Virus record (IMG/VR): IMGVR_UViG_3300047564_001006
Span: 1 to 43,926 of that record
DNA from: a virus
Reading direction: 5' to 3' (one strand)
Length of the DNA stretch: 43,926 nucleotides
Both the position numbers and the translations under genes were made by a program. The notes below the pieces were generated by a model. It worked only from the letters and a program-made list of their open reading frames with translations, did not search any database and was not told the origin of the DNA. Positions 1-43,926 of this stretch are shown here, one piece after another (the first letter of the stretch is position 1; every line of letters begins with the position of its first letter).

Positions 1-139
1 CTCTTAGCCCTCCGTCCGTTTCGTATCTGCTCCGTACAAAGAGCAGGGAAGAGCCTTCACCGAACTGCCTCAGAGACAAGGGAAGAGAGCAGGTAAGAGC
101 AGGTGACGAAAAAAAAATAAAAAAAAGTTGCCTCACCTA

Positions 140-169
140 TTGTGTTGTACCTGCTTTATACTATATTTG
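140..169 (+). promoter_or_regulatory. Bacteroidota-type early promoter for the first gene
   Basis: The -7 box TATATTTG is at 162-169 and a weaker -33 element (TTG, 140-142) lies 19 nt upstream. This fits the TTTG / TAnnTTTG pattern of the Bacteroidota primary sigma factor. Transcription would begin about 175, at the foot of a small hairpin. Confidence 0.6.
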
Positions 170-172
170 TAC

Positions 173-196
173 TGCCCCTGAACGAATGACGGGGCA
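173..196 (+). other. 5' leader hairpin
   Basis: TGCCCC (173-178) can pair with GGGGCA (191-196) around a 12-nt loop. It would form the very 5' end of the transcript started by the promoter just upstream, and may stabilise it. The rest of the leader (about 204-232) is AT-rich with AACCAATTAAAAACCAA, closely resembling the leaders of the genes at 2039 and 3626. Confidence 0.45.
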
Positions 197-232
197 CTAA
201 AAACAACTTAACCAATTAAAAACCAATCAGTT

Positions 233-913
233 ATGAGTCAATTACTCACAATCGAGTCGGCACTCCTCAACCTTCCCTCAGTGAAGGCAGGGCTCAACAT
301 CACAGAAATCCGCAGAGTGCAGCGGTCTCTCACTAACGCTCAGAAGAGCAAGTTCACCAACACTATCAGCCTGTCCAAGTTGGTCGTGAAAGCCCACGAG
401 TGGTTCACGTCTGACGAAGGCAAGGGAGTCTTCCGTGAGGAGGGGGTGACGTGGTCCAATGAAGACTTCGGAAAGAAAGTGTTCGGGTGGCAGAAGTCTT
501 ACTTCTACAAGGTGGTGAAGGCAGGGAAGTTGGAGCAGTCCGTAGTTGACCTGTTCAACACCAAGTGTGACGAGGCAGAGGCTGAGGGTCAAGACCCGAA
601 CAGAAGCCTTGAGGGTCTGTTGAAATTTGCCCGTGCTACGGCTGAGGCAGAGACCAACACTGCTGAGGGCAGCGGAGAGGGTGACGGAGAAGGCAGCGGA
701 GAAGGTGAAGAAGGAGGCAGTGAGGCAGCAGTGGAGGTACGTGTACCCACAATCTTGACCCTGTCGTTCAAGGCTGCTGACCTTCAGTTAGGACGTAACG
801 TCTCAATCCGTGTGGACGTGAACGGGCAGGTAACCACGGGCAACACTGAGGAGGAAATTAACCTTGCCCTTCAGTTTTTGGCACAGGCAATTGCAGGGAG
901 GTCTGCTAACTAA
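233..913 (+). CDS. Unrecognised early protein with acidic Gly/Glu linker
   Basis: This 226-residue soluble protein is the first gene of the early block, directly behind a good promoter. I do not recognise the family. The first ~125 residues look helical and folded, with many Lys and aromatic residues. About residues 143-163 are an acidic, low-complexity run of Gly, Glu, Ser and Asp, typical of a flexible linker. The last ~60 residues alternate hydrophobic and polar residues like a small beta domain. There are no membrane segments. The first-expressed position suggests a host-takeover or regulatory role, but nothing in the sequence proves that. The ATG at 233 follows an AT-rich leader without a Shine-Dalgarno sequence. 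Confidence 0.8.
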   Translation: MSQLLTIESALLNLPSVKAGLNITEIRRVQRSLTNAQKSKFTNTISLSKLVVKAHEWFTSDEGKGVFREEGVTWSNEDFGKKVFGWQKSYFYKVVKAGKLEQSVVDLFNTKCDEAEAEGQDPNRSLEGLLKFARATAEAETNTAEGSGEGDGEGSGEGEEGGSEAAVEVRVPTILTLSFKAADLQLGRNVSIRVDVNGQVTTGNTEEEINLALQFLAQAIAGRSAN

Positions 914-923
914 GTTTAACCAC

Positions 924-949
924 GGGCAGTGTCTTCAAGGACACTGCCC
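924..949 (+). repeat. Palindrome copy 1, 10-bp hairpin
   Basis: GTGTCTTCAAGGACAC at 929-944 is extended by GGGCA on the left and TGCCC on the right, giving a perfect 10-bp stem with loop TTCAAG. It lies in the 56-nt gap between the first two genes. No U-tract and no ribozyme follows, so it may cap or separate messages rather than terminate on its own. Confidence 0.85.
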
Positions 950-969
950 ACAATCAAAACACTACCACA

Positions 970-1917
970 ATGAGCAATTTTAATTCAATCTTAGAAGGTA
1001 TCAAGTATACCAACACAGGCGAAAGAGCCCGTGGCGAAGTTCAGCCCTATCACAGGAAGCCGAACCCCTTGAAGAAGAACAAGAGCCCTTTCGCTGCTGA
1101 TGTTATCGGGCTGAAGCCTGTAGAACGCAGCAGGGCTATCCTATCGACACAGGACGGACACGAGTCCAAGTTCACTATCGGCATCGAGGTGGAGAAGAAT
1201 AGTCTGCACAGGGGTGCGGTGAAGGAGTATCCGCTATTTGCAGGTTTTGAACGTGACGGGTCTTGTGGCTATGAGGCAGTGACCCACATTCTTCCCCTGC
1301 TGCCCGAGGGCAAGTGGAGGAACAAGGTGTTTGACCTGTTCGTACAGGCTGAGAAGATTATCGACTCACGCTATAGCCCTGCTGACCGCAGGTGCGGTGG
1401 TCACGTCACTGTGTCCTGTAAGGGTATGAGTTCAGATGACCTGCGTAAGGCTCTGCGTCCCTTCTGTGGCATCATCTACGCCCTGTTCGAGAAGAGGCTT
1501 CAGAACACGTACTGCAACGCCAATATCCGTATGGAGGCACGTAACGCAGGGTGGAACGGCACACGCTATCAGATAGCCCTTGAGAAGTCCTTCGGGGACG
1601 GGTCTGAGGGTATCGAGTTCAGAATCGTGAGCAAGTTCGAGTCCGTGAAGCAGACCATCCGCAGGTACGAACTTTTCTACGCCCTGTTGGACACTGCGGT
1701 GAACGCACCTAACACGTCCCACGAGACCTTCCTCAAGCGTATCCGTCCTATCGTGGTGTCTATGTATGGGGGCAGCGAGGAGGAGGCTGACCTCAGAATC
1801 GAGAAGGCACGTCACTACCGCAGGTTCATCTTGCAGGGTAAACTGAGCAGCCTCATTGCGAGGGCAGTTGACCCTCATCAGAGCCACCTGTCGTGGTGGG
1901 ACGCAGCAGCCCTGTAA
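970..1917 (+). CDS. Amidoligase-like protein (COOH-NH2 ligase, glutamine-synthetase fold)
   Basis: A 315-residue protein that fits the putative amidoligase family (PF12224-like), whose members are predicted to form amide or peptide bonds using ATP. Visible motifs are GIEVE (71-75), the usual opening acidic strand; RDGSCGYE (95-102); GGHVTVS (143-149), matching the G-x-H-V-x-V strand; and an EFRI segment near residue 218, resembling the later metal/ATP-binding strand. The first ~55 residues are basic and probably disordered. The same early block encodes a glutamine amidotransferase-cyclotransferase fusion (4830-5951). Both enzyme types are known neighbours of amidoligases in phages and bacteria, which supports the call. 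The substrate is unknown; peptides, cell-wall fragments and modified nucleotides are all possible. Confidence 0.6.
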   Translation: MSNFNSILEGIKYTNTGERARGEVQPYHRKPNPLKKNKSPFAADVIGLKPVERSRAILSTQDGHESKFTIGIEVEKNSLHRGAVKEYPLFAGFERDGSCGYEAVTHILPLLPEGKWRNKVFDLFVQAEKIIDSRYSPADRRCGGHVTVSCKGMSSDDLRKALRPFCGIIYALFEKRLQNTYCNANIRMEARNAGWNGTRYQIALEKSFGDGSEGIEFRIVSKFESVKQTIRRYELFYALLDTAVNAPNTSHETFLKRIRPIVVSMYGGSEEEADLRIEKARHYRRFILQGKLSSLIARAVDPHQSHLSWWDAAAL

Positions 1918-1924
1918 CGGGGCA

Positions 1925-1958
1925 GGGAGGGTGGTGTCTTCAAGGACACTACCTTCCC
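1925..1958 (+). repeat. Palindrome copy 2, 14-bp hairpin joined to a ribozyme
   Basis: The core GTGTCTTCAAGGACAC is at 1934-1949. The stem extends outward to 1925 and 1958 through unique flanks (GGGAGGGTG left, TACCTTCCC right) that pair with two G-U wobbles. Pairing in unrelated flanks argues for an RNA hairpin. The 3' arm ends at 1958 and hammerhead stem III starts at 1959. Confidence 0.85.
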
Positions 1959-2009
1959 CCTGTCCACGGGTGTGTACCCGTGCTGACGAGTCCGAGAGGA
2001 CGAAACAGG
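1959..2009 (+). ncRNA. Type III hammerhead ribozyme 1
   Basis: All three helices and the catalytic core are present. Stem III is CCTGT (1959-1963) with ACAGG (2005-2009). The cleavage triplet is GTC (1962-1964), with the cut expected after C1964. Stem I is CACGGGT (1965-1971) with ACCCGTG (1976-1982), loop GTGT. The core strand is CTGACGA (1983-1989). Stem II is GTCC/GGAC (1990-1993 with 1998-2001), loop GAGA, followed by GAAA (2002-2005). The open helix is stem III, so it is type III. Cutting would separate the amidoligase message from the next gene, leaving a 74-nt leader before the ATG at 2039. Confidence 0.92.
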
Positions 2010-2038
2010 CAACCAAGCAACCAAGTTAAACCTAGTAT

Positions 2039-2500
2039 ATGAGCACTACATCATTAATCCGCAGCCTCAGACGGGCTGCCAACATCGAGTCAGACCTATC
2101 TGACATTGCACTAATCGAGGGGCTGAGTAATAGCCTCAAGGACATCGAGGACTACCTACAGGGACACGGGCACTCCGACAACCCACAGGACTACCTAACT
2201 GCTGAGTTTAGGGCTGCCCTGCGGTCATTGGAGACCCTGTGGCAGCAGGTATACCACGAGAGCCAACAGGAGGAGGAGAGCGAGGCTGACAAGGTCATTG
2301 CCACCCATTGGGTTATCGGCAAGTATGATTGCACTCAGAGACTTTACATTTCGGCATTCGCTGACGAGGAGAACGCCCGTGAGTGGGAGCACACGGCTAA
2401 ACGTAAGTACGACTCAGTCGTGTTCACGGACAGGGTCTCTGTGCTCAAGCACCTGTGCGACAGGCACTACTATGACTATTCACTTTACCTAACATTCTAA
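2039..2500 (+). CDS. Unrecognised early protein, 153 aa
   Basis: I do not recognise this small acidic protein. It has a helical N-terminal half with a Glu-rich run around residues 76-83. The C-terminal half contains a W-V-I-G-K-Y-D strand and ends in an aromatic, His/Tyr-rich tail (HYYDYSLYLTF). It is the first gene downstream of ribozyme 1, so its message would carry a ribozyme-made 5' end. The ATG is preceded by an AT-rich leader (AACCAAGTTAAACCTAGTAT) very like that of the gene downstream of ribozyme 2, with no Shine-Dalgarno sequence. Another gene follows after 10 nt. Confidence 0.75.
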   Translation: MSTTSLIRSLRRAANIESDLSDIALIEGLSNSLKDIEDYLQGHGHSDNPQDYLTAEFRAALRSLETLWQQVYHESQQEEESEADKVIATHWVIGKYDCTQRLYISAFADEENAREWEHTAKRKYDSVVFTDRVSVLKHLCDRHYYDYSLYLTF

Positions 2501-2510
2501 ATTCTAAACA

Positions 2511-2858
2511 ATGAAAAAAACCTATCATCACATTGTGTTCCTACAGGGACACGAGGCAGACGAGACTCTGCAAATCATCAACGAGAACGGCTGCGAGGCA
2601 GCCGTGCACCACCTCCTTCAGTGGGACAACGGGGAGTATTACGAACAGAGAGACACCCCATCCGCAGGTTCGGGTGACTACACCTACACCTCCGAGTGCG
2701 GGGACTACCTGCTCACGTACAACCCCCGCATAGGCTATGCGGGTCTCGAGTACGTGGAGACAGACGGACCATACCCCAAAGACCCCGAGGAAAAGTATTG
2801 GGATGCCTGTCAGACGTGGGCTGAGAGACGTAGCCACGAAGACGAGGACCTGTGGTGA
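2511..2858 (+). CDS. Unrecognised early protein, 115 aa
   Basis: A very acidic, Tyr-rich, soluble protein of 115 residues and no recognised family. It starts 10 nt after the previous gene at the sequence AAACAATGAAAAAAACC, and probably shares its transcript. The C-terminus (about 100-115) is charged, ending EDEDLW. Its composition resembles other small phage early proteins that bind host proteins, but no function can be read from the sequence. Confidence 0.75.
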   Translation: MKKTYHHIVFLQGHEADETLQIINENGCEAAVHHLLQWDNGEYYEQRDTPSAGSGDYTYTSECGDYLLTYNPRIGYAGLEYVETDGPYPKDPEEKYWDACQTWAERRSHEDEDLW

Positions 2859-2868
2859 AAAAAATAAA

Positions 2869-2900
2869 TTTGCATATGTTAAATCTATGTACTACCTTTG
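2869..2900 (+). promoter_or_regulatory. Bacteroidota-type early promoter
   Basis: -33 TTTG (2869-2872), 20-nt spacer, -7 TACCTTTG (2893-2900), followed by TACC. Spacing and sequence match those at 4764-4795 and 8344-8375. It starts a transcript just upstream of the ATG at 2918, so an upstream in-frame ATG at 2852 is not the real start. Confidence 0.8.
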
Positions 2901-2917
2901 TACCAAATCTATACGAT

Positions 2918-3247
2918 ATGAAATACAGAATCAATCAGAGCAGCGTGGATGAGTCCTTTGACATCATCACTGAGGACGGAGGCGTAGCCGTCTTCTATCA
3001 CAACCAAGAGAACTACGTGACGCATTACTATCAGAGAAGCCTCAGCGAGTGCAACCCTGCGAACTACGTGTGGGACGAACTATCAGAGGGCAAAATCTAC
3101 ATCAAGGATTGGGAGGGTGACCCGAAGGTCAGCGAGGTAGTCGAGGACGCATTGGGATGGCTTATGTTCCCTGCACCTGCCGAGGGGTGGACACAGGACG
3201 ATAGCCTGTGGGCTGAGTTTTTCGACAAGGAAGGAGGGGCTGAGTAA
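2918..3247 (+). CDS. Unrecognised early protein, 109 aa
   Basis: Soluble acidic protein with no recognised family. It contains a DIITEDGGVAVFYHN beta-like segment near residues 15-29 and many Trp/Tyr residues. I chose the ATG at 2918 because the promoter -7 box at 2893-2900 lies inside the longer open frame starting at 2852. Its stop overlaps the next start (TAATG), so the two genes are likely translationally coupled. Confidence 0.75.
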   Translation: MKYRINQSSVDESFDIITEDGGVAVFYHNQENYVTHYYQRSLSECNPANYVWDELSEGKIYIKDWEGDPKVSEVVEDALGWLMFPAPAEGWTQDDSLWAEFFDKEGGAE

Positions 3248-3507
3248 TGACTGCCGAGTACACCCCACGTAACTACAAGTTCACAGGTGACGAATACATT
3301 GCGAACTGCATACCTGCGGACGCTATGCCTCACTTCTTCAATCACGGACGGGAGGGTCGGATGCTATACATCAAGAACCATCCGTGGGAGGTGGGTGCTT
3401 ATGACAAGTACACCGAGACAATGTACGACATCAGTAACGCACAGGCTTACGAGTGGTACGAGAAACAAACAGGGCTCACCCTGTGCATACAGGTGGGCTG
3501 CAACTAA
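3247..3507 (+). CDS. Unrecognised early protein, 86 aa
   Basis: Small aromatic-rich soluble protein that overlaps the preceding stop by one base (TAATG). I do not recognise it. Length and composition resemble its neighbours (Tyr/Trp-rich, no membrane segment). It is the last gene before the second hairpin-ribozyme module, so ribozyme cleavage would define the 3' end of its message. Confidence 0.7.
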   Translation: MTAEYTPRNYKFTGDEYIANCIPADAMPHFFNHGREGRMLYIKNHPWEVGAYDKYTETMYDISNAQAYEWYEKQTGLTLCIQVGCN

Positions 3508-3524
3508 TTCCACGTGGTAGTGGA

Positions 3525-3552
3525 GGGGTGGTGTCTTCAAAGACACTGCCCC
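3525..3552 (+). repeat. Palindrome copy 3, hairpin joined to ribozyme 2
   Basis: The core GTGTCTTCAAAGACAC is at 3531-3546. Unique flanks GGGGTG (3525-3530) and TGCCCC (3547-3552) extend the stem with two G-U pairs. The last base, C3552, is also the first base of hammerhead stem III. The two structures therefore abut, as at 1958/1959. Confidence 0.82.
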
Positions 3553-3602
3553 ACGTCAGGGAGTGAGTGCTCCCTCTGAGGAGTCCAAAAGGACGAAACG
3601 TG
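3552..3602 (+). ncRNA. Type III hammerhead ribozyme 2
   Basis: Stem III is CACGT (3552-3556) with ACGTG (3598-3602). The cleavage triplet is GTC, with the cut expected after C3557. Stem I is AGGGAG (3558-3563) with CTCCCT (3570-3575), loop TGAGTG. The core is CTGAGGA (3576-3582). Stem II is GTCC/GGAC (3583-3586 with 3591-3594), loop AAAA, followed by GAAA (3595-3598). Compared with ribozyme 1, stems I and III have different sequences but keep full pairing, while core and stem II are conserved. This is strong covariation evidence for a real ribozyme. Confidence 0.92.
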
Positions 3603-3625
3603 TAACCAATTTAAAAACCAAGTAT

Positions 3626-3877
3626 ATGATAACGCAAAAAACAATCACCGAGTATGGCTTCGAAGAAATCGAGGACTACTTCTACTACATCATCGAGAGT
3701 CGTATGAACGGGCAGCACAAACAGGCACGTCAGTTATTCGCTGACCTGTCCGAGCAGCAGCAGCAAGACTTCTTCAACTACATCGAAATCTTCTTCGCCT
3801 ATGAGGTGGAGTATGACGAGAACGGAGACCGCATCGACCCTGTAACTGAAATCAAAACCTATCTTAAAATCAAATAA
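3626..3877 (+). CDS. Unrecognised small acidic protein, 83 aa
   Basis: First gene after ribozyme 2. The open frame extends upstream to 3563, but those codons would be ribozyme stems. The ATG at 3626 follows the AT-rich leader AACCAATTTAAAAACCAAGTAT shared with the gene after ribozyme 1, so I place the start there. The protein is helical and rich in Glu, Tyr and Phe, with a run of three Gln residues near the middle. No family is recognised. Confidence 0.75.
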   Translation: MITQKTITEYGFEEIEDYFYYIIESRMNGQHKQARQLFADLSEQQQQDFFNYIEIFFAYEVEYDENGDRIDPVTEIKTYLKIK

Positions 3878-3878
3878 A

Positions 3879-3962
3879 ATGACAATCTTTTTCGCAACAA
3901 TCATCACACTGCTGACCCTGCTTACAGGCGTGGCACTATCATCAACCAAACAAACCAAGTAA
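3879..3962 (+). CDS. Putative single-pass membrane micropeptide, 27 aa
   Basis: A very short frame with ATG 1 nt after the previous stop and TAA 4 nt before the next gene's ATG. It fills the gap exactly. It starts MTIFFATIITLLTLL and ends in a basic tail (TKQTK). Residues 2-21 are almost all hydrophobic, as in a one-helix membrane peptide. Tight packing and composition support it; there is no homology evidence. It could act on the host membrane. Confidence 0.5.
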   Translation: MTIFFATIITLLTLLTGVALSSTKQTK

Positions 3963-3966
3963 CACA

Positions 3967-4611
3967 ATGAACAAAACAACTGAACAGACCTGTTACGCAT
4001 TCGAGCGTGGCAGCGTAAAGCGTGTAGGCAACACCTTCACGGACGGCAAATGCCTGTATCTTTTTGACAACCTCATCGCAGAGCACAGACAGGATGGTCT
4101 GTACATCAGCAACGCAGGATGGCAGAGCAAGACCACCAAGGAGAGACTGAACGGGCTGACAGGGGTCAGCATCAGTCAGAGAAAAGGCAAGTGGTATCTG
4201 AATGGAAAGGAGTGGGATGGTCAGTGGACAAGGGTCAACACGAACCAACCCCCGGCAGTGGACGAGAAAGCAGCAGGGGAGTCGTGGAATTACACCAAGG
4301 GGTGGAAGTCAACTGACGGATGGAGAGGCTACGAGCAGCCAACCTACGCAGTCTGCGGTGCTAACGACACAGGTATGTGGGATGACTCACCTTGCAGGTC
4401 AGACGTGGCTGAGGCTGAATTGAAGGCAGCGAAGGCAGCCCTGAGCAAGGCAGGTATACCAACTAAGTTAATGACCTGCGAGTCGAGCAACGTGTTCTGC
4501 GTCCACCACTACCTCATCGTGCGTCCCAAGGACAAGCAGAAGGCTGACGAGACTATCGAGGCACACCTCAAGACTACCGACACCTCATTGTTGTACCCCT
4601 GTAAAAACTAA
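3967..4611 (+). CDS. Unrecognised early protein, 214 aa
   Basis: Soluble protein of unknown family. The first ~85 residues are strand-rich (Gly, Trp, Tyr), with G-K-W-Y-L-N-G-K-E-W resembling small beta-sheet repeats. A Trp-rich linker follows (about 105-125). The C-terminal ~75 residues are helical then strand-like, with HHYLIVRPKDKQKADE. Several Cys residues are scattered without a zinc-finger spacing. It is encoded 4 nt after the micropeptide stop, in one operon with its neighbours. Confidence 0.75.
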   Translation: MNKTTEQTCYAFERGSVKRVGNTFTDGKCLYLFDNLIAEHRQDGLYISNAGWQSKTTKERLNGLTGVSISQRKGKWYLNGKEWDGQWTRVNTNQPPAVDEKAAGESWNYTKGWKSTDGWRGYEQPTYAVCGANDTGMWDDSPCRSDVAEAELKAAKAALSKAGIPTKLMTCESSNVFCVHHYLIVRPKDKQKADETIEAHLKTTDTSLLYPCKN

Positions 4612-4615
4612 GGCT

Positions 4616-4771
4616 ATGAGAGAGAACCAATATACCTTCCGAGTTTACCACGGGACTGAACTGCTCTGCTTCATTGTCGCCCACACCAAGTGGGAGGCAG
4701 TGGAGAGAGCAATGTCTCAGACAGGATGGCGGTATGACCGCAGAAAATTAATCGCAAAAAAAGTTTGGTAA
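4616..4771 (+). CDS. Small basic protein, 51 aa
   Basis: A 52-codon frame starting 4 nt after the previous stop and ending inside the next promoter. It starts MRENQYTFRVYHGTELL and ends RRKLIAKKVW. The pattern (strand, helix WEAVERAM, basic tail) is protein-like, and the gap is otherwise empty. The promoter for the gene at 4830 overlaps its last codons (4764-4771), an economical arrangement. Family unknown. Confidence 0.6.
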   Translation: MRENQYTFRVYHGTELLCFIVAHTKWEAVERAMSQTGWRYDRRKLIAKKVW

Positions 4772-4795
4772 TGTTCACAGAATGTATTACCTTTG
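4764..4795 (+). promoter_or_regulatory. Bacteroidota-type early promoter
   Basis: -33 TTTG (4764-4767), 20-nt spacer, -7 TACCTTTG (4788-4795). Transcription would start around 4802, giving a short leader rich in CTAATCTAATCAAAT before the ATG at 4830. Box sequence and spacing equal those of the 2869 promoter. Confidence 0.82.
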
Positions 4796-4829
4796 TACAA
4801 AATCAGTCTAACTAATCTAATCAAATCGT

Positions 4830-5951
4830 ATGTGCATCATCATCGTAAAGCAACGCAACATCGAGATTCCTTCAGAGACTCTCAAAAATTCATCACGCCT
4901 GAACCCCCACGGATTGGGGGTCGTATGGCTCGACACCTTCGAGGTGTCTTATCACAAGTCCAAGGATTGGCAGGTGCTTGACACTGCCCGTCCTTACATC
5001 GCTCACTTCCGCTACGCCACTGTCGGCAAGGTCGGTCTCGACAATACCCACCCGTTCAAGTGTGGTCCGACAAGCAACGAGTTCTTAATGATGAACGGGA
5101 CTATCCACGGGCTCGGGGACAAGAACAAGTGCGACTCAAAAGTATTGGCTGAGTCCTTGGAGAATGTGCCACGCCACAAGTGGAAGAGAGAATTGGAGAA
5201 GCACAGGCTTGTTCGGTTCGTCACTATCAACACCCGCACCCGCACGTTCCAAATCTACAATCGTGACCTATGGACCTTCAAGGATGGGGTGTGGTACTCG
5301 AAGGACAACGTCCTTCAGGACAACCTTGTCGCAGTGTACGGCACACTGAAGAAGGGGCACGGCAACTACTACCGCTATCTCACTGACTCAAAGTTAGTGG
5401 GGTCAGGCAAGACCAAGGACAAGTATCCACTGCTGATTCAAGGTCTGCCGTACCTGTTGGACGAGAAGGGTGTGGGTCACAACGTGAAGGTGGACGTGTT
5501 CAAGGTCAGCGACACGGTCCTCGGCAAGTTAGACCAACTTGAGGGTCACCCTCGGTGGTACTGCCGTAAGCAGGTTCAGATTCAGATGAGCAAGAACAAG
5601 GTCGTGACTGCTTGGATATACTTCAACCCTCAGACAAAGCGGTCAGCGACAGACAGGATGCACGAGTCCTACGAAGCATTCAGTCAGACGTACCGCAAAC
5701 CTGCCCGTGTACAAGAGCCGACAGACTTCTCGAAGCCAACGTGGTCACCATCTTACAGGCAGTTAGAGTTCAGTTCTTTTGATGACTACTACGCACAACT
5801 GAGTGGGGTCGAGGTGGAGGATGAGCCCGTGGTTGACACACCATACTGCACCTCCTGCTATCGTGACCTTGAGTACGATGGGTTCAACAACTACTGCTGC
5901 ACGGGATGTAACGAGTGGTACACCCAACAGGACGTGGACAATTTACTATAG
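4830..5951 (+). CDS. Class II glutamine amidotransferase / gamma-glutamylcyclotransferase fusion with zinc ribbon
   Basis: A 373-residue three-part enzyme. Residues 1-160 look like an Ntn-type glutamine amidotransferase. Cys2 follows Met directly and would be the nucleophile after Met removal. HFRYATVG (59-66) and MMNGTIHG (87-94) match the conserved H-x-R-x-AT and NG motifs. Residues 165-285 resemble the AIG2/GGCT cyclotransferase fold: VAVYGTLKKG (167-176) is the substrate loop and LDQLEGHPRWY includes the likely catalytic Glu238. The C-terminus is a zinc ribbon (C340, C343, C356/C357, C360). Together with the amidoligase at 970 it suggests a pathway that makes and releases glutamyl- or amide-linked groups. 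The substrate is unknown. It has its own promoter. Confidence 0.78.
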   Translation: MCIIIVKQRNIEIPSETLKNSSRLNPHGLGVVWLDTFEVSYHKSKDWQVLDTARPYIAHFRYATVGKVGLDNTHPFKCGPTSNEFLMMNGTIHGLGDKNKCDSKVLAESLENVPRHKWKRELEKHRLVRFVTINTRTRTFQIYNRDLWTFKDGVWYSKDNVLQDNLVAVYGTLKKGHGNYYRYLTDSKLVGSGKTKDKYPLLIQGLPYLLDEKGVGHNVKVDVFKVSDTVLGKLDQLEGHPRWYCRKQVQIQMSKNKVVTAWIYFNPQTKRSATDRMHESYEAFSQTYRKPARVQEPTDFSKPTWSPSYRQLEFSSFDDYYAQLSGVEVEDEPVVDTPYCTSCYRDLEYDGFNNYCCTGCNEWYTQQDVDNLL

Positions 5952-5966
5952 TGTCTTTGAAGACAC
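5951..5966 (+). repeat. Palindrome copy 4
   Basis: GTGTCTTTGAAGACAC, starting on the last base of the preceding stop codon. The flanks do not extend the stem, which has 7 bp around a TG centre. It is followed after 2 nt by the tRNA-like minihelix, echoing the hairpin-plus-ribozyme order seen upstream. Confidence 0.85.
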
Positions 5967-5968
5967 AC

Positions 5969-6011
5969 CTGATGGATGGTCGCAGGGTGGGTTCGACTCC
6001 CACCCCGTCAG
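5969..6011 (+). ncRNA. tRNA acceptor/T-arm-like minihelix
   Basis: CTGATGG (5969-5975) pairs with CCGTCAG (6005-6011) as a 7-bp acceptor-like stem with one G-U. GTGGG (5987-5991) pairs with CCCAC (5999-6003) around the loop TTCGACT, a classic T-loop. Only 11 nt (5976-5986) replace the D-arm, anticodon arm and variable loop, so this is not a functional tRNA. It ends GCAAAA, not CCA. It could be a decayed tRNA, or a tRNA mimic that recruits RNase P, RNase Z or a tRNA-binding protein. It lies between genes, 22 nt before the next ATG. Confidence 0.45.
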
Positions 6012-6032
6012 CAAAACCTTAATCAAAATAAA

Positions 6033-6311
6033 ATGAAAATCAAATTTAACCACGATGAGAAGGATACCGCAAAGGCATTCGGCATCACAGACGCAGAGCA
6101 CACAGAGGCTGCAATCAACAACACGTTATCAATCTTCCTTGATGAAGAGGGTCACGTCAAGACGTTCAGTAAACTTGGCGAGTTCTTACAGGACCATATG
6201 TCCGACAATGAGATTCTGCTACTCGCTACTCAGCAGGTTTATGAAGCCTTCAGGAAGCACGAAGCAGAAATGTTTGACAGATTCATTCAACACATCAAAA
6301 AACTTAACTGA
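6033..6311 (+). CDS. Unrecognised early protein, 92 aa
   Basis: Helical, acidic, soluble protein of unknown family. The open frame extends upstream to 5976 through the tRNA-like element, so I start at the ATG at 6033 after the AATCAAAATAAA leader (MKIKFNHDE). It forms a tight series with the next genes, which start within 2-20 nt. Confidence 0.72.
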   Translation: MKIKFNHDEKDTAKAFGITDAEHTEAAINNTLSIFLDEEGHVKTFSKLGEFLQDHMSDNEILLLATQQVYEAFRKHEAEMFDRFIQHIKKLN

Positions 6312-6312
6312 T

Positions 6313-6663
6313 ATGCCAAGTCTGATATCTAAGTTCAAAGCCCTTGCTCTGTACAAGAAGCAGGGGCTACACCAAGAGGTCGCTGACCTGCTCAGGAGTA
6401 TGACCAACGATGAGGTGAAGGAGTTATACAGATTCCTCAACGAGGCATACCAAGAGAGCACAGAAGACTCAAAGTATTTAATCCTCGATGACATCTGTTA
6501 CTTCTCTACCATCAGAGTGCATATGCCACACCTCCCTACACGTATCGTGAAGGCAAGTGTGTCAGGCATAACTGAGTGGAGACTCTACCACAATGGTGAG
6601 GTCGTGGGCAGATTCCCAACTGAGGAGTGGGCACAAAAGTTCTTTCAATTATTAACCAACTAA
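6313..6663 (+). CDS. Unrecognised early protein, 116 aa
   Basis: Starts one base after the previous stop (TGATATG). The frame is open further upstream but that part overlaps the preceding gene, so the ATG at 6313 is preferred (MPSLISKFKAL). The first ~60 residues are helical. The last ~40 contain a strand-turn-strand with W-R-L-Y-H-N-G-E-V-V-G-R-F, a pattern seen in many small phage beta-hairpin domains. No function assigned. Confidence 0.72.
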   Translation: MPSLISKFKALALYKKQGLHQEVADLLRSMTNDEVKELYRFLNEAYQESTEDSKYLILDDICYFSTIRVHMPHLPTRIVKASVSGITEWRLYHNGEVVGRFPTEEWAQKFFQLLTN

Positions 6664-6674
6664 ACCAAATAAAA

Positions 6675-7070
6675 ATGACAATCACAATCAAAACCGAAGT
6701 AACACGTGAAGTATTAGAGAGCGTGTTCATCACCGCCCTTGAAGGTGGTAGCAACTATTGGTACTTCCTGTCAGAGGAAGCCTGTGCTCTTGTAGATGCA
6801 GCGGTCCCCCGGGACGGAAGCAAAGCATTATCAGAGCGTATCTTTGAAGCAGTGTATGACAAGGGAGTTATCATTCCTATCCACGACATCGAGGACCCTG
6901 AGGGTGAACCGATAGGTGCACTGAACATCAACACATTCCAACAGGCACTGAATGAGTGCTCCGAGAAAAGTTCGTGGGCTATTCAGTCAGAGATGGCAGA
7001 GCAAGGTGACGCAACTTCAAGTGACGTAGTGTTCCAATATCTTGCATTGGGTGAAATTGTTTACGGATAA
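6675..7070 (+). CDS. Unrecognised early protein, 131 aa
   Basis: ATG at 6675 (MTITIKTEV) follows the AT-rich leader ACCAAATAAAA; the longer in-frame start at 6627 lies inside the previous gene. It is acidic and soluble with alternating helices and strands. The arrangement E-V-T-R-E-V-L-E-S-V-F-I-T-A-L-E-G-G-S-N-Y-W resembles small phage and plasmid proteins of unknown role that share an E-G-G-x-x-Y-W motif. I do not assign a function. Confidence 0.72.
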   Translation: MTITIKTEVTREVLESVFITALEGGSNYWYFLSEEACALVDAAVPRDGSKALSERIFEAVYDKGVIIPIHDIEDPEGEPIGALNINTFQQALNECSEKSSWAIQSEMAEQGDATSSDVVFQYLALGEIVYG

Positions 7071-7089
7071 ATCATTAAACTTGAAACAT

Positions 7090-7419
7090 ATGGAAAAGTT
7101 AATTAAATCACAGGACGGCTATCTATGGATGGACGTTACAGAAAAGGCACAAGCCGTATTCGAGACGGGATTGTTTAACCTTCAGGCAGTGTGGTCAAAA
7201 GAGAATGAGGAGGACGTGCTTATGCGTATGCCTATCGAGTCACAAGAGGAACTGAACATTGTATTGCAGACAGGTAAAAGCGTTTGCATTTATGTGGGTC
7301 GGGTCTCTGAGTCTATCAGTCTTGGGTTCGTTACTCAAGATTCTTGGACGGCAGCAGATAAGATATCACACGGTGGCAATATATATGTTCGTTTTAAAGA
7401 CCTCGTATTCTGTAAATAA
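7090..7419 (+). CDS. Unrecognised early protein, 109 aa
   Basis: Soluble protein with mixed alpha/beta character. ATG at 7090 (MEKLIKSQDGYLWMDV) comes after the leader ATTAAACTTGAAACAT. An upstream in-frame ATG at 7042 is inside the previous gene. Beta-strands with regular hydrophobic spacing occupy residues 60-109. No recognised family. Confidence 0.7.
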   Translation: MEKLIKSQDGYLWMDVTEKAQAVFETGLFNLQAVWSKENEEDVLMRMPIESQEELNIVLQTGKSVCIYVGRVSESISLGFVTQDSWTAADKISHGGNIYVRFKDLVFCK

Positions 7420-7429
7420 ATCAAAGCAT

Positions 7430-7717
7430 ATGTACTACTTAGTAACCAATCGAAAGACAGAGGAAGAAGTTCAGTTCTATTCTCTTGAAGAGGTCAGAGA
7501 GTTCTTGGATATGCAACAGGATTCAGATGACTACAACGTGGAGAAAGTAATCCCCTGTCGTGGATGCAATTCACCCGACACCAACGAGCAGCACGATGCC
7601 TATGGTATCAGCACGGGCTATTGGTGTGACGAGTGCTACGAACACAACTACCCGTATCGCAAGGATAGGTATCACGACTACCTCGATGCAGGTGAATACT
7701 TAGACGATGACTATTAA
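7430..7717 (+). CDS. Small zinc-ribbon-like protein, 95 aa
   Basis: Starts at the ATG at 7430 (MYYLVTNRKTEEE), 10 nt after the previous stop; the longer frame overlaps that gene. Two Cys pairs (CRGC and CDEC) about 26 residues apart suggest a zinc ribbon in the middle, and the C-terminus is very acidic (DAGEYLDDDY). Possibly a nucleic-acid or protein adaptor; family not recognised. Confidence 0.7.
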   Translation: MYYLVTNRKTEEEVQFYSLEEVREFLDMQQDSDDYNVEKVIPCRGCNSPDTNEQHDAYGISTGYWCDECYEHNYPYRKDRYHDYLDAGEYLDDDY

Positions 7718-7732
7718 TCAAAATCAAATCAA

Positions 7733-7951
7733 ATGAAAAAGTTAACATTCACAAACGTATTCCTGTCGATGGCATACGTGTTTGTCCTCATCCAATCTTT
7801 GAGGGCAATGTATCAACTGCTTCAGGACTCGAGTGGAGCAACCTCATTCTTCGCCCGTTTGGGCATAGCAGGGATGTGGTGCATACTACTCCTGTTCTGC
7901 GGTGCATTCCTTTATCAACTAATTAAACACGAAGACAATGGCAAAAACTAA
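7733..7951 (+). CDS. Two-helix membrane protein, 72 aa
   Basis: Small inner-membrane protein. Hydrophobic segments lie at about residues 8-28 (VFLSMAYVFVLI) and 42-63 (LGIAGMWCILLLFCGAFLY), with a short polar connection and a charged C-terminal tail, so both ends are probably on the same side. The C-terminal codons overlap the next gene by 14 nt. It might modify the host membrane, but it lacks any holin hallmark beyond size and sits in the early block. Confidence 0.72.
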   Translation: MKKLTFTNVFLSMAYVFVLIQSLRAMYQLLQDSSGATSFFARLGIAGMWCILLLFCGAFLYQLIKHEDNGKN

Positions 7952-8330
7952 ACTATCAGACTTTCTGTTCACCGAGATTCTCGCACAGAAACTACGCAAG
8001 AACCCTGACAAGCATTACATTCAAATGATTCAAACGCTATCAGACAAAGGTCAAATAACCAAGGAAGACTTCATCAACACAGGTAGGATGATGGAGAAGA
8101 ACTACTACTTCAGTGAGTTCGGATACCACTCCCTGTTCAGTGACGAGGTGAAGGACGTTATGCGTTATGCGGGAGGGTTCTGCGTTCAGGTCCTGCCTAC
8201 AGGTGAATGGCTATTCGACACCAACGATGCAAATGAAAGTGACGAGGTCAGCACCAAGTACAGGTCACCCAAACTATCAGACGTGGAGAATGAATTGTGG
8301 CACAGTTATGTTCAAAAAAAGGTTCAATAA
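7938..8330 (+). CDS. Unrecognised early protein, 130 aa
   Basis: Begins inside the end of the membrane-protein gene (ATG 7938, 14-nt overlap), suggesting coupled translation. It is Lys- and Asp-rich with a helical first half (AQKLRKNPDKHYIQMIQTL) and a mixed second half. Family unknown. It is the last gene before the next promoter at 8344. Confidence 0.72.
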   Translation: MAKTKLSDFLFTEILAQKLRKNPDKHYIQMIQTLSDKGQITKEDFINTGRMMEKNYYFSEFGYHSLFSDEVKDVMRYAGGFCVQVLPTGEWLFDTNDANESDEVSTKYRSPKLSDVENELWHSYVQKKVQ

Positions 8331-8343
8331 TTATTGAACTTTA

Positions 8344-8375
8344 TTTGGACGACACGTGTACATTCGCTATCTTTG
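8344..8375 (+). promoter_or_regulatory. Bacteroidota-type early promoter for the recombination genes
   Basis: -33 TTTG (8344-8347), 20-nt spacer, -7 TATCTTTG (8368-8375). The leader TTAATCAAATCTAATCTAATCAAT precedes the ATG at 8405 and nearly repeats the leader of the 4830 gene. It probably drives genes 8405-10743 up to the terminator at 10767. Confidence 0.82.
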
Positions 8376-8404
8376 TATACTTAATCAAATCTAATCTAAT
8401 CAAT

Positions 8405-8641
8405 ATGTCAAAATCAAAAGAACTATTTATGTCAGCCCGTGAGCGAGATGCCCACGCTGACGGAGGGAGTGTCCTTGAAGACACTAAAGCCGAAGAACTC
8501 CTGTCTCTCCACTACGCATTCGAGGGTCGGCAAAGCACAATCAATCTTATTCATAGTATGTTCGATGACTTCGGGAAGATATTCTCTCCCGGGAACTCGG
8601 GCTCAACATTCAAATCATCAGATGAAAAAGGAAGTATTTAA
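8405..8641 (+). CDS. Unrecognised small protein carrying a palindrome copy, 78 aa
   Basis: First gene after the 8344 promoter, which is why I use the ATG at 8405 and not the longer frame from 8297. It is mostly helical and polar. Palindrome copy 5 lies inside it and is read as S-V-L-E-D-T at about residues 22-27. The next gene overlaps its end by 20 nt. Confidence 0.7.
   Translation: MSKSKELFMSARERDAHADGGSVLEDTKAEELLSLHYAFEGRQSTINLIHSMFDDFGKIFSPGNSGSTFKSSDEKGSI
8469..8484 (+). repeat. Palindrome copy 5 (inside a gene)
   Basis: GTGTCCTTGAAGACAC read in frame as V-L-E-D-T within the 78-residue protein. Flanking A/T adds one base pair. No extended stem. Confidence 0.85.
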
Positions 8642-8924
8642 TCAGTACGCAGAGAAGATTGCTCATATGTTTGGGATAAGCAGGGAGCAAATGTTCAGTA
8701 AGTCCCGGGACAGGAATGTGGTTGACGCACGTCACTTGCTATACTATATGTGCAGCACGAGACCAATGCAACTCATCTACATTCAGAAGTTCTTGGAGGA
8801 AGAGGGGTTCATCACCAAGCACCCACCATTAATCCACGGTGTGAAGGTGGTCACCTCTCGACTCAAGGATGACCCTGACTACAATCGCATCATTCAAAAA
8901 CTCAAAGAATCAGTAACCATTTAA
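8622..8924 (+). CDS. DnaA domain IV-like small protein, 100 aa
   Basis: The first ~55 residues match the start of the DnaA C-terminal double-stranded DNA-binding domain: an amphipathic helix with FGIS, then K-S-R-D-R-N-V-V-D-A-R-H-L-L-Y-Y-M, as in S-R-x-R-x-x-x-A-R-q-i-a-m-Y. A helical tail D-P-D-Y-N-R-I-I-Q-K-L-K follows. The DHST signature of true DnaA is replaced around residues 66-72 by KHPPLIH, so box recognition may differ or be lost. A clearer relative is encoded at 15404. It may help origin recognition or regulate early genes. It overlaps the previous gene by 20 nt. Confidence 0.6.
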   Translation: MKKEVFNQYAEKIAHMFGISREQMFSKSRDRNVVDARHLLYYMCSTRPMQLIYIQKFLEEEGFITKHPPLIHGVKVVTSRLKDDPDYNRIIQKLKESVTI

Positions 8925-8934
8925 ATCAAATCAA

Positions 8935-9579
8935 ATGTCAAATCAAATCAAATCAGTCTTTGCAACATTGTCGGGAGTGGCAATCAAGGACAAGGTAGAG
9001 CGTAAAGGAAACATCGACTACCTATCGTGGGCTTATGCTTGGTCCTTACTCAAGCAACATTATCCAACTGCACAACGCATCGTGTACGAGGACCCTGCTA
9101 CAGGGTGGAATTACTTCAGTGACGGACGCACTGCGTGGGTCAAGGTCGGAGTAACCGTGGAGGGACAGGAGCACATCGACTACCTGCCTATTATGGACTT
9201 CCGCAATCAGGCAATCCCTGTTGACCGTGTCAATCAGTTCGAGGTAAACAAAGCCATTCAGCGTTCAACTGCCAAGGCAATTGCAATGCACGGTCTCGGT
9301 CTTCAGTTATGGACAGGCGAGGATATCCCTGAACTTACCACATCTGCTCCTGCTCCTCTCCCACCAAAGAAAGCAGCAGCAAAGAAAGAACAGGCAGATG
9401 ACGGGCTCATCGAACTCGTTAAGGGAGATGCTAATTGGGAGAAGGTAGTGAAGTACATCGAGACCAACAAAGAACTCGGGTTGGAAAAGATTGGTAAGCA
9501 ACTTGTACGCAAGTACCGAATCAGCCCGGCATTGAAAAAAGAAATCGCTAACCTTGTAAACCCTTCTACAAATGAGTAA
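8935..9579 (+). CDS. Single-strand annealing protein, DUF1071/Sak-type
   Basis: A 214-residue homologous-recombination protein. Residues 1-125 carry the DUF1071 pattern: N-I-D-Y-L-S-W-A-Y-A-W (24-34), a central strand YLPIMDFRNQAI, and V-N-K-A-I-Q-R-S-T-A-K-A-I-A-M-H-G-L-G-L (102-121). A Pro/Ala/Lys linker follows, then a ~65-residue C-terminal helical domain. Such proteins coat and anneal ssDNA in phage recombination or replication. The exonuclease gene starts inside its last codons (8-nt overlap) and an SSB follows, so the three form a complete exonuclease-annealase-SSB set. Confidence 0.85.
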   Translation: MSNQIKSVFATLSGVAIKDKVERKGNIDYLSWAYAWSLLKQHYPTAQRIVYEDPATGWNYFSDGRTAWVKVGVTVEGQEHIDYLPIMDFRNQAIPVDRVNQFEVNKAIQRSTAKAIAMHGLGLQLWTGEDIPELTTSAPAPLPPKKAAAKKEQADDGLIELVKGDANWEKVVKYIETNKELGLEKIGKQLVRKYRISPALKKEIANLVNPSTNE

Positions 9580-10306
9580 CATCTTAGAAATCCTAAAGAA
9601 CGATGAGGAGTATTACCGTGGTGTCGGTAAGCAGTATCTATCTAACTCAGACATTGGAGTCCTGCTGAACAATCCGCAGGACTATGGCAAGGTCCGTGAG
9701 GACGACAAGGCATTGGCTGAGGGCAGACTCTTTCATCAACTACTTCTCGAACCTGAGAAGGCAGTTCACATCCCACAGGTAGACGTGTCCACACGTACCA
9801 CCAAGGCATACAAGGAATACATTGACGAGAACAATCTTCCTTTCTGTTTGCTGACCAAGGAGGTGGAAGAGATAACTGCACTGACCAAGCGGATGAGTGG
9901 GAACATTCAGTTCTACGAAGACATCTATCGTGATGGCAATCAGTACGAGGTCCCAATGGTTGGAGAGATTCACGGGCATCAGTGGAAGGGTAAGGCTGAC
10001 ATCGTTTGCTCAGATATGCTCATCGACCTGAAGACCACGTCAGACATCAACGGATTCAAGTGGTCAGCCAAGAAGTACAATTACGATTCTCAGTGCTACA
10101 TCTATCAGCGTTTATTCAACAAGCCTTTGGTGTTCTACGTAATCGACAAGACCTCGGGGCAACTCGGCATCTTCCGTCCATCGGAGAACTTCATCAAGAA
10201 CGGAGAGACAAAGGTCATCCGTGCCTTAGAGGTTTGGAATAAATACTTCGGAGCAAACGCTACTGAGGATATCGAAAACCATTACATAGATGAAACACTT
10301 GAGTAA
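9572..10306 (+). CDS. PD-(D/E)XK exonuclease, YqaJ/RecE-like
   Basis: A 244-residue nuclease, likely a 5'-3' exonuclease that makes the ssDNA substrate for the annealing protein next to it. N-terminal LSNSDIGVLLNNPQDY (23-38) and E-G-R-L-F-H-Q-L-L-L-E-P (50-61) resemble the opening helices of RecE/lambda-exo-like nucleases. The core is G-H-Q-W-K-G-K-A-D-I-V followed by M-L-I-D-L-K-T-T, supplying the D...D-x-K active site, then the helix Y-N-Y-D-S-Q-C-Y-I-Y-Q with the conserved Q/Y motif. Its start overlaps the previous gene by 8 nt. Confidence 0.82.
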   Translation: MSNILEILKNDEEYYRGVGKQYLSNSDIGVLLNNPQDYGKVREDDKALAEGRLFHQLLLEPEKAVHIPQVDVSTRTTKAYKEYIDENNLPFCLLTKEVEEITALTKRMSGNIQFYEDIYRDGNQYEVPMVGEIHGHQWKGKADIVCSDMLIDLKTTSDINGFKWSAKKYNYDSQCYIYQRLFNKPLVFYVIDKTSGQLGIFRPSENFIKNGETKVIRALEVWNKYFGANATEDIENHYIDETLE

Positions 10307-10433
10307 GATTCGAGTGTCCTTGAAGACACTGCTATCAGATATCAAAAAACAAAAGGACAAGGAGGTTAACGTCCCGAGCCAACCAAGTCCATCCACTAAA
10401 CAAACCGGGACAAAACCATTAAATAAAAAGTAA
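10290..10433 (+). CDS. Small basic protein spanning palindrome copy 6, 47 aa
   Basis: Starts 17 nt before the exonuclease stop and ends one base before the SSB start, filling the gap exactly. It is Lys-rich; the N-terminal half is helical (MKHLSKIRVSLKTLLSDIKK) and the rest is Pro/Ser/Thr/Lys and probably disordered. The palindrome is read here as V-S-L-K-T, a different frame from the V-F/L-E-D-T copies. It may bind DNA; no family known. Confidence 0.55.
   Translation: MKHLSKIRVSLKTLLSDIKKQKDKEVNVPSQPSPSTKQTGTKPLNKK
10314..10329 (+). repeat. Palindrome copy 6
   Basis: GTGTCCTTGAAGACAC just downstream of the exonuclease stop and inside the small basic ORF. A/T flanks extend the stem by one pair only. 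Confidence 0.85.
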
Positions 10434-10434
10434 A

Positions 10435-10743
10435 ATGTCAAATCAAAAAGAGAAAATCTTCGCTGACGGTTTCCGTTTCGAGCGTAGAGAAAACGCCCCT
10501 GACTTTGTCGTGGGCAGGTTGTCACTGAAGGTAGATGAAGCCATCACCTTTATCAAGTCTTACGAGAAGGGTGGTTGGGTAAACCTCAACATCTTAGTCG
10601 GAAGGTCAGGTAATCCATACGTTGAATTGGATACCTATGAGCCTACCAAAAAGAATGAACCTACTCAGCAGCCCCCGGTAAATAAGCCTACGGCTGCACC
10701 ATCACCCGCACCACAGGAGGAGGATGACGACATCCCATTCTGA
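10435..10743 (+). CDS. ssb: Single-stranded DNA-binding protein with SSB-type C-terminal tip
   Basis: A 102-residue protein. The first ~68 residues are a compact beta-rich domain (FADGFRFERR..., FVVGRLSLKVDEAI, GWVNLNILVGRSGNPYVELDTY). Next is a Pro/Gln/Ala linker, then the acidic tip EEDDDIPF. D-D-D-I-P-F is the same protein-interaction tip found on bacterial SSB, used there to recruit replication and repair proteins. Position after the annealase and exonuclease fits this role. The beta domain is shorter than a normal OB fold, so it is a diverged phage SSB. A strong terminator follows 24 nt after its stop. Confidence 0.8.
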   Translation: MSNQKEKIFADGFRFERRENAPDFVVGRLSLKVDEAITFIKSYEKGGWVNLNILVGRSGNPYVELDTYEPTKKNEPTQQPPVNKPTAAPSPAPQEEDDDIPF

Positions 10744-10766
10744 TTGGTAAGGATAGGCGTGGATAA

Positions 10767-10791
10767 GGGGAGCACCTGCTCCCCTTTTTTT
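10767..10791 (+). terminator. Rho-independent terminator after the recombination genes
   Basis: GGGGAGC (10767-10773), loop ACCT, GCTCCCC (10778-10784), then seven T (10785-10791). It is not built on the palindrome family. It closes the 8405-10743 transcript ahead of the origin-like region. Confidence 0.92.
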
Positions 10792-10829
10792 CCCACCTTA
10801 CTGTGACGAAATGCCAAGGTGAAGGGTCC

Positions 10830-10961
10830 CTATACTCTCTATATATATTCTATATATATTTTATTTTTCTTTAACTCTAAAAGAAAAAAATAATTGACAT
10901 TATCGACACAGTCCTTATTTATCAAGGGGTTACGTAAGTATAATCGACAAAAAAATCGACA
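10830..10961. other. Candidate replication origin: AT-rich tract plus DnaA-box-like repeats
   Basis: 10830-10892 is almost pure A/T with two CTATATATATT-type runs and an A-tract, a good unwinding element. Right after it are four short repeats: ATTGACA (10893-10899) and ATCGACA at 10902-10908, 10943-10949 and 10955-10961. The second is TTATCGACA in full, one base from the DnaA box TTATCCACA. The region lies just before the primase-helicase gene, and the phage encodes two DnaA domain IV-like proteins. Origin function is inference. The 223-nt gap holds no other gene. Confidence 0.5.
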
Positions 10962-10966
10962 CAGAT

Positions 10967-13387
10967 ATGCCAAATAAAATCACAATCTTTCAAAACATCA
11001 AAGAAACGAGCACTCCGTTTCACAGAGATGTTATTAAAATCCTTGAAAGGATTAAGGACGGAGCGTCCAAAGACCTCGTTAAAAAGATTCGGGCTGAGAA
11101 GCGTAAGCCTGAGAGGAATGAATTAAAGCAGGGACTACCTGCTATCTGCTTCAGTGGGACATTCAACAAGAGAGCCGACAATGCAATCATTGAGCACTCG
11201 GGTTTGATATGCTTGGACTTCGATGGGTATGAGCGTCAGAAGGACTTGCTTCAGGACAAGGAAGTCCTGACCAAGAACAAGTACGTGTACTCCGTATTCA
11301 TCAGTCCATCAGGCAACGGGCTAAAGGTATTGGTTAAGATACCCGAGGACATTGACGGGCACACGAACTACTTCAATAGTCTTGAGAAGTATTTCAATTC
11401 TCCTTACTTCGATAAGACATCAAAGAACATCAGTCGTGTATGCTATGAGTCCTTTGACCCATTGATACACATCAACGAGAACTCATCAGTATGGGACACC
11501 ATTGAGGAGCCTGAGTACAATGAGGTAGTAAAGCACAGGGATGCACCGACCATCCCAATCACAGACGAGAACAAGATAGTCGAGATACTCGTCAAGTGGT
11601 GGACCAAGAAGTATCCTATGGCAGAGGGTCAACGCAATGCCAATGTGTTTATCCTTGCCTCAGCCTTCAATGACTTTGGAGTCAACAAAAGTCTTGCCTC
11701 GTACATCCTGAACCAATACGTGAGCGATGACTTTACCTTGTCTGAAATCCAAAGGACAATTGATTCAGCCTACTCCCGGACTCAGAACTTCGGAACGAAA
11801 TACTATGAGGACGAAGAACGTATTAACTCTATAAGAGCGAAACTGCGGAGGGGTGTCTCAAAAAAGGAGGTGCGGAGTCAGTTGCAGGACTCGGACTTGG
11901 ACTCCGAAACTATTGAGTCCGTCCTCAACAAGATTGAGGAAGACAATGCGAAGAAAACTTTTTGGACAAAGAACGACAGGGGTGTAGTCAAGATAGTACA
12001 CATCTTGTTCAAGCACTTCTTAGAGGACAACGGGTTCTATAAGTATTGTCCTGAGGGTGGTAAGAACTACGTGTTCGTGAAGGTAACCAACAACCTAATC
12101 GACCATACATCAGAGAAGGAGATAAAGGACTTCGTCCTCAGCCACCTTATGGAATTGGATGACCCGGCAGTATACAATTACTTCGCTGACAATACCCGCT
12201 TCTTCAAAGAAGAATTTCTGTCGATGCTTAATACCATAGACATCTACTTCATTGAGGACACAAAGAACTCAGCGTACCTATACTACCGTAACTGTGCGGT
12301 CAAGATTAGCAGGGATGAAATCATTACCATAGACTACCTTGACCTTGGTGGCTACGTTTGGAAGGACCACGTTATAGACAGGAACTTCTCGTCCTGCGGT
12401 ATTGGTGATAGATGTAACTTCAAGTTGTTTGTCCACAACATCTGCGGTGGTGACCTTACGAGAGTACAATCTATGGAATCTACCATTGGCTTTCTTCTTC
12501 ACGCACATAAGAACCTGTCATACTGCCCTGCCGTAATCTTAAACGATGAGGTAATCAGCGACAACCCTGAGGGTGGAACAGGAAAGGGATTGTTTATGAA
12601 TGCCCTGAGCCAAATGAAAAAGGTGGTGACCATTGACGGTAAGTCATTCACATTCGAGCGTTCATTCGCATATCAGTTGGTGTCTGCCGACACACAGATA
12701 CTTGTGTTCGATGACGTGAAGAAGCACTTTGACTTCGAGAGATTGTTCAGTGTGGTTACAGAGGGTCTGACCCTTGAGAAAAAGAACAAGGATGCCATCA
12801 AGATACCGTTCAGCAAATCACCGAAGATTGCCATCACCACGAACTACGCCATCAAAGGAGCAGGTAATTCATTCGCCCGGAGAAAGTGGGAACTTGAACT
12901 TCACCAATACTACTCAAAGAACTTCACGCCATTGGATGAGTTCGGCAAGTTGATGTTCGGGGATTGGGATGATGATGAGTGGTGTCAGTTCGATAACTAT
13001 ATGATTGGTTGTCTTCAGGGATACCTCAATACAGGACTCGTCAAGAGCAAGTTCGTTAACCTCAAGATTCGTCAGTTGTCTGCTGAGACTTGCCACGACT
13101 TTATCGAGTGGTGTGGATTGGTTGACAACGCAGAGCCTAACCGTCTGCTCGAACCCGGAGAGAGAAGGTATAAGCAGGACCTGTATATGGAGTTCATCAC
13201 TGAGTATCCTGACTATGGACCGAAGGCAAAGATGACAATCAGCAGGACGAGATTTTATAAGTGGCTGATATCATTCTCCATATTCAAGGAAGGTGTCCCG
13301 CCTGAAGAGGGTCGTGACCAACAAGGAAGATGGATTCGCTTCAGAAGACGCAGCGAGTTAGACTATCAGCAAAACCTTGAACTATGA
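10967..13387 (+). CDS. Primase-helicase: VirE-N/BT4734-type primase fused to SF3 helicase
   Basis: An 806-residue replication protein. Residues ~1-180 match the VirE-N/BT4734-like primase-type domain: I-C-L-D-F-D-G (81-87) holds the D-x-D metal motif and F-I-S-P-S-G-N-G-L-K the next conserved loop. Residues ~200-275 are a helical linker like the primase C-terminal domain. The C-terminal half is an SF3/D5-type ATPase: P-E-G-G-T-G-K-G (about 533-540, Walker A), I-L-V-F-D-D-V (about 579-585, Walker B), and K-I-A-I-T-T-N-Y (sensor/motif C). It would unwind and prime phage DNA. This architecture is common in Bacteroidota mobile elements and phages. The next gene overlaps its stop (ATGA-type overlap). 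Confidence 0.85.
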   Translation: MPNKITIFQNIKETSTPFHRDVIKILERIKDGASKDLVKKIRAEKRKPERNELKQGLPAICFSGTFNKRADNAIIEHSGLICLDFDGYERQKDLLQDKEVLTKNKYVYSVFISPSGNGLKVLVKIPEDIDGHTNYFNSLEKYFNSPYFDKTSKNISRVCYESFDPLIHINENSSVWDTIEEPEYNEVVKHRDAPTIPITDENKIVEILVKWWTKKYPMAEGQRNANVFILASAFNDFGVNKSLASYILNQYVSDDFTLSEIQRTIDSAYSRTQNFGTKYYEDEERINSIRAKLRRGVSKKEVRSQLQDSDLDSETIESVLNKIEEDNAKKTFWTKNDRGVVKIVHILFKHFLEDNGFYKYCPEGGKNYVFVKVTNNLIDHTSEKEIKDFVLSHLMELDDPAVYNYFADNTRFFKEEFLSMLNTIDIYFIEDTKNSAYLYYRNCAVKISRDEIITIDYLDLGGYVWKDHVIDRNFSSCGIGDRCNFKLFVHNICGGDLTRVQSMESTIGFLLHAHKNLSYCPAVILNDEVISDNPEGGTGKGLFMNALSQMKKVVTIDGKSFTFERSFAYQLVSADTQILVFDDVKKHFDFERLFSVVTEGLTLEKKNKDAIKIPFSKSPKIAITTNYAIKGAGNSFARRKWELELHQYYSKNFTPLDEFGKLMFGDWDDDEWCQFDNYMIGCLQGYLNTGLVKSKFVNLKIRQLSAETCHDFIEWCGLVDNAEPNRLLEPGERRYKQDLYMEFITEYPDYGPKAKMTISRTRFYKWLISFSIFKEGVPPEEGRDQQGRWIRFRRRSELDYQQNLEL

Positions 13388-14862
13388 TGGACTATAAAGG
13401 AATGAACATTGTAGACCGCATCCCTGCGTACTGCAACCGAATGATGCTTGAGCAATGCAAAGTCTTGTATAAGATTGTGACTCAAACTAAAGAGGTTAAG
13501 GTACGCAGTGGTCGGAACTACATAACAAACCACGTCCCCAAATACCCAACTCAACCCGAGGTGGTTGAGAAATTAAAAAACAGTATCACGTACTATCAAA
13601 ATTTACATAATCACGAAATGAATAATCAAATCGAATTAAGGGACTATCAAAAGAACATAGTCTCACGGGCAACAGAAATCATCGGGGAACACGGGTTCGT
13701 GTACCTTGCGATGGAAGTCAGAACAGGGAAGACTCTGACAAGCCTCAGCATCTGTGACAACCTTCCAAACGTGGAGCACGTATTGTTCCTGACCAAGAAG
13801 AAGGCAATTGATTCTATCACTGCCGACTCAGATAAACTATGCCCATCCTACGTTCTATTCGTTATGAACTACGAGAGCATCCATAAACTACCCAAAGTAA
13901 AGTGGGATGTAATCGTATGCGATGAGGCTCATAGTATGGGTGCGTTCCCAAAGCCAAGCCTCCGGGCTATGCAGGTGAGAGACCTTATCAGAGAGAACGG
14001 GAGCAGGGTAATCCTTCTATCAGGTACACCAACGCCTGAGTCTTACTCTCAGATGTATCATCAAATCTGTGGCATACCAAACAATCCGTTTAAGAAGTAT
14101 TCAAACTTTTACAGGTTTGCCGATGACTATGTCAAGAAGAGTCAGAAGAAAATAAACGGTGTATTGATAAACGACTACTCTCACGGATACCCTACCATCC
14201 TCGATGCAATGGTCCCCTATACCATCAGGTGGTCGCAGCAGGAATCAGGCTTCGTGGTAAAGACTACAGAGGAAATACTCCGGGTCCAACTTGAGGACAA
14301 GACACTTGGCATAATCAAGAAACTTCAGAAGGACTTGGTAATTGAAGGAAAGGGAGAGACCATATTGGCAGACACCCCGGTAAAACTTATGAGCAAACTT
14401 CACCAACTGTACAGTGGCACGGTAAAGTTTGAGAGTGGTAACTCAATGGTGCTCGACCTGAGCAAGGCTAAGTTCATAAAGGAAAGGTTCAAGTATCAGA
14501 AGATTGGAATCTTCTACAAGTTCAAGGAAGAACTGAACGCATTGCAGCAGGTATTTGGAGACGAACTGACCACCGAACTCAGTGTCTTTGAAGACACCAA
14601 CAAGCACATAGCCCTTCAGATTGTATCAGGACGTGAAGGCATATCATTGAAGAAGGCTGACTGCCTTGTCTACTACAACATCGACTTCAGTGCGACAAGT
14701 TATTGGCAGAGCCGGGACCGGATGACGACCAAGGACAGGCTTGAGAATAAAATATATTGGGTGTTCGCACACGGTGGAATAGAGGACCTTATCTACAAAG
14801 CAGTGTCGAAAAAAAAGGACTACACTGTATCACATTTTAAAAGAGATTTGTTAATATTGTAG
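13384..14862 (+). CDS. SF2 helicase / SNF2-like ATPase
   Basis: A 492-residue DNA-dependent ATPase. After a ~95-residue N-terminal part come the Q-like motif E-L-R-D-Y-Q-K (about 81-87), Walker A M-E-V-R-T-G-K-T (110-117), D-E-A-H (180-183), L-S-G-T-P-T-P-E-S (motif III), and in the second RecA-like domain S-G-R-E-G-I-S-L (motif V) and Q-S-R-D-R-M (motif VI). It probably remodels or unwinds DNA during phage replication or recombination. It overlaps the primase-helicase stop by 4 nt. Palindrome copy 7 lies within it (S-V-F-E-D-T). Confidence 0.88.
   Translation: MMDYKGMNIVDRIPAYCNRMMLEQCKVLYKIVTQTKEVKVRSGRNYITNHVPKYPTQPEVVEKLKNSITYYQNLHNHEMNNQIELRDYQKNIVSRATEIIGEHGFVYLAMEVRTGKTLTSLSICDNLPNVEHVLFLTKKKAIDSITADSDKLCPSYVLFVMNYESIHKLPKVKWDVIVCDEAHSMGAFPKPSLRAMQVRDLIRENGSRVILLSGTPTPESYSQMYHQICGIPNNPFKKYSNFYRFADDYVKKSQKKINGVLINDYSHGYPTILDAMVPYTIRWSQQESGFVVKTTEEILRVQLEDKTLGIIKKLQKDLVIEGKGETILADTPVKLMSKLHQLYSGTVKFESGNSMVLDLSKAKFIKERFKYQKIGIFYKFKEELNALQQVFGDELTTELSVFEDTNKHIALQIVSGREGISLKKADCLVYYNIDFSATSYWQSRDRMTTKDRLENKIYWVFAHGGIEDLIYKAVSKKKDYTVSHFKRDLLIL
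14582..14597 (+). repeat. Palindrome copy 7 (inside the SF2 helicase)
   Basis: GTGTCTTTGAAGACAC read in frame as V-F-E-D-T, between helicase motifs where the residues look unconstrained. A/C flanks do not extend the stem. Confidence 0.85.
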
Positions 14863-14879
14863 TGAGTTTTCCACACGAT

Positions 14880-15119
14880 ATGACAGAGCAGCAAATACAG
14901 TCCAAGAAAATCAAAGAACTCGAAGAGCAGGGGTACTACGTAATCAAGTTGACGAAGACCAACAAGAACGGTATCCCGGATTTGATAGCCATCCCCCAAG
15001 GGTCTGACGTTCTATTCATAGAAGTAAAGACACAGAAGGGTAGGCTATCTGCTCTTCAGAAATACAGAATCAAAGAATTAGAAAACTATGGGATTAAGGT
15101 TGATATTCATAGAGGGTGA
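14880..15119 (+). CDS. VRR-NUC nuclease
   Basis: A 79-residue single-domain nuclease of the VRR-NUC type. N-G-I-P-D-L-I-A-I supplies the catalytic Asp and V-L-F-I-E-V-K-T-Q-K-G-R-L-S-A-L-Q the E-x-K pair plus the family's conserved helix start. In phages these lie beside SF2/SNF2 helicases, exactly as here, and are predicted Holliday-junction or flap nucleases. The frame also opens at GTG 14862, overlapping the helicase stop; I prefer ATG 14880 because neighbouring genes use ATG. Confidence 0.85.
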   Translation: MTEQQIQSKKIKELEEQGYYVIKLTKTNKNGIPDLIAIPQGSDVLFIEVKTQKGRLSALQKYRIKELENYGIKVDIHRG

Positions 15120-15453
15120 TGACGCTAAGTTTGTTATGGATGAATGGTTCAATCGAAAGATTGCTAATCTTCCTGATGAACTTGCGGACAACATAATGTC
15201 TGTGATATTAAGAAACATAGACGACCTGCCAACCAAAGAGGGATACTCTCAGGAGATTTGCGGGGTAGTGAAATCAGAGACTCCCAATTTTTTCAAACTT
15301 GAATTTCTGCACGAAGATGGTTACACTCCAATCTTACTTGACATAGAAGAGATTGGGTTGGAGGAATACTTGGACGCAATCAATCAAAAGAAGTATTTAA
15401 AAAATGAAGGAAGAAAAATTATTAAAAGCGAGAGAACTCAGGAAGGTAGTTGA
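15088..15453 (+). CDS. Unrecognised replication-block protein, 121 aa
   Basis: Soluble protein with no recognised family, overlapping the nuclease gene by 32 nt and the next gene by 50 nt. The core reads E-W-F-N-R-K-I-A-N-L-P-D-E-L-A-D-N-I then beta segments (FFKLEFLHEDGYTPILLDI). The start is uncertain: ATG 15088 lies inside the previous gene and ATG 15136 (MDEWFNRKI) is a possible shorter start. The basic C-terminal tail is probably just the overlap region. Confidence 0.65.
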   Translation: MGLRLIFIEGDDAKFVMDEWFNRKIANLPDELADNIMSVILRNIDDLPTKEGYSQEICGVVKSETPNFFKLEFLHEDGYTPILLDIEEIGLEEYLDAINQKKYLKNEGRKIIKSERTQEGS

Positions 15454-15943
15454 AGAAGTGTTTGGCTTAGATATAATGCTCAAGAATCGTAGCCGTCAAA
15501 GAGTTGATGCACGAATCGTATATGCTAAAATTCTGAGAGAACACGGATACACCTTCCCTCAAATTGGGAGCCTATTGGTTAAGGACCATAGCACAATCAT
15601 TCACTATTGCTCAATGTTTGACGAAGCAATAGACTTCATACCTGAACTGAAAAAGAAGTACAGATTGTGCAGAGATATGTTCCGTGGTGAAGCATCTGCT
15701 GAACACCTTTATACCAAGGACGAACTAATTAATGAACTAATAAAGACAAAGCAAGAACTTTCCTTGCTACATTTGAAATACGAAGAGTTGAAAAACTACA
15801 AACACCAACGTGATATGGAGGAACAAAAATGGGGTGGCATATACAAACTGATTCGTGAGCGTACACCAAGAGATATGGAGGATGTAGTTGAGCGTAGGAT
15901 AAACGCTATGTTCAATACAAGTTATGACTACCAAGAAACATAA
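15404..15943 (+). CDS. DnaA domain IV-like replication initiator protein
   Basis: Residues 8-80 match the C-terminal DNA-binding domain of DnaA. A helix with V-E-E-V-F-G-L-D is followed by N-R-S-R-Q-R-V-D-A-R-I-V-Y-A (28-41), then I-G-S-L-L-V-K-D-H-S-T-I-I-H (54-67). K-D-H-S-T-I-I-H is the DnaA signature helix that reads the DnaA box. There is no AAA+ ATPase domain. Residues ~100-140 form a charged coiled coil, likely for dimerisation, with a further C-terminal helix pair. It could bind the TTATCGACA-type repeats near 10.9 kb and load the phage helicase, or act as a regulator. It overlaps both neighbours. Confidence 0.8.
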   Translation: MKEEKLLKARELRKVVEEVFGLDIMLKNRSRQRVDARIVYAKILREHGYTFPQIGSLLVKDHSTIIHYCSMFDEAIDFIPELKKKYRLCRDMFRGEASAEHLYTKDELINELIKTKQELSLLHLKYEELKNYKHQRDMEEQKWGGIYKLIRERTPRDMEDVVERRINAMFNTSYDYQET

Positions 15944-16175
15944 CCCAAACCAATTGACTTTGAATTTCGAAATAAACGAAACGAAATCAGATGTCAGGGC
16001 ACGAGAAGTAAAACGTGCACGGGAAATCCTCGTCTATATAAACCGAGTCCACCAATGCCTCAATGATGTATACGAACACCTTGTCGACAGGGAATATCAG
16101 GACTTCCAAGATGAGGTAGAGGCAGCAATTGAATACCTTGAATATCTAAGAGATAATGGAGACAAAAAGTTTTGA
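15924..16175 (+). CDS. Unrecognised helical protein, 83 aa
   Basis: Small, charged, mostly helical protein overlapping the DnaA-like gene by 20 nt and the next gene by 20 nt, in one translationally coupled string. The N-terminus N-P-N-Q-L-T-L-N-F resembles the short beta-clamp-binding motifs (Q-L-x-L-F) of replication proteins, so it could contact the host sliding clamp; this is a guess from a short motif. No family assigned. Confidence 0.7.
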   Translation: MTTKKHNPNQLTLNFEINETKSDVRAREVKRAREILVYINRVHQCLNDVYEHLVDREYQDFQDEVEAAIEYLEYLRDNGDKKF

Positions 16176-16578
16176 AACCGAACAGGACCTAATCCGAGAG
16201 AGAAAAGCCGTTGAAAGGTTTGTATCAATATTCAAAGGTGGGTTTGAGAAACTTAGCCCGGATGATATTGACTATAAGATATTCGATAAGAAGGGGACCT
16301 TGATAGCATACGTTGAAGTCAAGGGCAGACTCAAGAACATTAGCAGAGCATACCCTCTACCGATATCAATATTCAAGGTCACAAAACTTTGGGCAAAGAG
16401 ATTAAACCCCACGGTTATATGGGCTTGTGATGATGGCATCATCTATGGGAAACTGAAAGAACTACACGGAACGGTATGCGTTGGAGGTAGAAAGCCAAGA
16501 GATGGCTCACCATATGACATAGAGTTGATGGTGTACTACGACAAGCAGAAGGCACTGAAGTATATCAGATATGCGTGA
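16156..16578 (+). CDS. Putative PD-(D/E)XK nuclease-like protein, 140 aa
   Basis: Last gene of the early block. D-I-D-Y-K-I-F-D-K-K-G-T-L-I-A-Y-V-E-V-K-G-R (about 37-58) gives the strand-D / strand-E-x-K pattern of small restriction-like nucleases. The rest is mixed alpha/beta with W-A-C-D-D-G-I-I-Y-G-K. It may be a second recombination or repair nuclease beside the VRR-NUC gene. Its stop codon lies inside the convergent terminator hairpin. Confidence 0.65.
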   Translation: METKSFETEQDLIRERKAVERFVSIFKGGFEKLSPDDIDYKIFDKKGTLIAYVEVKGRLKNISRAYPLPISIFKVTKLWAKRLNPTVIWACDDGIIYGKLKELHGTVCVGGRKPRDGSPYDIELMVYYDKQKALKYIRYA

Positions 16579-16610
16579 GTGTCCTTGAAGACACTCACTA
16601 TTCTTTTTCA
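16575..16610 (+). terminator. Convergent terminator built on palindrome copy 8
   Basis: GTGAGTGTC (16575-16583), loop CTTGAA, GACACTCAC (16590-16598): a perfect 9-bp stem containing GTGTCCTTGAAGACAC (16579-16594). On the + strand TATTCTTTTTC follows, a passable U-tract. The stem overlaps the + gene's TGA (16576-16578) and meets the - gene's TAG (16598-16600), so one hairpin lies exactly where early and late transcription converge. Confidence 0.8.
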
Positions 16611-17068
16611 CTCCACACAGTACCACCCTTCTTTTTACCACCACCCCATATGGTTCCACCTTTTTGTTCTTCTTTGTTCCATACAGATTCTCCCTCTTCA
16701 CCTTTCTTTTTCTTCTTCTCTTTGCTCCACACTGTACCTCCTGTGCCCCCTTGGTAACCATACATCAGGTCTTTCTCACGTTGAAGTTCTTCTCGTTCTA
16801 ATCTTTCTTCTTCACGTCTTGCTTCCTCGAAATCATAGAGACTTCCTCCCGGACCATAAAGGTCATCGTACATATCAGGGAAGTATCGCTTCATATCCTC
16901 CTTGCTCATAGGTCTTTCAGCAGGAGTTTTTGCTTCTTCTTGAGTTGGTCTGTATGACTTGCTGATACCAAGCATATCGTATACTGCATTCTCATCAAAG
17001 CCATCCTGAACTCCGTTGTATACTCCAATGAAAGGGTCTACCTGAGTCTTCCTCTTCCATCCCCTTCT
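16598..17068 (-). CDS. C-terminal end of the giant virion protein in a shifted frame
   Basis: Open frame of about 156 residues, in-frame with an internal Met at 16975 but clearly continuing upstream of it. Its first codons after 17060 read K-T-Q-V-D-P-F-I-G-V-Y-N-G-V-Q-D-G-F-D, which looks like real protein joined to the giant protein's R-K-M-K-K-G. The last 55 residues carry four GGTVW-like repeats (GGTVW, GESVW, GGTIW, GGTVW) separated by Lys/Glu-rich spacers. Skipping one base at the G4 run 17061-17064 fuses it to the upstream frame, giving about 3,576 residues in total. See the finding for causes. Confidence 0.65.
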   Translation of the reverse strand, partial: RRGWKRKTQVDPFIGVYNGVQDGFDENAVYDMLGISKSYRPTQEEAKTPAERPMSKEDMKRYFPDMYDDLYGPGGSLYDFEEARREEERLEREELQREKDLMYGYQGGTGGTVWSKEKKKKKGEEGESVWNKEEQKGGTIWGGGKKKGGTVWSEKE

Positions 17069-20000
17069 TCATCTTTCTAAATACCTGCATATATGGGTTC
17101 ACCACATTGTCAGCACCACGTTTGGTCTTGTCTCCCTCAATGTATGCCAAAGTCGTCTCAACCGCAGCCCCAATCAGTGGGATAGATTCAATCAGGTTAA
17201 GACCCAACATAGCCTTACCCATCTGCTTTAGAACCTCCTCACGGTCATCGTCCTCTCCCTTTATCAGTTTGGCAATGTTTGCAGTACCAACGAACAATGC
17301 GTTGGCTACACCAAGGTTTATCACAAAACCACGGATATCACGGGTGCTTGGCATTTGTCCGTTCTTCAATGCACGAAACATATTTGTCTGTGCCTGAAGA
17401 ACTTTGTTTATCTGCAAGAACGTAGTGCTACCAAACATTGTGAAGGCACGAGCCAACTCGCTACTGTTCTGCTGCAATGATATCTTCTCAGTGCCACGTC
17501 TTGTTTGCTGAGTGGCGTTGTAGTTGTTGAATGCTTCCAAAGCCTCAGCCTGAGTCATACCGTTGGCAATGTCCCGGTTGTAGTTAATCATATACCCCAT
17601 CACACCAAGGATATCACCAAGCACAGTCGGTCCTGCTCCTCCTGTTTTGAATGCCCGGACTGCACGTGCCCATATATCTGTACGCTTATCTATGGATGAG
17701 AATACATTGGAACCGGACTCAAGACCATACACATCACCCTCGATACCTTTCAGCAAACGGTCTCTTACATTGGCAGACATACCATATGCCTTACGTATTT
17801 GAGATGGCATAGTCGCCATAACCTTTGCACCGTCAACCATAAACATCATCAGGTCAACAGGACCTTTGATTAACCCGGGAACCTTTGAGCCCGGAGGGAA
17901 ATAACTGTAGTCCTCAAATGCATTGATAAACGAGGTAGCCTGTTTGATTATCTGAACCGCTTTGAACGCAAGGGCAAACCCGGTGAACTTGGTCATCAAC
18001 TTTCCAAGAGCCGTCTGCTCTTCTTTCTGACCTGCGTTTGGAGTGATGGCAAAGTTTACTGAACGCTTTACCACGGTCTTCAATCCTGACTCCTCAAGTA
18101 GCACATTGAATGCAGGACTTTGGAAGATTGCGTTGAGGTCTTTGACACCCTCTGCATAAGCCTTATACTTCTCCATCGTTACGAAGTGGCTCTCAACCAC
18201 ATCAGAGAAGTCGTAGTTCAACTCAATAAGACCCGCTACATCGGTACGTTCCTTCAATGCCGGGGCAGTCTCTGCGTTAAAGATTCCATTGAAGTCACCA
18301 TCCTCCAACAGTTTAGAACTCACCTTCTGAGACTGAGTAATCGTTGGAAAGTAGTTAGGTATGTACCCAAGATTCACATCGTTTACGTGAGAGTAAACAT
18401 TGTTTACAGATTCGTAGTAGTCATTGCTGAAGTAGTCAACCAACTTGTTGGCAAACTCAATAGGCTCGAGACCCACGATATCTTTAATCTTGTCTATCTG
18501 AGCAGCATCCCATCCCATTTGCACCAACTTCTGACGCTGCACATCATTGAGCGACAGTGCGTATATGCGGAGAAGTTTGTCTGCATTGTATACCTGCGTT
18601 CTGCCATTGATAGTAAACTCGTGGATACCTGTTTGCAGCATATTGCGTATCTGCTTGTACCCCTTTGTAATACCCGGGATACTGTTTGCCATTGCATCCA
18701 AGTTCGCCATCTCTGAGAAGTATCCAACCTTAGCCTTCTCATCCATTCTATTCAGAGGCTTGTATACATTGTCTGTAAAGAATGTCAACCCCTTTGCCGT
18801 GTTGTCAAACAGGTTCATAAAAGAACCCAAGTGAAGCAGACGCTTACGTGCAAAATCCTTTATGCCTGTGATGGTAGTGTAATCCCAACGGGAAACCAAC
18901 TGCTTAAAACCTGACCATATCTTCCCCTGTTGGAACGCTCTGCGTATAGCAGCACGGTCCTGAACAAGTTCGTTACGGCTCTTCGGTCTTACAACTGTCT
19001 CAATCTTTGATACCTTAAAAATATTTGTAGTGCCATCTAAGTAAAATCTGAAATTAGATTGACCATCTGTAAAACTTATAAACTCTCCATTAGGGTCTAT
19101 AAAGTCTACAGTTACTTCTCCCTTATAGTTGTACTGCCCTGAAGTATCCTCAATTACTACTTTATCTCCAACCTGCAATGCACCAACCTCACTGTCAGAT
19201 AATGTTTTTTCAACCTCTTCCGATACGAACAAATCCGGATGTAACTCAGCAACCTGTGCATTAGCCTGTTCCCTCATTGCTGCCATACGCATAGCACGAA
19301 CCTCTCTCCGGGTCTTGAGTTTCATTATGGATTCAGCACGGGCATCTTCAAGTTCCTCAAGTAATTGCTGAACATCCTCCAACTCCATATTCATCAGGTC
19401 GCCAAAGGTGTCATACGCATATGCCTTATTGAGGAGAGCCTGTTCCTGTACAGTAAGTTTCTCTCCACGGTTCTGCTTATCAATAGCCTCGCTGATAGAA
19501 CCATCCGCATCAGCCTGTGCCAATTCATTTGCTAAGTTCACGATGAACTGAGTGTCATCGCTGACAATCGCTCTCAGGATTGGCTTAACCTCAGCAAAGA
19601 AAGCCTGTCCCTCAGGGTCAAGACCACGACTCCTACGCTTCCCGGTAGTGGTCATTGCAGCCTTTGCCTTCTTGTTGACCAACTCAATCATCTGCTTTAT
19701 CACAGACTTCTTCATCTTTGCTCTCTGCTGCTCAACAATCTTCATCACCTTCTCGGTGTCTGCAAGGATGCTGCTCTCAGTAGCGTTTGATATGATTGAA
19801 ATCAGTTTGTTAATCTGAGCCTGAGAATACATATCAGACTTAGGCAGGACAGAACGGATGAGGTTCTTCACTGCAATCTTAGCCTGTTGCAATTCTTTCG
19901 CACCAATCTTACGCTGACGCAGGTTGTTTCTGATAGCACTTATCTGACGGGTAACATTGGTGTTCGCCTGTGTTCCGATAGTCCTGTCAAAGGCACTAAT

Positions 20001-23000
20001 CAATTCCATCTGAACAGTATCAGACTGTGCTTGGAAGATAGGATTAGCCTTCAGTAACTCAATAGCCTTCTCACGAATCTCTCCCCACGTCTTGGTCTGC
20101 TCTCTCCGGATGCCACCACGTGGACCCATATGGGCAAACCTCTGTAGTTCAGCACGTACCTCTGTAAATAACTGATACCCTTTTTGCACACCCCCCTCTA
20201 TGTTTGCGAACTCACGTGGCAAATCTGTTGTAATATCAACCTGAACTACGAGTGCATTGTTGATGTCACTCGCACGGAAGCCACGGTTTAGCAGCACTTG
20301 TTTGATGGCAGCGTCAGAGAATCCATTGGCACGTGCCTGTTGGATGATTGACTGCATAGACTGCGTGTTGCTGAACATAGCCTCAGGATTCTTCAGTTGC
20401 TTCTTCTGAACCTCTGTAAGTTTTATCTCCTTGCCACTGAAGATATCTGCCAAAGCAGTACCTATGAATTGGTCAAGTGTAAGATTCTGAATCTCCTCTT
20501 CAGTGAGGTCCTTCGACATCTTGAAAGACTCCTTGATGAATCTCCACATACCAAGCAACCACTCCTTGAATTTAGATTTGATTGCTGCATTCACCATCAC
20601 TTCACCCTTGTTGCCAATCAAGATAGCCATCGTCTCATTGATGGCTCTTGCCCGGTCTCCCGGATACTTCTTCATCTGAGCCTCAAATATCTGCTTGACC
20701 TTTTCGTCATTGGCAATACCTTCCTCAACCAACTCTACACCACGGTTATATATCTGCTTCCCTTTCTCTGAGGTTTGCAGATAGTCGGTCCAAACGTGAC
20801 CAAATTCGTGGATGGTTGTATTGAACAGAGCAGACTCACTATTGTGTACGTCAGGGTTTATGTAGATATCTCCATTGACAGTTACGCCATAGATAACTTG
20901 GTCGCCCTTCATATACATCTCGGTCCCAACCTGAGCCATCACATTATCAAATGAAACCTTATCAGTTGATATGGTCACTCCCGGGAATGTTATGTTTAGG
21001 AAGTTTGCAAGTTTAGTTGCATTTGAAATATCACCCTGTGCTACTGCACCAACAAAATCAGTCTGAGTTAATCCATTTTGTACCGCAACCGAAGTGGTCA
21101 ATATAGACTCTACAGAAGATGGTTGGAACTCTTTATCGCCAATATCACTTGTTTCAACTGTCCAAAACTCTTCAGGGAGAATCCCCTGCTTCTGTTCCGC
21201 AAACGATATCTCTTCGTAAACCTTTCCAACAAGAGCCTCTGCCTCCTCAAGTTTGCCCTGCTCTCTAAGATTAGCAGCCTCTTGACGCAGAGCCTCAACT
21301 CTTTCGTTTACTCCCGAGAAGTTTACGTATGAGTTCTGCCCACGGGTCTCTGATGTCATTGCCTGACGTGCCAATTTTGAGTACATACGTGCGTGGACGT
21401 TCCAAGCATTCTCCTCTCCAATAGCACCAAATGAATTGCCCAACTCTGAATGACCAAAGAAATCGTGGACCGCACGGAACATATCGTTTACCAATAAAGG
21501 CTCACCGTTCACATCAAAGAATCCTGATTCACGTAGCAGTACATTTCTATCACGCTGCTCAGGAGTAATCTTATCATCTCCAAATCCGGACTCAGTTGAG
21601 AATATTTTCATACGCTTATTCTCACGCAAATCCTCAATCATCTCACGTGAGTTACCATATGGCTCATTGTTGTTAATCTCAACCACATACCCTGCATCAA
21701 GTATAAACTTGTATTGCTCAAGAGTCTCACGAGCCATAGCCTCATATGCTTTTCTTACATCAGGTGCAGTTGGATTATCTGCCATCGCTACGAAGGCATC
21801 TGAGATTCTTTTTGCTCTTTCTTTGTCGATGCTTCTTGTACCGTAGAACCGAGGACGAGGTCGCCCAAAGGCTGCTTCGTGATATCTATCCGCAATTTCC
21901 GCAGCCTCCGGGAGTGGCTGATTGAAGAGTCGGTTGCCGGGCTTAATAATTTTTTTTCCATCTCTTATAGGTTTTACAAACTTTGATTCTGCTTTTATCA
22001 ATCCTTTCAAAGCAAGATTGTATGCTTCAGGATACGCTTTAACGAGGGCTACAGGTTCGTCCAATATCCCAATTGGTCTACCCGCTAATCCATACTGATA
22101 GTTTGGATGATTGAAGTCTCCATTCGCAGTGTTTAGAATGCTTGGATTCAACACGTCAATACCAACTATAGCAACAATACTTCTGCTCGGTATGTCTGCA
22201 ATGGTTGATTCAGTAATTGTGTTTACCACTTCAGCCAAATTCAAGAGTTCATATCTCTTGCTTTCCTTTATATCCTTTACCTTCTGTGTTGCAGGTATGC
22301 CAATGATAGCACGAGCAACTAATGAATTAGGCGTGGGTTTAGAGGTTTTCTTTTTTTGTCCCGGCAGATTAGGTTTGCCATAACCAATTACATTGATTAG
22401 GTCCTTACGTGCATTAAGGTTTTCTATCTGAGTGAAAATCTCAGGAGCAAGTAGTTGCTCGATAGACTCAAGATTATTGTCTTGAATTAGATTCAAAACA
22501 TTTTGATAACCACTTGCTTGTGTCAAGTAGTTCTTCCTTGTGTTTTCAGTCTTGGCAGTTTCTGCTCTTTTTGTAAGTGATTCAATATCCTTTTTCAACT
22601 GAGACTGAAGAACACTCAATGCTCTTCTCCGGTTAGCCTCAGGGAACTCCAATATATTATCAGCAAGAACCCGGGCAGTAGCCTCGTTAGATAGGATAGA
22701 ACCCTCACCCATCTTTACTACCATCATAGGCACAAGACCATTATACTCCGGATTGTTTTTCCAAAACTCTTCAAATGTTGGCTTGTTAGCCTTATATATT
22801 TTTTTGGCTTTTTGTAAAGCCTGTTGTGCGTTCTTCTCAGAGGTATACGCCCACGCTGAGTTTTCGTTGGTATAGTTGAACCCAATGCCACCAAACAAAC
22901 CGCCAATCGTTCTGCCTGTGTTTTGATTCGTAACCTCTCCTGTAGTAAGTTGGTCGGATATGGTGAACACAACAGGGACCCCGTTGACAATCTGTATGCC

Positions 23001-31261: not shown

Positions 31262-32947
31262 TTAGCAAGTACAACTTTCAAATGTTACTGTCAAACTTGA
31301 TGGACCAAAACTGCCTGACCTCGCACACACCGTAGTACACATTGCAGGTGGCAACTCAATTACGTTTGGCAATCCATCACAGGATATATATGCAATTTCG
31401 TGATTGATAGTATCAGGGTTGCATACTTGATATTTGCAGCACACTTCATCGCATCCAAATTCGCCTGAGTTGGTTTCATATATAACTGTTGTTGGAGTCC
31501 CAAAACTTAATTCCATAACCTCAAACAAACAATTATTATAATTTGTATCAGTAATCCTTACAAGATGACCAACATCTACCGCCACCCCCGCAAGAGCAAT
31601 TAATGTTTCTCCATTGCAGCAACCTCTTATTTCCCAAAATGAAACAGGAGGAGAATCGCAAAGACAGTCAGCAAGTACAACATCAAGACCCGGAGGTATA
31701 ACATCTATTGAACGAGCACACACAGGAGCAGTCTGACCTGCGGGTAATTCAAATGTTATTGAGTTGCCATCACAATCTTCATAAGAAAATTCTAATGCAC
31801 TTTCTGTTGTATTGGTCACCTCCCAAGTTGAGCATTGGAAAAGACAAGTTTCTGTAGTAACTGATAAAAATGTAACTGTAGCAGGATTTGTTGTTGTGCT
31901 TATAACCTCCCAAAGACATCCGGGATATTCATTAACTTGAACCAACAACCCCGGGGAGATTGTTCCTGTAACTGATATTACCTCCTCCAAATTAGTATAG
32001 CATCTGCGAATTATATAGTTTGTTGATTCTCCGCATATACCAAAGCCAATAACCACCCCATTTGTATCTACGTGGATATAGTCGTAAGAAGCACTCATCG
32101 AACCTGTATTATAGTAACCTGCCGATAATGGAAACTCTCCATTTTGGTCTGAGAAAACCATATCATATAATGCAAGAACTCCACCACTGCCATTGACGTG
32201 TACGTAGTAATATGTTGTATTGTTAGACAACAGACAAGCATCTGAACCCGTTGCAGCGTTTGTGCTTCCTAACCAAGTAGGTAATTCCTCAGGACATTCA
32301 ATTTCAATATTGAATCCTGTGCCGGGACAAAGACCAATCACTTGACTGCTCAATACCGTATATGCGTTAGATGACTTTGGAATAACCATAGTACAAATCC
32401 CCGGAGGATTGGCGGTGAATTGCAATTGACCTGAAACAACATTGACAGTTGTCGTAGTGCCAAGGTTTACAAATCCGGTTCCTTGATATTCAAACTCACT
32501 AACACCTGTATATGGGGAACCTGCCAATATACCACAATCACTTGCAGTCTCTCCAACATATGTAGGTAGTCCGATAGTCCCCTGCAACCAACCATAGTTT
32601 TGTGATGACATCCCATTGTATGTATTTGGACCAAGTTGTGCTAATATCCCATCAGGGACACCGAATGGTTGGAATCGAATAATGATAGCACCCGTTGAAG
32701 TACCTGTGTCACTATCAACATAGTATATGCCCTGACCACCTGACCCTGATATATTGGTATTACAAGGAGTCGCACAGGAAGGGCAAATAACCGCAGGGAG
32801 CAGAGAGCACCCAACTTGTTCTCTAACTATAGAGCCGTCTGAATAAAATCCATCAGGAGCACAAATGCTCAATGCGACATCCGTAAATACCGCAGTTGAA
32901 CTTGATAGTGTTGGACCGTTTAAATAATATGTTCCGCTTGTAGCCAT
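31262..32947 (-). CDS. Cys-rich repeat appendage protein (adhesin-like), 561 aa
   Basis: All-beta, Gly/Thr/Cys-rich protein. N-terminal A-P-D-G-F-Y-S-D-G-S-I-V-R-E-Q resembles N-terminal anchors of Bacteroidota phage fibre-like proteins. The C-terminal ~250 residues contain at least two related modules with the plan C...Y-x-V/W-E-V...I/F...Y-x-x-C-D-G-x-x-x-x-I/F-E-L-P...V-C-A-R-S...C-x-C. A similar module closes the neighbouring 1,551-residue protein. Cysteine pairs could form disulphides in the mature particle. Likely exposed and involved in host binding, by inference. Confidence 0.7.
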   Translation of the reverse strand: MATSGTYYLNGPTLSSSTAVFTDVALSICAPDGFYSDGSIVREQVGCSLLPAVICPSCATPCNTNISGSGGQGIYYVDSDTGTSTGAIIIRFQPFGVPDGILAQLGPNTYNGMSSQNYGWLQGTIGLPTYVGETASDCGILAGSPYTGVSEFEYQGTGFVNLGTTTTVNVVSGQLQFTANPPGICTMVIPKSSNAYTVLSSQVIGLCPGTGFNIEIECPEELPTWLGSTNAATGSDACLLSNNTTYYYVHVNGSGGVLALYDMVFSDQNGEFPLSAGYYNTGSMSASYDYIHVDTNGVVIGFGICGESTNYIIRRCYTNLEEVISVTGTISPGLLVQVNEYPGCLWEVISTTTNPATVTFLSVTTETCLFQCSTWEVTNTTESALEFSYEDCDGNSITFELPAGQTAPVCARSIDVIPPGLDVVLADCLCDSPPVSFWEIRGCCNGETLIALAGVAVDVGHLVRITDTNYNNCLFEVMELSFGTPTTVIYETNSGEFGCDEVCCKYQVCNPDTINHEIAYISCDGLPNVIELPPAMCTTVCARSGSFGPSSLTVTFESCTC

Positions 32948-32956
32948 AATTTTATT

Positions 32957-35900
32957 TTATGTAGGACATCCACATTGATTGAATGACACATTAACTGTTC
33001 CGCTAATTACGATTGGGACCGATGCAGAACATATGCTTATCACCTCATCAGTCGGGACATCTATGTCAATAGGTATTGCACTATAACAATCAATATATCT
33101 AATAGCACCGCCAAGTAGTGAGTATATGTCATAAGTTGAACACAACTCATCACACTCTTCACATCCACAACAGGCATCAAATATGTCAACATTCGAATAG
33201 CAAAGTTCTGTAGAAACAGGAGTTCTCAAATCCCATATCAGATATAGTTTGCTATCCGTTGATATTGGCATCAAGAAATCTGCGTAGTATGTTGGAGTTG
33301 CTCCAAGTATTGGAGTAGCAGTATTTGCCACACCAAGCAGTGCTGCTATGTCAATAGGATTGTTAGCGTATGCCGTATTTGTACGAAGCCATTTGAAACT
33401 GTTGAATGCAGGGTCGAAATTAAAATCATCAAACCCTATTTTGTTTGAATACATTCTCACAGTAGAGCCATTCAATGGTATACTACCTGCACCTTGAAAT
33501 CCGGTTAGAGAGTTATACCAAGAAACCAATGGATTAGCAGTGCCTGACGAGAAAGTAATCAAATTTGAAGTGATTGGGCTTACATACGGAGTATCGGTAT
33601 ACCCATACTCTGCGTGTATGTACTTGCCACCATCTGAATCGTTGGTGACCACTACTTCAATTATTTCAAGAGTGCTCGGTTGAGGGCAAGTAACTTCAAC
33701 CTGCATTGTTATCGCACCACTAATAGGAATAAGTTCGATGTCAACAGTGGTAGGGCTTATTGTATTCTTTTGAATAGTAAGACCACCTGCTCCCGTAATG
33801 ACTCCTGTTGCGTAGGTCACTCCATCATAAGTTGCTTGTACTATGAATGCAGCCCCGGGAGACAGTAAATATGGATTCCATAATACATCGAAAGGACCAA
33901 CCAATGTCCCTAAATTAACGCAATATCTTACAACCGATGGAACTTCAAACGTAAATACTTGAGGTGTGTTACAACCTATACACTCTTGGTCCACAGGCGT
34001 TGGTATGTCATTATTCGTCAATACATACTCTGTCATATATGGGTCATACCCGCCAAGTTTCTGAGTTCCTAATGATTCAATAAACAAATCACGAAACCAA
34101 GGACGCATCCCCGCTTCAGAAATGACAAACAATCTTTCATTGTTGTATGCATCTCCTTTCAATTGAATAACCGCACCACGCTTTGCATCAGTAAAGAATT
34201 TATCCTCTCCCCACTTTGCATAACTCTCAGGATGAAAACTGTTGCCAAAGTTTTCTATACGTGCAATCTGAGTGCCCAATACCTCAGGGACTGAAGTAAT
34301 AGCACCTCCGGCAGCAGCATCTGACAATAGGTTCTTACCTGCCAATACATATGAAATCTTGTCCTCTTGAAGAACAAGAATGTCTGTCTCACGACCATCA
34401 ATCAAAGTGATTGGACCAAATGAATCTTCAAGTTGTTTAAAGTTTAGCAATCCAATATTGAACTCATTCAATCTGTTTACATTGCTCTCATCATTATAAA
34501 CACCACTGTACGTCAGGTCCGCAAATCTGTCTGCTTGTTTATAATCTTGAGCAGAAACCGAAGTTGTTCTGTTCCCAAGGTTGAATGTTTTCCCAACAAT
34601 TGAGTCTCTAATCTTATATGACTCCGCACCATTACCAAAAGAATAGCAGTTGAAGAACTGAGTATCAACAACACCCGCAGTTCCGGTACTAAAGTCCTGA
34701 TTGGTTACGTTACCAAAATGCTCACCATTTGGTCCAACTTCAAATGACAAGTTGTTCTCATAAAACACATCAGGCAAAGTATCCTGTGGCTCTGTTTCAA
34801 ATATCAAGGTATTATCAGCCCTGAATACTTCAATCTGTAATGATACCTTGGACTTCTTTTTAGCAGATGTTCCACAAGCCCTTGTACCACTTACCACCAA
34901 AAGAAGAGCATTATTAGTTGTATCCCTATAGAATCTATATCTATTGTTGCAATAGTCCCCAAAAATACCGGGGAATGTAGTAGATAGAGATGGGTTGTAT
35001 GTATTGCCAATCGCACACCCTCCCGCCCCAACATCTTGAGTTCCTTGTGTAATAACCAACTCCACATTATCTCCATCCCACCAATCCTTAAAATTGTTAT
35101 AAGATGCAGAAGCAACAAGTGTTTGGTCTAATGTATAAATACGTTTCTCACAGGCGTTGTTGCCATCACCGCTTCCCCTTCTTTCAAACTTGAAGTTCAA
35201 TCTAATCCGGCTACCCGCAGGTATATCATAATCAACATATGCACTTGTTGGGGTGTCAAACCTATTGACAAGAATACCCGCTATTGGATAATTACCCGCA
35301 CCACTTGCAGTATCTTCAATGGATTGAGTTATGTATGACAGGGGGTCTTGAATTAAAGTAAGATTACTCGGGTTTATTTTCATATAAACACCCGCAGGAA
35401 CCTCCAAGTTTACAGTTGGATTCAGAGGATTTGGTATCTCCAAGAAACCTCTCTGCTTCGCTTCTTTTTCAAGAACAGTGGTATATATACAGTTTTGAGC
35501 AGGACCTGCCGTATCTGCTTTTACTATTAACCTATCTCCCGTCTCAACTTTCCGAGAGTTCTCTCCTTCCAATAAGATGTATACATTATTTGTGTTCGGG
35601 TCACGGAAGAAAAGACTTGCATACACTGTCTCATAGTTCTCCCTATCAGCCTTTATTACAAACTTGTATCGCTTTGCCCAATATGGAGCACGTTGAGTTG
35701 TGGGGATGGTTACACGAATCTGATTCTGTCTATCACAAAAACCACAAGGCACGTGAACGGTGTTGTCCTCACTGACTAATGCGGTTGATGCACGTAGGTA
35801 TTCATCCATATAGACAATGCCAACCTCGTATCCTCTATTACTGTGTAGGCTTGGTGGAGTTGCCAACCCCGACCAAAACGCTTCACCAAAAGATATGTTG

Positions 35901-37612
35901 TAGTATTCGTATGCACTGTAAGTAGCCGGGTTGTTCACATCCCCAACGTATCTCATTGCAGGAACCTGAAACTGAATGATGTTACTTGCAGGTGTAGATA
36001 CCACAAGGATAGGCTGACCCGGCAATGAAATACCACTCTCAAACTTGGTTACAGGTGTACTACCCGTTAAGTTGTTTGGTAATGCACAGTTGAAAATATC
36101 AGTAAAAGTAAACCCATCACAAGAGGTTGGGTTGCCCGGAGTCGGGTCATATACAGGCTTAATATTAGCAGCAGTACCAACCGCATCAAGAAATTCGGGA
36201 CTTGTAGCCAATGCATATACAGATGCATAGTCCACCGGGAGAGTAAACGCCCAATCAACCTGCACACTCTGAGTTGTCTCAGTAGGCGATGGAGTGCTTC
36301 CTGACCAAAGAGCGTGAGTAACACGAATTGCAATATTCAATTGTGCACCCGCATTCAACTCAGTAGCAACAGGAGTAAGGTCAACTGTAAATCTTGCCTG
36401 TGGAATAGTTTGAGGAGTGTTGATAGTATACGAACCACTTGCCGTTGAATCACTTAGTTGCTCATTGTTTATCTCTTCAGAGATTAATGATGTTGTGTAA
36501 TTGAGACGAATTGGGTTTTCAAACTTATCAATCAAGTCATATCCCTCAACATAATTCCCGTACACAAGACGATTCCCCATTATGGTCTGAGCCTTGGCAA
36601 GTAGCGGGACATTGTCATAAAGACGTAGCAACTCAGCCTCAGGAAGCACAGTGTATATCTTGCTATTTGTAAAAGTGTACTGAAGCGTTGTGTTGTCAGG
36701 CAAACCCAAGTCAGCCTTGTTCAGTTTCTCAATAACTTTTATCACATTGCTACCCGCCTCTTTAAATAAAAGGTCAATGCCTTTTACAAGAGGACCGCCC
36801 GAAAAATAATTTATAATCGTGGTGTTCGCTATATTCACCATCCCTTCGTTCAGGAAACTGTTTACGCTAAAACTAAACGGGTTGGGTAGAAATGCCGGAG
36901 CAGTAAACTGAGATATCGCAGAATACTCATCATCCTCGTAACGGTATCTGTATGCGAAACAAATAAACCTCTCTTCCAAAAAGTTTTGCTGACCACCTGT
37001 GGTAAGAGGCTGAATATTCGGAGCCTGAATTGGTGGCTTCTTAATTACTAAAATCTGCTCATCTGTAAATTGGTCAATAAACCCCGAAGGAGGTGAGTAT
37101 GTTCTTGATATGTTTATGAACCTTGGCTGATTGTAATCATCGGTCCAAAACAATAATCCCTCTTCATTTGAATCAACAAGATTAACTCCTGTTATCAAAT
37201 ACTGAGGATTGAAATTCAGCGTAGTATTGATATTGCCACCATCGTCTATGCTTATAAGATGGTAGGTCAATACATTTGTCTCTGTGTTGAAAGAAACGAC
37301 TAAGTCAAGTTTACCTGTAGAGCCCTGAGTAAATGCAGGGTCGTGAACAAACCAATAAATAGTCTCGTTTGCACCATCTTGATAAGCCCCAATACATCTT
37401 GCAGCAGCACTAAGTGCTTGTCCCGTTGGGGGGTATACAAGAGCAGTTAATGGGAGATTACCTTTTGCATTTTCAATAGCACCAATCTCAGATTCTTCAC
37501 TTGAACCTAATCGGCAGTTGAGTGCATCAATGTATTCTCCATTAGGGATGAGGCGTTCATCAACCGCCTTGTTCATCCTACCTGCTACAAAGTTTCTTGA
37601 GATATTTGCCAT
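32957..37612 (-). CDS. Large tail/neck appendage protein, 1551 aa
   Basis: Begins N-I-S-R-N-F-V-A-G-R-M-N-K-A-V-D-E-R-L-I-P-N-G-E-Y (3-27), a start shared with the large structural ('muzzle'-type) proteins of crAss-like and related short-tailed phages. The first ~450 residues are strand-rich with Trp and Tyr, like a propeller. Long beta regions follow, and the C-terminal ~85 residues are a Cys-rich module (C-C-G-C-E-E-C-D-E-L-C-S...C-G-C) resembling those of the 561-residue neighbour. Probably forms the tail nozzle or a spike. Sits 1 nt from the ring protein gene. Confidence 0.75.
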   Translation of the reverse strand: MANISRNFVAGRMNKAVDERLIPNGEYIDALNCRLGSSEESEIGAIENAKGNLPLTALVYPPTGQALSAAARCIGAYQDGANETIYWFVHDPAFTQGSTGKLDLVVSFNTETNVLTYHLISIDDGGNINTTLNFNPQYLITGVNLVDSNEEGLLFWTDDYNQPRFINISRTYSPPSGFIDQFTDEQILVIKKPPIQAPNIQPLTTGGQQNFLEERFICFAYRYRYEDDEYSAISQFTAPAFLPNPFSFSVNSFLNEGMVNIANTTIINYFSGGPLVKGIDLLFKEAGSNVIKVIEKLNKADLGLPDNTTLQYTFTNSKIYTVLPEAELLRLYDNVPLLAKAQTIMGNRLVYGNYVEGYDLIDKFENPIRLNYTTSLISEEINNEQLSDSTASGSYTINTPQTIPQARFTVDLTPVATELNAGAQLNIAIRVTHALWSGSTPSPTETTQSVQVDWAFTLPVDYASVYALATSPEFLDAVGTAANIKPVYDPTPGNPTSCDGFTFTDIFNCALPNNLTGSTPVTKFESGISLPGQPILVVSTPASNIIQFQVPAMRYVGDVNNPATYSAYEYYNISFGEAFWSGLATPPSLHSNRGYEVGIVYMDEYLRASTALVSEDNTVHVPCGFCDRQNQIRVTIPTTQRAPYWAKRYKFVIKADRENYETVYASLFFRDPNTNNVYILLEGENSRKVETGDRLIVKADTAGPAQNCIYTTVLEKEAKQRGFLEIPNPLNPTVNLEVPAGVYMKINPSNLTLIQDPLSYITQSIEDTASGAGNYPIAGILVNRFDTPTSAYVDYDIPAGSRIRLNFKFERRGSGDGNNACEKRIYTLDQTLVASASYNNFKDWWDGDNVELVITQGTQDVGAGGCAIGNTYNPSLSTTFPGIFGDYCNNRYRFYRDTTNNALLLVVSGTRACGTSAKKKSKVSLQIEVFRADNTLIFETEPQDTLPDVFYENNLSFEVGPNGEHFGNVTNQDFSTGTAGVVDTQFFNCYSFGNGAESYKIRDSIVGKTFNLGNRTTSVSAQDYKQADRFADLTYSGVYNDESNVNRLNEFNIGLLNFKQLEDSFGPITLIDGRETDILVLQEDKISYVLAGKNLLSDAAAGGAITSVPEVLGTQIARIENFGNSFHPESYAKWGEDKFFTDAKRGAVIQLKGDAYNNERLFVISEAGMRPWFRDLFIESLGTQKLGGYDPYMTEYVLTNNDIPTPVDQECIGCNTPQVFTFEVPSVVRYCVNLGTLVGPFDVLWNPYLLSPGAAFIVQATYDGVTYATGVITGAGGLTIQKNTISPTTVDIELIPISGAITMQVEVTCPQPSTLEIIEVVVTNDSDGGKYIHAEYGYTDTPYVSPITSNLITFSSGTANPLVSWYNSLTGFQGAGSIPLNGSTVRMYSNKIGFDDFNFDPAFNSFKWLRTNTAYANNPIDIAALLGVANTATPILGATPTYYADFLMPISTDSKLYLIWDLRTPVSTELCYSNVDIFDACCGCEECDELCSTYDIYSLLGGAIRYIDCYSAIPIDIDVPTDEVISICSASVPIVISGTVNVSFNQCGCPT

Positions 37613-37613
37613 A

Positions 37614-38519
37614 TTACTTTATCCACTTGTCTCTACCCCGTAGGTTCATAAGCAAACGTCCGGGATGAATGTTACTTAAACGAATCTTAGCATTACGAAG
37701 TAACGCTGATTTTTCTTTTCTTGCACGAGCCACGATATACTCTTGAACCCCTAACTTGTGGTTTATAATCTCGTACTCGATATATGCGTATACGTACTTC
37801 TCAAATAACTTATTCACAGAAACACGAGAGTCGTCACCATTCTCCATACCATCAGATATGTATTCAAGGATGCACAACTCACCGGACATAGATGAATCAA
37901 AATTGATTACCCCCGCTTTTTTGTCTACGTTAAACGTAGGATTAAAGTTAGCAGTTTCTGTCTCTAAACCAAAACGTGCACCAACGGCATAATCAAAATA
38001 CCATATGCCATCAACCTCCCAACCCATCTGCCCGTGGTAGGGGTTACCTTGGTTTAAATAGATGCTCTTCTTTGTTCCCTTGATACGGTCATAATCTATC
38101 TCAGAAAACTGAGGCTTCAGTACATTTCCATTTTGGTCAAATAGAATATTGCAGTTGTTATCCTGAAGATAAGCATCCGATGAAAGTGTTTGTATGTTCT
38201 CTGTTAATGGACGAAGATATCCATCTTTGTATAGTGATATACGAACCCAATTGACGTAGTCAGATGGTAGGACGTACCTTAATGTATCGCAAACAGATAA
38301 TTCTAAAACTTTAACTTCCTTGAATGCATCGTAGTTAAGTTCCTGTACCGCCCTCTTTGCGTGGAATAAAACCTTGTACCTCTCTTCGTTATTAATCAAA
38401 GAATGGTTACCTGCATACATCAACATAAAATTATTGACGATATCATACAGGCTAACGTATTGATATGACCCCCAATTATCTTGGTTGTTATAGTAGTCGA
38501 ACTGTGATATATAAGCCAT
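37614..38519 (-). CDS. Neck/ring protein, 301 aa
   Basis: Late structural protein with conserved-looking stretches: A-V-Q-E-L-N-Y-D-A-F-K-E-V-K-V-L-E-L (56-73) and Y-V-L-P-S-D-Y-V-N-W-V-R-I-S-L-Y (82-97). These fit the tail-tubular/ring proteins of crAss-like podoviruses. The basic C-terminus (N-L-R-G-R-D-K-W) may contact DNA or the portal. Lies between the second ring-type protein and the large appendage protein, as expected for a neck component. Confidence 0.65.
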   Translation of the reverse strand: MAYISQFDYYNNQDNWGSYQYVSLYDIVNNFMLMYAGNHSLINNEERYKVLFHAKRAVQELNYDAFKEVKVLELSVCDTLRYVLPSDYVNWVRISLYKDGYLRPLTENIQTLSSDAYLQDNNCNILFDQNGNVLKPQFSEIDYDRIKGTKKSIYLNQGNPYHGQMGWEVDGIWYFDYAVGARFGLETETANFNPTFNVDKKAGVINFDSSMSGELCILEYISDGMENGDDSRVSVNKLFEKYVYAYIEYEIINHKLGVQEYIVARARKEKSALLRNAKIRLSNIHPGRLLMNLRGRDKWIK

Positions 38520-38528
38520 AGTTGTCTA

Positions 38529-39467
38529 TTATTGTTGTTGCTGCTCTCTTTCCTCTACCTTGGCAAATTGATAAACCTCAGACTCACGAATAGATATACC
38601 CGCATACTGAAGAATCTTTTGAACAAGTCTATACTCATCCTCGATAGGAACTTCAAAATCTTGGTAATCAGGTTGCGATTGGTCAAAGGCAGGTTCTCCG
38701 TTCAACAGAGTAACATAAGTCCATTTAGGAGACTTAGGATACCGAATGTACTGACTCAAAATTTGACCTTGCTTCGATACCGTTTCAGGGTATATAGTCA
38801 TCAACAAATACTCCTGCGTATATGCAGGGTAGGTGTTAGATGGGGCAGTAAGCAATGAGTTAGTAAGTAGAGTTATTTTATTATGGCTAACCCTCTCAAC
38901 TTCGTTCACTACACTTTTGTCATAGATTGCATAGTTCTGCGGGAATACCGTAAAAATGTTTGCAGACAAAAGAAGAACAGTAGTGGATACTACAGAAACC
39001 ACAGTGGCTTGTGTCCCGGTAGAAAGATTAGCAACGATATCCCCAACGGCTACCCCATCAGCAATGAATGTGGCAGTCGAATCCTCTAATGAGTTTAAGA
39101 TAGTATTTGTATTTTGCCCCTGAGCGAGTATGACAGGATAACATAACACCTTATTTATCATAAAGTAGTCATCCCCTGTTGTGATTAATGATGGGAGAAA
39201 ATATGTATTTGACGCATTGTGGTTCAAGAAGTTAGTGACAGAAAATATGTCAATCATTTCCTCAACACTCTTCTTCAGGTCGGCATACCCGGTCCCTGAG
39301 ACTCTCGCATTCTCTTTATTTACAAGCGTATTGTACTCAGTAAAGTATTCCTCGAAGATTTCTAACTGAGCCTGTTGAGCGTATAGGTTGAAATCTGAAG
39401 GAGAAATATAGCCGTAGTTATTCTTGTTGACTACGGAAAGTACAGTATTTCTAACCGAATTAATCAT
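38529..39467 (-). CDS. Neck/ring or head-completion protein, 312 aa
   Basis: Helical N-terminus (D-F-N-L-Y-A-Q-Q-A-Q-L-E-I-F-E-E-Y-F) followed by a beta-rich middle with a small inserted domain (about 120-180) of Thr/Val/Ser-rich strands, and a C-terminal helix ending E-E-R-E-Q-Q-Q-Q. The helix-then-sheet plan fits head-to-tail connector or ring proteins. Located between the capsid genes and the other ring protein. Confidence 0.62.
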   Translation of the reverse strand: MINSVRNTVLSVVNKNNYGYISPSDFNLYAQQAQLEIFEEYFTEYNTLVNKENARVSGTGYADLKKSVEEMIDIFSVTNFLNHNASNTYFLPSLITTGDDYFMINKVLCYPVILAQGQNTNTILNSLEDSTATFIADGVAVGDIVANLSTGTQATVVSVVSTTVLLLSANIFTVFPQNYAIYDKSVVNEVERVSHNKITLLTNSLLTAPSNTYPAYTQEYLLMTIYPETVSKQGQILSQYIRYPKSPKWTYVTLLNGEPAFDQSQPDYQDFEVPIEDEYRLVQKILQYAGISIRESEVYQFAKVEEREQQQQ

Positions 39468-39482
39468 CCCTTTCTGTTTTTA

Positions 39483-39490
39483 CAAAGATA
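39483..39490 (-). promoter_or_regulatory. Possible late promoter (-7 only)
   Basis: - strand TATCTTTG, 16 nt before the ATG of the 312-residue gene and just downstream of the hairpin-U9 terminator. No TTTG 20 nt upstream; the terminator's U-tract occupies that place. Confidence 0.45.
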
Positions 39491-39493
39491 CAT

Positions 39494-39521
39494 AAAAAAA
39501 AAGAGGGGGTGATGCCCCCTC
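39494..39521 (-). terminator. Rho-independent terminator on the - strand
   Basis: - strand GAGGGGG (39521-39515), loop CATCA, CCCCCTC (39509-39503), then nine T (39502-39494). Ends the transcript of the 251-residue gene before the neck/ring genes, whose own -7 box follows immediately. Confidence 0.9.
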
Positions 39522-39543
39522 TCGTTTTAAGATATGTCGCCTA

Positions 39544-40299
39544 TTATGCAGACTCTAAGTGGAACTCTAACATCTTCAGAGCCTCGATACCCTCGTCAGA
39601 CTTCAGGAACAACGATACCAAAACATACGGGTCTTCGCCATATGGAACGGTAAGCATTTTCTTCTTGTTTGTCGGGGTATTATACCACACCTCTTTGTTC
39701 CCGTTTCTGAATCCCAACAACCCCTTATCAAAGAAGATATGGACGTTTGATTGAAGTTTCAGCATTGGGTCCTCAAGAGCCTCAAGGAACTGCTTCGGAT
39801 AGTTACGGGCATAGATAAGGATATCACGCTTCAATTCGGCAGTGGTAACCTTTGTGGTGTCTCGTTGGAAGAGAACACGACCAACTGTTTCAAGTTGCTC
39901 AATGCTCATCTCACGTGCAGCAATTAATGCATCCACCTCTGAAGTCAATTCCTCTACCTCCTTAACTGCATCACGCTCATTGTCAACTTCTTCAAAAAGA
40001 ACATTGTTCTGAGGATGGTAGTAAAGGAACTCCTGTAGTACAGGATTGGTTTTTGGAACAAACAAAAAGCCACGCTCAAAGATGATTGGCTCGATAAGCG
40101 GGTTGCCATCTTGCTCATCCTCAAATGGGGACTTTTGGTTTACTGCGTAGCGGAGAGCCCGGTTCTGATTCTTTTCCTCATCATACCACATTAAGGGATA
40201 CCTACGTGTGTTCCGGGTTGAGATTGTGTAGGACAGTGGTGCGAGTTCGTTGCGAAGACGGTAGTACCTGTCTTTCGGTGTCAATTTTACTTTTTTCAT
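39544..40299 (-). CDS. Unrecognised capsid-block protein, 251 aa
   Basis: Soluble, charged, helical protein downstream of the capsid gene. N-terminus basic (K-K-V-K-L-T-P-K-D-R-Y-Y-R-L-R). Middle E-E-V-D-N-E-R-D-A-V-K-E-V-E-E-L-T-S-E-V is a coiled coil (about 102-130). C-terminal half mixed alpha/beta. It is bracketed by terminators (39.5 and 40.3 kb), so it may be expressed at a different level from its neighbours. No family recognised; a head-stabilising or connector role is possible. Confidence 0.7.
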   Translation of the reverse strand: MKKVKLTPKDRYYRLRNELAPLSYTISTRNTRRYPLMWYDEEKNQNRALRYAVNQKSPFEDEQDGNPLIEPIIFERGFLFVPKTNPVLQEFLYYHPQNNVLFEEVDNERDAVKEVEELTSEVDALIAAREMSIEQLETVGRVLFQRDTTKVTTAELKRDILIYARNYPKQFLEALEDPMLKLQSNVHIFFDKGLLGFRNGNKEVWYNTPTNKKKMLTVPYGEDPYVLVSLFLKSDEGIEALKMLEFHLESA

Positions 40300-40324
40300 T
40301 TTAGATAAGATATGATTTGAATTT

Positions 40325-40356
40325 AAAAAAGGGGAGTGTCTTTGAAGACACCCCCC
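40325..40356 (-). terminator. Capsid-gene terminator built on palindrome copy 11
   Basis: On the - strand GGGG (40356-40353), G, GTGTC, TTCAAA, GACAC, T, CCCC (40334-40331), then six T (40330-40325). The palindrome core 40336-40351 is the upper stem; a single mismatch separates it from the G/C clamp. It follows the capsid stop by 16 nt. Confidence 0.85.
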
Positions 40357-40372
40357 ACTGAAAATCTACGGA

Positions 40373-41821
40373 TTAGGCTCCGTAACGGAACAGGAAGAAG
40401 TTATTCGCTCCCAAGGTGCACACGGCACGTTCAGAGAGGAAGTTAACTTCCATTGCATCGAGGTCGCTTGTTGCAGCACCTCCGGCAGAACCTGTAATCC
40501 AAGTTTTGTACCTGCGGTCTTCAGCCTCAGACGCACGGTAACGCACGTGGAGGAAAGGACGCTTGGCATTCTTACCAAGGATTTGGTCGTACACGGTGGT
40601 AGAACCTGCGGGAACGAGCATACCTGTGATGACGTTAGCAGTGGTTGTACCTGTAGTAGACAGGGTCAAACCTCCACGCATAGTCGGGTCGTTCAGGTAT
40701 TTCCAATCTGACTTATAGAAGTCGTAACCTCTGCGGAATCCACTGAAGCCAAGATTCAAAGCCATATCGGTGTCGTTGTCGAACAGACCGAAAGACGCAG
40801 CGTTAGCAGCACCCGTACCGTTGAAACCGTTCAGGGTAGCCAACATATCGTCAATGTCGAAAGAGAACTCACGGTTAACGAAGAGAACATTCTCCTCGAT
40901 AGAGCCCTGCTTGTCAAGACGAGAAACGATTGTGTCGAAGTCAACCAATGTGGTAGGGTTACCTGCACCCCATACGTTACCACGAGAGTTAACAACGTAG
41001 AACACACCCTCAGAACCTTTGTTACCAAAGTTGGGGTTCAACGCAGCGTTAGCAGCACCTGAACCTGTCTCGGCAGGAACGGCTTCCAACATAGCGGTTT
41101 CGAGGTAGTCCTCAAAACGGAGACGAGTCTCGTGCTCTGATTTCAAATACCACAGATAACCTGTAGCACCATTTTCGGTGGTTACTTCAACCCATCCAAT
41201 CTGAGCCATATCAGAACCTGAAACGGCATACTTGTCTTTGATGATGATGGGAGAGTTGCTGAAGATTTCATCTTCGGCTTCCAATGAACCAACCATACCT
41301 ACAGTGCCCTTCTTAAATTCAGAACCGTAGATGAATACGGTGAATTTGTTGGCTGCTGAGGCGTTAGTCATACCACCACCCTCATAGAAGGCTACATCAA
41401 AGGTGTCAGCCGAAGTGTTAACTGCGGTAACGATACCCTTGTTTTGAGTAGGACCTGCTACGTTGGGGGTAATCATAACGGTTTGACCGGGACGGATAGC
41501 GATACCTGTTACGTTAAGGTCATTAACGGTGAAGGTAGCACTGTCAGCACCTGTCAAAACAGTGGTGGTTACATCCACGTACTTGGTGTGAAGACGACCT
41601 TGTTCTGCCCATTTGATTTGGTCAGAGTTAGAAGGCATCTCAGCACCAACCATACGAAGGAAGGATGCTACGGTGCGGTTTCCGTAACGCTCAAATTCTT
41701 TCTCATAAGTATCAGGGAGATACTGATTCAAGAAGTTGAAGTTAGTAATGTAATTGGTGGATAGGGCAACCTGCTCTGCTGAGGGTTGCAACTGATATCC
41801 GGGTGTCGATAGAACTGCCAT
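40373..41821 (-). CDS. Major capsid protein (HK97 fold), 482 aa
   Basis: Identified by position after the scaffold gene, length and composition. N-terminal region N-F-N-F-L-N-Q-Y-L-P-D-T-Y-E-K-E-F-E-R-Y-G with R-T-V-A-S-F-L, a beta insertion with Thr/Val/Gly (about 80-175), then I-I-I-K-D-K-Y-A-V-S-G-S-D-M-A-Q-I-G-W, and C-terminal R-A-S-E-A-E-D-R-R-Y-K-T-W-I-T-G-S and F-L-S-E-R-A-V-C-T-L-G-A-N-N-F-F-L-F. The closing block resembles capsid proteins of crAss-like and Cellulophaga short-tailed phages. A dedicated terminator follows, fitting high expression. Confidence 0.85.
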   Translation of the reverse strand: MAVLSTPGYQLQPSAEQVALSTNYITNFNFLNQYLPDTYEKEFERYGNRTVASFLRMVGAEMPSNSDQIKWAEQGRLHTKYVDVTTTVLTGADSATFTVNDLNVTGIAIRPGQTVMITPNVAGPTQNKGIVTAVNTSADTFDVAFYEGGGMTNASAANKFTVFIYGSEFKKGTVGMVGSLEAEDEIFSNSPIIIKDKYAVSGSDMAQIGWVEVTTENGATGYLWYLKSEHETRLRFEDYLETAMLEAVPAETGSGAANAALNPNFGNKGSEGVFYVVNSRGNVWGAGNPTTLVDFDTIVSRLDKQGSIEENVLFVNREFSFDIDDMLATLNGFNGTGAANAASFGLFDNDTDMALNLGFSGFRRGYDFYKSDWKYLNDPTMRGGLTLSTTGTTTANVITGMLVPAGSTTVYDQILGKNAKRPFLHVRYRASEAEDRRYKTWITGSAGGAATSDLDAMEVNFLSERAVCTLGANNFFLFRYGA

Positions 41822-41843
41822 TTTTTTGTTTTGTTAAAGGGTT

Positions 41844-42953
41844 TTATAATCTTTTTGCACTCTTGATTTTCAACCCACGACCTACGCCTGAGTCTACTTC
41901 TCGGATTTGCACTCCCCCCTTATTCATTGCCTCGGGTGCTTTACGCTCAGACATATTCACATTTTTTATCTTGCGTGTCACATCCTCTGTGGCATCTGCC
42001 AAGCCCTGCTCATAAAAGAACTTAGCGAACTTATCGGGGTTCATTGCGATGGCTAATGCCTTGTGGTATCCTACTGCGTCATTCATAAGACCATTCTCAT
42101 CCAAATACTTATTGATAAAGTTCATCGGACTTGATTGGACCTTCTTTAACTCAGTGGAATCCCCGGGAGCAAAAACAAGTTTACGGTCATTTAAACTGAA
42201 CTCAAAACCTTTGAATCCTTGACCAAACACTTCGTCAGTTTTCTGTTGAAACCACTGACGCTTTCTTTCTTGCTCTTCGTTTAAGGTACTCGCCTGTTGA
42301 ATATATTGCTTGTAAGCCTCATACTCCTCTTTCTCCGCTTCAGGAATACCAACCGTTCTTGACTCAAGGGGTTGTTTGTACTTTTCCTTCTGCTCGGTAA
42401 AGTAAGTCTTGGCTTTTGCAATAGCCTTTTTCTTTGCCAATTTAGCCTTCTTGACATCTGCTTCGTCATCCAAGTCCTCATTGTACTTGAAGTCCTCCAT
42501 CATAGCCTCGATATCATCTTCATCAAGACCATCCTCAGTTGCCAAGAAATACTGCTTCAGCATTTTATCCGGGTCCATAGTGTCAAAGTCTTCCTGCAAC
42601 TTGAGGTAGTCTTGGATTCCACGACCCGTATCTTTTTTGTACTTCAGGAACGCTGCCACGTCTTCGGGCAAATCTTCATTGCTCTCACGTGTAGCAACCA
42701 AATCGTCAAACGACTTGATTTCCTTGTTGTACCTTTTCCCAATATATGAAAGAACGTCTTCCTCTTTGAGTTCAACAGGGTCTCCGGCAGGGGGAGTATG
42801 GTCTCCGGCAGGTGGCTGACCGCCTTGGTCTCCATTACCTTCAGCACCTTGTGCTCCTCCGTTCAATCCTTGCTCGTGTTTATCGAGCAACTCTTGTTCC
42901 TTTTCAGCAACCCCTTTTTCGGCTCCCGTTACTTCTCTTACTTTAAATTCCAT
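41844..42953 (-). CDS. Scaffolding protein, 369 aa
   Basis: Acidic, low-complexity and coiled-coil rich, placed between portal and capsid genes as scaffolds are. The first ~60 residues are Gly/Pro/Glu/Asp and probably disordered. Charged helices follow (E-E-D-V-L-S-Y-I-G-K-R-Y; D-V-K-K-A-K-L-A-K-K-K-A-I-A-K-A-K). The C-terminal ~55 residues are Lys/Arg-rich (R-G-L-K-I-K-S-A-K-R-L), the usual capsid-binding end. No protease domain seen. Confidence 0.8.
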   Translation of the reverse strand: MEFKVREVTGAEKGVAEKEQELLDKHEQGLNGGAQGAEGNGDQGGQPPAGDHTPPAGDPVELKEEDVLSYIGKRYNKEIKSFDDLVATRESNEDLPEDVAAFLKYKKDTGRGIQDYLKLQEDFDTMDPDKMLKQYFLATEDGLDEDDIEAMMEDFKYNEDLDDEADVKKAKLAKKKAIAKAKTYFTEQKEKYKQPLESRTVGIPEAEKEEYEAYKQYIQQASTLNEEQERKRQWFQQKTDEVFGQGFKGFEFSLNDRKLVFAPGDSTELKKVQSSPMNFINKYLDENGLMNDAVGYHKALAIAMNPDKFAKFFYEQGLADATEDVTRKIKNVNMSERKAPEAMNKGGVQIREVDSGVGRGLKIKSAKRL

Positions 42954-42970
42954 TTGATTTAATTTTTATG

Positions 42971-42978
42971 CAAAGTTA
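42971..42978 (-). promoter_or_regulatory. Possible late promoter (-7 only)
   Basis: - strand TAACTTTG followed by CATAAAAATTAAATCAAATG, the scaffold ATG. No TTTG 20 nt upstream. Shares TAACTTTG with the site at 27334. Confidence 0.42.
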
Positions 42979-42997
42979 ATAGAAAAATTATTTATCC

Positions 42998-43926
42998 TCA
43001 CCGAGGGGAGAACTCAGCCAAATCAAAACCATCAAGAGAGTCTTCATTTGACTCAAATTTTACAGGTGGTGTGTTCAACTTCCTTTGATTTATCAACTGA
43101 GACTGCTCGGTATTCTGCTGACTGATTCGTTTTGCCTTAGCCTCTTCCCTCGCTTGTTCTCTTTTAGACAACTCAGAACCTGATGCTTGTGCTAATTGGA
43201 TGTTGTAGTTGAACTCTTCAGCCATAAGTCGGCTCTTGAGTTCGGCTTCCCCCTTCATCTTCTCCATCTCAAATGCAATCTCTGCTTGTTTGAGTTGCAT
43301 CTTTTGACGTGTCTCCATCTCAATCTTCTGAACTGATAACTGTGCAGCCATCTCCTGAGACTTGAGTTGTTGTTGAGCAGTCATCGCTTGTTTCTGCATC
43401 ATCATCTTTTCTTCTCGTTCTTGCTTCTTAACCCGCTTGAGTTTCAACAATTGGTTTGCAAGTTTGATATTCTTCAACTCACGGATATCAATGGCATCCT
43501 CAAGATTGATATCACCCTTCTGCAAAGCAATCTGAATGTTCTGCTCGAGTTGTGCTCTTTGTTCTTCATCCGGAGAAACGTCAATAAAGATTCCAAAGTC
43601 ATAGATGTAAAGGTCCTTGATTTCATTAAGGATTGACACATTGAACTTGCCAATCTTATTTGCGAAATCATCCTTGAAATCTGCGTACTCCAATATGTCA
43701 GCAATCCTGTAGGTAAGTGCCTCTGATATTGACTTGAACAAGTATAATCCACCATCAAGGATATGACGTGTAGCAGTATTTGAATTGAGTGCTGCCAACT
43801 TCTGAACGCCAACCAACGAATGGGGGTCAGGGTCTGAGCCATCACGAGCCTCATTCAATCCCGTTACCGCACGAATCATATCAAGGTAATGATTGTAATT
43901 GGCAATCAACATCTGCGTTTTTGCAG
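42998..43926 (-). CDS. Portal protein, C-terminal part (runs off the window)
   Basis: The frame stays open to the window edge (43926), so at least 309 residues are the C-terminal part of a larger gene; the Met at 43912 is internal. The start of the visible part contains M-I-R-A-V-T-G-L-N-E-A-R-D-G-S-D-P, common to portals. The middle is a long Gln/Lys/Glu coiled coil (about 155-265, with repeated Q-K-M-Q-L-K-Q-A-E-I-A), as in portals of crAss-like phages. Position before scaffold and capsid genes agrees. Confidence 0.8.
   Translation of the reverse strand, partial: AKTQMLIANYNHYLDMIRAVTGLNEARDGSDPDPHSLVGVQKLAALNSNTATRHILDGGLYLFKSISEALTYRIADILEYADFKDDFANKIGKFNVSILNEIKDLYIYDFGIFIDVSPDEEQRAQLEQNIQIALQKGDINLEDAIDIRELKNIKLANQLLKLKRVKKQEREEKMMMQKQAMTAQQQLKSQEMAAQLSVQKIEMETRQKMQLKQAEIAFEMEKMKGEAELKSRLMAEEFNYNIQLAQASGSELSKREQAREEAKAKRISQQNTEQSQLINQRKLNTPPVKFESNEDSLDGFDLAEFSPR

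Follow-up and report, generated by a model that had tools for sequence, protein, structure and literature searches.

The window analysed here is the whole 43,926-nt stretch of virus record IMGVR_UViG_3300047564_001006, a fragment whose relatives are about 60 kb long; near-identical DNA was not found among phage records. Two open reading frames are considered, one encoding an amidoligase-like protein (P0001, 970–1917) and the other a three-domain fusion (P0002, 4830–5951, 373 residues), both confirmed at these coordinates (Table 1). They share a strand with the replication genes and the structural genes occupy the opposite one, a layout consistent with the putative "early" label that the original prediction gave the operon. 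The data fit a phage of Bacteroidota-type bacteria. A scan of bacterial genomes yielded just two relatives; their contigs belong to a Cytophagales MAG and a Flavobacteriales MAG, which agrees with such a host, but may be binned phage DNA.

Table 1. Features of the amidoligase–fusion locus (positions in the window)
Feature	Position	Strand	Basis or remark
Conserved upstream ORF without known function	233..913	+	70 of 83 distinct loci with both genes have a homologue immediately before the amidoligase gene
Divergent glutamine-synthetase-fold amidoligase P0001, 315 aa	970..1917	+	AF2, fold matches, residues, hhalign
Perfect 15-bp hairpin with recurrent palindrome GTGTCTTNAAGGACAC	1925..1958	+	Fold z -5.3; follows amidoligase stop
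Type III hammerhead ribozyme	1957..2011	+	RF00008 40.5 bits (below gathering), E 1.7e-5; predicted cleavage after 1964
Second Bacteroidota-type promoter match, within operon	2869..2900	+	Motif scan
Same hairpin, before second hammerhead	3525..3552	+	Folding
Second type III hammerhead ribozyme	3550..3604	+	RF00008 42.3 bits (below gathering), E 5.3e-6; predicted cleavage after 3557
Kyano_Gp96/PHROG 554-like ORF between the pair	3967..4611	+	PF23790 E 7.8e-8
Bacteroidota-type promoter match TTTG-N20-TANNTTTG	4764..4795	+	34 nt upstream of fusion start codon
P0002 class II (Ntn) glutamine amidotransferase-type domain, residues 1–163	4830..5318	+	C2, R61, T64, N89, G90, D102
P0002 gamma-glutamylamine cyclotransferase (GGACT/AIG2) domain, residues 164–288	5319..5693	+	PF06094, fold, E238
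P0002 linker, residues 289–336	5694..5837	+	pLDDT about 60–68; gap-rich in alignment
P0002 C-terminal zinc ribbon and stop, CxxC (340, 343) and CxxC (357, 360)	5838..5951	+	Cysteines, pLDDT

P0001 has no Pfam or PHROG match. A sequence profile search of the PDB was of no use either, and similarity was seen only by comparing folds or by aligning profile with profile. The AlphaFold2 model (pLDDT 94.5, pTM 0.92) matches best glutamine synthetase (GS) and the carboxylate-amine ligase YbdK. All 22 PDB matches returned by Foldseek at E ≤ 1e-3 belong to the GS superfamily, and the fold matches include GS, YbdK, GmaS, GshA and PafA. The best superposition by VIA-align was obtained with YbdK (1r8g; Z 9.4, r.m.s.d. 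of 4.1 over 197 residues). A conserved N-terminal extension of about 65 residues (R21, Y27, H28, D44) precedes a G-x-E-x-E motif formed by G71, E73 and E75. Residues E73, E75, E94, D96, S98, E102, G143-G144-H145, E216, R218 and R232 are invariant in the 89 sequences aligned, among which E73, E75, E102, H145, E216 and R218 are the putative active-site residues, with roles assigned by alignment. Both the GS-type fold, present in the predicted structure, and the conserved acidic, His and Arg residues place P0001 in the GS superfamily, and the amidoligase-like enzyme originally predicted at this position is upheld by the model, Foldseek, VIA-align and the profile–profile match.

Assignment to PF12224, the profile proposed for checking P0001, did not hold: with hmmscan at the Pfam gathering cut-off, neither P0001 nor any of 57 relatives matched it, and a PF12224 search over the window record returned nothing. 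P0001 is therefore better named a divergent GS-fold amidoligase than a PF12224 member. Profile–profile comparison by hhalign with eight phage PF12224-type amidoligases gave a probability of 94.4 (E 8.8e-8); the comparison with the single amidoligase of phage C75C1 was not significant. The GxHxH motif differs between the two groups. Both histidines are present in 8/8 canonical phage PF12224 enzymes, whereas the P0001 family retains the first (89/89) and has T, N, S or C at the second position in all 89 (T147 in P0001). Since this second His is absent, the chemistry of P0001 may differ from that of PF12224 enzymes.

P0002 consists of a class II GATase, a GGACT domain and a C-terminal zinc ribbon, in the order originally described as GATase II–GGCT–zinc ribbon. 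In the GATase domain, C2, R61, T64, N89, G90 and D102 are invariant in 93/93 relatives, so that the class II residue set (Cys after Met, Arg, oxyanion Asn-Gly, Asp) is complete throughout and Cys2, on which the prediction hinged, was never lost. Its fold superimposes onto those of the GlmS glutaminase (1xff, Z 11.6) and EgtC (4zfj, Z 11.5), with further matches to GFAT, PurF and AsnB. Of the two profile checks proposed for P0002, that for GATase_4 stayed below threshold for the protein itself (18.6 bits vs 23), although 39 of 47 relatives do match this profile, the best of them with E 2.3e-6, and that for the cyclotransferase was clear: PF06094 matches residues 167–278 with E 2.8e-22 and 80 bits (gathering 22.8). 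No ammonia-using synthase domain was found within the P0002 polypeptide.

The middle domain superimposes onto human and mouse GGACT (3jub/1vkb) with Z 17.7–17.8 and 32/30% identity, ahead of GGCT and ChaC, making GGACT its nearest solved relative. Like human GGACT (3jub/3juc), it has the YGTLK motif and the catalytic-Glu motif, E238 being aligned with the Glu of LDDFE and invariant in 93/93 relatives; the human enzyme differs in being a single domain, and its substrate is gamma-glutamyl-epsilon-lysine. This relationship points to gamma-glutamyl-amine substrates, as judged from the modelled fold, and would narrow the substrate search. The fold search covered residues up to about 290, and the ribbon was called from its two CxxC knuckles, the cysteines of which are kept in 91/93 relatives, with pLDDT above 90 over most of the ribbon.

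The two genes are linked. In all 59 loci fetched with the fusion, and in 44 of the 45 fetched with the amidoligase, the amidoligase gene precedes the fusion gene in the same orientation. Both genes occur in 83 distinct loci; the commonest intervening gene is present in only 51 of these while the pair itself persists, and the Kyano_Gp96-like ORF, found in 30, is not conserved with the pair. Within one phage clade, such linkage is partly due to shared descent. The ORFs between the two genes received no function from Pfam and PHROG scans, in line with the first description of the neighbours. The P0001 family is an amidoligase family invisible to Pfam and co-conserved with the fusion in many viral contigs. 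The folds, the conserved residues and the linkage kept in many phages all support the functional pairing originally suggested.

A cassette of amidoligase, GATase and GGCT was proposed in 2008–2009, with phage predictions reportedly made by Iyer et al. 2009, as relayed by other papers. The co-occurrence noted in the original prediction is already in print (PMC2588565; PMC5498523). Such cassettes are known from phiEco32/LUZ24/RIO-1-like podoviruses, where they have been read as serving peptidoglycan modification and where amidoligase, class II GATase and GGCT likewise lie among DNA metabolism and replication genes (PMC5498523). There, two amidoligases and an ATP-grasp enzyme are encoded and all genes are separate; the amidoligases of UFV-P2 are PF12224 and PF14395 (gene table, PMC3890496). 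The window, in contrast, has one divergent amidoligase, and its GATase, GGACT and zinc ribbon form a single protein; an ATP-grasp enzyme was found neither among the ORFs scanned in this fragment nor among the genes annotated in MW202828, a complete relative.

A close arrangement is that of the unrelated phage C75C1 (OQ984151), in which a PF12224 amidoligase lies upstream of a GATase–GGACT fusion 43% identical to P0002; it differs by a canonical amidoligase (PF12224, E 3.5e-30) and by a fusion without zinc ribbon. The chemistry can therefore do without the ribbon. In the Arthrobacter phages Salgado and Ottawa, three separate genes for GGACT, amidoligase and GATase follow one another directly in that order, with a canonical PF12224 enzyme and a longer GATase. 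Linked but unfused sets also occur in other unrelated phages, namely in Vibrio 1.293.O (GGCT, Ntn, amidoligase and ATP-grasp), in Bacillus, Geobacillus and Blautia phages (amidoligase and GGACT, with no annotated GATase in the flanks examined) and in a gut phage (amidoligase and GATase as separate genes); Pfam scans of the unfused cassettes examined revealed no zinc ribbon. Given the C75C1 pair and these unfused sets, P0001/P0002 is a variant of a known cassette, not a new kind, and the ribbon and fusion do seem unusual, as first claimed. Cassettes of this sort have turned up repeatedly in phages that infect Proteobacteria, Actinobacteria and Firmicutes, to which Bacteroidota-type hosts can now be added; no demonstration of their function was found in the literature examined. 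Consisting only of P0001 and the fusion P0002, the version described here is simple to express and assay.

In ergothioneine biosynthesis, the GS-superfamily ligase EgtA adds a gamma-Glu that EgtC, a GATase-fold Ntn hydrolase, removes. That pathway is defined, acts on a small molecule and has no cyclotransferase, but EgtC matches the GATase domain of P0002 in fold. The reading tentatively favoured, with somewhat less than an even chance, is that the pair likewise writes and erases amides, of gamma-glutamyl type, on a host amine. From the observed folds, catalytic residues and linkage, we infer the following reactions. P0001 would use ATP to turn a carboxylate, most likely the gamma-carboxyl of glutamate, into an acyl phosphate and couple it to an amine. 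P0002 would act against the resulting amide bond or against by-products: the Ntn domain would cleave gamma-glutamyl amides, whether glutamine or, like EgtC, the adduct itself, and the GGACT domain would strip amines of their gamma-glutamyl groups with release of 5-oxoproline. The extent to which a host amine is gamma-glutamylated during infection would depend on the balance between the two proteins. The likeliest substrate, at a guess, would be an envelope or cell-wall amine, to which, or to a partner, the ribbon may hold the eraser. The intact ExE, E102, H145 and ExR of the GS fold argue for this writing and erasing, as does the intact glutamine/gamma-glutamyl site of a GATase domain that resembles glutaminases as well as EgtC, a gamma-glutamyl hydrolase. 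So do the kinship of the middle domain to GGACT, the persistence of the pair and the related sets in C75C1 and other unrelated phages. The missing second His of GxHxH, the shared descent behind part of the linkage and the ribbonless C75C1 fusion weigh against it.

It is just as possible that the GATase domain is no more than a glutaminase supplying the ligase with ammonia. P0001 would then amidate a carboxylate, for example on peptidoglycan stem peptides in the manner of MurT/GatD or AsnB-type enzymes, with an altered wall and superinfection exclusion as the outcome, and GGACT would only clear side products. The invariant glutaminase-type C2, R61, N89, G90 and D102, the GlmS glutaminase among the top matches and the peptidoglycan reading of related cassettes (PMC5498523) are consistent with this route, which is nonetheless unlikely: the fusion partner of the GATase is the cyclotransferase, not the ligase, and the Bacillus, Geobacillus and Blautia sets pair amidoligase with GGACT alone as far as their annotated flanks go.

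Less probable again is a switch for host takeover, in which the ribbon would guide the eraser to ribosome, RNA polymerase or nucleic acid and glutamyl tags would be placed on a host protein and taken off again. The four-cysteine ribbon kept after a variable linker and the location on the replication-gene strand speak for it; the amidoligase has no ribbon, nor does the C75C1 fusion, none was seen in Pfam scans of the unfused cassettes examined, and the ribbon may be a mere dimerisation or stability element. Still more doubtful is a self-contained, reversible gamma-glutamylation of a host macromolecule, written by the ligase and erased by the ribbon-guided fusion through its two domains that would cleave gamma-glutamyl bonds, as a new kind of viral protein or envelope tagging.

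Auxiliary metabolism in support of phage growth, by a gamma-glutamyl cycle or by recycling nitrogen and compounds resembling glutathione, has a poorer chance than these. Phage-ZRK32, which encodes GATase, amidoligase, glutathione synthase and GGCT, reportedly stimulates the growth of its host on nitrate and ammonium, but the parts of that report consulted do not link the effect to these genes by mutants (PMC10945688). Glutathione-related peptides were suggested for the amidoligase family (Iyer et al. 2008, PMC2588565), but the cyclotransferase of P0002 is of the GGACT and not the ChaC type, which argues against a glutathione substrate. A role in the making of some hypermodified bases has been proposed for amidoligases and for ATP-grasp enzymes. 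Phage DNA bases, among the targets first suggested, are a very improbable destination for amide linkages: base-hypermodification enzymes were absent from the window ORFs scanned, and the annotation of MW202828 lists ThyX only. No papers were found on amidoligase, glutamine amidotransferase and hypermodification together.

The operon also contains RNA and promoter elements. Bacteroidota-type promoter matches number five in the window, against 1.2 expected, and none of 100 shuffles reached five; E. coli-type promoter matches were no commoner than chance would give, with 20 for 21.9 expected. The palindrome GTGTCTTNAAGGACAC occurs at 11 places in the window for 0.16 expected. Both hammerheads score below the RF00008 gathering threshold of 48.5 bits and have the type III catalytic core and three helices; the first begins 40 nt past the end of the amidoligase gene. 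Covariation among relatives is strong: across 36 sequences, 99% of cells are paired and 13 of 14 pairs show two-sided changes. The presence of hammerheads in the same operon raises an RNA-processing question testable in vitro. Type III hammerheads punctuate the operon, with two in the window and, in the loci, 201 on the sense strand vs one on the other.

Pfam and PHROG searches with ORF 970-1917, which had been predicted to encode an amidoligase-like enzyme, gave no match. A profile scan with this protein yielded 57 viral loci, and the AF2 model obtained from a 57-sequence alignment had a pLDDT of 94.5 and a pTM of 0.92. Foldseek matched the model to glutamine synthetases (GS), YbdK, gamma-glutamylmethylamide synthetase and PafA, and the top VIA-align match was YbdK (Z 9.4, 197 residues, 4.1 Å). 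Although a Z just above 9 is modest taken alone, the GS-superfamily reading stands, as one superfamily accounts for all listed VIA-align matches and the active-site residues E73, E75, E102, H145, E216, R218 and R232 are invariant in the alignment (89/89 relatives). When its profile was compared with that of eight phage PF12224-type enzymes (probability 94.4, E 8.8e-8), D96xS98...E102, G144-H145 and E216-F-R218 align with the PF12224 motifs. Unlike those enzymes, the amidoligase lacks the second His of GxHxH (89/89), has an N-terminal extension with nearly invariant R21, Y27, H28 and D44, and falls below the PF12224 cut-off, which was passed by neither the window protein nor its relatives. The prediction was thus borne out for the fold and the profile similarity but not at the PF12224 cut-off, and the protein is filed as a divergent GS-superfamily member rather than a PF12224 member.

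The predicted fusion of a class II GATase and a cyclotransferase, with a putative zinc ribbon, was confirmed (ORF 4830-5951). The residues tabulated for the first two domains are invariant in 93/93 relatives, including Cys2, the loss of which would count against the prediction. The C-terminal part is, by its sequence, a putative zinc ribbon, with all four cysteines in 91/93 relatives. Fold comparison places the middle domain nearest to the gamma-glutamylamine cyclotransferase (GGACT) of mammals, with Z 17.8/17.7 at 30-32% identity, and gives far lower scores against GGCT (Z 11.2) and ChaC2 (Z 9.7).

Features of the window and of the fusion protein
Feature	Location	Strand	Details
Class II GATase domain	fusion residues 1-163	+	Cys2, Arg61, Asn89, Gly90, Asp102
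GGACT domain	fusion residues 164-288	+	YGTL, Glu238
Flexible linker, then putative zinc ribbon	C-terminal of GGACT domain in fusion	+	four ribbon cysteines
Replication/recombination genes	within 233 to about 16,600	+	Sak annealing protein, DUF3799 PDDEXK, VirE-like/PriCT primase, SNF2-type helicase, DnaA-C HTH
Bacteroidota-type promoter matches	2869-2900, 4764-4795, 8344-8375	+	TTTG-N20-TANNTTTG
Type III hammerhead ribozyme	1957-2011	+	RF00008, 40.5 bits
Type III hammerhead ribozyme	3550-3604	+	RF00008, 42.3 bits
Palindrome GTGTCTTNAAGACAC	929, 1934, 3531, 5951, 8469, 10314, 14582, 16579, 23915, 30280, 40336

The amidoligase is present in 59/59 fusion-fetched loci with at least 5 kb upstream, and the fusion in 44/45 amidoligase-fetched loci with at least 5 kb downstream, counts that are not independent because the two sets share contigs. 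Strand and order of the pair are constant, with a spacing of 44 bp to 4.9 kb. The intervening genes turn over: the commonest is found in 51/83 distinct loci, and a Kyano_Gp96-like gene in 30/83. In L056 (6888-12876), the sole full-flank viral locus with the amidoligase where the fusion gene was not found, an HNH-like ORF was seen by eye immediately after the amidoligase.

As linkage counts are inflated by shared descent, independent cases weigh more. In the separate phage C75C1 (OQ984151), a fusion without ribbon adjoins a canonical PF12224 enzyme, whereas the window has a ribbon-bearing fusion and a non-PF12224 amidoligase. Arthrobacter phages carry GGACT, amidoligase and GATase as consecutive genes; a gut phage has an amidoligase and, 80 bp downstream, a 176-residue GATase; Vibrio 1.293.O has GGCT, Ntn hydrolase, amidoligase and ATP-grasp; and in Bacillus, Geobacillus and Blautia phages the amidoligase is accompanied by GGACT. 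A Porphyromonas phage was the only one compared without a partner gene in the annotation examined. These phages, the locus counts and published cassettes uphold the predicted co-occurrence.

Iyer, Burroughs and Aravind (2008) described the amidoligase family adjoining GATase-like thiol peptidases or Aig2 cyclotransferases (PMC2588565). The seven-gene 'peptidoglycan modification cassette' of RIO-1-like phages, common to phiEco32, LUZ24 and others, includes GGCT, GATase, two amidoligases and an ATP-grasp enzyme (PMC5498523); cassette genes are listed for UFV-P2 (PMC3890496), and a PF12224/GATase pair for OM43 phages (PMC10580990). Since such sets are described in these four sources, the kind of cassette is already known, and the variant features are the ribbon-bearing fusion, the two-gene reduction and the Pfam-invisible amidoligase. 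Cassette function is hypothetical in the available text of the four accounts; nitrogen use has been linked to such genes on evidence that, in the text available, does not include gene-specific mutants (PMC10945688).

A ligase paired with a bifunctional gamma-glutamyl-amide cleaver is the most economical interpretation and is favoured tentatively, at slightly less than even confidence, as the best explanation; folds, residues and linkage are observed, the reactions are those expected from family knowledge, and the substrate is a guess. The amidoligase would make a gamma-glutamyl or similar amide, and the fusion would cleave gamma-glutamyl amides by two routes, hydrolysis by its Ntn domain or cyclization to 5-oxoproline by its GGACT domain. 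The leading alternative is that ammonia is supplied for an amidation reaction. The first domain of the fusion resembles glutaminase domains (Z 11.6) and EgtC (Z 11.5) nearly equally.

The window is a virus record of 43,926 bases. Its + strand gene block (233 to about 16,600) includes replication and recombination functions, and the - strand carries structural genes. The closest complete relative is MW202828 (60,850 bp). A Bacteroidota host is likely, judging from relatives of the fusion on Cytophagales and Flavobacteriales MAG contigs and from the promoter type at 2869 and 4764. Two of the three promoter matches are near-copies (76% identical over 49 nt). One 3,444-residue ORF (16995-27329, -) corresponds in position to an 11.6-kb ORF of MW202828 and could encode a polyvalent protein or one ejected from the virion. 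Three related loci (L008 5226-6854, L004 942-2558, L002 338-1957) have a phage GroEL gene close upstream of the amidoligase region and in the opposite orientation, and L008 also has an annotated GroES.

Immediately 5' of each window hammerhead is a strong hairpin built on GTGTCTTNAAGACAC, a palindrome present at 11 places versus 0.16 expected. Its sites are mostly at gene ends and right upstream of hammerheads; those at 14582 and 23915 are within coding sequence. A motif scan of the loci and window found 201 hammerheads on the coding strand, one on the opposite strand and none in the shuffled control, representing 111 distinct sequences (for example in L004, L023, L111 and L122). Stem I has 8-9 pairs in 188/201, the scan demanding only 4. 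Among 36 distinct sequences, 99% of cells are paired, two-sided changes occur at 13/14 pairs and covariation is 0.883 versus 0.07-0.14 for slid structures, but as the scan selected for pairing, the strand bias and extra pairs are cleaner evidence. In 92/136 loci the amidoligase stop is followed by a hammerhead at a distance of no more than 150 nt, and in 88/122 cases the palindrome lies just upstream of the hammerhead; the usual hammerhead position is about 33 nt past a stop and 20-40 nt ahead of the next start. Type III hammerheads punctuate the + strand operon of this phage clade, and likely cut a long early transcript into gene-length mRNAs, each new 3' end being capped by the hairpin, a possible means of forming or protecting transcript 3' ends. 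As clustered hammerheads flanking phage genes have been described (PMC3088659), the arrangement is of a known kind, unusually regular in this clade.

Follow-up and report, generated by a model that had tools for sequence, protein, structure and literature searches.

A hairpin joined to type III hammerhead ribozymes between phage early genes as a probable self-processing mRNA 3'-end maker

The window, a viral record analysed over its whole length of 43.9 kb, has its early genes at 1-16.6 kb on the + strand and its late genes on the - strand, and two of its early-block spacers were found to carry a composite unit in which a stable hairpin directly adjoins a type III hammerhead ribozyme. Each unit is probably a self-processing maker of an mRNA 3' end, equipped with a guard hairpin. 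Situated between two early genes, such a unit would comprise a stop codon, a stable hairpin, a type III hammerhead, approximately 25 nt and the next start codon, with the RNA cutting itself at GUC^N and thereby splitting the early transcript. The upstream mRNA would be left with the hairpin, a 5-6 nt tail and a 2',3'-cyclic phosphate, and the downstream mRNA would begin with a 5'-OH and the closed stem I hairpin. In this arrangement the hairpin would stand in for the closed stem III with which the upstream product of type I and type II hammerheads ends and, like a terminator hairpin, would most likely shield the upstream mRNA against 3' exonucleases.

The components of the two units are as follows.

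1925..1958, + strand: hairpin 1, palindrome core 1934-1949, arms extended by 9 bp (1925-1933 with 1950-1958)
1959..2009, + strand: type III hammerhead ribozyme 1 (RF00008 E 4.2e-6; covariation in relatives), with stem III 1959-1963/2005-2009, stem I 1965-1982, core CUGACGA 1983-1989, stem II 1990-2001 and GAAA 2002-2005
1964..1965, + strand: predicted self-cleavage site 1, GUC^C, after C1964, positioned from the hammerhead consensus
3525..3552, + strand: hairpin 2, palindrome core 3531-3546, arms of 6 bp (3525-3530 with 3547-3552)
3552..3602, + strand: type III hammerhead ribozyme 2 (RF00008 E 1.3e-6; covariation in relatives), with stem III 3552-3556/3598-3602, stem I 3558-3575, core 3576-3582, stem II 3583-3594 and GAAA 3595-3598
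3557..3558, + strand: predicted self-cleavage site 2, GUC^A, after C3557, likewise positioned from the consensus

Hairpin 1 starts 8 nt past the stop codon of the gene at 970-1917 and is followed by the hammerhead and then by the ATG of the next gene at 2039, whilst unit 2 follows the gene at 3247-3507 and precedes a probable ATG at 3627, the genes having been called on ORF length alone. The initial annotation had described a GTGTC...GACAC hairpin joined without a gap to a hammerhead on two occasions, and both the coordinates and the RF00008 matches (E of 4e-6 and 1e-6) confirmed this; at the second junction, C3552 is able to pair either in hairpin 2 or in stem III of hammerhead 2. Both ribozymes possess the core CUGANGA / GAAA / NUH in type III order, and they resemble the Hammerhead_3 family (RF00008) in core nucleotides and in all three stems, but the family model stops short of the upstream hairpin, its limit being stem III. 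Their scores of 40.5 bits (hammerhead 1) and 42.3 bits (hammerhead 2) lie below the gathering threshold of 48.5 bits, at which Rfam lists no RF00008 match in the window, whilst the module of one relative (L084) clears it at 48.7 bits. As this cut-off is curatorial, a score beneath it is no argument against hammerhead identity. The folding z-scores of the hairpins were -5.0 (hairpin 1) and -3.5 (hairpin 2), and the loops of the two ribozymes suggest, though they do not prove, fast cleavage. An alternative fold was noted at 1918-1965 in unit 1, where GGGGCAG, situated just 3' of the stop codon, is complementary enough to pair with both the cut site and the 5' strand of stem III; this would block the ribozyme, and a terminating ribosome could prevent it. 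No pairing of this type was seen in the one relative inspected.

A pattern scan of viral contigs was conducted for the palindrome GTGTCTTCAARGACAC, GTC and CTGANGAG in that order, followed by a filter for a complete ribozyme. The initial annotation had proposed searching other phages for the palindrome near a hammerhead, and the scan returned at least 81 stretches, at least 74 of them distinct, with a complete type III hammerhead, although such scans sample the contig collection under simple stem rules and some of the type III ribozymes may be false. Among the matches listed, the unit was located between early genes of about 80 other viral contigs. The same scan of 257 Gb of GTDB genomes gave 94 stretches and a single complete ribozyme, on a Cytophagales MAG contig, showing that chance matches hardly ever pass the filter for completeness. 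A short gap characterised 72 units, of which 59 had the hairpin exactly flush with stem III and 64 had it within 1 nt. Stem III began a median of 34 nt after the stop codon, and the next ATG lay a median of 28 nt beyond the ribozyme.

Both halves of the unit are conserved as structures. The hairpin arms were 94.5% paired and contained 33 double changes against 14.6 expected, a value that none of 500 shuffles reached, with the five outer arm pairs covarying. In the ribozyme stems, all 504 cells (14 pairs in 36 relatives) were paired, 147 were changed on both sides compared with 38.6 in shuffles, and 12 of the 14 pairs had such both-side changes. It is from this covariation and the hammerhead consensus that we infer self-cleavage.

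Fourteen genomes were examined, 12 of which contained hammerheads, and all 21 strict type III ribozymes in them carried the palindrome and fell within the stretch of early genes that begins with gene 1 and ends with the GGACT gene. The spacer preceding homologues of the gene at 970-1917 held the palindrome only in 28 cases, the palindrome and a hammerhead in 10, a hammerhead with no upstream palindrome in one and neither element in 14, at least one of the 28 (L283) being a type I hammerhead with the palindrome as its stem III. These mixed states indicate that the ribozyme comes and goes beside the palindrome. By primase, the closest named relatives were MW202828.1 from spring water (79% identity) and Flavobacterium phages (42%), which, together with the Cytophagales contig, points to a probable host within the Bacteroidota. 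The window module had no DNA match in the phage collection, and neither a type III hammerhead nor the palindrome was present in the first 49 kb of Maribacter phage Panino. An isolated phage, Flavobacterium phage elemoF_6-3D, does encode a type III hammerhead (L792 17865-17921; Rfam E 2e-6), situated beside divergent genes, in the leader of early genes that run leftward, and unannotated in the record. In the sequence shown, neither the palindrome nor any strong hairpin adjoins it.

The hairpin was next compared across hammerhead types, using at least 229 distinct phage type III hammerheads retrieved from viral contigs with three palindrome-free patterns and one palindrome-based pattern. Over the 35 nt preceding stem III, the mean MFE was -14.8 kcal/mol for palindrome units and -11.0 kcal/mol for 149 other type III hammerheads, in which unrelated hairpins occupy the same position, compared with about -5 kcal/mol for windows further upstream; the same flank was at background in type I (-4.6 kcal/mol; 97 ribozymes) and type II (-6.1 kcal/mol; 151 ribozymes). 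After de-replication, the fraction below -8 kcal/mol was 0.93 for type III with the palindrome, 0.67 for other type III, 0.14 for type I and 0.29 for type II, and with de-replication and shuffling controls the non-palindrome type III ribozymes differed from type I (p 5e-9) and from type II (p 2e-12). About a third of the non-palindrome type III hammerheads had no strong adjacent hairpin. Types I and II rule out a flanking hairpin as a general hammerhead requirement. Their closed stem III ensures that the upstream product ends in a hairpin without any being added, and the last 45 nt of that product were accordingly structured in 99% of type I, 98% of type II, 100% of palindrome type III and 81% of other type III hammerheads. 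The 3' flank of type III was structured in only 8%, and the 5' end of the downstream product was inconsistently so (36% for type I), so that the structured 3' end is the property common to the types.

A hairpin that serves an upstream mRNA should be missing where there is no such mRNA. Strong hairpins were present in 80 of 96 (83%) non-palindrome type III hammerheads for which a gene on the same strand ends no more than 100 nt upstream, and in 6 of 26 (23%) with none within 150 nt (p 1.5e-8). Some members of the group lacking an upstream gene may be chance or antisense ribozymes, but the contrast survived a strict filter (54 of 68 versus 5 of 22; p 3e-6), and the hammerhead of elemoF_6-3D, a single case, also fits the rule that the hairpin follows an upstream gene. 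These comparisons are the grounds on which 3'-end protection is proposed. The self-processing 3'-end maker put forward in the initial annotation thus drew agreement from three comparative tests, each of which was able to fail; the palindrome itself did not prove exclusive to the modules, being distributed genome-wide with further copies inside genes.

The strongest alternative treats the hairpin as a folding aid, which would stack on the short open stem III or block upstream mispairing, speeding or securing the folding of the ribozyme and having no role after the cut. Such a role would suit the exactly flush junction of most modules and a stem III of just 4-6 bp, and the hairpin would presumably fold ahead of the ribozyme during transcription. 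Type II ribozymes, however, have an open stem that is just as short (4 bp in 141 of 151) and no flush hairpin, and a hairpin on the downstream side could stack equally well yet is almost never present. The hairpin is, moreover, mostly missing in the absence of an upstream gene, and type I relatives contain the palindrome inside the ribozyme, as the closed stem III. Since the hairpin is specific to type III, occurs on the 5' side only and tracks an upstream gene, the 3'-end maker is favoured, and we consider a folding aid unlikely.

The palindrome was represented by 11 exact copies in the window, in both orientations. At up to three mismatches, 14 copies were observed against 2.2 expected from shuffles, and none had one or two mismatches. 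The copies away from the ribozymes and from apparent terminators were the following.

924..949, + strand: palindrome (core 929) as a 10-bp hairpin without a ribozyme, between the genes at 233-913 and 970-1917
5951..5966, - strand: palindrome copy, arms not extended
8469..8484, - strand: palindrome copy within a coding region
10314..10329, - strand: palindrome copy within a short ORF after an exonuclease-like gene
14582..14597, - strand: palindrome copy within the helicase gene
23915..23930, - strand: palindrome copy within the 3444-aa late gene
30280..30295, + strand: palindrome copy within the late gene 30012-30422

The 3444-aa late gene (16995-27329, - strand) occupies nearly a quarter of the record. 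At 5951-6011, the palindrome is followed by a stretch resembling a tRNA T-arm (ggtgggttcgactcccacc), with relatives being similar, and this may be a tRNA remnant or an attachment site. In 35 of 51 relatives, homologues of the GGACT gene (4830-5951 in the window) have the palindrome in their 5' leader, just 3' of a promoter-like sequence and within GGGTTC...GCCC; a few relatives have an unrelated hairpin instead.

These copies bear on a second alternative, in which the palindrome is a DNA site bound by a phage protein (an operator, a stoperator-like block, or a partition or packaging site) and the hammerhead just happens to lie in the same spacer. The pattern GTGTC-N6-GACAC occurred 4-19 times in each of 50 related records, in which the reversed pattern was absent, and coding regions held about half of the palindrome copies in the window and 13 relatives. 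Pairing of the arms beyond the core was 0.37-0.54 in coding copies, which is the chance level, 0.38-0.72 in intergenic copies and 0.76-0.86 at ribozymes, indicating that extension of the hairpin goes with RNA ends, whilst the core is also kept elsewhere. The helicase copy was intact nucleotide for nucleotide in 10 of 14 genomes, and both half sites, GTGTC and GACAC, survived a change of E to N; the nucleotides themselves thus seem to be selected, which suggests selection acting on DNA or RNA inside the coding region. MW202828.1 (L649 16954-28363) likewise has 14 identical perfect palindromes, GTGTCGTTAACGACAC, in its early region, several of them between stop and start codons, without extended arms and without hammerheads.

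A DNA site nevertheless leaves unexplained the extended, covarying arms at ribozymes, the flush junction and the unrelated hairpins that occupy this position in other phages. Copies occur in both orientations, and the candidate binder, the product of the first early gene (233-913), gave no PDB fold match with E below 0.7 from an AlphaFold model of pLDDT 89. As an account of the unit, this reading is distinctly improbable. Coding copies, which have no place in the 3'-end-maker model, and those of MW202828.1 need another role, so the DNA-site reading is likely true in part for the core palindrome, which may serve as a DNA site alongside its RNA role.

The palindrome was also found at other presumed transcript ends. 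Five type I hammerheads belonging to the same clade (L265, L274, L281, L282 and L283) have it as their closed stem III, and their upstream product would again end in the palindrome; most new contigs returned by the corresponding type I pattern proved to be a coding repeat and were rejected, leaving these five real cases. Two further copies in the window resemble terminators.

16575..16598, unstranded: palindrome (core 16579) as a 9-bp hairpin at the convergent early/late junction, terminator-like, with a T-rich 3' flank
40325..40356, - strand: palindrome hairpin (core 40336) resembling an intrinsic terminator, followed by TTTTTT, between the genes at 40373-41821 and 39544-40299

Both sites are conserved, that at 40336 recurring in relatives. 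Taken together, the copies adjoining type III ribozymes, forming stem III of type I and occurring at terminators suggest one hairpin at presumed ends that are made in three ways.

That the palindrome with a T run makes terminator-like sites elsewhere in these genomes raises a third alternative, namely that the hairpin stops or slows RNA polymerase and the ribozyme acts on read-through RNA only. The hairpins at ribozymes are G+C-rich, as those of terminators are, but no U run lies straight 3' of them (mostly 1-3 T in the next 7 nt), a run being found in the window at 40336 only and weakly at 16579, and a stop at that point would keep the ribozyme from being made. The terminator explanation fails at the ribozymes for want of the U run, and is very improbable. 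A chance neighbourhood of two common elements is refuted by the module counts and the GTDB control, the flush geometry and covariation standing equally against it, and its probability is negligible.

Passages of Perreault et al. 2011 (PMC3088659) describe clustered hammerheads in prophages, between phage genes, some of them active in vivo, and propose that these break up long phage transcripts into mRNAs the length of an operon or a gene; a mapped transcript 5' end of halovirus HF2 is placed within 3 nt of the hammerhead cut. Those hammerheads and the unit are alike in being intergenic and in having a transcript-cutting role proposed, whereas the flush hairpin of type III, its dependence on ribozyme type and upstream gene, and the common palindrome are not described in these passages (PMC3088659). 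In the full-text literature, with subscription papers mostly outside coverage, no account was found of type III hammerheads with an adjoining hairpin. The initial annotation knew of no described system of this form, which within that literature holds for the composite unit and the hairpin rule but not for hammerhead cutting of phage transcripts, proposed in 2011 in the passages cited above (PMC3088659). The ribozyme itself is known; on the same coverage, the composite unit and the comparative hairpin rule are new.

The protective role proposed for the hairpin has precedent, in that 3' secondary structure such as a terminator is established to resist bacterial 3' exonucleases (reviewed in PMC3997798) and strong terminators raise the abundance of upstream transcripts (PMC11696848). 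Intrinsic terminators and the unit share a stable hairpin near the mRNA 3' end (PMC11696848). The 3' end of the unit would come from self-cleavage, however, with the downstream RNA still transcribed, whereas that of an intrinsic terminator comes from the U run and polymerase release. In the early mRNA of phage T7, RNase III hairpins are cut between genes, which divides the polycistronic RNA and leaves hairpins at 3' ends; the cut is made there by a host protein, whilst the RNA of the unit would cut itself. The promoter-early stem-loop cassettes of phage T4, in which a stem-loop ends one gene and the next element starts expression, are repeated between small variable early genes, their second part being a promoter rather than a ribozyme. 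Mycobacteriophage stoperators are asymmetric 13-mers, oriented with transcription, bound by repressor and often located in short intergenic spaces (PMC9283540). Like the palindrome, they are short sites repeated many times across a genome (PMC9283540), but the palindrome has palindromic arms, and its asymmetric centre occurs in both orientations relative to transcription.

The role of hammerheads in bacteria and phages has been called an open question (review, PMC6155905). The comparison of the three types suggests that making protected mRNA ends could be a general job of phage hammerheads, under the rule that the upstream product ends in a hairpin, by means of the closed stem III in types I and II and of an added flush hairpin in type III when a gene lies upstream. 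This rule turns the question into a specific, testable claim on mRNA 3' ends, and the unit suggests a compact natural part for obtaining defined, protected RNA ends without proteins. A broader proposition, which we advance tentatively as less likely than not, is that all three phage hammerhead types are general protein-free makers of hairpin-protected mRNA 3' ends, and that in this clade one 16-nt palindrome, common to ribozyme ends and terminators, may link ends to DNA sites via a recognising protein.

Two further observations concern the placement of the other types. In 53 of 97 phage type I hammerheads, a stop triplet in any frame, often TTAA, was present in the 5' strand of stem I or within the 3 nt before it, an arrangement in which the ribozyme would begin at the gene's stop codon. 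The contigs L650, L654 and L726 each contain four or five type II hammerheads between successive genes, all within a few kilobases.
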